The translations under genes were made by a program, and so were the position numbers. This document shows, one piece after another, positions 1-64,000 of a stretch of DNA of 64,000 bases. Origin of the DNA: Bacteroidetes bacterium endosymbiont of Geopemphigus sp. (lineage in GTDB: Bacteria > Bacteroidota > Bacteroidia > Flavobacteriales > Blattabacteriaceae); the NCBI RefSeq assembly GCF_002904345.1, contig NZ_PEIH01000005.1, positions 426,449 through 490,448 of the forward strand, given 5' to 3'. The notes under the pieces were generated by a model. That model was not told the DNA's origin. It did no database searches and worked only from the letters and a program-made list of their open reading frames with translations. Within the stretch, counting starts at the first letter, position 1. Each line of letters opens with the position of its first letter.

Positions 1-275
1 GAGAGATTTTCCTGATTTGGGATTTTATTTTCTGATTTGATTTCCAGTATGGCGATCACTTCACCAACTTTGGCCACTTGATTATCTGAAAACATCTTTT
101 TCTTTAGAACGCCGCTTACCGGAGAAGAAACTTCAGAATCTACTTTATCTGTAGCAATTTCAACTATAACCTCTTCCTCTTCTATTGGATCTCCTTCATT
201 TTTTAACCAGCTGGTTATGGTAGATTCCGTAACGCTTTCACCCATTGCAGGCAAGCTAAGATAATATTCAGCCAT
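1..275 (-). CDS. Dihydrolipoamide acyltransferase (E2), N-terminal lipoyl domain, cut by window edge
   Basis: Reading the minus strand from the ATG at 275 gives MAEYYLSLPAMGESVTES, the standard start of a lipoyl domain of 2-oxoacid dehydrogenase E2 subunits. The lipoylated lysine lies in TDKVDSEV at about residue 45. E2 carries the acyl group from E1 to CoA in the pyruvate or branched-chain 2-oxoacid dehydrogenase complex in the cytosol. Only about 91 residues are inside the window; the linker, the E3-binding domain and the catalytic domain would lie before base 1. The fused E1 at the other end of the window (60744-63197) is a plausible partner. Which 2-oxoacid is used cannot be told from this fragment. 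Confidence 0.9.
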   Translation of the reverse strand, partial: MAEYYLSLPAMGESVTESTITSWLKNEGDPIEEEEVIVEIATDKVDSEVSSPVSGVLKKKMFSDNQVAKVGEVIAILEIKSENKIPNQENL

Positions 276-350
276 GTTAGTTTTTTAAATGAATACCAAA
301 ATTAAAATATATTCTCGTTTTGCTGAAGCTTTGTTAAAAGCTAAAGGACT

Positions 351-974
351 CTATCTTTTATCCTCGAGTATATCTTCATAAGGAACACGGTGCAGTATAG
401 AGCGTCCCAAAGTAACTTCATCAGCATATTCTAGCTCATCCCCCACAGATATACCACGAGCGATGGTCGATATTTTTAAACCTAAATGTTTAATCTGTTT
501 ATATATATAAAAAACCGTGGTATCTCCTTCCATAGTGCTGCTAAGAGCAAAAATAATTTCTTTTATTTTCTCCTCTTGAGTTTTCTCAAAAAGACTTTGG
601 ATGTGAAGCTGATTCGGACCTATACCTTCCATGGGGGAAATTTTACCTCCCAGCACATGGTATACCCCTTTATATTGTCCGGTATTTTCGATGGCCATGA
701 CATCACGTATATCTTCCACCACGCAGATAATTTGTTTATCGCGATGCAAGCTGGCACATACTTCACAAATTGTTTTATCTGAAATATTATGACATTCTTT
801 ACAATGATGAATTTTTTCAATCAGTTCTTCCAGGGAAAGGGTCAACGATTTTGTTTTTTCCTTGGGATGTTGCAAAAGATGCATTACCACCCGCAATGCC
901 GTTCGCTTGCCAATGCCTGGTAAACGTCCCATTTCATATACGGCTTTTTCCAGTAATTTACTCGGATAATTCAT
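351..974 (-). CDS. recR: Recombination mediator protein RecR
   Basis: RecR works with RecF and RecO to load RecA on gapped DNA. The 207-residue protein has normal length and starts [12 protein letters not shown], as in Bacteroidota homologues. It shows the helix-hairpin-helix ([13 protein letters not shown], residues 16-28), a four-cysteine zinc finger (C58, C61, C70, C73) and a Toprim domain beginning VVEDIRDV near residue 86. A TAnnTTTG-like box on the minus strand (TATTTTTG, 986-979) ends only 5 bases before the ATG, so if it is real the transcript would be nearly leaderless. The start abuts the truncated proC remnant, which reads in the opposite direction. Confidence 0.96.
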
Positions 975-977
975 AGG

Positions 978-1376
978 GCAAAAATACTACATTTAGCCTT
1001 TGGAACAGATTATCAAAAAATATATGAGCTATGGCGTAATTTAGGTGAAGTAACAGAGGTGAATGAAGAACTCATGGAAGCAGCTACGGTTTTAGACGCC
1101 TGTGGCATTGCCTATGTATTTCGCTTTATTCGCGTTATGGTACAAGGAGGAGTTGAAATTGGTTTCGATACAACGACCACTTCAAAAACTGTACAACAAA
1201 CGGTAAAGGGCGCTATAAGCCTGCTCATGAAAATGAGATTCATCCCGGAACAAGAAATCGATAAAGTAACCACACCTAAGGGTTATACTATTACCGGACT
1301 AGACGAAATGGAGTATCAAGGCTTTAGCTCTTCTTTAATTAAAGGAATATTAAGTTCATACCGTAAGATTCAATAA
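978..1376 (+). pseudogene. proC: Pyrroline-5-carboxylate reductase, C-terminal remnant
   Basis: One open frame runs from just beside the recR start to 1376 and reads LAFGTDYQKIYELWRNLG, then DACGIAYVFRFIRVM, VQGGVEIGF and VTTPKGYTITGLDEMEYQGF. This is the C-terminal dimerisation half of ProC, the NADPH-dependent last step of proline synthesis. The NAD(P)-binding Rossmann half is missing: the frame runs back to the recR start with no nucleotide-binding motif, so about half the gene was deleted. A GTG at 1059 could start a 105-residue product, but it would have no cofactor site. The remaining frame is uninterrupted, so the deletion may be fairly recent. Confidence 0.85.
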
Positions 1377-1607
1377 ATATCTGTTTACCGTTTCTAAACA
1401 GAGCTCTTCTTTATCTCTAATAGTTTAAATTTACGCTCTTTATATGCTCCTCTTTCTTTTGATAATTCGTTTTTTCTGAATGATTAAAACGGTTCTTGTG
1501 GCTTTGATTGTTAAATTTAACACCTGGCGGAAAAGCTTTTTATTCTAAATCTCATTTTATTATTTAAGTTCTTAATGCCGATTTTTAGAACACATCTGCA
1601 AAGCTGC

Positions 1608-3257
1608 TCAAATATTACTTATAGTTATAAATAAAAACCATCGTTGCTTAAGCAAATCATAAGAAAGCGCGTAAGCAAATAAAACACCACCGAGCAATAG
1701 CGCGAAACGCGCTACAAAGTCTCCGTAAAGGCTATAAAAAGTTTGCTTATCATTTGCGAAAAGATGCGTACGCAAGACGCCTTTTTTGCCATAAGGCAAA
1801 GTCGATAATAGCTCACCTTTTTGATCGATAAAGGCTGAAATACCCGTGTTGGCCGAACGCGCTACAGATCTCCGGTTCTCTATGGCGCGCAAACGCGCAT
1901 AAGCCAAATGCTGCTTATGCCCCTTTGAATTACCCCACCAACCATCATTGGTAAGAATGAAAATGAGTTGTGCGCCTTTTAGTATGTACTCTCCTACATG
2001 CTCTCCGAAAACCGATTCATAACATATCACCGGCGCCAGAGTTACTTTTTCAGTAGGATGTGTAAAAACCGAAGGTTCCATCTGACGTCCGTGACTCATT
2101 ATCGTACCTCCAAAATCCAGCAGCAGATCACCTAATATAGGCTGAAGAAATTTTTTGTAGGGAAAACTCTCCACTCCGGGCACCAGTTTGGATTTATGGT
2201 AAAGTGTAAAGCTCTTTGAAGCGTCTATCTGCAAAGCACTATTAAAAACATCCGTCCAACGGCCTGATTCCTTAGAAAAGGAAGCGCTTTCACTAGCAAT
2301 CTCTTTGGAGTTATACTCAGTATATATTTCTACTCCCAGAACAAAAGCCAGTTGAGGTATGGCACGCACGAATTCGCAAAGCGCTTTGATAGCTAAATTT
2401 TTTTCCAAATAATTCAGATGAGCCAGATGAGAAAAGGCGGTCTCAGGCGCTAATAAAAAACGGGTATTTTTAGTAAGCTGGCTTTGGCTCAATTGAATAA
2501 GATCATTTACGATTATATTCTCTGATTTTTGATATTTTTCTTTATAAGGATCTATATTAGGCTGAAGTACGATCACCTCAACTTCCCTTCCCCTCTCTTG
2601 GTATCGAGCGTAAAGAAGATAAGAAAAGCCAATAGGCAGTAGGATTTTTATCCCATTAAAAAACAATTTTTTATAAAGTATAGCTTTATTTCTGTTGAAG
2701 TAATAATTGCGAGCTGCATTAAAAATACCAAAATTGACAATCCAGATCCATAGAGTCCCCCCTAGAGTCCCTGTATATTCGTACCATTGAATCCATTTGA
2801 AATAATGTGCCATTCCATTACCCATATTCATCCAGGGCCATGCAAGTTCCCATTGGAGTTGCAGCTTCTCAAAGCTAATCCATAAACATACCAGAAATAC
2901 CTGCCCTGAAGAAACACCCAATCTATTTTTTACCCAGGTACATACTCGAAGTAAACCGGCCATAAGCAAAGCGTTAAAGAGCACCGGCGGAAAATAGGCT
3001 TCCCAAGCATAAGAGCCATCCGGTCGCTGAGAATAATGTAGCCACCAAATAACTGAAGCGTTCCAGAGCGTAAAAGCGATAAAAGCAAAAGGAAAAATCA
3101 GATGCTGTCGGTGTTTTTTAGCGGAATTGCTCAAAACTGCCTCCATCCAAAGCAAAGGAACAAGTCCTATGAACATTAATGGTGCAAATCCATCACTAGG
3201 CCATGAGAGTGCCAGTAATATTCCAGAACTGACGGCCATGATAAAACACTTGAGCAT
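1608..3257 (-). CDS. lnt: Apolipoprotein N-acyltransferase
   Basis: Lnt adds the third acyl chain to the N-terminal cysteine of lipoproteins at the inner membrane. The 549-residue protein has about six hydrophobic segments in its first 220 residues, then a nitrilase-like periplasmic domain. The catalytic triad is visible: Glu272 in LLAPETAF, Lys355 in YHKSKLVP and Cys412 in PVICYESVF. A last membrane segment (FALLLGGVLFAYALSY) anchors the C-terminus. Length and start (MLKCFIMAVSSGILLALSWP) fit Bacteroidota Lnt. It stands alone between decayed regions, with a possible promoter box at 3277-3284. Confidence 0.95.
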   Translation of the reverse strand: MLKCFIMAVSSGILLALSWPSDGFAPLMFIGLVPLLWMEAVLSNSAKKHRQHLIFPFAFIAFTLWNASVIWWLHYSQRPDGSYAWEAYFPPVLFNALLMAGLLRVCTWVKNRLGVSSGQVFLVCLWISFEKLQLQWELAWPWMNMGNGMAHYFKWIQWYEYTGTLGGTLWIWIVNFGIFNAARNYYFNRNKAILYKKLFFNGIKILLPIGFSYLLYARYQERGREVEVIVLQPNIDPYKEKYQKSENIIVNDLIQLSQSQLTKNTRFLLAPETAFSHLAHLNYLEKNLAIKALCEFVRAIPQLAFVLGVEIYTEYNSKEIASESASFSKESGRWTDVFNSALQIDASKSFTLYHKSKLVPGVESFPYKKFLQPILGDLLLDFGGTIMSHGRQMEPSVFTHPTEKVTLAPVICYESVFGEHVGEYILKGAQLIFILTNDGWWGNSKGHKQHLAYARLRAIENRRSVARSANTGISAFIDQKGELLSTLPYGKKGVLRTHLFANDKQTFYSLYGDFVARFALLLGGVLFAYALSYDLLKQRWFLFITISNI

Positions 3258-3276
3258 GAGTATTTGTTTTATTAAA

Positions 3277-3284
3277 CAAAATTA
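3277..3284 (-). promoter_or_regulatory. Candidate -7 box (TAATTTTG) for lnt
   Basis: The minus strand reads TAATTTTG, matching the Bacteroidota -7 consensus TAnnTTTG, 20 bases before the lnt ATG. No TTG is seen at the expected -33 spacing. In AT-rich DNA this octamer also occurs by chance. Confidence 0.3.
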
Positions 3285-4012
3285 TCTAAAAGGATTGGTT
3301 TGCATGCGTATTTTAAACAGTACGATCCCGTTCATATTTGTTGTGCAAATATAGTACTCACCAAGAGCGATTTATATTCGTAGCAAGCAAAAGTCTTTTC
3401 TCGTACATCTTAGGTTTTGTAAAGGCAAGGCTCTGGATGTTTTTTGTAAAGACAGAACTTTATTGTCAAGACCAAGGATTGAAATGTAATAAAATGGCGT
3501 ATTAGAAATTCAGAACTGGCAAGGAGTAAAGAATTTCACCATCAGAGTAACAAGGAAAGATTGAGGACTTATAGTACATATTTGAAGATGCCTTAATGAA
3601 CTGCAAAAAAAGGAGTAAATTGGGAGAGAGTGTTTGAGCTTACTAATCCGAAAAGATCATCTCAAAGCTTCTGAATATTTTGCCACTAAGCTCTACAGTA
3701 AAGCTGTCCAAGATATCATCATAGCGTTATCACAAGAAATTAAAACAGAAAAACAATCCTTAAAATGTATCAAGCGTCCCCCGAGAGAGCATAATGATTT
3801 TAGACCTCACAAGGCGCTCTTGAGGAACACAAACGATCATCTAAAGCTCAAAACTTTCCTGAGAACTTAAGATTTAAAAAACCACATTTGTCCTTGCTCA
3901 TCTCTAATTGATCTAAACTTAGCTCGCCCGGTATAAAAAAACATGAGTGTATATTAATTAATAATATAAAGTATTATGTTTATAATTGTAATTTAGAAAA
4001 TTAATAGAAATA
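3285..4012 (+). other. Gene-poor stretch, decayed coding remnant ending in a repeat shared with 47897-48085
   Basis: No intact gene is recognised. A 78-codon open frame at 3634-3870 (LLIRKDHLKASEYFATKLYS) has no family I recognise and looks like a gene fragment. From about 3810 to 4012 the DNA aligns base by base with 47897-48085. Shared pieces include AAGGCGCTCTTG, ACCACATTTGTCCTTG, TGATCTAAA and TGTATATTAA. This is therefore the upstream part of the duplicated C1q-like cassette. Confidence 0.55.
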
Positions 4013-4602
4013 ATGAAACATATTTTAATTTCTTTTTTTTGTAATCACATTTTCCTTGCAAGCGAAGATAGGTATAGGCATCAAAACCCCCGAGAGCCAA
4101 ATCGATATCAAGGGAGATGTTAAAATAGGAAATGAGGGAAAAACCGACGCGAAAGGAAAAAAATGGATGATTCGATGGAGCGATGCCAAAGTTTGCTTTG
4201 AGAGACGTGACGGTGCACAAATGAATGTCAAAGAAAACACAAAAACCGATATTTACGACCGCTCAAAGCAATAGATCAGGACAGCCCAAATTAGGCTTAT
4301 CGCGTCAGATTAGTTAACCATCATCCTGCACAAGGGGCTTTTGACAGAACCACTCGGGGGAATTCGCTACCTGGATCAACATAAGTAATTGGAAGGCAAG
4401 TTTAATGCAGTTGCAACTTTTATATAGAGGGGCTAAAATTGACGTAGGAGTTACTTATGTCGAGAGTAATGACGATAAGATCGTTTATTTGAAAAAAGAC
4501 GATAAGCTTCACGTTCGTTTCCATACCTATGGAACAACTAATATGAATACTAATACTATATTAGAAAAAAACGAGAGTTACATAAGGTTCTGGAAGCTTT
4601 AA
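4013..4602 (+). pseudogene. Secreted protein with GIGxxxPESxxDI motif and C1q-like C-terminal domain, copy A (frameshifted)
   Basis: The ATG at 4013 starts a signal peptide, MKHILISFFF, that breaks at a run of T residues near 4031-4038. In the next frame it continues VITFSLQA|KIGIGIKTPESQIDI, then GDVKIGN. This motif is common in Bacteroidota surface proteins and in tail-fibre-like proteins. After more breaks near 4274-4400, the end at 4405-4602 reads YLKKDDKLHVRFHTYGTTNM and ESYIRFWKL. That pattern (hydrophobic strand, KKGDKLxV, final beta strand) resembles the C1q/TNF-like jelly roll. The same segments recur in the same order in copy B (48086-48835). The domain assignment is by eye. Secretion is inferred from the rebuilt signal peptide. 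Confidence 0.6.
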
Positions 4603-4623
4603 ATGGGTGTCAGCTTATTTTTT

Positions 4624-4651
4624 ACCCTTTCTTTTTAAGAAAGGGTTTTTT
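4624..4651 (+). terminator. Intrinsic terminator after C1q-like copy A
   Basis: The 10-base arms ACCCTTTCTT (4624-4633) and AAGAAAGGGT (4637-4646) enclose a 3-base loop and are followed by a T run. It lies 21 bases after the copy A stop codon. The same hairpin with small changes occurs at 49806-49826 after copy B. Confidence 0.8.
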
Positions 4652-5110
4652 ATTTGCAAAGGCCCTACAAATCAAAGCCTCTAGAATTCCTCTAAAAGGG
4701 TAAAAACCTCTTGAGATTCCACTCTACGAACACCACATTTGCCAATGTAAGAACATGCACTCATTGCGGAATATACGGCGCTTTAACGAGCTTATCCTTA
4801 TAGATCAACTTATCTTGCGTCACCACCTTTTCAACAACCTTATCCTTACTTGTGCTAAGCTTTAATAGTCTTTCCCTGTACATTCAAGCTTTGATCCTGG
4901 TTTTCTCGCTTATAAGCTCATAACGTTTAGGAGGCAAGTGGTGTATATCTAAAATTCTCTAAAGGAAGCTCCATAAAGCTCATCAGATCCCGGTGACGGG
5001 TCTATCCTTCACACGCGATCTATCGCTCTGATTTAGATCTATATTTTCCTTCACCGTGAGCCTTTTTGAGGAGGAGTAGCATAGCAAAAGGAAATAAAGT
5101 ATAAGCCTCT
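4652..5110 (-). pseudogene. Decayed minus-strand gene downstream of the lysozyme, shared with copy B
   Basis: No frame is open for long. The minus strand holds pieces such as FAMLLLLKKAHGEGKYRSK and VVTQDKLIYKDKLVKAPYI. The second is an alternating charged/hydrophobic pattern that could belong to a small Rz/spanin-like or coiled protein, but this is only a guess. Bases 4765-4860 align with 49955-50035 (for example ACGGCGCTTTAAC and TTATAGAT with short gaps). A gene of this kind therefore followed the lysozyme in both cassettes and is dead in both. Confidence 0.4.
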
Positions 5111-5119
5111 CATGCTTGT

Positions 5120-5545
5120 TTAGCTTACAAAGAGCTTCCTTTCCGCCTCGCGTCTTTTAGTTAAGTCTTCCGAGATCTCTCCCTTTACTTTGTTCCATTG
5201 TAAAAACTCCTTAGACGCCCTACGGTAGTTTCTTACGTTGAGTTTTTTAAGCAATGTGGAATCTTTGAAGTTATTCACACCCAGGTTAAAGATAAAGCTC
5301 GAAAGCGCGTCGTATTGATTTTGAGACAGCGGAACCTTTATATAGGCCTCTATCGCCGCTTGAGCGTCCTTTAGATCTTGCTTTAAGAGCAAAACAGCTC
5401 CTTCCATAGTGATATGATCTCCGGGCTTTACTCCTTTAGTGTGACCGTAGCCTATGGTCCATACGCCAGCTTGACATTTATAGGCTTTTGCCCTAAAGTC
5501 TTCAAATCCGCATATAAGATCTATGCCTTTATCTGATATTTTCAT
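5120..5545 (-). CDS. Phage-type lysozyme, glycoside hydrolase family 24
   Basis: The protein cleaves peptidoglycan between N-acetylmuramic acid and N-acetylglucosamine. Starting at the ATG at 5545 it has 141 residues, the usual length for phage endolysins, and shows the GH24 core: Glu15 in CGFEDF, then AYKCQAGVWTIGYGHT with Thr30. The T4 lysozyme Asp20 position is Cys24 here. T4 lysozyme with Cys at that site is known to stay active, so loss of function cannot be assumed. The C-terminus NQYDALSSFIFNLG and TKRREAERKLF is complete. I chose the inner ATG because it overlaps the stop of a small upstream frame as ATGA; an upstream ATG at 5575 would add ten residues. There is no signal peptide, as in holin-dependent endolysins. 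The gene converges on C1q-like copy A. Confidence 0.85.
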   Translation of the reverse strand: MKISDKGIDLICGFEDFRAKAYKCQAGVWTIGYGHTKGVKPGDHITMEGAVLLLKQDLKDAQAAIEAYIKVPLSQNQYDALSSFIFNLGVNNFKDSTLLKKLNVRNYRRASKEFLQWNKVKGEISEDLTKRREAERKLFVS

Positions 5546-5646
5546 TCTTTTATGTTTGCCGTGTTTATAGAACAAGAGCCCTGTTCTTTTGTCTTTTCTT
5601 GATCGCTTTCAATACCCTTTTCACTCAAAAGCCTCATCTTATTCAT
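5542..5646 (-). CDS. Small ORF overlapping the lysozyme start (34 aa, unknown)
   Basis: The frame MNKMRLLSEKGIESDQEKTK ends ...INTANIKE with a TGA sharing bases with the lysozyme ATG (ATGA at 5545-5542). I recognise no family. It has no signal peptide or membrane segment. The overlap suggests translational coupling to the lysozyme, but it could equally be the tail of a decayed gene. Confidence 0.35.
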   Translation of the reverse strand: MNKMRLLSEKGIESDQEKTKEQGSCSINTANIKE

Positions 5647-6195
5647 AAGTCATCGGGACACCCAGAGAGGCCACCCCCGCTAAGTTCTCCATCGCCGAAA
5701 AGGACTCTCTGAGCAACTATGACCATGGTGAGGTAGCGCGAGGGCAGATCGAGCTCAAAAGGATGATCTCCCCCAAGACGATAATTTTTCAAAACATGGT
5801 AGAGCGCGAGCATAAAGCTATACATAACGGATTTATGGATCATCGAGTCAAAAGATGCTCTGGTCTTTCAGTGGAATTTCATCTCTACCTTAGACATTTC
5901 AGCCTCAAATTAGCGACATCCTCTTTTAACTCGCCTCTGACTTGAGATATTTGTATTTCAAGTTGAGCTACCTTAACCTCTACCTTAGAGACATCTTCCT
6001 TAGTGGCAAGATTATTGTACTTTATCTTCTACCTTGTCTTCTATCTGAGCGGGTGTAACTTATTCAAGGTAGTGCTCTTGAGAGTATCCGCTCCATTCCC
6101 ATCTATCTTTTTGGCGGGGGATCTGTGCGCATCGGTAACACATAAGTCCTTCTAGTTTTATTGACAGTCATAGTTTCCATGAAATTAAAAAAAGA
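5647..6195 (-). pseudogene. DUF1640-like coiled-coil protein remnant
   Basis: The minus strand holds, broken over several frames, ATKEDVSKVEVKVAQLEIQI, SQVRGELKEDVANLR and MIHKSVMYSFMLALYHVLK. TKEDxxKVE-type heptads followed by a membrane-like C-terminal segment are typical of DUF1640-like coiled-coil proteins, which are frequent in amoeba and arthropod symbionts. Stops and frame changes interrupt it at several points, for example a TGA just before KTRASFDSMI. The segment beyond about 5760 reads a different sequence (LPSRYLTMVIVAQRVLFG) whose origin is unclear. Confidence 0.5.
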
Positions 6196-6239
6196 TAAAT
6201 ACAAACCCAAGCTAAATATAACAAACTTTTAGGCTTTTA

Positions 6240-6590
6240 CTTCCGCGCCACTTTGTTTTGTAATCTACTTTTTGCCGCTTTGCCGGCAACCTATCCTCTT
6301 TATAGTTCGTCCTTAAAACACTTTGAGAGGTCTTCGTCTATCTTTGGGGTGGAATAGATAACATCGCCTTTAGCAAAGGCTTCGTTGTCTCTTAAGGTAG
6401 CCTTGGTGAAGAGAAGTGAGGTAGTAGTTGAGGTCCGAAGCTTTAATATGTGTCTAATCAGGTTAAACAATCAAGGAAGTACGCCGCTAAAAACTCATCT
6501 GGGCTTATCTTTTTAAGCGTTGTTTGATCTTTAAGTCAACTGCATAAGGTCCATACGATCAAAATCACTCTCTATGAGCTCCTATGGGTC
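6240..6590 (-). other. Decayed coding DNA, unrecognised
   Basis: The longest minus-strand piece reads TKATLRDNEAFAKGDVIYST, then PKIDEDLSKCFKDEL, ending at a TAA. I recognise no family. Composition is less AT-rich than the true intergenic DNA, which suggests former coding sequence. Confidence 0.3.
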
Positions 6591-6659
6591 GTCTTTCTGT
6601 TTTCTATACATCAGTTAGGGTGTTTTTTGGTGATTTAATACTTATCCTTAGATCCATTG

Positions 6660-6905
6660 AGTTTCCTTTGTTCATTTACTTCTATCTTAACATGAGGATG
6701 TTGATAAACTCTCTGTGGCCGCTCTTGGTAGCTAAACCAAGTGGCGTTTTCCGTACTTATCTTCAGCCTTTACATTGGCGCCATAATCTAATAAGAATTT
6801 CACAGTTTCTGCTTTTCCCTCTTTGGCAACCCAATGTAGCGGTGTTTTGTCAAACAGACCTTTAACGTTCATATCCGCGCCTCCTTTGATAAGAAACTCA
6901 ACAAT
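6660..6905 (-). pseudogene. Ankyrin-repeat protein remnant
   Basis: The minus strand reads IVEFLIKGGADMNVKGLFDK, TPLHWVAKEGKAETVKFLLD and YGANVKAEDKYGK. After a one-base shift it continues GLATKSGHREFINILML. The TPLHxA...FLLxxGAxxxAxD pattern defines ankyrin repeats, so about two and a half repeats survive. Ankyrin proteins often bind host proteins in intracellular bacteria. No start codon or N-terminal domain is left. Confidence 0.75.
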
Positions 6906-7396
6906 CCATGTATTAAAAAAGGATTGAACCCATAATACAAAACCTACAAAAGGTTTATGAAATTCGCAGAAAATATGATTTCTGTATGATAAAATCTCTC
7001 TCTAAGAGAATTTAAAAATCAAACCGGAGTTTAAAAAATGAATCTTAACCAGAAACAAACTACTTTATAAGAACCATGATGGATCTTCTTGATTTAAAGA
7101 CAAAGTTTAATTAATTACTCACATGAAATGAATACTTTTTTTAAAAAATAGAAATTCTTTATTTCTCCATAACCAGCGTTAAAAAAATAATTAAGCTTAT
7201 GTATCTTTAAAAACAAAAGAATATCAGAAACATTTTAAACAAAGACAATTATAAAGAATGGCTATATTACCTTCGTGACTATCCCCTTTTTTTCTTACAG
7301 ACCTTATTTTACAGAAAGCCAATTAAGATAGGGTTAAAATAATTAATTTGCTTATACTTTATCATTAAAAAAAAGCGAAAAACAAAAAGTCAACTA
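6906..7396 (-). other. AT-rich gene-free stretch
   Basis: No open frame, hairpin or recognisable remnant was seen. It separates the decayed accessory region from the end of mltG. Confidence 0.6.
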
Positions 7397-8422
7397 TCAA
7401 GGCAAACCATGTTGCTTGATAAAACGAAGATAGCGCTGACGGAACTTCTCGTGTGTAAACGCATCTGTGGAAAATTCATGGTATCCTTTTCTGTCAACAC
7501 TTGCCACCATAAAGTAATAAGAATGTGATTCAGGCTGAAGTACTGCGTCAATAGCGGTGGTTTGCGGAAAGCAAATAGGCCCGGGAGGAAGTCCGTAATA
7601 CATATAAGTGTTATAAGGCGAATTTATAGAAAGATCTTTGTAAAACAATCTTGAAATATGCACTCCGGATACCATATGAGACTTCATAGCATAGACCACC
7701 GTAGGATCGGCCTGTAATTTTTGCCGATCCCTTAAGCGGTTCAAATAAAGACCGGCAATCCTTGGCATTTCATCACTTTTAGAAGTTTCTTTCTGAACAA
7801 TAGAAGCCAAAGTGATTACTTGCAAAGGCGTTAAACCGAGGCGATAAGTCTTTTCCCGACGTTTTTCATTCCAAAACCTTTGATATTCCTTAAGCATGCG
7901 CTCTAGAAAAGCTTTTGGAGACGTATTCCAATACAACTCATAAGTATTGGCGATGAATAATCCACGTACGCTCTCTTTACTAAGTTGATGGTTATGAAGA
8001 AAATGCCAATCCAGAATCGCTTGCATAAAATCTTCAGACTTAGGTTCAAGAAAACGAGCTAGTTGATCGACAAGCTCTATAAGGGTTTCTTGTTTTGCAA
8101 AATTTAGTTTCACTAAAAGTTGCTGACCGGAACGCAACTTATTTACCAGCTCCCAATTGCTCTCACCCTGAGTGAGCTTATATTTTCCAGGTTTTATTTT
8201 CCCAGAATAAGATTTTTGACGGGCTACCCAATCAAAAGCTTCTGAATCTTTTATGAGAGGTGCGATGCTGCTTTTCACCTGATCATAGGTAAAACCAGTA
8301 GGGATAAAAAATTCTGTAGATTCAAGGACGCTTTGATCGAAAAAATACTTGTAATATTTATAGAAGAAAAAAATCGAAGCACCTAAAAAAAATATTGTAA
8401 TCCATCGCAGAGTGCTCCTCAT
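7397..8422 (-). CDS. mltG: Endolytic transglycosylase MltG (YceG-like)
   Basis: MltG cuts nascent glycan strands at the inner membrane and so sets their length. The 341-residue protein has one N-terminal membrane anchor (WITIFFLGASIFFFYKYY), a LysM-like region and the YceG catalytic domain. The signature is LASIVQKETSKSDEMPRIAG, followed by LYLNRLRD and LQADPTVVYAMK. The Gln in VQKET replaces the Glu seen in enterobacterial VEKET; the next Glu is kept, as in other Bacteroidota copies. It starts 3 bases after the dapF stop and is almost certainly co-transcribed with it. Confidence 0.94.
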   Translation of the reverse strand: MRSTLRWITIFFLGASIFFFYKYYKYFFDQSVLESTEFFIPTGFTYDQVKSSIAPLIKDSEAFDWVARQKSYSGKIKPGKYKLTQGESNWELVNKLRSGQQLLVKLNFAKQETLIELVDQLARFLEPKSEDFMQAILDWHFLHNHQLSKESVRGLFIANTYELYWNTSPKAFLERMLKEYQRFWNEKRREKTYRLGLTPLQVITLASIVQKETSKSDEMPRIAGLYLNRLRDRQKLQADPTVVYAMKSHMVSGVHISRLFYKDLSINSPYNTYMYYGLPPGPICFPQTTAIDAVLQPESHSYYFMVASVDRKGYHEFSTDAFTHEKFRQRYLRFIKQHGLP

Positions 8423-8425
8423 ACC

Positions 8426-9208
8426 TCATATAAGATTTACAACACCCTGAAATACATAAGAAGCTCCTCCATGAAGCCATATTTCCTTAAAAGCTCCCTG
8501 AGTTTCCTGAAAATTAACCGAAAGCACCCCTCCAAGGCTATATACTTTTATCGCATTGGTTTTTATTCGTCCAAGACGATAAGCCGCTAAAGCCGCAGCA
8601 GTCACGCCTGTTCCGCAAGAGAGAGTCTCATCTTCCACCCCGCGCTCATAGGTTCGTATGCCTAAACTCTCATCATCGAGAAGTTTTACAAAATTAACGT
8701 TGGCGCCCTCATCAAAATAAGGCGCTCCGTAACGAATGGCGCCTCCTTCTCGAGTGACATCAATCTGATCTATGTTTTCAGTAAAAATGACATGATGAGG
8801 AGAGCCTGTATTTACAAAAATATGCTCAGGATGACTTTCAATGGTAAAAACATCTTTCATCTTAAGAGATATCTGATCTTCCTTTATTAAAGCATAGTGC
8901 TTTCCATCTACAGTGTTAAAACAAGTGTAGTTCTCAGAGACAACTCCCAATTTTTTTGAAAAAGCTACGGCACAACGAGCGCCATTTCCACACATACTAC
9001 CTTCTGTACCGTCAGCATTAAAATATTTCATAAAAAAATCTGAATTGGCATCTTTTTTGATCAAGATTAACCCGTCAGCGCCTATGCCAAAGCGTCGATG
9101 ACAAAGCTTTGAAATAAAAGAGGTTTTTTCAGGAAAAGAAATTATACGAGCGTCAATCATGACAAAGTCGTTGCCCGTGCCTTGATACTTACAAAAATCT
9201 ACTTGCAT
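8426..9208 (-). CDS. dapF: Diaminopimelate epimerase
   Basis: DapF converts LL- to meso-diaminopimelate for peptidoglycan and lysine. The 260-residue protein starts MQVDFCKYQGTGNDFVMIDA. Both catalytic cysteines are present, in MCGNGARC and LSCGTGVTAAAL. An upstream TTG at 9232 would extend the frame by eight residues, but it sits inside a likely promoter box, so the ATG at 9208 is preferred. Retention fits the DAP-type MurE at 19309-20799. Confidence 0.95.
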   Translation of the reverse strand: MQVDFCKYQGTGNDFVMIDARIISFPEKTSFISKLCHRRFGIGADGLILIKKDANSDFFMKYFNADGTEGSMCGNGARCAVAFSKKLGVVSENYTCFNTVDGKHYALIKEDQISLKMKDVFTIESHPEHIFVNTGSPHHVIFTENIDQIDVTREGGAIRYGAPYFDEGANVNFVKLLDDESLGIRTYERGVEDETLSCGTGVTAAALAAYRLGRIKTNAIKVYSLGGVLSVNFQETQGAFKEIWLHGGASYVFQGVVNLI

Positions 9209-9229
9209 TTCCGGCCATTTTGAAAAAAG

Positions 9230-9237
9230 CAAAACTA
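9230..9237 (-). promoter_or_regulatory. Candidate -7 box (TAGTTTTG) for dapF-mltG
   Basis: The minus strand reads TAGTTTTG, a perfect TAnnTTTG match, 21 bases before the dapF ATG. No clear -33 TTG is present. Confidence 0.4.
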
Positions 9238-9302
9238 ATATTTTTTAGTGGCTTTAAAATTTTTTTACATTTCGTAAATCAAAAATAAAAAAGCATTTGT
9301 TC

Positions 9303-10649
9303 ATGAAAAAATTACTATTTACCGGTCTTGCAATAGGTCTTGCCAGTTCAGGCCTTAGTTTGATGGCTTATAAAAGATATATAGAACAACAACAACCCAT
9401 TGTTAACACAAGTAACTCCGCTACTGCTCAACTGATTTCCAACCCAGCCTTTGCAGTAGGCTCGGCCGGACGCCCCGATTTCACCGGGATAGCGGCCAAG
9501 GCGGTCAACGCCGTGGTCAACGTAAAGAATTATTCCAACAGAATGGATACTCAAGAGTATGTAGATCCTTTTGAATTTTTCTTTGATTTCCCGCAAAGGC
9601 CTCGTCAGCGCGCGCAAACAAAAAACGATCAAAATACCCCGAGCGGACATGGCTCCGGGGTGATTATCTCCCCTAGTGGATACATAGCGACCAACAATCA
9701 TGTCATAGATGAAGCGGACAGGATAGAAATCACTCTTAATAACCAGAAAAGCTACAAGGCCAAGGTGGTAGGAAAAGACCCCAATAGTGATGTGGCGCTT
9801 CTTAAAATCAAAGGAGAAAACCTTCCTTATTTGAATTTCGCGGATTCTGAGAAAGTGCAAGTTGGTGAATGGGTATTGGCCATAGGAAACCCTTTCAGTC
9901 TTAACTCTACGGTAACGGCAGGTATCGTCAGTGCTAAAGGACGGAGTCTTGACATTTTAAGATCTAAATCGAGATCTCCGATAGAATCGTTTATACAAAC
10001 CGATGCGGCTATCAACCCGGGAAACAGCGGTGGCGCCCTGGTGAACACCAATGGTGATCTGATTGGAATAAACACAGCAATCGCTTCAAAATCAGGTAGT
10101 TATGTAGGTTATGGATTCGCTGTTCCTTCTAATCTGGTTAGAAAAGTAATCGAAGATATCAAGAAATTCGGGGTGGTGCAACGCGCCTATATCGGCATAA
10201 ATGCGTTAGATCTATCTAATGAAGAACAACTTATCCTTTATAATCAGGGAAATAAAACCAAGATAAAATCCCAACAAGGGGTGATGGCCTCAGAGGTGAT
10301 GGCCAATAGTGGTGCGGCGGAAGCAGGAATTAAAAAAGGCGATATTATTAAACGAATAGATGGAAGTCCCATCCGCAATTATGCAGACCTTGCCGCTATT
10401 ATTGGAAGCAAAAGACCTGGTGATAAGATTAAAGTAAACGCCCTAAGAGATGGACGAGACATAAATTTCATCGTAACGCTCAAAGATCAGCAAGGCAGCA
10501 CAAAAGTTCGCACACGCGAAGAAATAGAATCTTCTGAGTTACTAGGCGCGAAATTTGTTCCTCTGGAAAATGCAGTAAAACCGAAACTCGGTATCAGTTA
10601 TGGTGTCCCGGTAAGTGAACTCAGCAGTTATAAATCGGATTCAGTATAA
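9303..10649 (+). CDS. HtrA/DegQ-type periplasmic serine protease with truncated second PDZ domain
   Basis: This S1C-family protease/chaperone degrades misfolded envelope proteins. The 448-residue protein starts at the ATG at 9303 (a TTG at 9297 is also in frame) with a signal anchor KKLLFTGLAIGLASSGLSL. The catalytic triad is His133 (ATNNHVID), Asp163 (NSDVALLK) and Ser242 (NPGNSGGAL). PDZ1 follows (AYIGINALDLS to about residue 400). The second PDZ begins LGAKFVPLENA and stops after about 35 residues at YKSDSV, where family members continue with a full PDZ domain. Proteolysis should be intact, while substrate binding or oligomer control by PDZ2 may be altered. Confidence 0.92.
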   Translation: MKKLLFTGLAIGLASSGLSLMAYKRYIEQQQPIVNTSNSATAQLISNPAFAVGSAGRPDFTGIAAKAVNAVVNVKNYSNRMDTQEYVDPFEFFFDFPQRPRQRAQTKNDQNTPSGHGSGVIISPSGYIATNNHVIDEADRIEITLNNQKSYKAKVVGKDPNSDVALLKIKGENLPYLNFADSEKVQVGEWVLAIGNPFSLNSTVTAGIVSAKGRSLDILRSKSRSPIESFIQTDAAINPGNSGGALVNTNGDLIGINTAIASKSGSYVGYGFAVPSNLVRKVIEDIKKFGVVQRAYIGINALDLSNEEQLILYNQGNKTKIKSQQGVMASEVMANSGAAEAGIKKGDIIKRIDGSPIRNYADLAAIIGSKRPGDKIKVNALRDGRDINFIVTLKDQQGSTKVRTREEIESSELLGAKFVPLENAVKPKLGISYGVPVSELSSYKSDSV

Positions 10650-10765
10650 CCAATACTATATAAAAGAATTTGAAATGAATTAATCAAAATTAATTTTTTA
10701 TAAAGAAAGTTCGAATCTTACCGCCTTTTTTATAAAAATTAAAGAGATTTTAAATAAGTATATTA

Positions 10766-11635
10766 TTATTCTATACCCAAAAGTTTGTGAGTGTGAATAA
10801 TGGCTCTTTTATTTTTGTACTCCATCCACTTCCGACCACCGTGCTTACGCATAAGATTGTCTATATGTCGCATGATAAAAATATTGTACATCCCTTGTCC
10901 CAGATGAGCGATCGAGTGTGGAAGAGCTCTTAAGCTCATGGAAAATCCCGGGGTCATGTATTTCATATGATGCCACCAGCCCTCGGGTATATAAAGAGTT
11001 TCTCCATGAGAGATCTCCGCGATATGGCCATGTGTATATCTTAGAGCAGGCCATTTTTTGAAATCTATATTCTCAAAATCAATATCCTCACGACATATTA
11101 CGGAATAAGGCACCTTGTACATGTATTTACTATCTGAGGGCGGAAATAAAATACATTGTTTTTTACCGTGAAAGTGAAAGTGAAGGATATTAGCTAAATC
11201 TATATCATAATGCATAAAAACAGCAGATCCCTCACCGCCGAAAAATAACATAGGCAATTCTTTCATCAGACGAATGCCTATTTGTGGAAATTGAAAATCG
11301 TTTTTTAGATCCGGAACGTGCCGCATAAGACTGTAGAGAAAAATTCTCAAATCGGTAGGTCCCTTTTGAAGAAGGTCAATATATTCAGTCATTTTCATCC
11401 GGGCTACCGGTTCATTAACTTTTCTTAAATAATTTATAGGCGAGGCATCATAAAGGGGAACGATTTTATCACCCGCTATGTCTTTGATATAAGAAAGGCT
11501 CCATTTTTTATAAGCAAGCCAATTTTCTGTGAGATTCTCTATAACTACAGGCATCTGAGGTTTATAATAAAATTCCAAGAAATTTCTCCTATTAATGGAC
11601 TTCACACGCGCTATCGGTCGAAAAAACTCATTCAT
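10766..11635 (-). CDS. Cupin_8/JmjC-like Fe(II)/2-oxoglutarate-dependent oxygenase
   Basis: The 289-residue protein carries the JmjC/cupin_8 fold signature. It has an iron-binding HxD at His142-Asp144 (FMHYDIDLANIL), a downstream lysine in FHGKKQCILFPPSD, and the distal histidine in YIPEGWWHHM (His222 or His223). The N-terminal part PVVIENLTENWLAYKKWS is typical of the family. Such enzymes hydroxylate protein or small-molecule substrates, but the target cannot be deduced here. The C-terminal 50 residues are basic. It stands alone between htrA and the LptF/G gene. Confidence 0.85.
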   Translation of the reverse strand: MNEFFRPIARVKSINRRNFLEFYYKPQMPVVIENLTENWLAYKKWSLSYIKDIAGDKIVPLYDASPINYLRKVNEPVARMKMTEYIDLLQKGPTDLRIFLYSLMRHVPDLKNDFQFPQIGIRLMKELPMLFFGGEGSAVFMHYDIDLANILHFHFHGKKQCILFPPSDSKYMYKVPYSVICREDIDFENIDFKKWPALRYTHGHIAEISHGETLYIPEGWWHHMKYMTPGFSMSLRALPHSIAHLGQGMYNIFIMRHIDNLMRKHGGRKWMEYKNKRAIIHTHKLLGIE

Positions 11636-11686
11636 GACGGTTAAAATCTTTTTTGTAAAGGATTAAATATAAAAATTAATGGGAAT

Positions 11687-12778
11687 TTAATACCGGCTAC
11701 GCCTAAGATAAAAAAAACACGACAATATCCCGAATATAATATTCGGCAGCCAAACTGCTAAAAATGAGGACATATAAACTTTGGTGGAAAAGTTTTTAGA
11801 CACCTCCATGAAAAAGATGTAAACAAAAGCCAAAACTATGCCTAAAGCTAAATTAGCTCCGATACCGCCACGACGCTTTTCCGACGAAAGAGAAAAGGCC
11901 AAAAGAGTTAAAATAAAAGTGGAAAAAGGTAAACTGGTGCGCTGATAGTATTCATTAAGAAGAAGATTAATACCAAGAATGCCTTTTTTTCTTTCACTTT
12001 CAATGAATTTACCCAATTGCAAAGTATCCATAGTTTCAGCTGCATATTCCTCAGGAAGAAGTTCCTGAGGTGTTAAAGGAATTTTTACCTTAAGTTCTTC
12101 GCCCGTTTTAAAAATATCCTTGGACTTTTCTATATAATGCTCTTTGTAGTTATATACATGGTACATTTTTTCTAACTTATCCCATCGGATTTGCTCAGCT
12201 GAAATAATATAAAAAAGTTTCTTTCCATTAAATTTTTGGTAAACAAATCCCGTACCCCTCTGCTGACTTTTCGAAAAATTATCAATAAACACATATTCCC
12301 CATCACCTAAATAAGCATTTACCTTTCGATCACGCTCATAATTAAACTTATGTTCCACGCTAATAAGATAGCGGTATTGAAAATCATTTTTTACGACATT
12401 CGTAACAGGCAATATAAAATGATTCAACAAAAAAGAAACTGAGAAAATAAGAAAAGCAGCCATGAGGTAAGGACGCACAAGTCTGCGAAGACTGATGCCA
12501 CCGGCTGCAATAGCTACAATTTCAGTGTTATTAGCCAATCTGGAAGTAAAAAATATAATCGATATAAATACCCCTATCGGCATAAAAGTGTTTCCCAACC
12601 ATAAAGCCCATACCGGATAATAATAAATCAACGCCTCTTTGACCGATCCATGATGCGCCTCCAAGCGATGCAGGCGTTGGGAAAGATCGATGACAATGGA
12701 AATGGAAAGCAAAAGTAAAGTGGCAAAGAGAAAAGTCCCCAAAAAATTCCGAATGATATAACGATCCAAAATTTTCAT
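11687..12778 (-). CDS. LptF/LptG-family lipopolysaccharide export permease (YjgP/YjgQ)
   Basis: It is one of the two membrane subunits that, with LptB, extract LPS from the inner membrane. The 363-residue protein starts MKILDRYIIRNFLGTFLFAT. It has three N-terminal and three C-terminal membrane segments around a periplasmic beta-jellyroll region, the YjgP/YjgQ layout. The ATG at 12778 shares bases with the tgt stop (ATGA). Because the upstream tgt is dead, this gene must be expressed through a decayed leader or from an internal promoter. Whether it is LptF or LptG cannot be settled by eye. Confidence 0.9.
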   Translation of the reverse strand: MKILDRYIIRNFLGTFLFATLLLLSISIVIDLSQRLHRLEAHHGSVKEALIYYYPVWALWLGNTFMPIGVFISIIFFTSRLANNTEIVAIAAGGISLRRLVRPYLMAAFLIFSVSFLLNHFILPVTNVVKNDFQYRYLISVEHKFNYERDRKVNAYLGDGEYVFIDNFSKSQQRGTGFVYQKFNGKKLFYIISAEQIRWDKLEKMYHVYNYKEHYIEKSKDIFKTGEELKVKIPLTPQELLPEEYAAETMDTLQLGKFIESERKKGILGINLLLNEYYQRTSLPFSTFILTLLAFSLSSEKRRGGIGANLALGIVLAFVYIFFMEVSKNFSTKVYMSSFLAVWLPNIIFGILSCFFYLRRSRY

Positions 12779-13911
12779 AAACGCCTTGATAATTCTGCAA
12801 TTACTGAACGCTTCCACTCGGAAAAATCTCCCAGAAGAATATGCTTGCGCGATGTAAAGACCAGATCGAGATAAAAAGCCAGATTATGCGCCGAGGTGAT
12901 TTGCTTTCCCAGATATTCCCGGGAAACAAAGAAATATTGCACATAAGCAAGGCTATAATAAGTATCTACAAAGATAGTTCCTTGGGAATCCAAAGGAGAA
13001 AAATCTTCTGCCCATTTCTTATTGCGGATATTGAGAATACTTTACCCAGGTAAAGACCATGCCGTTGCACGCGTTTCTTGTCGGCATGACACAATCAAAC
13101 ATATCTACGACTAAAAGAAATACCTTCCAGAATATTAGCAGGTATGCCCACGCCCATCAGATAACGAGGTTTATTCAGCCGAAATATATCTGTGACTAGA
13201 TCAGTTATTATCATACATTTGCTTCTACCAGCTCATCGATATTCAACCTGCCTATATGACGTTTCCGTCAGTGCTAAAATCAGTGATCATTTTAGCGGAT
13301 TTTTTTCGTAAATCATGATAAACGCCTCCATGCACAATAGAAAACAAAGACTGACGATAGGCGTGTTTCTCCGAATGTTCCTTAAGATAATATCCGCAAT
13401 ATGTGATCCAGCAATGGGTACGCACCATAGAAATCTTTTACATAGCTGTATTCTGAAAGGACAGACGCGCATTCATCAAAAGCCATAATGATATCAGGGT
13501 CTATAGAGGATTGAATCTCCATAAGGCGCTCAGGAGAAAAGAAATGATAAACGCCATCGATGTGAGATTTGAAAGAAATGCCCTCTTCAATGATTTTTCT
13601 AAGCCCAGCTAACAAATATACCTGAAAACCTCCGATGTCAGTTAGAATCGGAAGATCCCAGTTCACAAACTAATGAAGTTCTATGGCCTTTTCCAAAATA
13701 GAGGTTCTGGGTCTTAAGAAGAGATGATAAATATTCTCTAAAATGATCTGAGCTTTGATGCCATTTTTCAATGTTCTCTGATGAACGGTTTTCACACTCG
13801 CCATGTGCCTACAGGAATAAAAATATGTGTATGAACAGATCCATGATTGGTTTTCACAATTCTCGCCCGGGCCTTTGAGCGGGAATCTTGCCGCAAGAGT
13901 TTAAATTTCAT
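12775..13911 (-). pseudogene. tgt: Queuine tRNA-ribosyltransferase, multiple frameshifts
   Basis: The start MKFKLLRQDSRSKARA is visible from 13911. An open stretch at 13382-13666 reads [14 protein letters not shown], then [20 protein letters not shown] and DIIMAFDEC. The tail at 12775-12993 reads YFFVSREYLGKQITSAHNLA and ends GDFSEWKR. These are TGT landmarks in order; TGT puts the queuine precursor at G34 of His, Asn, Asp and Tyr tRNAs. At least four frame changes or stops separate the pieces, and the zinc-binding cysteine region is destroyed. The gene ends in an ATGA overlap with the intact LptF/G gene, so they formed one operon. Confidence 0.9.
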
Positions 13912-14397
13912 AATTCTCAAAATCAAGCAAACTCTTATTCTACAGTGAATTTTCTTTTTCTTACATGGAGTTTTAAAATATATTTAACTATAACCTATAG
14001 TTCAATTAAAAAAAACTATCGTTTAGTTATATTTTTTAAATATAATACCAGGATTTAAAATCCTTCAACAAATTCGCGCAGTTTATCGCATTTATAAATA
14101 CTCTGTAGTAATTTATGCAGCTGCCTCAGGCTAATTTTACGGTAATCATAAATGAGGCTTTGCCATTGAGCAATTGAAATACCTCGAAGGGTTTAATGAG
14201 GCTGTAGTACATAAAATAAGGCAAGCGTAGGAAGTATAACTACTTTTATGAAAATCAAAAGATTTAAAAATCATTTTTTAGAGCTTATTTCGGTAAATCT
14301 TAACGCTGTCTTAAAATAACTTAAAGCTGATGTAAAAATCAGGAATCATCCATAATGGCGCATCTCTATTTTAGTAGATCCTAAATTTTTATGTATT

Positions 14398-14502
14398 ATG
14401 AAAAGGCATTCGCTCTTTTTCTTGCTTTTCCTGTTTTTTCAAAGTTTCCAGAACGAACAACCCGTTAAAAATCCAGAGACATCAAATAATACGAGACATT
14501 GA
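14398..14502 (+). pseudogene. Signal-peptide fragment of an unknown secreted protein
   Basis: The frame MKRHSLFFLLFLFFQSFQNE stops after 34 codons at TGA. The charged start, long Phe/Leu core and polar exit look like a Sec signal peptide. Further pieces of what may be the same gene lie downstream. The function is unknown. Confidence 0.35.
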
Positions 14503-15078
14503 ATAATAAAAAATTAAAGAAAAAATTAAACATGGCAAACTAAAATGCTCCTTAGATATAAATTTATTAGATAGAACAGATAAAGTTCTCTCGAAAATAT
14601 GCTCGCAAGCAAATCCTGATATTTATATAACTGATATTTATCATAAATTTGTTATGATTTGATTTTTAAAGCCAACTCATTTGTGAACGAAGGTCTCTAG
14701 AGTATCTTTTTAAAGCGGTATGAAGATGGCTATGTCTACACCCTTTTATGAATAAGGGTAACTTATTCTGACTCAGTCCATGCTCTTGTTGATCAAAAAT
14801 GGGAAAGTAATAGAATAAATCAGGAAGGTGAGGTGCTTTTAAAAAAAGTCTTTCAAACGCAAATGACAATGCTTACAATAGTGGTTGATCACATAATTTT
14901 TATGTATGAGAAGTTAAATGAGGCTCATTTACGAATTCTCCTATGGGGCAGTAATTATAAGTTATAAAGCGCAAGTTTTTTTAGATGCCTCAAAGCATAG
15001 AGGAGCCCCAGAGAAGCTGAAGACCTGTCTACGAAAACGACGCAAAAGCAGGATTTTATTTTTCACTCAAACATCTGG

Positions 15079-15318
15079 AATAGAAATAATAATATAGGCA
15101 AATTCAACGGCGCAGATCAAAGTGAAGAATTGAGATTCTATCTTGAAAAAACTTTTAGAACGGCATGCCTTGGAAATTCATGGAGATATTACAATAATGC
15201 ATATCCCATAATATCATTAAGTAACGAAAGCTTTGTATTTTATATACCTGCATTCCTAGGCAGTATTTTTGGAGAGTACACGGAATATTTTTTAAAAACC
15301 TGTTGGCAGAAAACATAA
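15079..15318 (+). pseudogene. C-terminal fragment of an unknown protein
   Basis: An open frame reads IWNRNNNIGKFNGADQSEEL and later GNSWRYYNNAYPIISLSNE, ending FLKTCWQKT at TAA. It is rich in aromatic residues and Asn, like many secreted Bacteroidota proteins. There is no clear start. I recognise no family. Confidence 0.3.
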
Positions 15319-15619
15319 ATAACAAAATATCAGATGATCCTGTGTGGCACAGCCGTAATAAAAACATTTTTTACCCGCCATGAGAAATGATGAACTTCCT
15401 GATTATATTTTTATGCCGGTATGGTCAAATAAACATCATTTGAACATCATTGTTTGTAAAAATTTATTTATAAATAGCATAAAATACCGAAACTATAAAA
15501 TAAATTATAGTTATTAATCTGTTAATATTAAATATTAAACAATTGAAATATGAATTTCTCATAAAGAAATGAATAATAGAGCGATTTTGATAAAGTGGTA
15601 TAAAGTGGTATAAAAAATC

Positions 15620-15627
15620 TATTTTTG
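15620..15627 (+). promoter_or_regulatory. Candidate -7 box (TATTTTTG) for the dcw cluster
   Basis: TATTTTTG fits TAnnTTTG and lies 20 bases before the mraZ ATG. A short direct repeat, ATAAAGTGGT twice in a row at 15590-15611, lies just upstream. It might be an operator; MraZ itself is known to bind direct repeats near its promoter, but those have a different sequence (GTGG[A/T]G). The GTGG core is shared. Suggestive only. Confidence 0.4.
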
Positions 15628-15647
15628 AAAAAACCTTAATCAAAAAG

Positions 15648-16115
15648 ATGTTGCTTATCGGAACATACTGCTGTAAAATAGACGTAAAAGGTCGTCTGAT
15701 GTTACCTGTATCATTAAGAAAACAACTCAAATCTATATGGGGCGATGGTTTTATCATAAAGAGATCGGTATTTCAAAAATGCCTTGAGCTCTATCCTAAA
15801 TCTGAATGGAACGCGGTGATGAAAAAAGTAAACGCTTTAAATCGCTTTGTGAAAAAGAATAACGATTTTATACGCCGACTCTCGGCAGGTTTAAAAGAAG
15901 TGGAAGCTGACGGACAGGGACGTGTGCAAATCAGCAAAGACTTAATCGGATTCGGGTCACTTGAAAAAGAAGTAACACTCTCGTTTTCAGTAAATATGAT
16001 TGAGATTTGGAATACCAATGATTATGAGAGAGTTATCGAAAAAACTGAGGAAGATTTCGCCGAGCTCGCCGAAGAAGTAATGGGAAATAAAGAAAATGAT
16101 GCTTACCTATCATAA
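15648..16115 (+). CDS. mraZ: Transcriptional regulator MraZ
   Basis: MraZ is the DNA-binding regulator that opens the division and cell-wall cluster. The 155-residue protein has two SpoVT/AbrB-like MraZ repeats: the first in GTYCCKIDVKGRLMLPVSL and the second in EVEADGQGRVQISKDLIGF. Length matches Bacteroidota homologues. The gene overlaps rsmH by 20 bases. The candidate promoter box and GTGG direct repeat just upstream may be its own target. Confidence 0.95.
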   Translation: MLLIGTYCCKIDVKGRLMLPVSLRKQLKSIWGDGFIIKRSVFQKCLELYPKSEWNAVMKKVNALNRFVKKNNDFIRRLSAGLKEVEADGQGRVQISKDLIGFGSLEKEVTLSFSVNMIEIWNTNDYERVIEKTEEDFAELAEEVMGNKENDAYLS

Positions 16116-17004
16116 ACCTGTCTTACTAAAGAAGACGCTTGAAGGGCTCATCAGCGATCCAGAAGGGATATACATAGACTCAACTTTCGGAGGAGGCGGA
16201 CATAGTACGGGTTTATTAAAGAAAATTAGTAAAAAAGGAAGTGTTTTGGGTTTCGATCAGGATCAAGAAGCTTTTGAAAATAACACGCTGAAAGATGTGC
16301 GCCTTGAGATTTTTCATCAAAATTTCCGACATATCGAAAATATTTTACATCTGAAAGGTATCCAGGAAGTTTCTGGCATTTTAGCTGATTTGGGGGTTTC
16401 TTCACATCAATTAGACACCCCTGAGCGCGGATTCTCGATTCGATTTGACCGTTGCTTAGATATGCGTATGAATCAACGCGCTAAGCAATCAGCCAAAGAA
16501 ATCGTCAATACTTATTCGGAAGAAGCGCTCGCGAGGATTTTCTTCGAATATGGGGATCTGAGGAATTCCAGAAAACTCGCTGCAAAAATCCTTGCCAGAC
16601 GTCAGGAAAAAGAAATAGAAACCACCTTTGATCTGATAAGCATCTTTGAAAGAGATATTCATCCGAAAGAAAAGCAAAAGTTTTTAGCAAAAGTATTTCA
16701 AGCGCTGCGAATAGAGGTCAACGGTGAATTAATTGCCTTAAAGCAATTGCTAGAGAGCGCACTGAAAATTCTTAAAAAAGGAGGACGTATTGCCGTAATA
16801 TCTTATCACTCTCTTGAAGATCGACTAGTAAAACAGTTCCTTAAAAACGGACGATTTGATAAAGATCCTGAGAAGGATTTCTACGGAAATAAACACCTTC
16901 CCTTTAAAATGCTTTCAAGAAAACCCATAATTCCTGACGGGCAGGAGATCCTGGAAAATCCACGCGCCAAAAGCGCCCGATTGAGAATTGCAGAAAAGAT
17001 CTAG
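16096..17004 (+). CDS. rsmH: 16S rRNA (cytosine(1402)-N(4))-methyltransferase RsmH
   Basis: RsmH methylates N4 of C1402 in 16S rRNA. The 302-residue protein starts MMLTYHKPVLLKKTLEGL and shows the SAM-binding loop DSTFGGGGHSTGLL, the motif ILADLGVSSHQLD, and the conserved end NPRAKSARLRIAEK. The start could be 16096 or the next ATG at 16099. It overlaps mraZ, and ftsL follows 8 bases downstream. Confidence 0.97.
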   Translation: MMLTYHKPVLLKKTLEGLISDPEGIYIDSTFGGGGHSTGLLKKISKKGSVLGFDQDQEAFENNTLKDVRLEIFHQNFRHIENILHLKGIQEVSGILADLGVSSHQLDTPERGFSIRFDRCLDMRMNQRAKQSAKEIVNTYSEEALARIFFEYGDLRNSRKLAAKILARRQEKEIETTFDLISIFERDIHPKEKQKFLAKVFQALRIEVNGELIALKQLLESALKILKKGGRIAVISYHSLEDRLVKQFLKNGRFDKDPEKDFYGNKHLPFKMLSRKPIIPDGQEILENPRAKSARLRIAEKI

Positions 17005-17012
17005 AGAAAAAA

Positions 17013-17333
17013 ATGAAAAAGAAAAGAGATATTTCCATACAAGGGATTTTGAAAGGAAAATTTCTTGTCAAAGAAGACGCCGCACATCACTGGAAGTTCA
17101 TTGTATTTCTAATGCTGCTCGCGCTCATCAGTATCACGAGCTCTCATATGGTGGATAACAAAATCCAGAAGATAAGCCTATCACACGAGGAAATTCGTGA
17201 GCTTAAATCTGAGTACGCAAGTCTACATAAAGATTTTATGCAGATGCAATTGGAATCGAGAGTAAAAAAAATAGTAGCTTCTAAAGGTCTGAGACCTTTA
17301 GAAGAACCTCCTTATGAGCTTAAGATGAAATAA
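17013..17333 (+). CDS. ftsL: Cell division protein FtsL (Bacteroidota FtsL-like)
   Basis: FtsL is a bitopic divisome protein that forms a complex with FtsQ and FtsB. The 106-residue protein has a basic cytoplasmic tail, one membrane segment (FIVFLMLLALISITSSH, about residues 28-45) and a periplasmic coiled coil (KIQKISLSHEEIRELKSEYA). The call rests on topology, size and position between rsmH and ftsI. It is followed 5 bases later by ftsI. Confidence 0.88.
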   Translation: MKKKRDISIQGILKGKFLVKEDAAHHWKFIVFLMLLALISITSSHMVDNKIQKISLSHEEIRELKSEYASLHKDFMQMQLESRVKKIVASKGLRPLEEPPYELKMK

Positions 17334-17338
17334 AAACT

Positions 17339-19312
17339 ATGGGATACCAGAGAAAGCATATCCTCTATAAATCTTACCTGATAGGCATCGGATTGTTATT
17401 ATTTGCTTGCTCGGTAGCTTTTGCCTTGGTTAAAATTCAGAGTTCAGCTGAGCGAAAAAAATATGAGAAATTTGCCGAAGCAACTACTATACGGGTTAAT
17501 CCACTCAAAGCGCACCGGGGAAATATTTATGCCAGAGATGGAAGTCTTTTAGCCACTTCTATCATTCAATATGATATCTACCTGGATTTAAAGACTATTC
17601 AGGAGAAATTTTTTAAAGAGAATCTTTCTTCCCTAAGCGATTCTCTTGGGAATCTTTTCCAAAAACCTGCGATCTACTTTTACAAAAAACTCTCTGCGGA
17701 GAGAAAAAAAAAGAATAGATATTTCCCACTGACCAAAGGGCTTCATTACAATCAATACAAGCGTTTAAAGAAATTTCCCATTTTCAATAAGGGTCAAATA
17801 CGAGGCGGTCTTATCACAGAAAAGAGGGAGCTTAGAGTTCATCCGTTAGAAAATATAGGTGCACGCACCATAGGCTATGATGATCAAAGAGGAAAAGCAG
17901 GGCTCGAAGGCGCTTATAGCGAATGGCTTAGTGGACAAAATGGCAAAAGACTTGAGCAACGTATCAGTTTTAATGCCTGGAAGCCCTTGAATGTATGGAA
18001 TGAGCTGGAACCCGAAGATGGAAAAGATATCTACTCTACCATTGATATCGGCATACAAGATATCACTTATAACGCTTTGCTTGAACAACTTAAGATTTCC
18101 AACGCAGCGCATGGATCAGCAGTGCTTATGGAGGTGAAAAGCGGAGAAATTCACGCTATGGTAAGTCTGGAAAAAACAGCGGAAAATACTTATGAAAATC
18201 GTCGAAACTTTGCCGTTTGGGAAGCCAATGAACCGGGGTCTACTTTTAAAACTATGGCTTTACTTACCGCGCTGGAAGATCAAAAGATCGATACCTCAAC
18301 GCAGGTTAACACCACAGGTGGTATATATATATTGCATGGGAAAAAAGTACGAGACAGCAAAAGAGGCGGTTATGGAGTGATTAGTGCTAAGAAAACTTTG
18401 GAGGTTTCTTCAAACATTGGTATGGCAAAACTCATTTACGAAAATTATAAAAGCCATCCTGAAAAATTTATCCGCCATCTTAAAGACTGGCATCTTGATA
18501 AAAAACTCGAGATTGATATTCCCGGAGAAGGTCATCCCTATATTCCAGCTCCCGGACAGAAAGGCTGGAGTGAATTGACACTTCCCTGGATGTCGTTCGG
18601 CTACAATCTAAAAATGACACCTTTACAAATTCTTAGCTTCTATAACGCCATTGCTAACGAAGGAAAAATGATTAAGCCTTTGTTCATTAAAGAAATAAGA
18701 AAAGAAGGACAGCTGATTAAAAGGTACTTCCCTGTAGTGAAACATCCCGTGATCGCTTCAAAAACTTCTATAAAGAAAATTCAGGACCTGCTCGAAAATG
18801 CCGTAAAGCATGGAACGGCTAAAAAATACTATCATCCCGAATATCCTTATGCCGGAAAAACAGGTACTACTCAACTCAATTACTGGACTAAAGGCAAACT
18901 TTCCTATAGTAGCTCTTTTGCGGGATATTTTCCTGCCAATCAACCGAAATACAGTTGTATCGTGGTGATCTCCAAACCTAAAAATGGCTATTACGGAGCT
19001 GCCATAGCAGCTCCGGTATTTGATCGAATTGCCCGAAGTATTTATCCGAGAACCTCTCGAAAGGTCCCCAGATCTCTTCAAGATAATCTCTGGAAAAAAC
19101 GATTTCTTGCAACAGAAAGAAAAACGTTTGAACCTTTTACGGATTATTTACCCAATTTAAAGGGACTCTCTGGAAAAGAAATCATTCCTGTATTGGAAAA
19201 AAGTGGTTTTCGTGTAGAATATCAAGGGATTGGAAAGGTTCTGGGGCAATCCATTCCGGCGGGAGAAAAAATAAAAAAAGGCCAAAGCATACATCTGATA
19301 TTAGAAGGATGA
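17339..19312 (+). CDS. ftsI: Penicillin-binding protein, division transpeptidase FtsI/PBP3 with PASTA domain
   Basis: The 657-residue class B PBP cross-links septal peptidoglycan. It has one membrane anchor (residues 11-30), an N-terminal dimerisation region (HRGNIYARDGSLLATS) and a transpeptidase domain with the active serine near residue 300 in EPGSTFKT, SSN near 357 and KTG near 506 (GKTGTTQ). A C-terminal PASTA domain (LPNLKGLSGKEIIPVLEKSG) is present, as in other Bacteroidota FtsI. The stop overlaps the murE start as ATGA. Confidence 0.96.
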   Translation: MGYQRKHILYKSYLIGIGLLLFACSVAFALVKIQSSAERKKYEKFAEATTIRVNPLKAHRGNIYARDGSLLATSIIQYDIYLDLKTIQEKFFKENLSSLSDSLGNLFQKPAIYFYKKLSAERKKKNRYFPLTKGLHYNQYKRLKKFPIFNKGQIRGGLITEKRELRVHPLENIGARTIGYDDQRGKAGLEGAYSEWLSGQNGKRLEQRISFNAWKPLNVWNELEPEDGKDIYSTIDIGIQDITYNALLEQLKISNAAHGSAVLMEVKSGEIHAMVSLEKTAENTYENRRNFAVWEANEPGSTFKTMALLTALEDQKIDTSTQVNTTGGIYILHGKKVRDSKRGGYGVISAKKTLEVSSNIGMAKLIYENYKSHPEKFIRHLKDWHLDKKLEIDIPGEGHPYIPAPGQKGWSELTLPWMSFGYNLKMTPLQILSFYNAIANEGKMIKPLFIKEIRKEGQLIKRYFPVVKHPVIASKTSIKKIQDLLENAVKHGTAKKYYHPEYPYAGKTGTTQLNYWTKGKLSYSSSFAGYFPANQPKYSCIVVISKPKNGYYGAAIAAPVFDRIARSIYPRTSRKVPRSLQDNLWKKRFLATERKTFEPFTDYLPNLKGLSGKEIIPVLEKSGFRVEYQGIGKVLGQSIPAGEKIKKGQSIHLILEG

Positions 19313-20799
19313 AAATATTGAAAGATATTCTCGATCAAGTAGCTATAAAGCAATTGATCGGCTCTGATCAACAGCCGATATCGCGGCTGTGCCTGCATTC
19401 CTCAGAGGTGATTAAAAATAGTTTGTTTGTGGCTCTCTCCGGATATACTACAGATGGACATCATTTTATTCAAGAAGCGATAGAAAAAGGCGCAAATGTC
19501 ATTGTCTGCCAAAAATTTCCTGAAAAACACCGGGAGGGACTGAGCTATATACAAGTGGATAACTGCGCTGAAGTTTTGGGTTTGATAGCGGCAAACTTTT
19601 ATGATCATCCATCGAAAAAATTACGACTGATCGGAGTTACCGGAACTAATGGTAAAACCACTAGTGTGAGTTTATTGCATGAACTCTTTTTAAAATTTGA
19701 CGAAAAGAGCGCGTTACTTTCCACTATTTGTCTAAAAATCGGATCTCAATGCCAGCAGGCTACACATACCATGCCCAACGCTATTTCCATCCAAAGTTTT
19801 TTACATCGAGCCGTAAAAGAGGGATGTAATTATGCTTTTATGGAGATCAGCTCTCACGGCATCGATCAAAAACGGCACGCAGGACTATATTTTTTTGGGG
19901 GGATATTTAGCAATATTACTTATGAACATCTTGATTATCATAAGACCTTCAGAAATTATTTACGTGCCAAAAAGTCGTTTTTTGATGAACTTCCCTCAAC
20001 CGCTTTTGCTTTAGTAAATACAGACGATAAAAACGCCCAAATTATCCTCCAGAACTCCCGAGCTAAAAAATATACTTACAGCCTTAAAAACCCTGCTGAT
20101 TATCAAGGAAAAATCCTTGAAAAAAGCATCTTAGGAACGCTCTTGAGATTTGACGGACGGGAATTTTGGAGTCAACTTACAGGAGTGTTTAATACATATA
20201 ATCTTTTGGCAATCTATGCCGGTGCACTATTGATGGGAAAGGAGAAAGAGCAAGTTCTTAAAATACTGAGTACACTAAAGCCAGTAAAGGGACGATTTGA
20301 GCATTTCCGATCTTCCTTAGGTATTCACATCATTGTAGATTATGCACACACACCTGATGCGCTTGAAAAAGTACTAAAAACTTTACGAGAGCTCCGAGAA
20401 AAAAATCAACGCATACTGTGTATTTTGGGCTGTGGTGGAGATCGTGACAGAAAAAATCGACCTTATATGACGAAAATAGCCTGTAAAAATGCCAATCAAG
20501 TTATCCTTACTTCTGATAATCCAAGAAGTGAAGATCCTGAAAAAATACTCGATGAAATGGAAAAGGATCTTTCATTAGAGCATCGAAACAAAATCCTGCG
20601 AATTTCCGATAGAAAATCAGCTATTAAAACAGCTATAACACTAGCTAAAGCTGAAGATATGGTCTTGATAGCTGGCAAAGGACATGAAATTTATCAGGAG
20701 ATTAAAGGAACTCGCTATCCTTTCGACGATATGAAAATCGCTCAGGAAATAGTACATATAAAAAGATCAAAGTTGAAAAATGATTTATCATCTATTTGA
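19309..20799 (+). CDS. murE: UDP-MurNAc-tripeptide synthetase, meso-DAP adding
   Basis: MurE adds the third stem-peptide residue. The 496-residue enzyme shows the ATP-binding loop [18 protein letters not shown] near residue 106, the Mur ligase motifs ([12 protein letters not shown]) and the substrate-selecting DNPR motif near residue 402 ([11 protein letters not shown]). DNPR marks enzymes that use meso-diaminopimelate rather than lysine, in agreement with dapF in the window. It overlaps ftsI by 4 bases and mraY by 20. Confidence 0.97.
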
Positions 20800-22015
20800 A
20801 TACCTAAAGAAAATTTACAATTTTCCCGGAATTAATCTGATGCAATACATCTCATTCCGCGCCGGAATAGCCTTGATTCTGTCTTTAGCTATTGCGCTAT
20901 TTTATGGGAAAAAGACGATTCGCTGGCTGCATAAAAAGCAAATGGGTGAATGTGTCCGAGATTTGGGTCTGAGCGGACAGAAAGAAAAAGAAGGAACTCC
21001 CACCATGGGAGGCCTCATTATCATTGGCGCCACGCTTTTACCCACAGTGCTTTTTGCGCGCTTGGGAAATGTATACATCACCATGCTTATCGCCACTCTT
21101 TTATGGATGGGTTTTATCGGTTTTATAGATGATTATATCAAAGTCTTTCGCAAAAAGAAAGATGGACTTAAAGGCTCTTTCAAACTCACCGGACAAGTAT
21201 TCTTAGGTATTTTCATAGGCGCTATGATGTATTTTCATCCACAGGTAACCATTAAAGAGAAGATATATCATAAAGAGTCTTCTTCTGTATCGGTATCTTT
21301 AAAAAGTATACCTCAGCAATTTTCTACGGAGAAATATACCATTAAAACCACTGTTCCTTTCTTTAAAAATAATGAGTTTAATTATACCGAGGCTTTGCAA
21401 CGGATCGATCCCAATTGGAGTCAATACGCCTGGATCATATTTATTCCGATAGTTATCTTAATCATCGCAGCAGTCTCTAACGGAGCTAATTTAACGGACG
21501 GTATCGATGGATTGGTCGCTGGGACCTCATCTATTGTTGTTGGTACCCTAGCGCTTCTGGCATGGGTTTCGGGCAATTTTATATTCTCTAACTATTTAAA
21601 TATCATGTATATACCAGAAGTAGGTGAGATGGTCATCTTCTCGGCTTCCTTCGTAGGAGCGCTTATCGGTTTTATGTGGTACAATACCTATCCCGCGCAG
21701 GTTTTTATGGGAGATACCGGGAGCCTGACCATAGGAGGTGTTATTGCAGTTTTGGCTATAGCTACACGTAAAGAGCTGATGCTACCTTTACTATGCGGGG
21801 TTTTCCTCATAGAAAATCTCTCCGTGATACTTCAGGTGGTTTATTTTAAATATACTAAACGAAAAAGCGGCAAGGGCAAAAGAATATTTCTCATGTCACC
21901 GCTGCATCACCATTTTCAAAAAAAGGGATATCACGAGAGCAAAATAGTCAATAGGTTCTTGATTATACAAATTTTCTTAGCTGTAATTATAGTGATTTCA
22001 TTAAAAGTAAGATGA
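20780..22015 (+). CDS. mraY: Phospho-N-acetylmuramoyl-pentapeptide transferase MraY
   Basis: MraY makes lipid I from UDP-MurNAc-pentapeptide and undecaprenyl phosphate. The 411-residue protein has about ten membrane segments and carries the catalytic Asp pair in [19 protein letters not shown], the motif NLTDGIDGL, and the HHHFQKKG loop near the C-terminus ([16 protein letters not shown]). A roughly 50-residue extra loop between segments 4 and 5 ([11 protein letters not shown]...) is normal in Bacteroidota. Its stop overlaps the murD start as ATGA. Confidence 0.97.
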
Positions 22016-23349
22016 TCAAAAAGCTAGTCATTTTAGGTGGAGGAGAAAGTGGCACGGGGGCTGCTTTACTGGCGAAAAAGCAAGGATTTTCTGTATTTCT
22101 CTCCGATGCCAGCCTTATAAAAGACAAATACAAAAAAAATCTGATTCAGCAAGGTATAGCCTTCGAGGAAGGACATTATGATGAAAGCCTCATTCTATCG
22201 GCTCACGAGATCATAAAAAGTCCAGGAATTCCTGATAGTAGCCCGATGATGAAAAAAATCTATAAAAAAAACCTACCTGTTATTTCAGAAATTGAATTTG
22301 CATGGCGCTACAACCGCGCAAGGATTATCGCCATCACAGGCAGCAATGGAAAAACTACCACCAGCTTGCTTACTTACCATCTACTGAAAAAAGGGGGCTT
22401 GAATGTGGCTCTGGCCGGAAACATCGGAAAGAGCTTCGCACGGCAGGTAGCTGAAAAAAATCCTGATTGTTATGTCTTGGAAGTCAGTAGCTTTCAGTTG
22501 GACAATTCTCCTTATTTTCGGACCGATATCGCTATTTTACTCAATATCACCCCTGATCACCTGGATCGTTATCATTATAAAATGGAAAAATATGCGCACT
22601 CCAAATTCCAGATTTGCGCAAAGCAAACAGCAAAAGATTTCTTTATTTACAACCATGACGACCCAATCCTACGGGCTCAACTGACCAAAAGCGTCCCACA
22701 CTCTAAAATGCTTCCTTTTTCAATAAAAGAGACCGCCGATATGGCTGCCTGGCTGGAAAATCAAATCATACACATAGATTCTCAAAAAGAATATTTACAT
22801 ATGGCTATTAATGAACTCAATATAAAAGGTTACCACAACGTATATAACACCATGGCCGCTGGGCTCGCTGCCAGCGTAGAGAAAGTTCGCAAAGAATCTA
22901 TCAAAAAAAGCCTGGCGAGTTTTGAAGCGGTAGAACATCGTCTTGAAAAAGTGCTCAAAATTCAGGATATCTGGTTTATCAACGACTCCAAGGCGACAAA
23001 CGTAAATGCTGTATTCTACGCACTTGAAAGTATGAAAGCCCCGGTAATATGGATCGCCGGTGGCCAGGATAAAGGCAATGACTATAGTGAGCTTCCCGCG
23101 TTGGTAAAGAAAAAAGTCAAAGCGCTCATATGCTTAGGATTGGACAATGGCAAACTTATAAAAAGCTTTCACAAGCTAATAGATCCTATCGTTGAGGTAA
23201 AAAGCATGCAAGAAGCTGTCAAGGCTGCTTATATGCTGGGTCGAAAGGGAGATGTAGTGTTACTATCACCTGCTTGCGCAAGTTTTGATTTATTCGAAAA
23301 CTATGAAGATCGCGGAAGACGATTTAAAGAAGAAGTGAAAAAGTTGTAA
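22012..23349 (+). CDS. murD: UDP-N-acetylmuramoylalanine-D-glutamate ligase
   Basis: MurD adds D-Glu to UDP-MurNAc-Ala. The 445-residue enzyme has the N-terminal Rossmann domain ([19 protein letters not shown]), the ATP loop [19 protein letters not shown] near residue 107, the HRLE motif (VEHRLEKV) and the end [17 protein letters not shown]. The stop codon is immediately followed by the ftsW ATG (TAAATG). Confidence 0.97.
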
Positions 23350-24546
23350 ATGGTCAAAGGATTTCAAAGATACCTCAAAGGCGATCGTTACCTATGGGCT
23401 TTTATAGGGCTATTGGCCTTATTTTCATTTTTGCCGATCTATTCTGCCAGTACGAACCTAACGGTTAATTATGGAACGGGAACTGTCTTTAGTTACCTAT
23501 TAAAGCATGCCTTAGCGCTCTTTATAGGATTTATCATACTATTTTCTACGCAATTTATCGATTATAAATACTTTGGAGGCCTTTCCGTATTAGCCATGCC
23601 GCTGATTTTTATACTACTTATCATTACGCTTACACAGAGAGACCATACAGAAGAAGGAATAAATACTGCGCGATGGTTGCATATTCCAGCTACCAGTCTT
23701 TCTTTTCAAACCTCTACGGTAGCTGGTATGACCCTATTTATCTATTGCGCACGTTATCTGGCGAAGAATAAAGACCAATCCATAAGTTTTATGGAATCTT
23801 TCTGGTTGTTGATTTTTCCGGTTTTAGTAATTATCATGTTAATTTTTCCGGCCAACGGCTCAACTGCAGCATTGATCTTTGGCTGGGTCGCTATTTTATT
23901 ATTTCTTGGAGGTTATCCGTTAAAATACCTGCTAATCCTACTGCTCATAGGACTTTCGCTTACGGGGATCTTCATTTTTATCGCACTGCGCTGGGGCGAG
24001 CAGCTACCGGGAAACCGGGTACATATCTGGAAGAGCCGTATTGAAAATTTTTCTAATTCAAGCGGGGAAGAAAGTTACCAGGTGAAACGGGCTAAAACAG
24101 CTATCGTGTTAGGAGGACAATTAGGCCGTGGCCCCGGAAAGAGCGCGCTTAAAGCATTTTTACCGCAATCTTCCTCGGACTTTATTTACGCTATTATTGT
24201 GGAAGAATATGGACTGGCAGGTGGCCTGACTTTATTATTTCTGTATGTACTTATTTTACTCAGGATTGTCATTATAGCGACAAAAGTAGAGAGTTATTTC
24301 GGGAGTTTGCTCGTGCTTTCAGTAGGCCTGCCCATTATTGGGCAAGCGCTTATCAATATGGGCGTAGCGGTGCATCTGCTACCGGTTACCGGGCAAACTT
24401 TGCCGCTGATCAGCGCCGGGAGCACATCGATATGGATTAGTTGCCTGAGCTTTGGTATCATATTAAGCGTAAGCCGCAGCATACAAAAAAACGATCTTTT
24501 GGCACAAGATTTTCAAAACTCTCGTATTCGTGAAGAGATCGCATAA
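23350..24546 (+). CDS. ftsW: Septal peptidoglycan polymerase FtsW (SEDS family)
   Basis: FtsW polymerises lipid II at the septum together with FtsI. The 398-residue membrane protein has about ten hydrophobic segments. SEDS features are visible: the large periplasmic loop with YQVKRAKTAIVLGGQLGRG, QSSSDFIYAIIVEEYGL and NMGVAVHLLPVTGQTLPLIS. It sits in its usual place between murD and murG and overlaps murG by 17 bases. Confidence 0.95.
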   Translation: MVKGFQRYLKGDRYLWAFIGLLALFSFLPIYSASTNLTVNYGTGTVFSYLLKHALALFIGFIILFSTQFIDYKYFGGLSVLAMPLIFILLIITLTQRDHTEEGINTARWLHIPATSLSFQTSTVAGMTLFIYCARYLAKNKDQSISFMESFWLLIFPVLVIIMLIFPANGSTAALIFGWVAILLFLGGYPLKYLLILLLIGLSLTGIFIFIALRWGEQLPGNRVHIWKSRIENFSNSSGEESYQVKRAKTAIVLGGQLGRGPGKSALKAFLPQSSSDFIYAIIVEEYGLAGGLTLLFLYVLILLRIVIIATKVESYFGSLLVLSVGLPIIGQALINMGVAVHLLPVTGQTLPLISAGSTSIWISCLSFGIILSVSRSIQKNDLLAQDFQNSRIREEIA

Positions 24547-25630
24547 AATAATACTTAGCGCAGGCGGGACCGGCGGACATATCTATCCGGCTATCGCTAT
24601 TGCCGATGGGCTTCGGGAGCGATTAAAAGATGTGAAAATTCTTTTTATCGGCGCAAAAGATCGTATGGAAATGCAAAAGATACCGCAAGCAGGTTATGCC
24701 ATTATAGGATTGTGGATATCAGGTTTACGCGGGAAAAACATCAGAGAGTTACTTTTATTTCCTTTTAAAATAATGCATAGCTTATGGAAATCACATCGCA
24801 TTTTAAAGAAATTCCGCCCGGACCTCGTTATCGGAACAGGGGGATATGCCAGTGGAGCGCTTCTTTATATGGCAGCGCAAAAAAATATCCCTATACTCAT
24901 ACAAGAGCAAAACGCGATTCCAGGACTTACAAACAAAAAATTAAGCCGCTACGCTCGAGTTATATGTACTGCCTATTCAGATACTAAAGCTTATTTTCCT
25001 CAAGAGAAAGTCCGCTGTCTGGGCAACCCCTTAAGGAAAGGAATTACCCATTGCGTTTATAATCGTAAGGAAGCTTGTGAAAAGTTTTCTCTGGATCCAG
25101 AAAAACCGGTGATACTATCCTTAGGAGGAAGTCAGGGCGCACATACACTCAATCAGGCCTGGTTAAGAGGATTGAAAAAAATAATCAGAAATGACATTCA
25201 GCTAGTTTGGCAAAGCGGAAAAAACGACTTTGAAGAGCTTAAAAAATATCGTGAAACACAACATGAATCTATACATATTACAGATTTTATAGACGATATT
25301 TCAGCAGCCTACACAGCAGCGGATCTTATTGTATCAAGAGCCGGTGCTCTTGCGCTTTCTGAACTGGCTTTGGCAGGCAAACCCTGCTTGCTTATACCTT
25401 ATCCATGGTCAGTAGGTGATCATCAGTACAAAAATACGCAGGCGATTGTCAATGAGAAAGCTGCTTTAATGATTGCCAACGATCAGGTTGATAAAATATT
25501 AGTTGATAAAGTATTGGATCTTATCAAAGATACGAAAGCGAAAAATACGCTCTCTAAAAATTTAGCGGCTTTGGCAAGACCCAGAGCTACCGAAGAAATT
25601 ATTAAGGAAATTCTGAATTTATTGCCATGA
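24530..25630 (+). CDS. murG: Undecaprenyl-PP-MurNAc-pentapeptide GlcNAc transferase MurG
   Basis: MurG converts lipid I to lipid II. The 366-residue GT28 enzyme starts KIILSAGGTGGHIYPAIAIA. It has the second glycine loop SLGGSQGAHTLNQAW and the acceptor/donor motif VSRAGALALSELALAGKPC. The start codon is GTG at 24530; no ATG lies between it and the essential glycine loop. It overlaps ftsW, and its stop overlaps murC as ATGA. Confidence 0.97.
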   Translation: MKRSHKIILSAGGTGGHIYPAIAIADGLRERLKDVKILFIGAKDRMEMQKIPQAGYAIIGLWISGLRGKNIRELLLFPFKIMHSLWKSHRILKKFRPDLVIGTGGYASGALLYMAAQKNIPILIQEQNAIPGLTNKKLSRYARVICTAYSDTKAYFPQEKVRCLGNPLRKGITHCVYNRKEACEKFSLDPEKPVILSLGGSQGAHTLNQAWLRGLKKIIRNDIQLVWQSGKNDFEELKKYRETQHESIHITDFIDDISAAYTAADLIVSRAGALALSELALAGKPCLLIPYPWSVGDHQYKNTQAIVNEKAALMIANDQVDKILVDKVLDLIKDTKAKNTLSKNLAALARPRATEEIIKEILNLLP

Positions 25631-26988
25631 AGACCTTATATTTCCAGCGTTACTATTTTATAGGCATAGGCGGCATCGGAATGAGCGCGCTAGCGCGCTA
25701 TATGCAGGCGATGGGCCTGTCAGTAGCTGGTTATGATCGTAACCCTACAGAGTTGACCACTCAGCTTGAGCGTGAAGGAATCGCCGTTATTTATGAAGAA
25801 CGCCTGGAAAATATTCCCAGAGAATTTTATGTAAAGGAAAAAACGCTCATCGTATATACCCCGGCCATTCCAAAAAATCATCTACAGTGGAATTTTTTTA
25901 AAGATTGGGGGTATACGATAAAAAAACGCTCGGAACTGCTAGGTATGATCACCGAAAACACCTACTCTGTAGCCATAGCGGGTACTCATGGTAAAACGAC
26001 CACAACAAGTATGCTGGGACATATTTTACATAGCGCAGGAAAAAAAAGCACATCTTTTCTGGGAGGAATTTCGGAAAATTATCAATCAAATTTAATTTTG
26101 GCAGGCCAGGAGATTTCAGTGGTGGAAGCCGATGAGTTTGATCGATCTTTTCTAAGACTCTCCCCTGATAAGATATGTATCACCTCTATGGATGTTGATC
26201 ATTTAGATATCTACCAAAAAGGCGAGAATCTAGCTGAGACTTATCGGGAATTTGTCAGAGGTCTGAAAGTTGGCGGAACGCTGTTAATACATAAGGGTTT
26301 ACCCATAGAAAGCGCTCAAACTTACGCAGTAGAAGAAAATGCTGATTACTACGCTAACGCTCTAAGAAGAGAAGAGAATTGCTGGTTTTTTGATTTTCAT
26401 GGTCTGGATCTTTTTTGGGAAAAACTACCGGTTCCACTTGCGGGTCGTTATAATCTTGAAAATACTACTGCGGCTTTAGCCATAGCTGCACAGCTAGATA
26501 TAACGAAACAACAAGCATACCAGGCGCTGAGGTCATTTAAAGGGATTAAAAGACGTTTTTCTATTCATCATCACTCAACGGATAAAATCTATATCGATGA
26601 TTATGCCCATCATCCCAGCGAATTAGACGCGCTTATAAAAACCGTAAGAGAGTGGTATCCGAGGAAAAAAATTCTTGGTGTTTTCCAGCCCCACCTTTTC
26701 AGTCGAACAAGGGATTTTCAGGAAGATTTCGCGCGAAGCTTAGAAAAGCTAGATGCTTTGATCTTACTCGATATCTATCCCGCACGTGAACAAGCTATTG
26801 AAGGTGTAAACGCTCAAACGCTCCTAGAGCTTATAAATCTTAAAGAAAAAGAGTGTAGCGATTTAACTAGAGTCCTTGCCTGCGTTCAACAAAAAGATTT
26901 TGAGGTATTGCTCAGCATAGGGGCAGGAAATATAGATACTCTGGTGAGACCTATCAAAGAGTGGCTTGATAAAACCAACCCATGCTAA
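25627..26988 (+). CDS. murC: UDP-N-acetylmuramate-L-alanine ligase
   Basis: MurC adds the first amino acid to UDP-MurNAc. The 453-residue enzyme shows the N-terminal loop YFIGIGGIGMSALARYMQ, the ATP loop AIAGTHGKTTTTSMLGHIL near residue 116, and YIDDYAHHPSELDALIKTVR. It lies between murG and ftsQ with overlaps on both sides. It is the last Mur ligase in the cluster; murF and ddl are not in the window. Confidence 0.97.
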   Translation: MKTLYFQRYYFIGIGGIGMSALARYMQAMGLSVAGYDRNPTELTTQLEREGIAVIYEERLENIPREFYVKEKTLIVYTPAIPKNHLQWNFFKDWGYTIKKRSELLGMITENTYSVAIAGTHGKTTTTSMLGHILHSAGKKSTSFLGGISENYQSNLILAGQEISVVEADEFDRSFLRLSPDKICITSMDVDHLDIYQKGENLAETYREFVRGLKVGGTLLIHKGLPIESAQTYAVEENADYYANALRREENCWFFDFHGLDLFWEKLPVPLAGRYNLENTTAALAIAAQLDITKQQAYQALRSFKGIKRRFSIHHHSTDKIYIDDYAHHPSELDALIKTVREWYPRKKILGVFQPHLFSRTRDFQEDFARSLEKLDALILLDIYPAREQAIEGVNAQTLLELINLKEKECSDLTRVLACVQQKDFEVLLSIGAGNIDTLVRPIKEWLDKTNPC

Positions 26989-27710
26989 AAAAAACAGGGA
27001 TATATTTTTTAACTCTAAGCACTCTGGCTTTGATTATTTTTTTAATGACTTTCTCGCATGCGCAACATAATAAGAGACTTGTTAAAAAACTTAACTTATC
27101 CATAGAAGACGGTAGTGAGCATCGGTTTGCAAATGAAAAAAATATTCGAAATATTATCTATGCATTACAAGGTCCGATAGAAAAGAAATCTATAAATCAA
27201 ATGCAACTTTCTTTAATAGAAAGAAAATTAAAGCAACTCGATTTTATAAAAGAGGCACAAGTATATATGGATCTCGATGGTCAATTAAACGTATACATCC
27301 GGCAAAAAAAGCCTATTGCTCGAATAAAAACCGCTTCAAAAAACTATTACTTAACCCAAGAAGGCGCCCTGATGAATATGTGCTCCTGGTATAGTCCAGA
27401 GGTTTTGCTAGCAGAAGGAATATTTTTAGAAACTGATGTAAAAATGCTGAAAGAAATGATTCAATACATAAATGATGATGAGTTGTTAAAAAATCAAATT
27501 ATAGGAATTAGAAAAATATCACAAAAATATTTTATTTTGCTACCAAAAATGGGTGATTATGTCATTGAATTAGGAGATTTATTAAATTATAAAGATAAAT
27601 TTGAAAAATTAAAAGCCTTTTACAGACAATATATGGAGCTTCTTGAAAACACAACTTATAAAAAGATTCGTTTACAATATGCCGGGCAAGTGGTGGCAAC
27701 AAAGATATAA
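26982..27710 (+). CDS. ftsQ: Cell division protein FtsQ
   Basis: FtsQ is a bitopic divisome scaffold. The 242-residue protein has one membrane segment (GIYFLTLSTLALIIFLMTF, residues 5-23) and a periplasmic part with POTRA-like features (LDFIKEAQVYMDLDGQLNVY, then IRQKKPIARIKT). The position before ftsA is diagnostic. It is the most AT-rich and least conserved gene of the cluster, as usual for FtsQ. It starts 7 bases inside the murC end. Confidence 0.88.
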   Translation: MLKKTGIYFLTLSTLALIIFLMTFSHAQHNKRLVKKLNLSIEDGSEHRFANEKNIRNIIYALQGPIEKKSINQMQLSLIERKLKQLDFIKEAQVYMDLDGQLNVYIRQKKPIARIKTASKNYYLTQEGALMNMCSWYSPEVLLAEGIFLETDVKMLKEMIQYINDDELLKNQIIGIRKISQKYFILLPKMGDYVIELGDLLNYKDKFEKLKAFYRQYMELLENTTYKKIRLQYAGQVVATKI

Positions 27711-27713
27711 TAT

Positions 27714-29084
27714 ATGGAGGTGGAAAAAATAGCTGTCGGTTTAGACATAGGAACTACAAAGATAGTAGCCATGCTCGGAAGAAAAAACGAGCACGGAAAA
27801 ATAGAAATTCTTGGAATGGGCCGTGCAAAAAGCAGAGGCGTACACAGAGGCGTGGTAAATAATATTACTCAAACTATTGATTCCATCAATGAAGCAGTGA
27901 GAGAGGCAGAGCGCAATTCAGGCTTGAAGATTCATCAAGTTATCGTAGGTATCGCGGGACAGCACATACGAAGTTTAGAGCATAGCGACTACATTACTCG
28001 CGAAGATTTTGAAGAAGTTATCGCGCAAGAGGACTTACGACGGCTCATCGGGCAGGTGCATAAACTCGTCATGTTACCGGGGGAAGAAATCATACATGTA
28101 TTACCACAAGAATATAAAGTAGACAGCCAGGCAGAGGTCAGAGAACCCATGGGCATGTATGGGAGTCGGCTGGAGGCTAATTTTCATGTAGTACTTGGGC
28201 AAACCTCTTCCATTCGGAATATCGGAAGATGTGTAAAAGCAGTCGGTTTGAATTTATCCGCCATTACTTTAGAACCCTTAGCTTCAGCAGAAGCGGTACT
28301 AAGTCGTGAAGAAAAAGAAGCCGGTGTAGCTTTGGTAGATATCGGGGGGGGCACCACAGATATCGCCATTTTTAAAGATAACATTATCAGACACACAGCC
28401 GTTATTCCTTTTGGAGGAAATATCATCACCGAGGACATTAAGGAAGGTTGTTTCATCATTAAACGACAGGCAGAGTTATTAAAGGTTAAGTTCGGCTCAG
28501 CATGGCCTGGAGAGAATAAAGAAACAGAAATTGTCTCTATTCCTGGTCTTAGAGGGAGAGAACCCAGGGAAATTTCACTAAAACGCCTTTCTCAGATTAT
28601 CAATGCCCGCGTAAAAGAGATTATTGAGCAGGTATATATGGAAATCCAAAACTATGGCCATGAAGATCAGAAAAAACGTTTAATAGGAGGACTTGTACTT
28701 ACCGGAGGAGGTTCCAAATTAAAACACCTTCGGCAGCTTGCCGAATACATCACAGGTGTAGATACACGCATAGGCTATGCCAGCGAGCATCTATCCAATG
28801 GAAAAGATCACAATCTAAACAACCCTGAATACACCACCGCTATAGGTTTGGTGATGAAAGGCTTTGAAAAAAGTGAAGAAAATCAAGAAATAACTACCAA
28901 TAATTCGAAGGAATCTGTTTCCGTCTATGAAGAAAATCTAAAAGGCACTAGAAAAATTTCAAGAAGAAAACCTACAGAAATTTCAGAGGAAAACCTGTTA
29001 AAGAAAAAAGCCATAGAACGATCAAAATCATTTCTGGAAAACTGGGCTGATAAGTTTCGTCAGATATTAAATGATTCTGAATAA
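27714..29084 (+). CDS. ftsA: Cell division protein FtsA
   Basis: FtsA is the actin-like protein that tethers FtsZ to the membrane. The 456-residue protein shows the ATPase phosphate-1 motif VGLDIGTTKIVAML, the SHS2 1C domain, phosphate-2 VALVDIGGGTTDIAIF near residue 205 and LTGGGSKLKHLRQLAE near residue 326. A linker leads to a C-terminal amphipathic segment (KSFLENWADKFRQIL) likely to bind the membrane. The ATG lies 4 bases after the ftsQ stop. Confidence 0.96.
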   Translation: MEVEKIAVGLDIGTTKIVAMLGRKNEHGKIEILGMGRAKSRGVHRGVVNNITQTIDSINEAVREAERNSGLKIHQVIVGIAGQHIRSLEHSDYITREDFEEVIAQEDLRRLIGQVHKLVMLPGEEIIHVLPQEYKVDSQAEVREPMGMYGSRLEANFHVVLGQTSSIRNIGRCVKAVGLNLSAITLEPLASAEAVLSREEKEAGVALVDIGGGTTDIAIFKDNIIRHTAVIPFGGNIITEDIKEGCFIIKRQAELLKVKFGSAWPGENKETEIVSIPGLRGREPREISLKRLSQIINARVKEIIEQVYMEIQNYGHEDQKKRLIGGLVLTGGGSKLKHLRQLAEYITGVDTRIGYASEHLSNGKDHNLNNPEYTTAIGLVMKGFEKSEENQEITTNNSKESVSVYEENLKGTRKISRRKPTEISEENLLKKKAIERSKSFLENWADKFRQILNDSE

Positions 29085-29114
29085 TTATTGTCTACTATCA
29101 TTAAAAAATATCCT

Positions 29115-30770
29115 ATGCATACTGAAAATATTCATTTTGAACTTCCCAAAAATCGATCGGCTTCTATTAAAGTAATCGGAGTCGGAGGTGGAGGAAGCAA
29201 TGCGGTAAACCACATGTTTCAACTGGGCATCACCGGAGTTGACTTTGTCATTTGCAATACAGATGCCCAAGCGCTCAATAACAATCCGGTACCAGTGAGA
29301 ATTCAGCTAGGTGCTTCCATTACTGAAGGACTGGGAGCAGGGGCAGACCCGGAAGTTGGTGAAAAAGCAGCGCTTGAGAGCCTCGAGGATATTAAAATTC
29401 TTTTAGACACTAATACGAAGATGACCTTCATCACTGCCGGAATGGGAGGAGGAACAGGCACAGGAGCAGCTCCTGTTATTGCCGGAATATCTAAGGAGAT
29501 AGGTATACTTACAGTAGGTATCGTTACCATGCCTTTCTATTTCGAGGGGAGGATGCGTTTAGAACAAGCCCAAAAGGGTATAGAAAAGCTTCGAAAAAAT
29601 GTAGATTCTCTCATTGTTATCAACAATGATAAGCTCAGAGAGCTATACGGAAACTTAGGTTTTAAAGCAGGTTTTGCCAAAGCCGATGAGGTGCTAGCCA
29701 CCGCGGCAAAAGGCATTGCTGAGGTCATCACCCATCATTATAAGCAAAATATTGATCTGCGCGATGCGCGTACTGTGCTTAAAAACAGTGGAACAGCTAT
29801 TATGGGATCTTCAAGTTCCGGAGGAGAAAACCGTGCGAAAGAAGCTGTTACAAAAGCACTGGACTCTCCATTATTAAACGATAATAAAATTACTGGTGCA
29901 AAAAATGTTCTCTTGCTTATCGTATCGGGAAAAATCGAGATTACTATCGATGAGATTGGAGTCATCAGTGATCATATTCAAGCTGAAGCAGGCCATATGG
30001 CAAACATTATTATGGGTATAGGCGAAGAGGAGCAGCTAGAAGAGAGTATTTCAGTAACCGTAGTTGCTACAGGCTTTCCAACGGAGATGCAACGCATAAT
30101 AAGCCATGAAGAAAAGAAAATTTTCCATAACCTGGATATAGAAGAACCTATTGAAAAAAAGCCCCGAGAAAAAGAAAAATCCAGTCGGATTTTACAACAT
30201 TTCCCTTCCAGGGAGCCCGATAGCATGTCTCCGGATCTATTTTCAAAATCCAGTAAAGATGATTTATCTCCTGAAAATGTCTCTCAAGAGCATATCTCTC
30301 AAAATAAGCTTAGAAAAGCAACCGATAATAACATAAAAGATGTATTTCAGTCTGAAGAATTTATTTACAAAGAAAAACAAGAAGAAAAATCGATAATTTT
30401 TGAGCTGGAAGATCCCATAGATAAGAAAGAGAATTTTGATTTCTCAATCTCAGAGACTAAAGAATCAGGTCTTCCATTTAAATTTAACGAGGACCTTTCA
30501 AAAAATTCCGCTGAACTTAAAGAAGCATACTCTGAAGAATTGCAAGAGATGATCCGTCAGAGAAAAAAACGGCTTGAAATTTTCAATTATCAGTTTAGAA
30601 ATCCTATGGATACGCAAGAGAACCAAAGCATACCTGCTTATAAACGTCAAGGCATTGATTTGGACGAACCCAGCAAGGAAAAAAAATCGCGCTATGTAAT
30701 AGATCAGGATGGAGATGGACAACCCAGAATCAGACCTAACAATTCCTTCCTACATGATAACGTAGATTGA
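29115..30770 (+). CDS. ftsZ: Cell division GTPase FtsZ
   Basis: FtsZ polymerises into the division ring. The GTPase core shows IKVIGVGGGGSNAVNHM, the tubulin signature GMGGGTGTGAAPVIAG near residue 112, and NNDKLRELYGNLGFKAGFAKADEVL. The core ends near residue 325. A long, charged, low-complexity C-terminal linker follows for about 220 residues, typical for Bacteroidota FtsZ. I chose the ATG at 29115; a TTG at 29088 in the same frame would add nine residues. It is the last intact gene of the cluster and is followed by the dead yqeY. Confidence 0.97.
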   Translation: MHTENIHFELPKNRSASIKVIGVGGGGSNAVNHMFQLGITGVDFVICNTDAQALNNNPVPVRIQLGASITEGLGAGADPEVGEKAALESLEDIKILLDTNTKMTFITAGMGGGTGTGAAPVIAGISKEIGILTVGIVTMPFYFEGRMRLEQAQKGIEKLRKNVDSLIVINNDKLRELYGNLGFKAGFAKADEVLATAAKGIAEVITHHYKQNIDLRDARTVLKNSGTAIMGSSSSGGENRAKEAVTKALDSPLLNDNKITGAKNVLLLIVSGKIEITIDEIGVISDHIQAEAGHMANIIMGIGEEEQLEESISVTVVATGFPTEMQRIISHEEKKIFHNLDIEEPIEKKPREKEKSSRILQHFPSREPDSMSPDLFSKSSKDDLSPENVSQEHISQNKLRKATDNNIKDVFQSEEFIYKEKQEEKSIIFELEDPIDKKENFDFSISETKESGLPFKFNEDLSKNSAELKEAYSEELQEMIRQRKKRLEIFNYQFRNPMDTQENQSIPAYKRQGIDLDEPSKEKKSRYVIDQDGDGQPRIRPNNSFLHDNVD

Positions 30771-30786
30771 AAATATTTTTTAAATA

Positions 30787-31222
30787 ATGAATCTGGAAGA
30801 CAAAATTCCAGAGTCCTTAAAAAAAAGTAGTCATATTTTTAGCTAAAACCGATGAAAAGAGAAGCTCCAAAAAACTATCGGAAGATCAGGAAACAGCACT
30901 GCTGCAAAAATTTCTCAAACAGATCAGAGAATCCACTGAGCAATTCAGTGCGCTGAATCGACTAGAAATCTGTAAAATAAAGCAGTACAGGAAGAGATTA
31001 TCAGAAAGTTTACCTGAAACCCTTTCTCCGAGTCGGTTTTAAGAAAATAGCTTATGGGTATTATCAAAGAATGTAAGGTCCAATCTTCCCGGGATTTTGG
31101 AAAGGCGATGGAAAAATAGCCAATAGCCTCGGAAAAATTAAAAGGTCGTTCTGATGGAAAACATTATGAAAGAATTGATAAATTTTGTAAAACGATTAAA
31201 AAAGCGATGAATTCTCGACTTT
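30787..31222 (+). pseudogene. yqeY: GatB/YqeY-like protein, decayed
   Basis: The start reads MNLEDKIPESLKK. After an internal deletion and frame change it continues LAKTDEKRSSKKLSEDQETA and LLQKFLKQIRESTEQF. Later pieces read DFGKAMEK and KLKGRSDGKHYERIDKF. These match the YqeY order (start, EEE helix, GKVMG and KGRADGK). In flavobacteria yqeY normally follows ftsZ, which supports the call. Stops near 31040 and 31120 and at least three frame changes rule out a product. Confidence 0.85.
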
Positions 31223-32284
31223 GAAAAAACCTTTTTATACTGACGCCGAGCTATCGCGCGTTTAATTCCAGGTTTCACAGGAGCATGTATATGGATGACA
31301 TTACCTAATCCATAATGGAATACCAGCCTTACTTTCTCTTGGTAATATTAATTACGATATGTCTTTTATAAAAAACTTTCAAGGTTGATTATTCTACCCG
31401 GAATTTTTTAGTACTGCGCTTAAAGAAAGTATGTTAGAAAGCGTGCGAATATCTGAAGATTTTTGAGAAAGGGTCTTATAAGTCAAAATATCCTCTGGAT
31501 CAAACTCTAAGGCTTGCACAGATTCGATAAAATTACGAATATCCATAACTTTAGATTTAATCTGTTCTTTATCTGAATTTTCCTCAAATTTTGTTTCTAA
31601 TGTATTTATAAGATCTTTTATAACCTCTTTTGATTTATCAAATCAAAAAATGTACCATCAAAATTTTTTAGCTCTTTCTTAATACTTTCAAAGTATTCAG
31701 CACTTGCTTGCGTTCTTTCGGTTGAATCATTAATTTACAGAGCATCCCAGACTATCGAGGACCTCTTGAAATGAAACTTTAATTCTTCCATCGCCTTATC
31801 CTCATCCATGATCAGATGAGTAAATTTCGCTCGGGTTCCTTGAAAAGTCTCTCCTGCTTATATACCTCTATATTGGGATGTATTTAGCTGAAATTCAAAA
31901 CTATATATTTTTCATCAATTCAATGTAAACCAATGATTTACTGACTTCACGCTCAAAAGCCTGAAAAAATAAATGAAGATCCCCTGAACTATCAGGGGAA
32001 ACCATCAATATAACGTTTACTTTATCTATTGTTTGCAATTTATATTGAGATAATTCCTCCGCAATATCTTATATCTTTTTAATCTCTCTCTCAAGTTTAT
32101 CACCATCTCGAATCAAAGGATAAAATTCAACACATTAGAATTTATGAATGAAAAATTCAACATTTATCCAAATCTAGTATTTTAATACTATTTATTAACG
32201 TTTTTTTATTAAAAAATTAATATTATTTCATAAGAAGCGCTTCTTTTTAAATTAATTCCTCTACAGATTCTATCTGATATTTGC
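31223..32284 (-). other. Decayed minus-strand coding DNA of unknown family
   Basis: From about 31390 to 32140 the minus strand carries long partial frames with many charged residues: LQTIDKVNVILMVSPDSSGD, SASAEYFESIKKELKNFDG-like text and a C-terminal piece with DPEDILTYKTLSQKSSDIRT. Stops and shifts interrupt it every 50-150 bases. It looks like one cytosolic helical protein of at least 220 residues. I recognise no family. Bases 31223-31390 hold nothing clear. Confidence 0.35.
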
Positions 32285-32312
32285 TTTCTTTGCAAGAGAA
32301 TACAATCCACGA

Positions 32313-33398
32313 ATGTCATCTTTTAAGAAGAGCGCTTTTATAACAAAAAGTTATAATGTTTCTAGCATCTCACAAGAGTATACGCTTAAGGCCATAGGTT
32401 CCTCGAATATTGCGTTGATTAAATATTGGGGTAAAAAAAACGGACAAATCCCCGCCAATCCTTCAATAAGTTATACCCTTACAAAAAGTCATACCTGCAG
32501 TGAGTTGATATGTAGCCCTCGAAAGAATAAAACCGATGATTTTTCAATAAAAGTAGTTTTTTTCGGGAAAGAACGCTCGGATTTTTTACCGAAAATCCGA
32601 GAATTTTTTAAACGTATCCTACCCTATTGTCTTTATCTGTTAGATTTTGATTTTGTTTTAAATACACATAATAATTTCCCGCACAGCAGCGGTATTGCCT
32701 CGTCAGCCTCGTCCATGAGCGCGCTGGCGCTTTGTATTTGTGAGTTGGAATCACATATGGGAATAACTCTCAGCGAAGATTTTCTACTAAAAAAAGCTTC
32801 TTTTCTTTCAAGATTAGGATCGGGAAGCGCTTGTCGATCAATATATTCGGGTTTAGTAGTCTGGGGAGCGCATGAAAAAATTATAGGTAGCGATGATCAT
32901 TATGCTATTCCCTATCCCTATGAGGTACATAAGGTTTTTCATCGCTTTAACAATTTCATCTTACTGGTAGATATTTCTCCCAAAAAAGTATCCAGTACTC
33001 TCGGACATAAGCTAATGAACAAGCATCCCTACGCAAAAGAGCGTTTTTTAGCTGCTTACAAAAATATTCAAGAGCTTATTTTTATACTTAAAAATGGAGA
33101 TGTTGAAGCTTTTGGAACACTTATAGAACATGAAGCCCTTAGCTTACATGCTATGATGATGACGGCATATCCTTCTTTTGTATTGATGAAGCCCGATACT
33201 CTTAAAATTATTGAAAAGGTATGGAATCTCAGAAGGGAGCAAAAAATATCATTATATTTTACCCTGGATGCAGGAGCTAATGTACATTTACTTTATCCGG
33301 AGAAAGATATAGAAAAGATACAGGATTTCATCAATCAAGAATTACCGATGTATACCCTGGAAAATAAATTTATTCGAGATTCTTGTCGATATGATTAA
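32313..33398 (+). CDS. mvaD: Diphosphomevalonate decarboxylase
   Basis: This enzyme makes isopentenyl diphosphate from mevalonate diphosphate, the last step of the mevalonate pathway. It shows GSSNIALIKYWGKKNGQIPA near residue 30, the GHMP phosphate loop HSSGIASSASSMSALALC near residue 126, and SRLGSGSACRSIYSGLVVWG. The C-terminal LDAGANVHLLYPE carries the conserved Asp-Ala-Gly. The 361-residue length is normal. Presence of the mevalonate route is typical for Flavobacteriia and supplies lipid carriers for MraY and UppP. Confidence 0.95.
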   Translation: MSSFKKSAFITKSYNVSSISQEYTLKAIGSSNIALIKYWGKKNGQIPANPSISYTLTKSHTCSELICSPRKNKTDDFSIKVVFFGKERSDFLPKIREFFKRILPYCLYLLDFDFVLNTHNNFPHSSGIASSASSMSALALCICELESHMGITLSEDFLLKKASFLSRLGSGSACRSIYSGLVVWGAHEKIIGSDDHYAIPYPYEVHKVFHRFNNFILLVDISPKKVSSTLGHKLMNKHPYAKERFLAAYKNIQELIFILKNGDVEAFGTLIEHEALSLHAMMMTAYPSFVLMKPDTLKIIEKVWNLRREQKISLYFTLDAGANVHLLYPEKDIEKIQDFINQELPMYTLENKFIRDSCRYD

Positions 33399-33460
33399 AT
33401 TTCGTAAAAAATCCTCGCATTAAAAGAGATGAATTATTCTAAAAATTCATTGGACATTTC

Positions 33461-33468
33461 TATCTTTG
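33461..33468 (+). promoter_or_regulatory. Candidate -7 box (TATCTTTG) for tRNA-His
   Basis: TATCTTTG fits TAnnTTTG and ends 12 bases before the tRNA, a suitable distance for a start just ahead of the 5' end. No TTG lies at the expected -33 position. Confidence 0.45.
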
Positions 33469-33481
33469 CAAAGAATTTATG

Positions 33482-33555
33482 GTGGGCGTAGCTCAGTTGG
33501 TTAGAGCGTCAGGTTGTGGTTCTGAAGGTCGCCGGTTCGAAACCGGTCGTCCACC
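33482..33555 (+). tRNA. tRNA-His (anticodon GTG)
   Basis: The acceptor arms are GTGGGCG (33482-33488) and CGTCCAC (33548-33554). The D arm has GCTCAGTTGGTTAGAGC, the anticodon arm TCAGGTTGTGGTTCTGA places GTG at 34-36, and the T arm has GCCGGTTCGAAACCGGT. G33481 can serve as the extra G-1 that pairs with C73 (33555), the identity mark of tRNA-His. A full CCA after C73 is not encoded. G34 is the site normally modified by TGT, whose gene is dead in this window. Confidence 0.95.
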
Positions 33556-33557
33556 CA

Positions 33558-34738
33558 AGTTTAGGATTCTTATGATAGGATCCTTTGTCGTTATTAAATA
33601 GTTCTCTAACGATACCTCGGGAGCAATAAGAAGTAATTAGAATTCGTTCACAAACGAAAGAATAGTTTTAAATACACATATAAACCCATTTAAAATGTAA
33701 GATCTGAAAGAACGTAGAAAATGACTCTACTTACATTAATTATTTTTAAAGGGCTAAAAATTCTAGCCTTTTAGGAATTGTTTACTACAAGCAAATACCT
33801 TCTTAGATTGTACTTTTTTCATTTTTTTCCTTGTTTATTATCCTAAGATCCTCTTTCTGAGAAAAAATTTACCGGTGACTCATTTAAAAAAAATTCATTT
33901 TTTTCTCTTTTATAGCTCTTATTCTAAATAACTTAAATGATTAGTGCTATATCCTTAATGTGACAGACTATCAAGAAAAATTTCTTTAAAGAATATGGAG
34001 ATTTAGTATTAACTAGTAAGTGCAATTTTATACATACAAGATTGTTAACTATAAAAACTTCATATTAAATCTTTTTTAAAGATCATTCATTGACTTAAAA
34101 CATAAGACTTTTACTCTTTAAAAAAAAGCAGACGCTGTATTTACAAATTCTCCAAGTGACATACAGACCGGGTATACGGTATTTATTATAATATAGATCT
34201 TCTAAATGAAAGTAATCGTGATCACTTATAGATATGAACTACCCCAGGTAGCAGATAAGATGAAGATAGTTCTAAAATAAACTCAAAGATTAGATATTAT
34301 AGTGCAAAAAAACATTTGCTTTTCATATCAAAAGCCTCATAATAACTTCTCCCTTAATCTTTAAAAAAGATGATATTTAGTTTCTTTTTTTTTACTATGA
34401 AAGTGATATATGCTATGAAATTTATTTATAAATTAAAGAAGTACGTTTCAGGAAGAGGTTTTTTCTAAAACAGAAAATTTTAAACAGATATGAAAACAGT
34501 ATATAAGCTCATATATTCAGAAACTCCAGAACTGGTCATAATTTAATTCGTAGTTATAGTAAATAAAATGGAACCTACTTACCCTGATCAGATGAAAATA
34601 TATAGTCCTTATAAGCGTATTTTTATAAATATAAAAAGCCGACAAAAACCCTAAGAGGATTTTACTATATATTTATGAACCCATGAAATATATATAATAA
34701 AGTTATTTATAGCGCTATCATTTTAAATCTGACCTAAC
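33558..34738 (+). other. Long AT-rich gene-free stretch
   Basis: No open frame over about 50 codons, no recognisable gene remnant and no strong hairpin were seen in these 1.2 kb. It is probably fully eroded DNA. Confidence 0.6.
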
Positions 34739-35923
34739 TTATGACAACGCCTGATGAATTCTTGAAAATGCCTCATTCAGCTTTTCTTCAGAAACAGCAT
34801 AGGAGATGCGCAAGCTTTTTTCATCGCCAAAGGGCGCTCCTCCTACAACCGCAACATGAGCTTTCTCAAGCAAATACATGGAAAGATCATCGGAATTAGA
34901 AATTTTAACTCCTGAAAAAGTTCTTCCAAAAAGGGCTGAAACCTCTGGAAAAATATAAAAAGTTCCCTGTGGAATATTACAATAAAATCCTGGTAGCTTT
35001 TGAATTTCTTTTAATACTAGATCACGCCGTTTTTCAAAAGCTTCAATCATATAACCGATACGCTCTGGAGCAACTCTTAAAGCGCTAATAGCGGCCTGTT
35101 GCGCGATAGCGTTGGCTCCTGAAGTGGTCTGTCCTTGCACCTTATCACAGGCCTTAGCTAACCACTCAGGCGCTCCGATATAGCCTACACGCCAGCCCGT
35201 CATGGCAAATGCCTTGGAAAGGCCATTTAAAGTGACTATTTGTTCATAAACTTCAGGAAATTCGGCAATACTGGTATAAGATCCTGAATAATTAATATGC
35301 TCATAGATCTCATCAGATATGATAATTAGTTGGGGATGTCTGGCAAAAACCTCCGCAAGCGCTTTAAGTTCTTCGCGAGTATAAACACTACCGGAAGGAT
35401 TACAAGGTGAACTGAAGATAAAAACTTTAGAACGAGGAGTGATTGCGGTCTCAAGTTGCTCAGGTGAGATTTTGAAATTGGCTTCTACACTTGTTGGGAG
35501 GATCACTTGCTTAGCTTCGCAAAGATTGGCCATTTCATAATAACTCACCCAATAAGGCCCTGGAATGATTACCTCATCACCAGGATTTAAAAGCGCCAGG
35601 AAAACATTGATAATCGATTGTTTACCCCCGGTGGAGACGACCACTTGAGAGGGTTGATAATTCAATTGATTATCTCGAAGGAATTTTTCACATACCGCCT
35701 CGCGCAGCTCCAGGTAACCAGGCACAGGCGTATAATAGTGATGACCTTTATCTATAGCTTTTTTAGCAGCTTGCAGCACAAAATTAGGAGGTGAAAAATC
35801 AGGCTCGCCCACGCTCAAGCTGATCACATCATGGCCTTGACTGCTAAGCTCTCTAGCTTTTGCAGACATGGCTAAGGTTTGCGAATAGCTCATATTTTGA
35901 AGACGGCGAGAAATCCTTTGCAT
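34739..35923 (-). CDS. Pyridoxal-phosphate aminotransferase, aspartate aminotransferase family (class I/II)
   Basis: The 394-residue enzyme starts MQRISRRLQNMSYSQTLAMS and has the fold-type I landmarks ISLSVGEPDFSPP, SSPCNPSGSVYTREEL, ISDEIYEHINYSG and the PLP lysine in LNGLSKAFAMTGWRVGYIGA. Best fit is aspartate or aspartate/prephenate aminotransferase (AspC/AAT-Ibeta), moving amino groups between aspartate or glutamate and 2-oxoacids. Exact substrate cannot be fixed by eye. It is divergent from rsmG. Confidence 0.9.
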   Translation of the reverse strand: MQRISRRLQNMSYSQTLAMSAKARELSSQGHDVISLSVGEPDFSPPNFVLQAAKKAIDKGHHYYTPVPGYLELREAVCEKFLRDNQLNYQPSQVVVSTGGKQSIINVFLALLNPGDEVIIPGPYWVSYYEMANLCEAKQVILPTSVEANFKISPEQLETAITPRSKVFIFSSPCNPSGSVYTREELKALAEVFARHPQLIIISDEIYEHINYSGSYTSIAEFPEVYEQIVTLNGLSKAFAMTGWRVGYIGAPEWLAKACDKVQGQTTSGANAIAQQAAISALRVAPERIGYMIEAFEKRRDLVLKEIQKLPGFYCNIPQGTFYIFPEVSALFGRTFSGVKISNSDDLSMYLLEKAHVAVVGGAPFGDEKSLRISYAVSEEKLNEAFSRIHQALS

Positions 35924-35945
35924 GATTCTTTGTTTAAATGAAGAG

Positions 35946-35953
35946 CAAATCTA
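35946..35953 (-). promoter_or_regulatory. Candidate -7 box (TAGATTTG) for the aminotransferase gene
   Basis: The minus strand reads TAGATTTG, the same octamer as before gyrB, 22 bases ahead of the aminotransferase ATG. The intergenic space shared with rsmG is only 69 bases. Confidence 0.4.
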
Positions 35954-35992
35954 GTAAATTCGCCCCTACTTTTAGGCTTTATATAAACATAT

Positions 35993-36613
35993 ATGCAAAT
36001 TATAAAAAAATATTTTCCAAATCTTAATTCACAACAGAAGGAACAATTTGCTGAGATGAAAGATTTATATGAACATTGGAATGCGCGCATCAATTTAATT
36101 TCGAGAAAAACCATTGGACACTTCTACAAACAACATTTATTACACTCCCTAGGGCTAGCTAAAATAATATCATTTTTACCTAACACCAATATAATGGACG
36201 CGGGAACAGGAGGCGGATTTCCAGGTTTGCCGTTAGCGATTTTTTTTCCTGAAAGCCACTTTTTATTAGTCGATTCTATTGCCAAGAAAATCAATGCTAT
36301 TACAGATATCGCTAAAAATTTAGAGTTAAAAAATACCCACATTATTTGCAAGCGTATAGAAAACTTAGAAGAACGTTTTGATTTTATCGTCTCACGAGCG
36401 CTTACACAGTTGCCTCGTCTAGTAAGCTGGACGTCAGGTAAATTTCTTAAAACCTCACAACATGTCTTACCTAATGGCCTTTTATGTTTGAAAGGCGGCG
36501 ATCTTAATGAAGAACTCAAAGGCTTCCCAAGAGCCATAGAATACTCACTGAAAGATTATTTTAACGAAATATTTTTTGAAAGCAAAAAAGTAGTGTATTT
36601 ACCTCCCGACTGA
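35993..36613 (+). CDS. rsmG: 16S rRNA (guanine(527)-N(7))-methyltransferase RsmG
   Basis: RsmG (GidB) methylates N7 of G527 in 16S rRNA. The 206-residue protein shows WNARINLISRKTIGHFYKQH, the SAM loop IMDAGTGGGFPGLPLAIFFP near residue 65, and FDFIVSRALTQLPRLVSW. Length is normal. It is divergent from the aminotransferase gene and convergent with the dead AEC permease. Confidence 0.96.
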   Translation: MQIIKKYFPNLNSQQKEQFAEMKDLYEHWNARINLISRKTIGHFYKQHLLHSLGLAKIISFLPNTNIMDAGTGGGFPGLPLAIFFPESHFLLVDSIAKKINAITDIAKNLELKNTHIICKRIENLEERFDFIVSRALTQLPRLVSWTSGKFLKTSQHVLPNGLLCLKGGDLNEELKGFPRAIEYSLKDYFNEIFFESKKVVYLPPD

Positions 36614-36627
36614 TAACTATAAAAAGG

Positions 36628-37498
36628 TATTTATATTAAAATTCGTAAGATCAAAGGGAGGGCGACTATTGATATCAAAAGTGATGTGACAATAGCTAAA
36701 TCTACTTCTTTTTCAAGCACTTTATAATTATTGGAAAAAGACATTGCGCCGGCGCCTATGGGTTGAATAGCCATAACCAATGCGCTGATGTTCCAAAAAT
36801 CATGAAAACCTCCCAAGGAAAAAAATAAACACAAATTGCAGTAAATAAAGGGTATGAAAAAAATTTGATCAAAATAATAAGCGCTACCCTGGGTAACATT
36901 TCTTTTTTAAATCGTACGATCCATAGCGTTAGACTCATCCCTAATGTAAAAAGCCCTAACGAGCTTGCCGTCAAGGTAGGCATATCCAATGATTTTGACG
37001 CGAAGGTATTTGCAAAGAGCTTATAACTAATACACCAAAAATTTTCGAAGAAAACAGAGGGTTGCCTAAAAAACTTTCGGTACCATACATCTCGTCCTAC
37101 ATAAATCACAGAAAGTCTTCTGCGAAACTGTCGGCTGCTTTGAGAGAAGTTGATAATAAACACTGCGATTAAAATACTCGAAAGATTACTAAGCACAGCC
37201 GCCATAGAAACCGGAACAAGGGATTTTTAGAAAAGACCATCAATATCATAGGCAAACCCATATAACCAGTATTTCCGTAAGGCGAAGCCATAGTTCATTA
37301 TAGAAGAATCTATGGAATCGTAAGCGTAATATTTTTTGGCGATGAAAACTCTTCAAAATAAGAATTTTCAATAATCTCCTTAAAAAGCAAAGCCGGAAGA
37401 GCTACATATAAAGGATAGTCGTTAATAATTTTTAAAGATTTATCTCTTCGTCTGAGTCCAAAAAGGTACCAGATGAGAATAATTAGAAATATTGGCAT
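36628..37498 (-). pseudogene. AEC (auxin efflux carrier) family transporter, frameshifted
   Basis: The start at 37498 reads MPIFLIILIWYLFGLRRRD, then YVALPALLFKEII. The middle frames give LGLFTLGMSLTLWIVRFKKE. The end at 36631-36834 reads IQPIGAGAMSFSNNYKV, then EVDLAIVTSLLISIVALPLI. These are the N-terminal LPALLF, the mid-protein glycine-rich membrane segment and the C-terminal hallmark of AEC permeases, which export organic anions. At least three frame changes break it, and about 50 residues seem to be missing in the N-terminal half. Confidence 0.85.
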
Positions 37499-38340
37499 AT
37501 TAATTTGAAGACCTCTACCATGTTATGATTTTAAGTTAAATATTAGTTAATTTTTTTAAAATTATCTAACCATCTGAAACCACTCGAAAGATGATTTTTA
37601 TTATAAAGAAGTATAAAAATGAATTTAAAAACCTGCATTAAATACTTAAAAAGTATATAAAATTGTGAATCACGTTTTTAAATCCCTCATTATATAAAAA
37701 TTTAAGGTCATCGATTTTTTAGAAACTTGATCTTTGATTGCACAGCGCAGATCAGCAAATTTTTTTGAATAAAAAGCTAAATACACTCTCTGCTACTTTC
37801 GCTATTTTTTCTGAATTATACGCTTAAACGCAATAAAACAGAGTATATTTTCAAAGGAGATCGGCTTTTTAAAGAACTCTAAATCTTTACGAAGAAGCGT
37901 TTTATTTATTTACAAATATTTCCATTTGGAAATATTTTACAGGAAAAATTCACCGTCATAAATCCGAAACCTGTTCTCCTGAGTTTTAAACAATTGTGTA
38001 GGCTCAAATCAGAGTCCTTAAGATCCTTCTCAACATATAATGGCTTCTAAATTATATAACAATAAGTTATCATTGTTTATAAGATCATTGTTTAGTGACA
38101 AGAAACTTTTTAAAACTTATATCAGTTACGAAAAACCTCTGATTCAAAGTCGGATTTTTAGATCCGAGATGAGATACAAAATATCGATAACAAAAGCTTT
38201 ATAGTGCAGGTTTGAGTTATTGTACAACATCTTACCTTAACTATAGTTTTCGTGGGATCGTTTATATGCTATTCTTGTAAGACTACGATGGTCCTGTTAC
38301 TAAGATTTTTCCGGAAGGAAATAAGTCAGTAGCTCTTAAA
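37499..38340 (+). other. AT-rich stretch without recognisable genes
   Basis: No gene or remnant was identified. GC content rises toward 38250-38340, just ahead of the structured element that follows. The strand and length of any transcript are unknown, and the RNA could begin within this region. Confidence 0.5.
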
Positions 38341-38417
38341 CCATGTATCTACGCCACTTCATTGGGTGGCTTACCATGGCGAAACAATCTCCATAGAGAG
38401 AGCATGGAGATAGATAC
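38341..38417 (+). ncRNA. Candidate structured RNA: three-way junction ending at an intrinsic terminator
   Basis: GTATCTA (38345-38351) pairs with TAGATAC (38411-38417). It encloses a hairpin GCCAC/GTGGC (38353-38357 with 38366-38370) and a hairpin ATCTCCAT/ATGGAGAT (38387-38394 with 38404-38411, so its last base competes with the closing helix). Together they form a three-way junction that leads straight into a terminator. CCATG/CATGG (38341-38345 with 38375-38379) is an alternative helix. There is no ORF. I do not recognise a known RNA class; tmRNA, RNase P RNA and SRP RNA signatures were looked for and not seen. The 5' end is unknown. Confidence 0.4.
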
Positions 38418-38455
38418 AAAAAAGGCTATCGAAATGAACATCGATAGCCTTTTTT
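38418..38455 (+). terminator. Bidirectional intrinsic terminator
   Basis: AAAAAAGGCTATCGA (38418-38432) and its complement (38441-38455) form a 15-base stem with an 8-base loop, with T runs in both directions. It can end both the candidate RNA on the plus strand and the katA-ankyrin transcript on the minus strand, whose last stop lies 63 bases away. Confidence 0.85.
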
Positions 38456-38518
38456 AGGTTAAAAACTCTTACCTATTATAAAATAGTTTTTCTATTAAAA
38501 TAGTTACAATATGACTGC

Positions 38519-38770
38519 TTATTCTAGAAATTTTATTGCCACATCATTTCCCTGAGTGACTGCATAGTCAAGAGCTGTTTTTCTAAAATTATCTCGGATT
38601 ATCTTACCTGATCCTTTATCGGTCAGCATATTTATTGTATCATTAGCTCCAAATGTTACGGAAAAGATTAAAGCTGTTATTCCGCTGCAGGAAATATGGT
38701 TTCCTAGGCCCGTATCGAATAAAAAGATTAACAATATTACTGTAATGGTGCTGATTGTGTTCTTTCTCAT
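38519..38770 (-). CDS. Short secreted ankyrin-repeat protein, probably shortened AnkB-like
   Basis: The 83-residue frame starts with a signal peptide (NTISTITVILLIFLFDTGLG) followed by ankyrin-type repeats: GITALIFSVTFGANDTINML and RKTALDYAVTQGNDVAIKFL. Catalase operons often carry such an ankyrin gene downstream (katB-ankB in Pseudomonas). Related proteins there have more repeats, so this copy seems to have lost repeats by internal deletion. The frame is open, but its partner katA is dead, so it may be on the way to loss. Confidence 0.6.
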   Translation of the reverse strand: MRKNTISTITVILLIFLFDTGLGNHISCSGITALIFSVTFGANDTINMLTDKGSGKIIRDNFRKTALDYAVTQGNDVAIKFLE

Positions 38771-38781
38771 CCTTATTTATT

Positions 38782-40130
38782 ATTCTTATTGTCCGGAAAA
38801 ATTGTTAATCAAATCCTGCTTTTTTTGCTCAGGCAATGACGGTAGAACTCGCTGGATTTCTTAAAATCATTCGGTTTGCTTATTTTGCGCTGCACCGTAA
38901 TGGCTTTCGTAAAAGCAGATGTGGAGTACTTATAATTTGCGCTATCTATGAAACCATTTTGTGTTGCACTAAGTGGAAAGAGCGCCATCCTGGTTATTCG
39001 TTGCATCGGTTATCTTAGGTAACTTTACCGGAAGTTGCTAAAAGTTTCCCACCTGTCCTGTAGCGTTGCGTATCAAAATACGAGAATAAGCGGCCCTGCA
39101 GCAATTTATATTCGGAAGGTTCAATTCCCGAAACCAGTGTTCCCGGAGAAAACGTAGATTGTTCAACTTCCTGAAAAAAGTTATCAGGTATTTTATTCAA
39201 GGTCATTTCCCAGAAATTGCAGTGGCACGATACCCTCAAGACATACTTTATTGGTGTCTACGGGACTAAAATCAAGCTTATAAAAATCAGTGGACTTCAG
39301 AAGTTGAATATACAGATCCCATGATGGATTGTTTCCTTTTCTAATGTTATCATATAAATCTACTGTATCATGCTGAAAATCTTTGTCCTGCATTTCGCTG
39401 ACCTCTGCCGCAGTAAAATTTTTACTCCCTGTAATGATTTCCAGGTATATTTTACGTAAACTACCTTACCTGTGTAATTGATCCACTTGAAAGTATGGAT
39501 ACTAGAGCCGTCCATCTGTCTGTAATTTGCAGGTATGCTATAATTAGAATAAACGCGAGTAAGCATATGTGCCCCTTCCGTAATATTATTGAAAAAATCG
39601 AAAACCCTGTTTTGGGGTCTTGTTTGTTATTGATGGGCGATGGATTAAAAGCATCCACCATATTAGGAAATTTTATCGCATCGCGGATGAAGAATACTGG
39701 CATGTCATTGCCAACAAGATCATAATTTTCCTGATCGGTGAAAATTTAGTGGCAAGACCTCTCGGATCCCTTGATGTCTCAGGAGAACCAACACCATGCA
39801 CTACGGTAGAAAAACGCATAAATACAGGCGTCGTTTTGACTTTTTGAAATAAGGATGCCTTGGTATATCTGCTCACATCGGCAAAAGATGCAAATTTTCT
39901 ATAAGCGCCTGTATCTCTGGCGTGAATCACTCTTTCGGAAATACGTTCCCTATCAAAGGAAGCCAGATCTTCGATCAGATGAATATCTTCCAATAAAACT
40001 TATCCATTTTGGCCAATAGTTTTTGAGTTTCGATTATCAACAACCTACCGCACTGGTGTTTCTTTTGATCTGCTTTTGTTGTGCAGATAAGGTTATTGAA
40101 GAAATAATCAAACCACCAATAATATTTTTT
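38782..40130 (-). pseudogene. katA: Monofunctional catalase, many frameshifts
   Basis: Catalase removes hydrogen peroxide. From the N-terminus the minus strand reads a signal-like NIIGGLIISSITLSAQQ. It continues [79 protein letters not shown] and VYVKYTWKSLQGVK. Near the end are ILQRV-less text [20 protein letters not shown] and [13 protein letters not shown], which holds the haem-ligand tyrosine region. Each piece is in a different frame. The catalytic His lies in the FSTVVHG segment. The signal-like start suggests a periplasmic enzyme. A 500-residue catalase can be rebuilt almost completely, so inactivation came by many small indels, not deletion. Confidence 0.92.
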
Positions 40131-40224
40131 TACAATAAAGCTGTTATTAAAATTTTCGGAAAATGTATATTCATATTTTAATAGATATAAATTGATAATA
40201 ACTATTATAATATAAACAAAGTCT

Positions 40225-40960
40225 ATCATACAACAAATGAAATGCATCGTAGCGTTGGACAAGCGCCGACATTTCTTAAAGGTGTCTGAAGTCTGTTTAC
40301 CAAATAGGTAACTTTAAGTGGAATGATTAAAAAATTGGAGAAAGAGTCAAACATTATTATATTCGACGGAAGCAAACACCCTATAAAAGGAGACCTTAGA
40401 ATTGGAATTGTACCTTCATTAGCACCATATTTGTTATACTTGTTCATAAGAGATTTTACGGACACTTACAAGAAGGTGAAGCTAATTATTAATGAGTTTA
40501 CTACAGAAAAAAGAAATTAAAAGAAAGTCATATAGATGATGCGCGATATTGGCAATACCTTTATTGGACAAGGATTTGGATGAAAACACGCTCTTTTATG
40601 AAGAATTTTTCCACTATGGCGCACTAAATAAATCTACGGTTAAGAAAAAATTCATCGTTCCGGAAGACATAAATCTAAATAAGAAAGCCACTATCTTCGA
40701 AACAAAATCGTAAACTTATGTGAGTTACGGACCAAGGATACTTCTGATTTAAAGATAAAGTATCAATTAGGAAGCATCGAAGCCTTGAAACAAATGATAG
40801 ATTTAAATCTAGGAACAACGATACTACCTGAACTCTATTTATTAACCCTAACGATAACCAAAAAGAAAAAGTAAACAAATTTGAGCCACCACACCGAATG
40901 CGGGAGATTGGATTGGTCTATTACAATCATTATGTAAATATTATTATTAAATCTTTTTAA
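40225..40960 (+). pseudogene. oxyR: OxyR-type LysR regulator, decayed
   Basis: The start reads IQQMKCIVALDKRRHFLKVS, the OxyR helix-turn-helix region. It is followed by MIKKLEKESNIIIFDGSKHP, GDLRIGIVPSLAPYLLYLF and LFYEEFFHYGALNKS in shifting frames. The C-terminal pieces are KLCELRTKDTSDLK-like text, SIEALKQMIDLNLGTTILPE and RMREIGLVYYNH. Divergence from katA is the standard arrangement. OxyR senses peroxide through two cysteines and activates catalase. At least five frame changes and stops are present. Confidence 0.88.
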
Positions 40961-41589
40961 AGATACTTTCCTATAAAATTTCCAAACCCCTTTTCTATGT
41001 AATTTACTAACTTGTAACTAAACGGACTATAGAGAGATATACATTAACTTAAAATCAATAGTTACGAAAAGGGTGGTTTTAGATGTAGTAGCCTTCATGT
41101 GTTTTTACTGCATTAAAATGGACCGAATCGTAGGTATACCAAGCTTCATAGAGCTAATAAATTGGATAAAAATAAAACCATCGAAGCTCTGGAGAACTCC
41201 TTAAAAGATCTTATAAAATCAGGGATTTAATAAAAAAACATAAATAATACAAAAGCTCATAAGCCATAAACTTTATCTAATGTTACTCAGAATTAGTGAC
41301 TAAGGTATAATAGAGATGGACTAAATATGAGGTTTTTACATTTTTCTTTAAAAGCTTATTAATAGCACAAACGGTTCTTCATCTTAGTATTGAAATCTCC
41401 CGTAAGAGAAATCCATTCTAGTCTGCTTTTATTAAAGTGTAATAATTGTGCCACACAATAGCTACTATTGCCATAAAAATTATCAGTTACAAGGTTTTTA
41501 AATTATGAGGGGCATGTGAAAATTTTATTGAGTTTTTATACTTTTATAACCTTAAAAAAATTCAAAAAAATCATAGGATAAAAAATCGT
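40961..41589 (-). other. Gene-poor stretch with one unidentified 45-codon remnant
   Basis: On the minus strand 41497-41359 one frame is open and reads NLVTDNFYGNSSYCVAQLLH, then LEWISLTGDFNTKMKNRLCY and a stop. It looks like real protein (Tyr/Asn/Trp-rich beta segment) but has no start and no family I recognise. The rest holds only short, low-complexity frames. Confidence 0.35.
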
Positions 41590-41597
41590 TAGATTTG
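41590..41597 (+). promoter_or_regulatory. Candidate -7 box (TAGATTTG) for gyrB
   Basis: TAGATTTG fits TAnnTTTG and lies 28 bases before the gyrB ATG. No TTG at the -33 spacing. Confidence 0.4.
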
Positions 41598-41625
41598 TAA
41601 TCTGGACATACAGGAACCCCATTTT

Positions 41626-43566
41626 ATGAATAAAACAACTGCCAATAATTATAATGCCGATAGTATTCAGTCTTTAGAAGGTATCGAACATGTACGCTTG
41701 AGACCTTCGATGTATATCGGCGATGTAGGTCCGCGAGGGCTGCATCATCTGGTTTACGAGGTAGTAGATAATTCTATAGACGAAGCCTTGGCGGGCTATT
41801 GTGATAAGGTATGGGTAACTATTCATGTGGACAATTCCATTAGTGTTCTTGATAATGGACGTGGTATCCCTATTGATATCCATAAAAAGGAAGGTAAATC
41901 AGCCCTTGAGGTGGTCATGACCAAAATAGGCGCCGGAGGAAAATTTGACAAAGACTCTTACAAAGTCTCCGGAGGCCTTCACGGGGTAGGGGTTTCTTGT
42001 GTGAATGCTCTTTCAAGTCATCTGAGAGCTAAAGTCTACAGAGATGGAAAAATATACTCTCAAACATACGCCACTGGAAAAGCGATGGATGAGGTGCAAG
42101 TTATAGGCCAAACAAACCAGCGCGGCACGGAAATACATTTCCGTGCCGACGATACGATATTTAAAATTACTGAATACAACTACGATACACTGGCCGCACG
42201 CTTACGTGAGCTGGCTTTCCTTAATAAAGGCCTTTCAATCTTTTTAAGTGATGAAAGAACAGCTGATAAAAAGGGTCAAACTCGAAGAGAAACCTTTTTT
42301 TCCGAAGGGGGGTTGAAAGAATTCATTCTTTTTATTGAAGGCTCTCGAGAGCCCCTGATTCAAGAGGTCATCTCTATAGAGGGTGAGAGGGAAAACATAC
42401 CTGTTGAAGTAGCTATGCGTTACAATACTTCATTCAACGAAAACCTTCACTCTTATGTCAATAATATCAATACCCAGGAAGGTGGCACACATCTAGCTGG
42501 ATTTCGCAGAGCCCTTACGCGCACACTAAAGAAATATGCTGATGAATCAGGGCTTTTGGCTAAAGAAAAAGTAGAGATTACAGGCGATGATTTTCGCGAA
42601 GGTCTTACAGCGGTGATTTCGGTAAAGGTTATGGAGCCACAATTCGAAGGGCAGACAAAGACTAAACTAGGTAATAATGAGGCAAGCGGCGTCGTAGACC
42701 GAATTGTGGGAGAAATGCTTAGCGCTTATCTAGAAGAACATCCAGCCGAGGCGAAGAAAATCGTTGAAAAAGTACTCCTGGCGGCAAGGGCGAGACAAGC
42801 GGCAAAAAAAGCCCGCGAGATGGTACAAAGAAAAAGTCCAATGGGCGGCGGCGGTCTTCCGGGAAAATTAGCGGACTGCTCCTCGAGCGATCCAGGAGCT
42901 TGCGAAATTTATATGGTCGAGGGTGATTCGGCAGGCGGCACTGCCAAGCAAGGGCGCGACCGGGAATTTCAGGCTATATTGCCTTTGCGAGGTAAAATAC
43001 TCAATGTAGAGAAAGCCATGCAGTACAAGGTATTTGAAAGTGAAGAAATCAGGAACATATTTGCAGCTTTGGGAGTTTCCATAGGAACTGAAGAAGACAG
43101 CAAGGCCTTAAACACTGAAAAACTTCGCTACCACAAGATCATTATTATGACTGATGCTGATATAGATGGCAGTCATATATCTACACTTATACTGACTTTC
43201 TTTTTTAGGTATATGAAAAATCTTATAGAAAACGGACATATCTATATCGCCACTCCGCCACTTTATCTAGTGAAGAAAGGAAGCAAATATACCTATGCTT
43301 GGCATGATAAAGAGCGCGAGCAAATCATCGAGGAATTTGGCGGAAGCAAGGGAGTGAATGTACAACGCTATAAGGGTTTGGGAGAGATGAACGCTGAGCA
43401 GTTATGGGATACAACGATGAATCCTCAAAATCGAACGCTAAGACAGATCACTATAGAAAATGCCACTGAGGCTGATCGAATTTTCTCGATGCTTATGGGA
43501 GATGATGTACCTCCTCGCAGGGAATTCATCGAAAAAAACGCGATTTATGCTCATATCGATGCCTAA
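41626..43566 (+). CDS. gyrB: DNA gyrase subunit B
   Basis: GyrB is the ATPase subunit of DNA gyrase. The 646-residue protein begins NADSIQSLEGIEHVRLRPSM and shows the GHKL ATP site (VVDNSIDEALAGY, VLDNGRGIPID, GGLHGVGVSCVNAL), the transducer domain, and the Toprim domain with EGDSAGGTAKQGRDREFQA, IIIMTDADIDGSHI and QRYKGLGEMNAEQLWDTTM. Length is normal for Bacteroidota. It stands alone between decayed regions, downstream of dead oxyR and upstream of dead ftsX. Confidence 0.97.
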   Translation: MNKTTANNYNADSIQSLEGIEHVRLRPSMYIGDVGPRGLHHLVYEVVDNSIDEALAGYCDKVWVTIHVDNSISVLDNGRGIPIDIHKKEGKSALEVVMTKIGAGGKFDKDSYKVSGGLHGVGVSCVNALSSHLRAKVYRDGKIYSQTYATGKAMDEVQVIGQTNQRGTEIHFRADDTIFKITEYNYDTLAARLRELAFLNKGLSIFLSDERTADKKGQTRRETFFSEGGLKEFILFIEGSREPLIQEVISIEGERENIPVEVAMRYNTSFNENLHSYVNNINTQEGGTHLAGFRRALTRTLKKYADESGLLAKEKVEITGDDFREGLTAVISVKVMEPQFEGQTKTKLGNNEASGVVDRIVGEMLSAYLEEHPAEAKKIVEKVLLAARARQAAKKAREMVQRKSPMGGGGLPGKLADCSSSDPGACEIYMVEGDSAGGTAKQGRDREFQAILPLRGKILNVEKAMQYKVFESEEIRNIFAALGVSIGTEEDSKALNTEKLRYHKIIIMTDADIDGSHISTLILTFFFRYMKNLIENGHIYIATPPLYLVKKGSKYTYAWHDKEREQIIEEFGGSKGVNVQRYKGLGEMNAEQLWDTTMNPQNRTLRQITIENATEADRIFSMLMGDDVPPRREFIEKNAIYAHIDA

Positions 43567-43579
43567 AACAAAACTTTCA

Positions 43580-44240
43580 GAAGGGTGAAGAGAAGAAATA
43601 AGTCGGCAAAAAACACATCAAGTTCTTCCTATGTATATGTAATGCTAAGTATTACACTGGTACTCTTTATGATAAAGGTTCTGGGAGTTTTGCTCATGAA
43701 CGCCTTCTCTTTAGGTCATTATATGAAAGAATAATTGCCTGTTGAACTCTTTCTCAAAGAAAGTATTTCAGATATGAATAAACCAAGAGCTTTGTCGATT
43801 CAATTGAGTTCTTAAGCTATGTGAAAAAACTGAGGTATATAGATAAAAATCAAGCCATAGAAACCACTAAGAAGGAATTGAATATCGCCTATGAAGATTT
43901 GAAGCGCGTATATTTCCCGCTTCGATAAAATTAACCATCACCTCAGGCTATGTTCAACCTGAAAATCTAAATGCCAATTTATTAAAACGCTGGAAAAAAA
44001 TACACTGGTAGATAGATGGAATAAAATACCCGAAAGATCTCCTGCGAAAGATTCACGATAATATCGAACGCTGGAGTTTGTGGATTATGTGTTTAACTCT
44101 TTTATTTTTTATCATTTGTATAGTGCTGATTAACAATTCCGTACGATTGAATTTTCATTCAAAGCGTTTTACTATCAAGACCGTGCAGTTAGTAGGCGCT
44201 AAAAGAGGATTCTTTTACAGCCCTTTTCTGAACTAAAGTT
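43580..44240 (+). pseudogene. ftsX: Cell division ABC permease FtsX, decayed
   Basis: Pieces in order: SSSYVYVMLSITLVLFMIKV, LGVLLMNAFSLGHYMKE, LPVELFLKESISD, KNTLVDRWNKIPE, and near the end INNSVRLNFHSKRFTIKTVQ followed by LVGAKRGFFYSPF. They match flavobacterial FtsX: cytoplasmic start, first membrane segment, extracellular loop, and the SKRFTIKTMQLVGA hallmark before the last segments. The C-terminal membrane segments are missing. The downstream order DUF3098-uppP-truB is the usual ftsX neighbourhood, which confirms the identity. FtsEX couples ATP hydrolysis to septal hydrolase activation. Confidence 0.9.
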
Positions 44241-44390
44241 CATCATGTAAAACTCCTTATCAATAAAATCCTTATATATCAGGTGTGTTGGCTGCTCTTT
44301 TGTTGAAATAGGCATTTTATATTCTCTAATAAGCACTTATTTTTCAGTTCGAAAATTTTTAAACCTTAAAATACACCAGCTTTATCACGT

Positions 44391-44690
44391 ATGAAAAAAA
44401 GAACTCTTCTTAAAAAAGTTAATAAGATGTTTATTTTTGATAGAAAAAATTATCGTTTAATGCTCATCGGCTTATTGTTGATTGGTTTAGGATTTATACT
44501 GATGAGCGGGGCTGACGCCAATACAAATCCAAAGGGTATTTACGATAAAAATTATTTCAATGAAGATATTTTTAGTTTTCGTCGCATAAGACTAGCCCCA
44601 ATTTTTATAATCACAGGTTTTATAGTTCAGATTTTTGGAATTTTATCAGCCGGCGAAGCGGATAATGAAGCGGATAATGAAAAAGTATGA
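44391..44690 (+). CDS. DUF3098 family small membrane protein
   Basis: The 99-residue protein has two membrane segments (MLIGLLLIGLGFILMSGADA and RLAPIFIITGFIVQIFGIL) and the family signature GADANTNPKGIYD, then SFRRIRLAP. Function is unknown. Its constant place between ftsX and uppP in Bacteroidota suggests an envelope role. A 6-residue duplication (EADN EADN) ends the protein. Its stop overlaps the uppP start as ATGA. Confidence 0.9.
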   Translation: MKKRTLLKKVNKMFIFDRKNYRLMLIGLLLIGLGFILMSGADANTNPKGIYDKNYFNEDIFSFRRIRLAPIFIITGFIVQIFGILSAGEADNEADNEKV

Positions 44691-45547
44691 GTTACTTAGA
44701 TTCTTTTATTTTAGCTCTTATTGAAGGGTTTACCGAATTCGTACCAGTTTCTTCAACAGGTCATATGATTATCGCTTCTTCCATCATGGGAATCGCTTCA
44801 AAAGAATTCACCAAACTTTTTAACGTTTTCATTCAGTTTGGTGCCATTTTTTCCGTACTCATAGTATATAAAAAACGATTTAAGAGTGGGAAAGGCTTTT
44901 ACAGTAAACTTCTGCTAGCTTTTTTACCGGCGGTAGTGCTCGGCGGGCTACCGTTGAGCAAGCAAATAGATGCTATGCTAGAGAGCATTCTTACTGTAGC
45001 CGTTGCCCTGGTAACTGGTGGAATTATACTTATAAGGGTAGATGAATGGTTTAAAAAAACCGGGAAATCAAAAACTCCAACTTACATAAATGCTTTCATC
45101 ATAGGCTTATTCCAGTGCTTAGCTATGATTCCGGGAGTATCTCGTAGCGGCGGCGCTACTATAGTAGGAGGAATAACGCAAAAACTTAGTAGAAAATCTG
45201 CTGCTGAATTTTCATTTTTCTTAGGCGTTCCTACGGTGTTTGGGGCTACGGGTAAAAAGCTTTTCGATTATTATTTGAAAGATTATTTTCTATCTCTTAA
45301 GAATTCCTCGAGTTCCTTTAAATTTTCAAATATGTTTACTATCCTGGAATCAAAAATCACAGCGAGAGAGCTTCAAATTCTTTTATCAGGAAATATTATC
45401 GCCTTTTTAGTAGGAATGTTAGCTATAAGTTCTTTTGTGACCTATCTGGGAAAAAATGACTTTAAGCTCTTTGGCTATTATCGTATCATTCTGGGATGTA
45501 CCCTTCTTTTCATTCATTATTTTATACACCCTTTAAATGTACTCTGA
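44687..45547 (+). CDS. uppP: Undecaprenyl-diphosphatase UppP (BacA)
   Basis: UppP dephosphorylates undecaprenyl pyrophosphate to recycle the lipid carrier. The 286-residue membrane protein carries both active-site motifs: EGFTEFVPVSSTGHM near residue 13 and PGVSRSGGATIVGG near residue 153. A C-terminal extra loop (LKNSSSSFKFSN) is usual in Bacteroidota. It overlaps DUF3098 by 4 bases and truB by 11. Confidence 0.96.
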   Translation: MSYLDSFILALIEGFTEFVPVSSTGHMIIASSIMGIASKEFTKLFNVFIQFGAIFSVLIVYKKRFKSGKGFYSKLLLAFLPAVVLGGLPLSKQIDAMLESILTVAVALVTGGIILIRVDEWFKKTGKSKTPTYINAFIIGLFQCLAMIPGVSRSGGATIVGGITQKLSRKSAAEFSFFLGVPTVFGATGKKLFDYYLKDYFLSLKNSSSSFKFSNMFTILESKITARELQILLSGNIIAFLVGMLAISSFVTYLGKNDFKLFGYYRIILGCTLLFIHYFIHPLNVL

Positions 45548-46238
45548 AAAATCATGTGTTTTTACAGAGGGACAAATTCTGCTTGTAGACAAACCTCTGG
45601 AGTGGACGTCATTTGAAGTGGTAAAAAAAATCCGATGGAAAATCTGCAAGTATTTTAACCTGAAAAAAATTAAAGTGGGACATGCCGGGACACTGGACCC
45701 AAAGGCCAGTGGACTTCTGATCATCTGTACGGGCAAGGCCACAAAAGAAATCGACAACTTACAAAAGTATTCCAAAATATATAGTGGAAGATTAAAGCTA
45801 GGAGCAACCACTCCCTGCTACGATACTGAGATGCCAGAAAATCAGAGATTCCCCATTGATCATATCTCCGATAAGGATATTTACGAAACTGCTAAAAAAT
45901 TTAAAGGAAAAATACAGCAGTGTCCACCATCTTTTTCAGCCATTCAACAGGGAGGTAAACGCCTTTATAAACTGGCACGAAAAGGGATCAAAGTAGAGGT
46001 ACAGTCCAGAGAAGTAGAGATTTTTCAACTCGATATAATCTTTATAGATATGCCCTACGTTGATTTTAGCGTGCACTGCGGAAAAGGAACTTATATCAGA
46101 TCGCTGGCTCATGATCTTGGCAAAAACCTACAAAGCGGCGCATATCTGACAGCTCTCAGGCGCGAGCAGATCAAAGGATTTTCAGTAAAAGATGCAGACC
46201 CCAATATTCTGACAGAAGCATGGCCTTCTCAAATATAA
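45537..46238 (+). CDS. truB: tRNA pseudouridine(55) synthase TruB
   Basis: TruB makes pseudouridine 55 in the T loop of tRNAs. The 233-residue protein shows LLVDKPLEWTSFEVVKKI, the catalytic Asp near residue 52 in GHAGTLDPKASGLLIICTG, KRLYKLARKGIKVEV and CGKGTYIRSLAHDLG. It lacks a PUA domain, as in other Bacteroidota. It overlaps uppP at its start, and its end overlaps the convergent rimM end by 10 bases. Confidence 0.96.
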   Translation: MYSEKSCVFTEGQILLVDKPLEWTSFEVVKKIRWKICKYFNLKKIKVGHAGTLDPKASGLLIICTGKATKEIDNLQKYSKIYSGRLKLGATTPCYDTEMPENQRFPIDHISDKDIYETAKKFKGKIQQCPPSFSAIQQGGKRLYKLARKGIKVEVQSREVEIFQLDIIFIDMPYVDFSVHCGKGTYIRSLAHDLGKNLQSGAYLTALRREQIKGFSVKDADPNILTEAWPSQI

Positions 46239-46738
46239 AGATCTAATAAGCCTTCCGGACAGTCGAGCAATAATAAACGTTTTTCTCTGTTGAGCTCTAC
46301 AATAAATTCTTTTACTATGGGTACCCACACCTGCCTGCCTTTAAATCTGATATCAAAGCGTTTTTGAGAAGATTGCTCGTCAATATCCACAAGAGTTCCG
46401 ATAGGCCCTTTGTGAGTATCTTCCACATGAAAACCTATGAGGCCGCGGTCATCAAAGCGATTCTCAAAGGCATAAGAGAGATTTGTAAGAGATGCATACA
46501 AGGAATGGTGTGTTAGATCTTCTTGCTGAGCTACACTTTCAGAAAATCTAATCAATAAGCGGTCACTGGAAAACATCCTAAAATCCTCTATAAAAAAAGG
46601 CACGTTAAGTCCGTGAATATCTACAAATAAAAACCCAATGTCAGAACATTCAACTAGCTTTATAGTATGTAACTGAACCAACCAATACCTTTTTAAACCA
46701 TGCCGGCGAAGGATTTTTCCAAAAAAAACTTCAGGCAT
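46229..46738 (-). CDS. rimM: 16S rRNA processing protein RimM
   Basis: RimM helps to mature the 30S head and binds ribosomal protein S19. The 169-residue protein has the N-terminal RimM barrel (MPEVFFGKILRRHGLKRYWL in place of the usual G-x-I-x-x-x-H-G-x-x-G) and the C-terminal PRC barrel (LIGFHVEDTHKGPIGTLVDI, VPIVKEFIVELNREKRLLLL). GLDLD-like LDCPEGLLDLY ends it, the hallmark of the family. It follows rpsP by 20 bases on the same strand, the classic rpsP-rimM pair. Confidence 0.93.
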   Translation of the reverse strand: MPEVFFGKILRRHGLKRYWLVQLHTIKLVECSDIGFLFVDIHGLNVPFFIEDFRMFSSDRLLIRFSESVAQQEDLTHHSLYASLTNLSYAFENRFDDRGLIGFHVEDTHKGPIGTLVDIDEQSSQKRFDIRFKGRQVWVPIVKEFIVELNREKRLLLLDCPEGLLDLYI

Positions 46739-46758
46739 TTTCTAATAAAATCTCTCAG

Positions 46759-47301
46759 TTATTGGGCAATCTTTTCTTCATCAGCTTGTGTAGCTATTAC
46801 TATCTCTGAACTTTCGGCTTCATTTAGCTCCTGAGCTATCACCTCCTCTTTTTCAGGTTTATTTTTCTGAGCACGCGCTTCGCGCATTTGGGCTTCTGCC
46901 TGATTTTTTTTAACTTTTTCCTCTTTGGCTCTCTGAATCAGAGCTTCTTTTTTACCTTGCATCTTAGATGCTTTTTCTTCAAGCCATAACTGAAAGCGTT
47001 TTTCTGCTTCATTCTGATCAAAAGCACCTTTACTAACCCCTTCTAAAAGATGTTTTTTATAAAGAACGCCCGTATGAGAGAGTATAGATCGGACCGTATC
47101 GGTAGGCTGAGCACCTTTTTGCAACCAAAAAACAGCATTTTCAATATCCACCTCAACAAGAGGTGGATGGCTTAAAGGATTGTAAGTGCCCAATTTTTCA
47201 ATGAATTTTCCATCTCGCGGCGCGCGCGCATCAGAAACGACAATATGATAAAAAGGTTTAGCTTTTTTTCCGTGTCTTTGAAGACGAATCCTTGCAGGCA
47301 T
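46759..47301 (-). CDS. rpsP: 30S ribosomal protein S16 with charged C-terminal extension
   Basis: The first 80 residues are standard S16: MPARIRLQRHGKKAKPFYHI, VVSDARAPRDGKFIEKLGTY and NPLSHPP. The protein then runs on to 180 residues with a charged Lys/Glu/Ala-rich tail (KVKKNQAEAQMREARAQKNK), about twice the length in E. coli. Such tails are common in Bacteroidota S16 and are probably disordered. It leads the rpsP-rimM operon, and a -7 box lies upstream. Confidence 0.96.
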   Translation of the reverse strand: MPARIRLQRHGKKAKPFYHIVVSDARAPRDGKFIEKLGTYNPLSHPPLVEVDIENAVFWLQKGAQPTDTVRSILSHTGVLYKKHLLEGVSKGAFDQNEAEKRFQLWLEEKASKMQGKKEALIQRAKEEKVKKNQAEAQMREARAQKNKPEKEEVIAQELNEAESSEIVIATQADEEKIAQ

Positions 47302-47343
47302 AGGTTATCTATTTAAGGGAACTCGTCCCAAGTTATAAGTCGA

Positions 47344-47351
47344 CAAACTTA
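47344..47351 (-). promoter_or_regulatory. Candidate -7 box (TAAGTTTG) for rpsP-rimM
   Basis: The minus strand reads TAAGTTTG, a TAnnTTTG match 42 bases before the rpsP ATG. The same octamer lies before ndk. Confidence 0.4.
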
Positions 47352-48085
47352 CATAATTTATGACAATTGTTTTATTAAGTTGCGTTCTCTTTTAAAGATC
47401 AGATTTGTTCTGATTATAAAAAAGATATTTTCTCTGCTCTAACCAGCGTAGCCAATTACGATGTCCTCTCTACTTTCGTTAAATTATCTTACAATGAAGG
47501 TTATAATACTATTCGAATGGTCGGCGATCAACTGATTTTTGGTCTGCTTATAATTTTTATTTGCTCGAAAAACCTTCCTAAAACCTCTTAGAAAACAGAA
47601 GAAATACAATAATTATAATAAATTCATTTACATCATATTAAAAATTAAAATCTATAGATGTAGTCTACAAATTGCCTGCAATTGCTATTTCCTTTTCCTT
47701 TTTTTTACCTCTTCAAACAAGTTAAGTATATATTTTAGATATAAACCTTTTTCTGAAGTTTCAGTATGCGCCAATTATGAGACTCAAGATTGGTTTGCGC
47801 GTCATATTTTGTGTTTTCACAATCCAAAAATGACTTTATGCCCCAGTTAGGTCCAACAAAACGCTCTATTGAGGACACATTCTTTATTTTTTCTCTCATA
47901 AGGCGCTCTTGGGGCATAAAGAGGATACAGAAGTCACCTCTAAAAACTCTTGAAATCTCCCGAAGAGCAAACACCACATTTGTCCTTGTCCATATCTGAT
48001 TGATCTAAAACTTCGATATAAAGTATAAAAATATGAATGTATATTAAATAATAATATATGTATGTTACATATTATAAATAATAAT
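47352..48085 (+). other. Decayed stretch; 47897-48085 is the copy B version of the cassette leader
   Basis: A 65-codon plus-strand frame near 47397-47590 reads DIFSALTSVANYDVLSTFVK, then LSYNEGYNTIRMVGDQLIFG. It looks like a fragment of a real protein, but I recognise no family. From 47897 onward the DNA aligns with 3810-4012: AAGGCGCTCTTG, AACACCACATTTGTCCTTG, TGATTGATCTAAA and GAATGTATATTAA. This marks the left part of the duplicated accessory cassette. Confidence 0.5.
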
Positions 48086-48835
48086 ATGAAACTAAAAAAT
48101 TTTTTAGATATTCCCATCGCTTCGGAATCCTTGCAGGCTGAGATAGGTGTGGGAAAAAAACCCGAGAGTAAGCTCGATGTTAGCGAACATATTAAAATAG
48201 GCAATAGAAGGAAAATACTAACGCGCAAAGAAAAGAAGCGATGATACGATGAAATAAAGAAAAATCTGCTTGGAGAGACATGATAGAAGGAGCTGGACAT
48301 GTTTGGAAGAAAGGTTTGAATACGGTTTTTTGATCCTTTATTGGAATTATCAGATCAAGGAATGCCATGTCATAATAAAGATGAAGAGGGCTGGAAAGAT
48401 AAATACAGTAAAATCCAGTATCCAAAGCAACATTCTTAAATTAGGTGTAGCCTCAGACTCCAATAAAGGTGTTTATAGCGATAGTACTTTTACCACTCCT
48501 GAAGAGGGTTCTTATAAAATTGAATATATTATCAGATTAGGTAATCATCCTCCCGGAAGCGCTTTTGACGGAACTAGAGGAGTATTTGGCACCTGAATCA
48601 GCGTAAATAACCGTTTCACAAGTATATTATAATAATTACAATGTATTAAGAGGATTCAAATTATCCTCTGGTAGTTCAAAAACAGATGCTCACATTAGTC
48701 AAATTATATATTTAAAAAAAAGGAAATAAACTCAATGTTCGTTTTAAAGCATGAGGAATAGCCGATATGAACACCAATTTGAGAAATGTTTTTATCGATA
48801 ACAGTCAAAGCTACATTAAGATTTGGAAATCTTAA
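48086..48835 (+). pseudogene. Secreted GIG-motif / C1q-like protein, copy B (frameshifted)
   Basis: The start MKLKNFLDIPIASESLQA is followed by EIGVGKKPESKLDV and HIKIGN, colinear with copy A (LQA|KIGIGIKTPESQIDI). After breaks near 48240 a longer open part (48421-48598) reads SNKGVYSDSTFTTPEEGSYK, then RLGNHPPGSAFDGTRGVF. The TFTxPxxGxYxxxY pattern is the best sign of a C1q/TNF-like jelly roll. The end IYLKKRK, MNTNLRNVF and QSYIKIWKS matches copy A strand for strand. An in-frame TGA and at least three frame changes make it dead. Between its stop and the shared terminator lies an IS481-type remnant that copy A lacks. Confidence 0.6.
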
Positions 48836-48939
48836 ATAATGTTATAATGTTCGTATCAGAATCTATATTTACTTAGAATAAAGATAAATATTTGACCTAT
48901 TTATTGATAGGAAATCTTATTAGGAAGGCCCTTTGGAAG

Positions 48940-49780
48940 AAGTTTTCTAAGCACCTCGTAAGGAATCCTTTTCCCTTAAATCCCCGTTAGGTCGCTGAGA
49001 ATTGTAAAATATTTCCCATTCCCTAAATTTCTCAATATCTATATCATCGGTATATTCGAGAATATAGCAAAATTCTTACTGGTCGATTAAATGCGAACGC
49101 TCGACTTTTCCATTGAGATGAGAAATAACTTTATTGATATAAATATGCCTTATACCGAGATCTTCACAACGCCAATAAAACTGAGCTTGAAATTCATGTT
49201 CGTTATCAGTCTGCACCGTATGTATCCTGAAAGAAAATCTCTCGATAACATAGTCGAGAAAATCTATGGCACATTTCTGGTTATATTTTGAATAAATTTT
49301 AAGAGCCAGAGCCTCTGCTGGTATCATCTATTCCCGTGTACTGATAATGTTTAAGCGCTTTACCTTCTTTATCTGTGAAAGAGAAAAATTTAACATCAAT
49401 CTGAATTGCGATGTCTGGGCACCTGCTTTTCGTATCATTTAAATGACTTAATGGATGTTTTGCGTTGGTTTTGAGGTAGTCGGTTCAGATCATTGCATTT
49501 CAATACATACCAAAACCCTCCGTATCTCATGGTATTTAAAATACCATGAGATACGGAGATTCCTTAGATGATAGTTTTTACATAAAAATAATCTTTTCTT
49601 CAATATCAGGCGCTATTCTGAGCTTTATATTTTCAGGACAGGGTTTGTGATCAAAGCGGTTTCTCCTTCTTCTTCATAAGCTCTCTTCCAATTGTAATAT
49701 CTATCCCTAGATATACCAAAGTATCTACAGGTTTAGAATTTTGATTGACAAGTTACAAGATGTAAACCAAAGTCCTGATT
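48940..49780 (-). mobile_element. IS481-family transposase remnant
   Basis: From the right end the minus strand reads CRYFGISRDRYYNWKRAYEE, then RISWYFKYHEIRR, YVLKCNDLNRLPQNQR, QYTGIDDT, and the open part at 49076-49327: IYSKYNQKCAIDFLDYVIER, FSFRIHTVQTDNEHEFQAQF and DLGIRHIYINKV. These are the helix-turn-helix and DDE integrase core of IS481/IS3-like transposases; GIDD and TVQTDN hold the first two catalytic Asp residues. At least five frame changes are present. No clear terminal inverted repeats or target duplication could be recognised by eye. Confidence 0.85.
49518..49558. repeat. Near-perfect palindrome (20-base arms) inside the transposase remnant
   Basis: Bases 49518-49537 are perfectly complementary to 49539-49558 with a single base between. 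The palindrome coincides exactly with the transposase segment read as RISWYFKYHEIRR on the minus strand, so it is not an inserted element. See findings. Confidence 0.9.
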
Positions 49781-49805
49781 TTCATAGTTAATTCTTTGTT
49801 ATTTG

Positions 49806-49832
49806 TCCTTTCTTAAAAAGAAAGGATTTTTT
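49806..49832 (+). terminator. Intrinsic terminator, copy B of the cassette
   Basis: TCCTTTCTT (49806-49814) and AAGAAAGGA (49818-49826) form a 9-base stem followed by TTTTTT. It is homologous to the hairpin at 4624-4646 but is now separated from the copy B reading frame by the IS481 remnant. Confidence 0.75.
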
Positions 49833-50405
49833 ATTGATAAAGCTCTTACAAATCAATACCCCTTCAAGTCCTTTTAAAAGCTCAAAACCCCGATTTAAGC
49901 TTCCGCCTCCTCTAGAAACAAACGGACAAAAACATATACGTTTGTGATATACGGCGCTTTAACAAGCTTGTACTTATAGATAAGCTTATCTTTTGCCATT
50001 CACCTTTTCAATGTACCTTATCCTTACACGCTCGCTTATTATCGCTTGCCGTAAGCTTTAAGATCTTTCCCTTTATCTCGGCGCTGATCTTGCTCGATTG
50101 AAAGTTTATATAAAGTTTGGGAGCTATGTGTTAACCTGAAGTCTCCGGGGCGGCAGCTCGAGAGAGAGCTTACAAAAGCTAAGCTTACGTTCTCTCGTGG
50201 TAAGCGGTATCGCTCTGCTTTACCACGAGTCTTTCCTTAAATGTGAGCCTTTTTAAAATCAAGCGGCTTATAAGGAAAAAGAAAGGAAAAAGATATGTAA
50301 TAAGCCTTTCACGCTTCGTATAGCTTATATAAAAGCTTTCTATTCCGCCTCACGCCTTTTGCTTAATCCCTCTCTGAAGGCGCTTTGCTTTGCTCAAGAA
50401 TAACT
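49833..50405 (-). pseudogene. Copy B of the lysozyme end and its downstream gene, decayed
   Basis: The minus strand near 50335-50385 reads GLSKRREAE-KAFI, matching the lysozyme C-terminus DLTKRREAERKLFVS at 5120-5165. Beyond it, TACGGCGCTTTAAC, CTTATAGATAAGCTTATCTT and CTTATCCTTAC at 49955-50035 match 4785-4855. The catalytic half of the lysozyme is gone. Order and strand are the same as in copy A. Confidence 0.65.
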
Positions 50406-50486
50406 AGACCTTTTTTGCCGCTATCTTGATCACTATCTGCGAAAAAACCTGACGGCTCAACTTATCCTTTATTGAAACGCTTTTTT

Positions 50487-50517
50487 CTGATTATATCGTG
50501 GTAGACGATATAATCAG
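50487..50517. repeat. Hairpin with 13-base perfect arms
   Basis: CTGATTATATCGT (50487-50499) is complementary to 50505-50517 with loop GGTAG. No T run long enough for a terminator follows on the plus strand; on the minus strand the hairpin runs into AAAAAA. It could terminate a minus-strand transcript only weakly. Function unknown. Confidence 0.6.
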
Positions 50518-50545
50518 TTTGAATGATACTATTTGACATCTGTAT

Positions 50546-50656
50546 ATGAAAAGGTGGAAGGGTAAGGAAATTCCAGATGGAGAAACCCGGATTCATTATG
50601 TGGCTTCAAATGGCAATACAAAAACTATAATATTTACTTATCAAGAAGAGAGCTAA
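50546..50656 (+). CDS. Small ORF of unknown function (36 aa)
   Basis: The frame reads MKRWKGKEIPDGETRIHYVA and ends TIIFTYQEES. It is followed 1 base later by a GTG-started frame, suggesting either a small two-gene unit or one broken gene. No family is recognised. Confidence 0.25.
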   Translation: MKRWKGKEIPDGETRIHYVASNGNTKTIIFTYQEES

Positions 50657-50657
50657 T

Positions 50658-50795
50658 GTGAACACCATAAATAATCTTAAAAACACCCCGATTCACTTTA
50701 CCGTTAGTCCGGATGATAAAATAAAATTGTTCATGCCTTCTAAAGGCATGAACCGACAAAAAAAGCTAAAGATAACGATGAAAAACCTCCTATGA
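50658..50795 (+). CDS. Small ORF of unknown function (45 aa, GTG start)
   Basis: The frame reads NTINNLKNTPIHFTVSPDDK, then IKLFMPSKGMNRQKKLKITM. It contains a strong hairpin (GTTCATGCCTT at 50729-50739 with its complement at 50743-50753). It has no recognisable domain and may be a gene remnant. The terminator at 50874-50898 lies downstream on the same strand. Confidence 0.25.
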   Translation: MNTINNLKNTPIHFTVSPDDKIKLFMPSKGMNRQKKLKITMKNLL

Positions 50796-50873
50796 TTTAG
50801 CAACAATCGAAAGTTAAAACTTCTTGAACCATAAGAGGATTCATACGTTCTCTTAAAGTTATTTTTTTGCTTG

Positions 50874-50898
50874 CCAATCCTTTATGGGATTGGTTTTT
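50874..50898 (+). terminator. Intrinsic terminator
   Basis: CCAATCC (50874-50880) and GGATTGG (50887-50893) form a 7-base stem with a 6-base loop, followed by TTTTTTC. It implies past or present plus-strand transcription of the small ORFs upstream. Confidence 0.75.
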
Positions 50899-51130
50899 TC
50901 TTTTTGTGAGATTTTATTATGGCTAAAAGTATAAGTTCGTCATATTGAACTATTATTATATAACGATTTGTTAAAGAATCTCGGTAATGCATAGTCTTTA
51001 GGTTGTTTTTTAACAGTTTTTGGTAAGTTTTTATTATTCTTCCTCAAGAATCTCTACAGTATTTTTAATTTAATTAATTAAATAACAATTAAATAGAATA
51101 GATGTAAGAAGAGAAACCTTAACTTAAATA

Positions 51131-51256
51131 ATGTTTATGAGAAAGATTTTACTAGCTTGTATAGCGACGATACTTTGTTTTTCTTTTGGTGATGACCATG
51201 AGAGTCAAAAAATAAACCAAGCCAATCGGCTTAATTTCAACTTGATGAATATGTAG
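51131..51256 (+). pseudogene. Signal-peptide fragment of an unknown secreted protein
   Basis: The frame MFMRKILLACIATILCFSFG continues DDHESQKINQANRLNFNLMN and stops after 41 codons. The N-terminus is a convincing Sec signal peptide. The short mature part suggests truncation. No family is recognised. Confidence 0.35.
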
Positions 51257-52178
51257 AAAACCTCGCTTCATCGGGCAATAATTAATAGAAACAGAAAGGC
51301 TATTAAAGAACTTATAGAAAAGAAGTAATACATCAATACTAAAAATCAGTATCGATGTGCTCAGAGCTATCGTCGGAATAAAATAATCAGAATAAAATAA
51401 GCTGTAACAATGATAAATATTATTTTATCTATCGATTTTGGCAAATTTAATACAAAAATTAATCATAATATTTAAAAATTATATCATTGATAAATTATTA
51501 AATAAAATAAAATTAGCGATAGAAAAATAATCAGAACATCGGGCTTCAAAAGTAAAAGAGCTTACTAACTCTCTCGCAAGGAGAGGAAAAAGGTCAAATA
51601 CAACCCTAGTTTAAACACAAAAGAGTCAGAAAAGTATAAAAGGATCATAATGCTAACTGTGTCTCTCAGGAAGAGAACGAAATATGAATAATGAATTTCT
51701 CTCAAAACAAGGTGAAACAGATGAAAAATAAAAGTTTACTTATATTAGCTACAGGTTTTGTAGAGGGAGAAAATAATAAACTTTCTTGGTATAGGTGTCT
51801 GTGCACAGTTGTTTGCTATATGTTTTCTTGTTTTTCAATAAAAACACACTGATATTAACCTTTTATCTGCCTTTGGGGCAGCACCTTCGGCAATGATCTA
51901 TGGAAATGGAGTCTTGTATTGGCTTTATTTGGGATGGTTTTCTCTACACTGCTGCCTTCATCAGGCATGCCAAAGAATTACAACGTATCTGTTATTATGT
52001 CTGGTCTGTTTCTCGAAGGATGCATATTATACGTTAATATGGATAGGTATTTAGTTAATTTTCTGTCCATAACGTAACCTTATAACTTGCAAATTTTTCT
52101 TATTATACTTAACCAGAAAATGATTTACGTATCTTGTTTACGGACTTTCTGAAAAAAATCGTTTTTATAATGCTCGGC
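51257..52178 (+). other. Gene-poor stretch with a decayed membrane-protein remnant at 51720-52070
   Basis: Pieces in two frames read FLGIGVCAQLFAICFLVFQ, LWKWSLVLALFGMVFSTLLP and YNVSVIMSGLFLEGCILYVN. They are hydrophobic segments joined by short loops, as in a polytopic membrane protein, with several frame changes. I cannot assign a family. 51257-51700 holds only short frames and AT-rich DNA. Confidence 0.35.
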
Positions 52179-55100
52179 TTAGGGTCTCGGATCGCAACTT
52201 TTTAGCGTTGAAATTAAACTTCGATGGGCATGGGACAATGCACTTAAGTCCTGATCGTATAAATGATTATCTGAAATCTTCTCAAGTTTTTTTATGAGTT
52301 TTTCCAGACGAAGATTTATTTGTCGATAAGACTGCTGGGCGTAAGCCAGAGCGCCACTTGAATGAGCTGTTTCGAGATAAGCTTGCGTGATCTCATTAGA
52401 TAAAAAAGCATATTTATAGGTAGTATAAAGCATATCATTATTTATCCAGTATTTATACTTCACGGGTAATTCTATGTAATAATCAATTTCTTCAAGAAGA
52501 TTTTTCTGAAACACCTGTATGATTTTTTTTGCTTTATTCACCTGTCCGATGCGGATATAGGAGGCGGCTATATCTATCAAAGGCAAATGCTCTTGATAGA
52601 GCTTTTGTGGAATTTCTTCCTCAAGTCGATCCATGATTTCCTGAGCTTTTTGTCGTTTTCCCTCAGCTATAAGGGCTTCAGAAGCTCTGTTTACAGCATT
52701 TCGATAAGTGAGTATATTACGACGACCATTATAATCGGTATAGCCTCTAGGGTCTTTAAGATTACCCCAATGAAATTTTTTAACTGCCTGATACATATCC
52801 CCTGAATTTATATATCCTAGCTCCCCTTTAACATTCTGAGGAGTCCGTATAGGTACCAATTTATAATGAAACCCCATGTACTGAAGATAATCGCTCAAAT
52901 AAAGAGTATTTGCCGGATTGTAAATACCTCCTACGCTGAAATATATAGGACGATCCCATTGATAATTGGCTAACATATCCAAAAAAATCAAATCATTTTT
53001 ATTCAGATAAAAAGGCTGATTTTCTTTTACAGGAAACTCCAAAATGAGCTGTGAAACCATCTTATCAGCATCTTCAGGGGCTACAATTCTATTTTTAAGC
53101 GCAGCAACTTTGTTTACCGGTATAATAATTTTATTGGTAGGCAAAAAATCTATTTTTCCTTTAGTATCTGACAGAAACTTTTTTCTAAGAACTTGTTTTT
53201 TTTCATCGTCTCTGGCCAGCCATACCATAGCTTCCTGGGCGGTAATAGCCTGATCTTCACAAAAAACCACTACAGCGTCACGTGTGCCTTGACGGTATTG
53301 GGTATGTTCAAGCGTCATTTTTATAGGAAGAGAACTATTAAGTTTTCGCTGTGCCTGGTCAATATTCCACGAAGTACCTAATAAAGTATAGTTAAGAATA
53401 CGCACATCACTGCGATAATTTTCGGTCTCTTGCAAAGACCATAATGGATAGGTATCATTGTCTCCAAATACGAACAGAATGGCCTGAGGATCAGTGGTAT
53501 TCAGATAATTTCGTGCAATATCCCGGGGCAAGGTCCGATAGGATCGATCATGATCATCCCAGTTTTGCTCTCCCATACGTAAGGGAATAGCAAGTAAAAC
53601 CCCGAAGAGAACCAAAGCTACGCCCGAGCGACGATATTTTTCTTTGAACGAATGAAAAATTGCCACCACTCCCAATCCAATCCAGATAGCAAAGGCATAA
53701 AAAGCGCTCACCAGAGCATAATCACGCTCCCTAGGTTCAAAAGGTTTCACATTGGTATAAATAATTACACCCACACCTGTAAGTAAAAAAATTGACAGCA
53801 ACATATAAAAATCTCCAAATCTCCTACGCATCTGAAAAAACATCCCTATAAAACCTAAAAGGAGGGGAAACCCGTAATAAACATTATTGGCTCTATTATT
53901 CTGAAAATGTTTCGGAACATTTTTTTGCGATCCTAAATGCGCTTCATCTATAAAAGAAATACCGCTTTTCCAATTGCCTTTGGTAACTTCATAATTTCCT
54001 TGCAAGTCATTCTGACGTCCCACATAATTCCAAAAAAGATAACGCAGAAACATATAATCAATCTGATAATCAAGAAAAAAAAACATATTTTGACCGAAAG
54101 TAGGTTTTTGATAACCTACTATCTCCTGCCCTGTTTCAGCATCTCTTTGAATGTAAGTTTGAGCTTTTCCAAGTATAGCTTGGTAATTATCCATGGTCTC
54201 TGGAGAGTTACTGTACATTCTTGGGAAAATACCCAGATGTTTAGGGTTGAATTTATAAGAAATCTCTTCGCTTATAACGATGTATTTGCCTGATTTTACG
54301 TTTTTTTCATAGATAGGTCCTTGCGATTTGTATCCGATAATACCATTTTTATCTAAATAAGCCGTATACATTTGTCCATAGAGTATAGGCCAGTCGCCAT
54401 ATTGCCCGCGACGTGTATAATAATCGTGCATGGTAATAGCATTATCTGGATCATTTAAATTAATAGGTGTATCAGCGCTCGCACGTATAGGAAGAAGCAT
54501 CCATGAAGAAAAACCGATAAGGCTGTAAAGGATACAAAGAACAAGTGTATTTAGGAAAACCAGTCCTTTTTTATGCGTCTGACGAATAAGGAAGAAAAAT
54601 ACCCATGAAAGAAATACAAAAGCAGCTATGGTCCCCGAATGAAAGGGGAGACCAAGAGTATTGACGAAAAAAATTTCGCTACGCCCAAAGAACTTCATTG
54701 TCAAAGGAAAAAGCCCTTTGAAGTAAAAACCAAAAATGACTAATATCATCAGATGAGCTATAAAAAGACTCTTTATATTAGAGTGATATCTTTTATAATA
54801 ATAAATCAAGCCTAAAGCCGGAATAACCAATAATACCATAAGATGTATACCTACCGAAAGGCCTATAAGAAAGCAGATCAATAAAAGCCATCGGCGCGCA
54901 TGAGCAGGATCTTTATCATTTTCCCAACGGCACATTAACCACAAGAGAAGTGCTGTAAAAAGCGAGGCCATGGCGTATACCTCCCCTTCTACAGCTGAAA
55001 ACCAAAAAGTGTCGCTGAACATAAAGCTCATCGAGCCTATTATGCCACTAGCAAAAACAACGATTTGTTGAGTAGAATTCATCTGAGTATCCCACTGAAC

Positions 55101-55433
55101 AGAGCTGTTTTTAATAATAAGTTTACATGAGAGATGCGTAATGGTCCAGAATAGAAAAAGAATGGTGAGTGCGCTGCAAAGCGCGGATTCTAAATTAATA
55201 ATCATAGCATATTTAGTAGAATCTCCTAAAGCAAAGAGTGAAGCTAATGCCCCTAACAATTGAAAAGTAGCTGCCCCCGGCGCATGTCCCACCTCTAATT
55301 TTACAGAAGAAGCAATATATTCACCACAATCCCAAAAACTTAGTACAGGTTCTACTGTGGAGATAAAAATATAAGAGGCGATAAAAAACAGCGTCCAACC
55401 TAAAAGGTTGTTGATTTTTTTAAAAAGTAGCAT
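52179..55433 (-). CDS. DUF2723 (TMEM260-like) large membrane protein
   Basis: The protein has 1084 residues from the ATG at 55433, which gives the family start MLLFKKINNLLGWTLFFIAS and FWDCGEYIASSVKLEVGHAP. About twelve membrane segments follow in the N-terminal 650 residues, and a long soluble part contains FVFGDNDTYPLWSLQE and DRPIYFSVGG. The fold is related to GT-C mannosyltransferases; the human homologue TMEM260 is an O-mannosyltransferase. A role in protein glycosylation is likely but not shown here. An ATG at 55550 would add 39 residues, but it overlaps the divergent tRNA-Gln promoter and is not conserved in the family. Confidence 0.92.
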   Translation of the reverse strand: MLLFKKINNLLGWTLFFIASYIFISTVEPVLSFWDCGEYIASSVKLEVGHAPGAATFQLLGALASLFALGDSTKYAMIINLESALCSALTILFLFWTITHLSCKLIIKNSSVQWDTQMNSTQQIVVFASGIIGSMSFMFSDTFWFSAVEGEVYAMASLFTALLLWLMCRWENDKDPAHARRWLLLICFLIGLSVGIHLMVLLVIPALGLIYYYKRYHSNIKSLFIAHLMILVIFGFYFKGLFPLTMKFFGRSEIFFVNTLGLPFHSGTIAAFVFLSWVFFFLIRQTHKKGLVFLNTLVLCILYSLIGFSSWMLLPIRASADTPINLNDPDNAITMHDYYTRRGQYGDWPILYGQMYTAYLDKNGIIGYKSQGPIYEKNVKSGKYIVISEEISYKFNPKHLGIFPRMYSNSPETMDNYQAILGKAQTYIQRDAETGQEIVGYQKPTFGQNMFFFLDYQIDYMFLRYLFWNYVGRQNDLQGNYEVTKGNWKSGISFIDEAHLGSQKNVPKHFQNNRANNVYYGFPLLLGFIGMFFQMRRRFGDFYMLLSIFLLTGVGVIIYTNVKPFEPRERDYALVSAFYAFAIWIGLGVVAIFHSFKEKYRRSGVALVLFGVLLAIPLRMGEQNWDDHDRSYRTLPRDIARNYLNTTDPQAILFVFGDNDTYPLWSLQETENYRSDVRILNYTLLGTSWNIDQAQRKLNSSLPIKMTLEHTQYRQGTRDAVVVFCEDQAITAQEAMVWLARDDEKKQVLRKKFLSDTKGKIDFLPTNKIIIPVNKVAALKNRIVAPEDADKMVSQLILEFPVKENQPFYLNKNDLIFLDMLANYQWDRPIYFSVGGIYNPANTLYLSDYLQYMGFHYKLVPIRTPQNVKGELGYINSGDMYQAVKKFHWGNLKDPRGYTDYNGRRNILTYRNAVNRASEALIAEGKRQKAQEIMDRLEEEIPQKLYQEHLPLIDIAASYIRIGQVNKAKKIIQVFQKNLLEEIDYYIELPVKYKYWINNDMLYTTYKYAFLSNEITQAYLETAHSSGALAYAQQSYRQINLRLEKLIKKLEKISDNHLYDQDLSALSHAHRSLISTLKSCDPRP

Positions 55434-55511
55434 ATTAAAATACTCTGGAAATAGAGTGCTAAAATAGATGATTTGTGTATCTAAAAAAATTATAAAGCCT
55501 AGAAAAACCCA

Positions 55512-55542
55512 TTTGTAAAAAGAAAAAATAGTAATACCTTTG
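55512..55542 (+). promoter_or_regulatory. Bacteroidota sigma-type promoter for tRNA-Gln
   Basis: TTTG (55512-55515) and TACCTTTG (55535-55542) are separated by 19 bases, an exact match to the TTTG-N19-TAnnTTTG promoter of Bacteroides/Flavobacterium. It ends 18 bases before the tRNA. This is the only promoter in the window with both boxes at ideal spacing. Confidence 0.7.
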
Positions 55543-55560
55543 CTTACCATTATGTTTATA

Positions 55561-55634
55561 AGACCCGTGGTGTAACGGTAGCACAGCAGATTTTGGTTCT
55601 GTTAGTTGGGGTTCGAATCCCTGCGGGTCTACCA
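55561..55634 (+). tRNA. tRNA-Gln (anticodon TTG)
   Basis: Acceptor arms AGACCCG (55561-55567) and CGGGTCT (55624-55630), D arm GTGGTGTAACGGTAGCAC, anticodon loop TTTTGGT placing TTG at 34-36, T arm GGGGTTCGAATCCC, then A73 and an encoded CCA. U34 of this tRNA is a usual site for mnm5s2U, to which MnmD contributes; mnmD is dead in this window. Confidence 0.95.
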
Positions 55635-55678
55635 AATCTCTTAAGATTTTTTTTATCAAAAATCTTAAGAGATTTGGT
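55631..55678 (+). terminator. Very strong hairpin beginning at the tRNA-Gln discriminator and CCA
   Basis: Bases 55631-55651 are perfectly complementary to 55658-55678 with loop TTTATC. The left arm starts with the tRNA's own ACCA. The arms contain T and A runs, so it can act as a terminator in both directions. See findings. Confidence 0.85.
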
Positions 55679-56647
55679 ATAGCGTTTACTTTATAAAGAT
55701 CTGCTCTAGAATATGTTTTACAAGTTTTTTTAAGAGAAATCTGGACACAAATTTTTTCCAAATATTACTATTACTATAAATTAATAAAATAGCTAACCAA
55801 AATAAAAGGCCATTAGTCTCTATGTGTTAGCCCCCCTTTCTTTATTAGGATTTAGCCTTTATATTATCATATTTTTCAGACCCATGAAGGGTAGTCTCTT
55901 TATCTTGAGGATATATTTCAGGACGAAGGTAAGGTTGTTCTTTATACGTAAGCTAATTTTTTAAAGAGAACAAGTTGGGCATTATTCAATTTTCTAACTT
56001 TTTTATTACGAAAACTTGCTGTTAAGTAATTATCAATCAATTCAACTTTTCTAGTTGCTAAATAAATGCGATTTACTTCTTTAAGTTGTTCTATTTGATT
56101 TTAACCGTATTTCATTGCAAAGCTCTCTCATATGACATACACGAATAAACAATAAATTCGATGAAAGCAATAATCCCTGGAATAAAAGTCCAACAAAGAA
56201 TAAAATCTGCATTCATATTTTTTGTAGCTGAAAGCTATTTATTTCTTTTTACTTTCTCAGTATATTTGGTATTTTCTACTGAGATTAAAAAATTATCCAT
56301 TTTTTGAATGTTTTAGTGTATTGATATAAATTAAGTTGGTTGCGTAAGGTATCAACTAAATACTGTATCGCATCTTTTTTTTGCGATTTTTCAATATGTA
56401 TTTTTGCAATCTTTTTTAAACAACCCAACTAATACTGTCAAATTCTGTGAATTGGCTCTGAATAATTTTTTTTAAAACTTTAATAATATAATCTTGATCA
56501 TTATATTTATCCATATATAATGTAAGAAACCTATTAATATACTCGATAGAGTTATCTTTTAACACCATAAGATAGGATTACAAAAAGATTTTACATAGGA
56601 AGTGCAAACTTTAATCACATCACTTTAAAATTAAAACACCTTTTAGG
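55679..56647 (-). pseudogene. Decayed stretch with TM2-like protein remnant
   Basis: The minus strand near 55960-56215 reads MNADFILCWTFIPGIIAFIE, FIVYSC and ALQ/AMKYG pieces, then KSNRTT or QIEQLKEVNRIYLATRKVEL. A WTFIPGIIAFIEFI membrane segment followed by a short tail resembles TM2-domain proteins of Bacteroidota. Further up, 56290-56560 holds another broken minus-strand frame (FTEFDSISWVV, KDAIQYLVDTLRNQLNLYQY), possibly the same or a neighbouring gene. Stops and shifts are frequent. The family call is tentative. Confidence 0.4.
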
Positions 56648-58420
56648 TTACATATTATCAGGCATATTGATTCCCAAAAATTTCATGGCAATTTTCAAAA
56701 CTTTTCCACATGTGAGAGCGAGTTTTAAACAAAAAGCCGCCTTTGAAGGATCGTGAGCTTTAAGAATATTTACATTTTGATAAAAATCATTGAAAGATTT
56801 GGCTAGTTCATAGACGTAGTTTACCACAAGGGAGGGATTAAGATTTTTAGCGGAAAAATTTATGGAGTCAGGATATTGTTCTAAAATTTTCAGCAAAGAT
56901 TTCTCATATTCTCCTAATAAGCAGACCGAGAGATTTTCATAGGCGTTTCCACAAGCCTTAGATTCAAGTGAGCGAATGCGTGCATAGGTGTATTGTATAT
57001 AGGGACCTGTATTGCCTTTAAAATCTACGGAAGCTTTTGGATCAAATAATATGCGTTTTTTAGGATCTACTTTTAAAATATGATATTTTAAAGCGCCCAG
57101 ACCAATAGTTTCATAAAGTGATTCTTTTTCTTCAGGAGCACTATCTTTCAACTTTCCCAAATCTTGTGTGAACGATTTGGCTACCTGATGCATTTGTATC
57201 ATCAGATCATCCGCGTCTACTACAGTTCCCTCACGAGATTTCATCTTCCCTGAAGGAAGCTCCACCATTCCGTAAGAGAGATGAAAAAGTCGATCGGCCC
57301 ATGGATAGCCCATACGTTTTAAAATAAGGAAAAGCACTTGAAAATGATACTCCTGTTCCTCTCCAACAGTGTAAATAAGCGCTTCTATGGGATATTTTTC
57401 AAAACGCTCTACCGCAGTACCCAGGTCTTGGGTAATATATACTGATGTGCCGTCCTTCCTTAAAAGAAGTTTTTCATCAAAGCCTTCAGCAGTCAAATCA
57501 ACCCACACTGAGCCATCCTCTTTATGAAAAAAAACTTTCTTTTTAAGTCCTTCTTCGATAATCCTCTTGCCCAGTAAATAGGTATTGCTTTCATATTGCG
57601 TATCGTCAAAATCAATTCCCAAGCGCTGATAAGTTTGCTCAAAACCCTGATATACCCAGCTATTCATCCTGCGCCAAAGGGCTATAGTTTCAGCATCTCC
57701 CCTCTCCCAAAGACGCAATAATTTATGAACCTCTTGCATCATTGGAGCTTTTTCTTCAGCTCTGACTCTCTTATAACCTTGTGCGCATAGGTCAGCTATT
57801 TCTTTACGATAGGCTTTTTCAAAAGCTACATAATACTTTCCTACAAGGTGGTCCCCCTTGAGATTACTGCTTTCAGGGGTTTCACCGCCTGAAAATTTCT
57901 TCCAGGCCAACATAGATTTGCAAATATGTATCCCACGATCGTTGATGATCTGCGTTTTAATGACCTTTCGACCCATGGACTTAAACAACTCAGCTATCGA
58001 ATGACCCAGGAGATGATTTCGGATATGCCCAAGGTGCAGGGGTTTGTTAGTATTAGGCGAAGAATACTCTATCATCAAAGTACCTTTGAGAGAAGATTTT
58101 TGGAAAAAAAAGTCATCTTCACAAAGATCTTGCAATAGCCTGAAGTAATAATCATCGGTACACTCGAAATTCAAAAAACCTTTGACAAGATGAAAAGAGC
58201 GAACCATGGGTGCATGTTCTTTGACATAAGAGCCTATCTCCCGTCCTATATGCTCTAATGGTTTTTTAAAGATTTTGAGCAGAGGGAAAAGGACTAGGGT
58301 AATATGACCGGAAAATTCTTTTCGCGTAGGCCGAATATCAAGTTTTACAAGACTTACCGAAGAGAGATGTTGAACAGCCTCATATAAAAAAGGTTTTAAA
58401 CGCTCGAGTGTAGTTTTCAC
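56648..58420 (-). CDS. argS: Arginyl-tRNA synthetase
   Basis: The 590-residue class I synthetase shows the HIGH-type motif in SPNTNKPLHLGHIRNHLLGH near residue 125, the KMSKS equivalent in LPSGKMKSREGTVVDADDL near residue 395, and a DALR anticodon-binding C-terminus with YTYARIRSL. Length and the KMKSREGT form match Bacteroidota ArgS. It is followed (upstream on the minus strand) by ilvE at 28 bases, so the two may be co-transcribed. Confidence 0.97.
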   Translation of the reverse strand: MKTTLERLKPFLYEAVQHLSSVSLVKLDIRPTRKEFSGHITLVLFPLLKIFKKPLEHIGREIGSYVKEHAPMVRSFHLVKGFLNFECTDDYYFRLLQDLCEDDFFFQKSSLKGTLMIEYSSPNTNKPLHLGHIRNHLLGHSIAELFKSMGRKVIKTQIINDRGIHICKSMLAWKKFSGGETPESSNLKGDHLVGKYYVAFEKAYRKEIADLCAQGYKRVRAEEKAPMMQEVHKLLRLWERGDAETIALWRRMNSWVYQGFEQTYQRLGIDFDDTQYESNTYLLGKRIIEEGLKKKVFFHKEDGSVWVDLTAEGFDEKLLLRKDGTSVYITQDLGTAVERFEKYPIEALIYTVGEEQEYHFQVLFLILKRMGYPWADRLFHLSYGMVELPSGKMKSREGTVVDADDLMIQMHQVAKSFTQDLGKLKDSAPEEKESLYETIGLGALKYHILKVDPKKRILFDPKASVDFKGNTGPYIQYTYARIRSLESKACGNAYENLSVCLLGEYEKSLLKILEQYPDSINFSAKNLNPSLVVNYVYELAKSFNDFYQNVNILKAHDPSKAAFCLKLALTCGKVLKIAMKFLGINMPDNM

Positions 58421-58448
58421 TGAGATTTTTTTTAATGAACTTTAAATC

Positions 58449-59519
58449 TTAACCAACAGTAAAAGAGCTTTTTACAAGCTTCCTCCAGCCAAAAAAATCT
58501 TCTGAGCGATTGTATTGAATTTCCATTAAACGACTTTTCAAACGCAACCCAAATGATTTATCATCGGAAATTTGAGGTAAAGAAAAATCTTTACCTTGAT
58601 AACCTATGATTTTGTAAGGACAAACAACTACAGCCGTTCCGGTGCCAAAAGCCTCTTTTACCATACCCTTCTTAAGGTTTTCCACAAGCTCAGCTACTGT
58701 TAATTCACGCTCCTGCACTTCTATACCGTCATGAGAGGCCAATTCTATAAGGCTTTTGCGTGTAATACCACCTAGTATTTTATCGCTGATAACAGGGGTA
58801 ATCAGTTGATTTCCTATGCGGAAAAAAGCGTTCATCGTACCGGATTCCTCAATACGATCATGGGTGGGTGAATTGGTCCATAAAACCTGATCGTAAGATT
58901 GCTCATTGGCTAAACGAGTAGGATAAAAAGCTGCCGCATAATTACCAGCTGCTTTTGTAAAACCTACACCTCCTTGTGTAGCACGACTGTACTCCTGCTC
59001 GATTTTAATACGCAAAGACTGTGAATAGTACGTATTAACAGGAGTACAGATGATCATAAGTAAAAATTCACGAGAAGAAGATGCGAGTATTTTTGCCTCA
59101 TTGGCTATCATAAAAGGCCGTATATAAAGCGCCTGGCCATAACCTTGAGGCACCCAGTGACGATCCAAATCAACAAGCTTAGAGAGGCCTTCCAAAAAGA
59201 TTTCTTCAGAAAAAGAGGGCATGTTAAGGCGCTCTGCTGAGCGATTCAAACGCCTAATATTTTCCTGAGGGCGAAATAAAAAAACATCGCCATTTTCATC
59301 TTTATAAGCTTTCATACCTTCAAAAACAGCTTGCCCATAGTGAAAAACCGATGCAGCCGGTGAAAGGGTCAAAGGCTCTAAAGGCTTGATTTTTGGTCTT
59401 TGCCAACACCCCTGTCGATAAGCGCAATAAAACATATGGTCTGAGAGTTCAGAGCCGAAAGAAAGATTTTTTAAATCTACATCCGATATTCGTGAATGCA
59501 AAGATTTTTTGATCAGCAT
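58449..59519 (-). CDS. ilvE: Branched-chain amino acid aminotransferase
   Basis: The 356-residue class IV aminotransferase starts MLIKKSLHSRISDVDLKNLS. It shows FHYGQAVFEGMKAYKDENGD, the PLP lysine in VGFTKAAGNYAAAFYPTRLA, EESGTMNAFFRIGN and GTAVVVCPYKIIGYQG. An upstream ATG at 59699 in the same frame would add 60 atypical residues and overlap mnmD, so the ATG at 59519 is chosen. It makes valine, leucine and isoleucine from their 2-oxoacids or degrades them. Confidence 0.95.
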   Translation of the reverse strand: MLIKKSLHSRISDVDLKNLSFGSELSDHMFYCAYRQGCWQRPKIKPLEPLTLSPAASVFHYGQAVFEGMKAYKDENGDVFLFRPQENIRRLNRSAERLNMPSFSEEIFLEGLSKLVDLDRHWVPQGYGQALYIRPFMIANEAKILASSSREFLLMIICTPVNTYYSQSLRIKIEQEYSRATQGGVGFTKAAGNYAAAFYPTRLANEQSYDQVLWTNSPTHDRIEESGTMNAFFRIGNQLITPVISDKILGGITRKSLIELASHDGIEVQERELTVAELVENLKKGMVKEAFGTGTAVVVCPYKIIGYQGKDFSLPQISDDKSFGLRLKSRLMEIQYNRSEDFFGWRKLVKSSFTVG

Positions 59520-59661
59520 GATTTTAATTTTCAACAGGGGGGTAAATATAGCCATTTTCATTGAGCTCCTACAAGAATTTAATAGCTGAAAAAAGCTTAA
59601 ATACCTTAATCTCAAATACCTTAATATTGTAGATATTTTACCTATACCTTTTAAGTATTCT

Positions 59662-60337
59662 ATGAAAAGAACTCTAGAGATAACAGCAGATGGCTCCACC
59701 AGTCTTTACCTGGTGGATTACAAGGAATCTTATCACTACATATACAGCGCTATACAAGAAACTAAACATATATTTTTACGCAATGCTCTTAATGAATTTG
59801 TAAATAAAGAAAAAATTAGTATCTTGGAAATGGGCTATGGCATCGGTCTAAATCCTTTCCTAAATTTTTTTGGAAAGTGAAAAAGTCCTATGAAATCGAT
59901 TTACGGCCATAGAGAAATATCCTTTAAAAAAGAAAGAATAGGCAAATGCTCAATCATCTTTACCTGTTAAAGGCCGAATCTTACCCCGATAGTTACGAAA
60001 AACTTTTCACCAGCCCATGGGAAACTTCTATACCGATTTTCGGTGGTTTTTCATTGACCAAAATGAAACAAGACCTTCATAATTTCCATTCGGAAAGGCG
60101 TTTTGATATTATTTATTTCTATGCCTTTATCCCAAATATACAAGCTGATCTTTGGAGCATAGCTTTTATCAAAAAACTCTACGGCATGACGGCTAATGGA
60201 GGTCTTTTACTTACCTATTATTCCAAGGGAGATGTGCGCAGAAATTTACAAGCCGCCGGTTTTATTATAAATAAAACGACCACAGGACCTCCTGAAAAAG
60301 AGAAACCACACAAGCTTTTAAACCTCATAAAATATGA
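59662..60337 (+). pseudogene. mnmD: MnmD-type tRNA wobble-uridine methyltransferase, frameshifted
   Basis: The start MKRTLEITADGSTSLYLVDY is followed by SAIQETKHIFLRNALNEF and the SAM loop ILEMGYGIGLNPFLNFF, where the frame breaks at 59880. It resumes near 59946 (YEKLFTSPWE, FSLTKMKQDLHNF, FDIIYFYAFIPNIQADLWS, NGGLLLTYYSKGDVRRNLQA) and shifts once more at GPPEK|KRETTQAFKPHKI. These are the MnmC1/MnmD landmarks in order. The true stop (TGA 60335-60337) shares bases with the Nudix ATG as ATGA. The catalytic DAFxP became YAFIP. At least three indels make it dead. Confidence 0.9.
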
Positions 60338-60750
60338 CCGGACAATTCAATGTAAGAGTATACGGAATTCTAAGGGAATCGGGAAAGATTCTATTGCTTG
60401 AAGAGCCCTACACCGATAAAATCCTCACTAAGTTTCCGGGAGGCGCCCTTGAATTCGGCGAAGGTCTTAGAGAGGCGCTTCAAAGAGAATTCCTTGAAGA
60501 GCTAAACCTTCCGGTAGAGATCGGTCAACATTTTTACACTACTGATTTTTTTCAGCCTTCAGCCTTTAAAAAAAATGAACAACTCATCGCTATCTATTAT
60601 AAGGTTGACACCTTTCATATAGAAGCCCTCCGCATTATGGAGAAAAAGATACGGCAGCTTCACTGGATCGCCGCGGAAGATCTAAGGGAAGATAAGGTGA
60701 CGCTCGCGGTAGATAAAAAAGTGGTCGATCTTTTAAAAGTCGCTCAATAA
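60334..60750 (+). CDS. Nudix hydrolase
   Basis: The 138-residue protein contains the Nudix box GGALEFGEGLREALQREFLE EL (residues 31-52), fitting GX5EX7REUXEEXGU except that Asn replaces the last Gly. All metal-binding Glu are kept. It should cleave nucleoside diphosphates linked to another group; the substrate is unknown. The ATG overlaps the dead mnmD stop, and the end overlaps the convergent E1 gene by 7 bases. Confidence 0.9.
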   Translation: MTGQFNVRVYGILRESGKILLLEEPYTDKILTKFPGGALEFGEGLREALQREFLEELNLPVEIGQHFYTTDFFQPSAFKKNEQLIAIYYKVDTFHIEALRIMEKKIRQLHWIAAEDLREDKVTLAVDKKVVDLLKVAQ

Positions 60751-63197
60751 ATCAAAGGATATTTCTGCGGATCACTCTCATGCATCAATGCATATACCCC
60801 TTCCACTACATCTTCAACAGAAGGTTTTGAAAAATAGTCGCCATCTGAGCCATAAGCCGGACGATGTTCTTGAGCAGTGATGGTGATGGGTTGACTATCG
60901 AGCTGATAATAGCCGTTTTGCTCTTGCAGTATTTTTTGCAAAATATAAGCCGATGCACCTCCCGGAACATCCTCATCGATGATGACCAACCTATGGTTTT
61001 TTTCCAAACTCTTTACGATATCATGTGACAAATCAAAAGGAATCAACGACTGAACATCAACTACTTCAGCTTCTATTCCTTTTTGAGCCAATTCATCGGC
61101 AGCGACCATAACGATACGCCAGGTAGAACCATAACTCACTAAGGTCACGTCTTTTCCCGAACGGGTGCGCTCGATTTGACCTACAGGGGTTCTGAATTCT
61201 CCAAGGTTTTCAGGCATTTTCTCTTTAAGGCGATAAGCGTTAAGGCATTCGATGACAAGCGCCGGCTCATCAGTTTCCATCAACGTATTGTAAAAACCGG
61301 CTGCTTTGGTCATATCACGCGGCACGAGCAAAAGCATTCCTCGTAGAAAATGGATCAGCCCCCCCATTAAAGAGCCTGAATGCCACATGCCTTCCAGACG
61401 ATGACCGCGAGTGCGCACGATAACCGGAACTTTCTGAGCCCCTCTGGTACGGTATTGCATGGTGGCTATATCATCACTCATCAACTGCAGGGCATATAAA
61501 ATGTAGTCGAGGTACTGTATTTCAACAATAGGACGCAAGCCTCGCATAGCCAGTCCTATACCCTGACCGATCATACTAGCTTCGCGTATGCCCGTATCGC
61601 CCACGCGCATCTCGCCATATTTTCCCTGGAGACCTTCCAGTCCTTGGTTGACATCACCGATCTTACCGGCATCTTGGCCAAAGATCAGTAACTGTGGGTT
61701 TTTATCAAGCAAACGATCAAAATTATCCCTTAAAATAATGCGCGCATCTACCTCTAAAGACTCATCGCTATAGGTAGGAATTACCTCTTGAACAGTGAGT
61801 ACTGAAAGATCAGAACAACTGTAAAGATGAGAAGAATAGTTCTCTCTTTCTTTTTCCATATTTTCCCGATACCATTGCGCGAGAGATGACTTTTTTTCAG
61901 CAGAAACAGAGGATACCAGATAAAGACTTTTACGAACGGCGGAAAAGACATTTCTTTTACTAAGCTCCTGCTTTGACTTTACGTCTTCTAAAAGTTTAGC
62001 AAGTGTGTTTTTATCCTGATCATCAGAGACGCTCTCATAAAGATTTACCATCAGGTCTAAGGCTTCGTTCTTAGAGCTCACAAGTGATCCCTGAAAAGCG
62101 TCCCAGGCAGCTTTCTGCTCTTGACGAACATATTTTTTAGCATCTTCCTCTATTTGATCCAATACCTCAGAGGTGGTTAATTGAAATGGTTGCTGATCGT
62201 CTGTAAGTTCGAAATCAAGAATCCATTGACGAAATTTTTTCAGGCAGTCATAGGTACGTTCCCATTCAAGACGCTCAGAAGATTTATAGCGCTCATGAGA
62301 GCCCGATGTGGAATGACCCTGAGGTTGGGTAAGTTCGGTAACGTGCACTAGAACAGGAACATGCTCTTCACGAGCGATCTTCTCGGCGCGGGCATAAGTT
62401 TCAATCAATTCCGTATAATCCCAACCCTTGACGGAAAAAATTTCAAAACCACGTTCGGAATTCGCGCGTTGAAATCCGCTCAACATTTGAGAAAGGCTCT
62501 TTTTAGTGGTATGATATTTTCCAGGCACCGAAATTCCATAATCATCATCCCATACCGAAATAATCACAGGAACCTGAAGTACACCAGCTGCATTAAAAGT
62601 TTCCCAGAACAAACCCTCAGAAGTGCTTGCATTACCGATGGTTCCGAAAACAATTTCATTTCCGCCATTGGAAAAACGCTCGGAATACGACTTGAGAGAA
62701 GGAGAATCTTTATAGATTTTTGAGGCCTGAGCTAAACCGAGTAATCTTGGAATTTGAGAGGCCACGGGAGAAAGGTCAGAAGCTGAGTTTTTTTGTTTTG
62801 AAAGCATGAGCCAGTGGCCGTTTTCATCCAGCAAAGGCATACCAAGATGATTTGTCATCATTCTTGAAGAAGAGCTCGGTTCCGCTTTAGGGTCGGCATG
62901 TGCATAGAGCTGGGCAAAAAATTGTTTTACCCCAAGTGCCCCGATAGCTATCATAAAGGTCTGATCGCGATAATAACCTGATCTAAAATCCCCTTCTTTA
63001 AAAACCCGAGCCATAGCCAACTGAGGCAATTCTTTCCCGTCGCCAAATATACCAAATTTGCTTTTCCCGGTCAAAACCTCCTTACGTCCTAAAAGGCTAA
63101 TTTCTCTGCTGGTACAGGCAAGTCGGTAATCTGCTAATACAGATTGTCGAAATTCTTCAAAAGATAAATTTTTATCGGTTTGCAGTTCTGGTTGCAT
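60744..63197 (-). CDS. 2-oxoacid dehydrogenase E1, fused alpha and beta subunits
   Basis: The 817-residue protein joins E1-alpha (residues 1 to about 420) and E1-beta (about 460-817). The alpha part shows FRSGYYRDQTFMIAIGAL, TNHLGMPL, the thiamine-diphosphate region FGTIGNASTSEGLFWETFNA and VWDDDYGISVPG. The beta part shows LLIFGQDAGKIGDVNQGLEG, VGDTGIREASMIGQGIGLA and VIDEDVPGGASAYILQKIL. The fusion is typical of Flavobacteriia, usually annotated as branched-chain 2-oxoisovalerate or pyruvate dehydrogenase E1. It would act with an E2 such as the one starting at base 275. Confidence 0.93.
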   Translation of the reverse strand: MQPELQTDKNLSFEEFRQSVLADYRLACTSREISLLGRKEVLTGKSKFGIFGDGKELPQLAMARVFKEGDFRSGYYRDQTFMIAIGALGVKQFFAQLYAHADPKAEPSSSSRMMTNHLGMPLLDENGHWLMLSKQKNSASDLSPVASQIPRLLGLAQASKIYKDSPSLKSYSERFSNGGNEIVFGTIGNASTSEGLFWETFNAAGVLQVPVIISVWDDDYGISVPGKYHTTKKSLSQMLSGFQRANSERGFEIFSVKGWDYTELIETYARAEKIAREEHVPVLVHVTELTQPQGHSTSGSHERYKSSERLEWERTYDCLKKFRQWILDFELTDDQQPFQLTTSEVLDQIEEDAKKYVRQEQKAAWDAFQGSLVSSKNEALDLMVNLYESVSDDQDKNTLAKLLEDVKSKQELSKRNVFSAVRKSLYLVSSVSAEKKSSLAQWYRENMEKERENYSSHLYSCSDLSVLTVQEVIPTYSDESLEVDARIILRDNFDRLLDKNPQLLIFGQDAGKIGDVNQGLEGLQGKYGEMRVGDTGIREASMIGQGIGLAMRGLRPIVEIQYLDYILYALQLMSDDIATMQYRTRGAQKVPVIVRTRGHRLEGMWHSGSLMGGLIHFLRGMLLLVPRDMTKAAGFYNTLMETDEPALVIECLNAYRLKEKMPENLGEFRTPVGQIERTRSGKDVTLVSYGSTWRIVMVAADELAQKGIEAEVVDVQSLIPFDLSHDIVKSLEKNHRLVIIDEDVPGGASAYILQKILQEQNGYYQLDSQPITITAQEHRPAYGSDGDYFSKPSVEDVVEGVYALMHESDPQKYPLIY

Positions 63198-63286
63198 TAA
63201 AAATATTTTTATAGAAATAGCTTGAAAACCAACAAAATTAATAATTTCATAATAGCTCTAATGCAAATTCATAAAATGATTTATAC

Positions 63287-63294
63287 TAAGTTTG
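63287..63294 (+). promoter_or_regulatory. Candidate -7 box (TAAGTTTG) for ndk
   Basis: TAAGTTTG fits TAnnTTTG and lies 21 bases before the ndk ATG. The -33 box is not evident. A divergent box for the E1 gene (TAATTTTG on the minus strand, 63240-63233) lies nearby. Confidence 0.4.
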
Positions 63295-63315
63295 CGTTCT
63301 TGTTGATTTCAAATT

Positions 63316-63735
63316 ATGCCAGGAAAAAACACCTTCGCCATGATTAAACCCGATGCTATAAAAAAGGCTTGTATCGGTCCTATTTTAAATAAAATTCATC
63401 TTGCTGGCTTTGATATAATAGCGCTGAAGATGTCTAAATTAAGCAAAGAAGAAGCCCAGAGTTTTTATATCATTCATAAAGAGCAGAGGTTTTTCGAGTC
63501 CTTAGTAAATTTTATATCATCAGGACCGATAGTGGCGGCTGTTCTTGAAAAAGAAAATGCTGTGGAAAATTTCCGCACACTTATTGGCTCTACTAACCCG
63601 CAAGAGGCAGCTGGGGGAACTATACGAAAGCTTTATGCTGAATCTATAGAGCAAAATGCTATTCACGGTTCTGATAGCGATCAAAATGCGCTCAAAGAAA
63701 TCGCTTTTCATTTCTCCAGACGGGAGCTACTATAA
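63316..63735 (+). CDS. ndk: Nucleoside diphosphate kinase
   Basis: Ndk balances nucleoside triphosphates. The 139-residue protein starts KNTFAMIKPDAIKKACIGPI and carries the active histidine in QNAIHGSDSDQNALKEIAFH near residue 115, with the GSTNPQEAAGGTIRKLYA loop before it. Length is normal. Confidence 0.96.
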   Translation: MPGKNTFAMIKPDAIKKACIGPILNKIHLAGFDIIALKMSKLSKEEAQSFYIIHKEQRFFESLVNFISSGPIVAAVLEKENAVENFRTLIGSTNPQEAAGGTIRKLYAESIEQNAIHGSDSDQNALKEIAFHFSRRELL

Positions 63736-63805
63736 CAGGTTCTCCTGCTTTAAAACTTTCTTTTTTAAAGGAGTTATTTCCATATTTGATAAAAAAAGTA
63801 TATTT

Positions 63806-64000
63806 ATGGGAATCTCTGCGCTTGAACCCAAGTCGCTCTGGGAAGTTTTCACTCAATTGAACGCCATCCCGCGTCCTTCTAAAAAGGAACAAAAGGTAAT
63901 AGAGTTCGTGAAAATTTTGGCGAAAAGTGCAAGCTATCCACTTCTGTTGATGCCGCAGGGCATGTAGTGATAAAAAAAACTGCTACCAAAGGCTTTGAAA
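63806..64000 (+). pseudogene. pepD: Aminoacyl-histidine dipeptidase (PepD), N-terminal part, frameshifted and cut by window edge
   Basis: From the ATG at 63806 the frame reads MGISALEPKSLWEVFTQLNA and IPRPSKKEQKVIEFVK, the standard PepD (M20) start, then runs out of frame. In another frame it continues NFGEKCKLSTSVDAAGHVVI and KKTATKGFE to the window end, which is the expected PepD continuation. The indel lies near the GAAAATTTTGG run at 63909-63919. The metal-binding residues lie beyond the window. It may be dead, or the indel may be a sequencing error in a homopolymer. Confidence 0.8.

Follow-up and report, generated by a model that had tools for sequence, protein, structure and literature searches.

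The locus examined here raises the question of whether a gene for a secreted protein and a gene for a phage-type lysozyme, which converge on a terminator and recur in the same arrangement elsewhere in the same stretch of DNA, form a unit that was amplified or mobilized as such. The window, which is the whole stretch of 64,000 nucleotides that was analysed, corresponds to positions 426449-490448 of contig C4 in a genome of 1,317,719 bases in 5 contigs. Other genomes of the same family fall at 200-300 kb and at 600 kb, as is typical of insect symbionts of the Sulcia and Blattabacterium types. From the genome sizes within the family, together with the decay described below, we infer that the window is part of a decaying, symbiont-like Flavobacteriales genome.

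Comparison of the two blocks concerned, A (3810-5646) and B (47897-50405), revealed four same-strand DNA segments that align in collinear order. These cover the leader and first part of the secreted gene (A 3877-4210 against B 47969-48283; 68% identity, 96.9 bits), the middle of that gene (A 4305-4388 against B 48532-48610; 70%, 35.6 bits), the terminator with a minus-strand remnant (A 4615-4849 against B 49796-50027; 70%, 95.1 bits) and the last lysozyme codons (A 5101-5164 against B 50300-50366; 81%, 52.7 bits). Since the top score among 200 dinucleotide shuffles was 30.1 bits, all four segments lie above chance level, and the alignment is not limited to short chance matches. A and B, first annotated as a duplication with the same order and strands, are indeed copies of a single DNA segment, and old ones. 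The intergenic leader of A (3810-4013, plus strand) is common to B and other copies, and that of B (47897-48061, plus strand) also aligns with loci at 35.2 kb of contig C1 and 328 kb of C4. The intrinsic terminators reported in both blocks were recovered as well: that of gene A (4624-4652, plus strand) consists of a 10-bp stem and a T-run, its aligned counterpart in B lies at 49805-49832 (plus strand), and each hairpin folds better than its shuffles (z -4.6 in A and -2.9 in B). No Rfam families were detected at the two blocks, and the leader repeat element CGAACACCACATTTGTC, considered as a dispersed signal, returned only 2 near-exact sites.

Block B additionally contains a remnant of an IS-type DDE integrase (49079-49327, minus strand; motifs TDNEHEF and NGKVERSH) between gene B and its terminator. 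The DNA beside it (49346-49738) is repeated at 1,037 kb of C4 with 84% identity. Within this IS-associated DNA, positions 49518-49558 form a 41-base inverted repeat of itself (97.6% identity) with a TATCTCATGGTATTTAAAATACCATGAGATA core. The remnant was found only in B, and no integrase or transposase was seen in common among the secreted-gene copies. What had been taken for one decayed minus-strand gene in B can be accepted only for 49946-50316 (minus strand), which is the counterpart of A 4764-5117; the remainder is in part the integrase insertion.

The minus-strand remnant of A (4764-5117) lies 3' of the lysozyme and ends with 'KDKVVEKVVTQDKLIYKDKLVKAPYI' at 4770-4847, of which B has a near copy at 49946-49999; traces also occur at two further loci, near 628 and 923 kb of C4. 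Its place directly after the endolysin and a possible lipobox-like start hint that it may be a spanin-like lysis gene, and small lipoprotein-like genes follow the endolysins at Bacteroidota loci L107 and L170. On the 5' side of the lysozyme, frame reading indicated a remnant of a coiled-coil gene (5897-6001, minus strand), the surrounding DNA of which is repeated at C4:404-896 with 67% identity. Examined as possible parts of a lysis cassette, neither the small gene (in A or B) nor the coiled-coil remnant returned a family match. Near the secreted-gene copy at 923 kb, L033 encodes an intact small coiled-coil protein (7542-7790, minus strand) with a C-terminal membrane-helix-like end, which matches phrog_6701, a phage family of unknown function (E 6e-5). 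Upstream of the lysozyme the window holds an ankyrin-repeat remnant (6747-6887, minus strand), and related ankyrin-like sequence with matching DNA is found near 400.8 kb of C4.

The lysozyme of block A (5120-5545, minus strand) is an intact GH24 protein, as had been annotated, of 141 amino acids when read from the ATG at 5545, with the frame open from a TTG at 5575. It matches PF00959 with an E value of 2.7e-45 (154.2 bits against a cut-off of 22.3; profile positions 3-125 of 125) and the endolysin family phrog_7 with 2.7e-56. In T4-like GH24 enzymes the catalytic Glu is followed by Asp or Cys at +9 and by Thr at +15, and Cys at the middle position is known from other phage lysozymes; the 151-residue frame has E25, C34 and T40, exactly this spacing. 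At the local stop density the chance of 151 open codons is about 4e-5 per starting position, and an open frame amid broken neighbours suggests that it is under selection or that its neighbours were lost recently. This is the only intact copy in the genome: in B about the last 15-28 codons remain (50328-50405, minus strand; 'EGLSKRREAE'), recognized by the 52.7-bit DNA match to the end of the A gene. Judging by its family the A endolysin, if expressed, would cut peptidoglycan. No signal peptide was found in it, so a holin or cell lysis would be needed for it to reach that substrate.

As to where this gene came from, it may have been acquired separately, from a phage infecting a gammaproteobacterium that lives in the same insect, and kept for wall turnover or lysis without any relation to the secreted gene. 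We regard this as possible but not as likely; it addresses only where the lysozyme came from and is compatible with the explanation that we prefer below. The closest matches of the A protein are endolysins of gammaproteobacterial phages, several from insect-associated hosts, with Erwinia tracheiphila phage LS-2018a (55.6%), APSE (∼51%) and Sodalis phage phiSG1 (49%) at the top. A search of 60 genomes of the same family detected no GH24 protein, and the wall genes yceG/mltG and dapF are located nearby, which also fits such an acquisition. However, the lysozyme tree was not strong enough to assign the gene a position, and the presence of a lysozyme tail in B implies that the lysozyme predates the duplication.

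The secreted gene is broken in A as well as in B: six-frame reading showed that 4014-4602 (plus strand) runs through three different frames, with a neck at 4056-4274 and a C1q-like end at 4271-4602. Gene B (48062-48835, plus strand) retains a signal peptide, a GVGxxPESKLDV neck and a C1q-like end, again in broken frames. Neither the decayed pieces nor a composite of them matched C1q (PF00386) in Pfam or anything credible in PDB. Of 396 genomes of the order that were searched, 27 besides this one have intact homologs, in open frames mostly of 200-290 residues in which a signal peptide is followed by a 'GIGTxxPxSxLDVxG' neck and, as the tip, a C1q/TNF-like domain. The best of them, L086 (281 amino acids), carries 'NAYDPVKGEFIVPQDGLYHF' and 'TIWLKAGQKIKLIFVARGTANMADDNN' in addition to the signal peptide and neck motif, and its end matches too. 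By hhalign the decayed copies match nine intact homologs with a probability of 98.4% (E 6e-15), and seven of these nine match PF00386 (best E 7e-9). The neck and C1q-like end of the window copies are thus homologous to intact members of a Flavobacteriales secreted family, and since the decayed copies match C1q-bearing homologs by profile, the description of the product as a secreted C1q-like protein was right. Against PDB the profile of the intact homologs found cerebellin-1, C1q chains and the Bdellovibrio MAT fibre Bd2133 (E 1e-8 for Bd2133). The C1q/TNF-tipped kind of secreted protein is, judged from these sequences, common in Flavobacteriales, with an end that is sometimes Fib_succ_major-like. 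By analogy with the MAT fibres, the protein would have formed surface trimers with ligand-binding tips.

Use of the profile of decayed copies as a query against their own genome returned 24 stretches, 22 of them with E values below 0.01, which group into at least 11 loci. Three of these are on C1, at 21.6, 35.4 and 156 kb, and eight on C4, at 66, 153, 328, 430 (A), 474 (B), 599, 768 and 923 kb. The weakest, at 153 kb of C4, combines a short match (E 0.001) with 126 bases of DNA that align to the B leader. Most of the 24 stretches contain internal stops, and no complete copy of the gene was seen at the 11 loci. Leader and terminator DNA are common to several loci at about 66-72% identity; this is about the same as for the coding parts and points to copying of whole segments followed by neutral drift, although old paralogy, and not copying within this lineage, could account for some of the 11. 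The copies at 21.6 and 156 kb of C1 (L110 and L111) carry a Fib_succ_major-like piece in the same framework (PF09603, E 6e-4 and 0.089), and the end domains of the family seem to have been exchanged. In these two copies the piece replaces or precedes the C1q-like end.

These observations bear on the reading of the blocks as a prophage remnant, in which the secreted protein would be a tail-fibre or receptor-binding protein and would form, with the endolysin and the small gene, one duplicated phage lysis and host-recognition region. The endolysin is of phage type and has its closest matches among phage genes, some proteins of the secreted family match phage tail/fibre PHROGs, and one Bacteroidota endolysin locus has a holin-like gene, a lysozyme and a small lipoprotein gene in a row. 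C1q-domain receptor-binding genes also occur in phages (PMC7468147). Yet the copies begin with Sec signal-peptide-like starts, and the nearest intact homolog is chromosomal: over the 18 kb that were read, its locus shows a run of four secreted genes flanked by ribosomal-protein genes and nusG, and no phage genes. The free-living protein had no homolog in the phage records searched, and none of the viral contigs searched with an intact homolog matched. No other phage gene was seen in either block and no sheath gene in the genome, and lysozyme sequence is absent from 9 of the 11 copies. We therefore consider a prophage remnant improbable. The phage spike that had been proposed as a source survives as a possible distant ancestor, given that the GIGT neck and C1q tip resemble phage tail-fibre families, but the nearest intact relatives found are chromosomal Flavobacteriales secreted proteins. 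A contractile injection system was considered and rejected, as no contractile sheath gene was found in the genome.

Whether the two genes belong together can be judged from their company elsewhere. In this genome lysozyme sequence accompanies the secreted gene at two of the 11 loci, A and B, and is intact at A only. Across about 20 loci with intact secreted-gene homologs in free-living Flavobacteriales no credible lysozyme was found, and across about 100 lysozyme loci there was no secreted-gene match, many of these loci having short flanks (∼1.5 kb). One tblastn hit of a lysozyme in L086 (29% over 68 amino acids, E 9e-4, from 83 queries) was taken as chance. In this genome the pair was not seen at loci other than A and B, nor with a mobility gene shared by the copies. 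As the two genes were not neighbours at the other loci searched, the idea of a module fails by the criterion set for it at first, while the duplication stands: of the amplified or mobile module proposed at first, the amplification holds for the secreted gene, at no fewer than 11 loci instead of two, and the repeated or mobile pair is not supported. As a system, the pair of secreted gene and lysozyme is not new; its genes are of known kinds, the endolysin being an ordinary one of GH24 type, and most copies are dead.

The same counts weigh on the view that A and B represent a functional accessory cassette, in which a surface adhesin and a lysozyme acted jointly in interaction with the host or competitors, were amplified under selection and have lately decayed. 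Amplification to 11 loci, a lysozyme intact where its neighbours have decayed and the sharing of both genes by A and B would suit it. Nevertheless, we find it very unlikely, given that the lysozyme is at only two of the 11 loci and lacks a signal peptide, that the genes are convergent and would be separate transcripts, and that they were not found together elsewhere. In a bolder version, a lineage of insect symbionts would have amplified a surface adhesin together with a linked, phage-derived pair of lysis genes and turned this on its host or on competing symbionts, the surviving lysozyme being domesticated and still in use; this, too, is very unlikely.

We conclude that the locus is probably part of a decayed, lineage-specific expansion of a secreted fibre protein, two copies of which lie in a duplicated segment that also holds a phage-type lysis remnant. 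The secreted gene would have reached at least 11 places as segments complete with leader and terminator were copied, after which the copies would have lost their reading frames, as is seen in A, B and the other copies read. One segment presumably carried, on the opposite strand, the lysis remnant, in which a small gene comes after a GH24 endolysin, and copying of this segment would have produced A and B. Afterwards B would have gained the IS and lost its endolysin, and A would have kept an open endolysin frame with its catalytic residues. Secreted gene and endolysin thus appear to meet at the terminator as neighbours in a copied segment and not as functional partners. On this view we see a symbiont-like genome whose secreted fibre-type proteins first expanded and are now being lost, and in which a phage-type endolysin has outlived the genes around it. 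The surviving lysozyme and the extent of the decayed expansion should be of moderate interest to symbiont specialists, and the profile match connects the short GIGT/C1q proteins of Flavobacteriales with the fibre family of Bdellovibrio.

Among known systems, the phage GH24 endolysins (APSE P13, phiSG1 gp53 and that of Erwinia phage LS-2018a) share ∼49-56% identity with the A lysozyme over 93% of its length, and both have the GH24 domain and no signal peptide. Unlike them, the A lysozyme is chromosomal and stands among pseudogenes, without an adjacent holin or an identifiable Rz gene. With the GIGT-neck, C1q/TNF-tipped proteins of free-living Flavobacteriales, such as L086, the window copies share the signal peptide and GIGTxxPxSxLDVxG neck as well as the YDPxxGxFTxPxxGxY, LxxGDxI and end motifs. 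Both are multi-gene families (four genes in a row at L105), but in contrast to the free-living family the window copies are all broken and scattered, and are lysozyme-adjacent at A and B only. The Fib_succ_major (FISUMP) secreted proteins are represented by the piece in the copies at 21.6 and 156 kb of C1, which is absent from A and B. The mosaic adhesive trimer (MAT) fibres of Bdellovibrio are described as trimers resembling phage tail fibres, with tips that can be exchanged and that in two cases are TNF/C1q-like (PMC10769870). Compared with Bd2133 and Bd2734 of that set (PMC10769870), the likeness lies in the match of the intact-homolog profile to Bd2133 and in the alternative C1q-like and FISUMP ends; the MATs whose structures have been solved form long fibres, and several of them have a beta-helix shaft, whereas the Flavobacteriales proteins are short (200-290 amino acids) and would be trimers by analogy.
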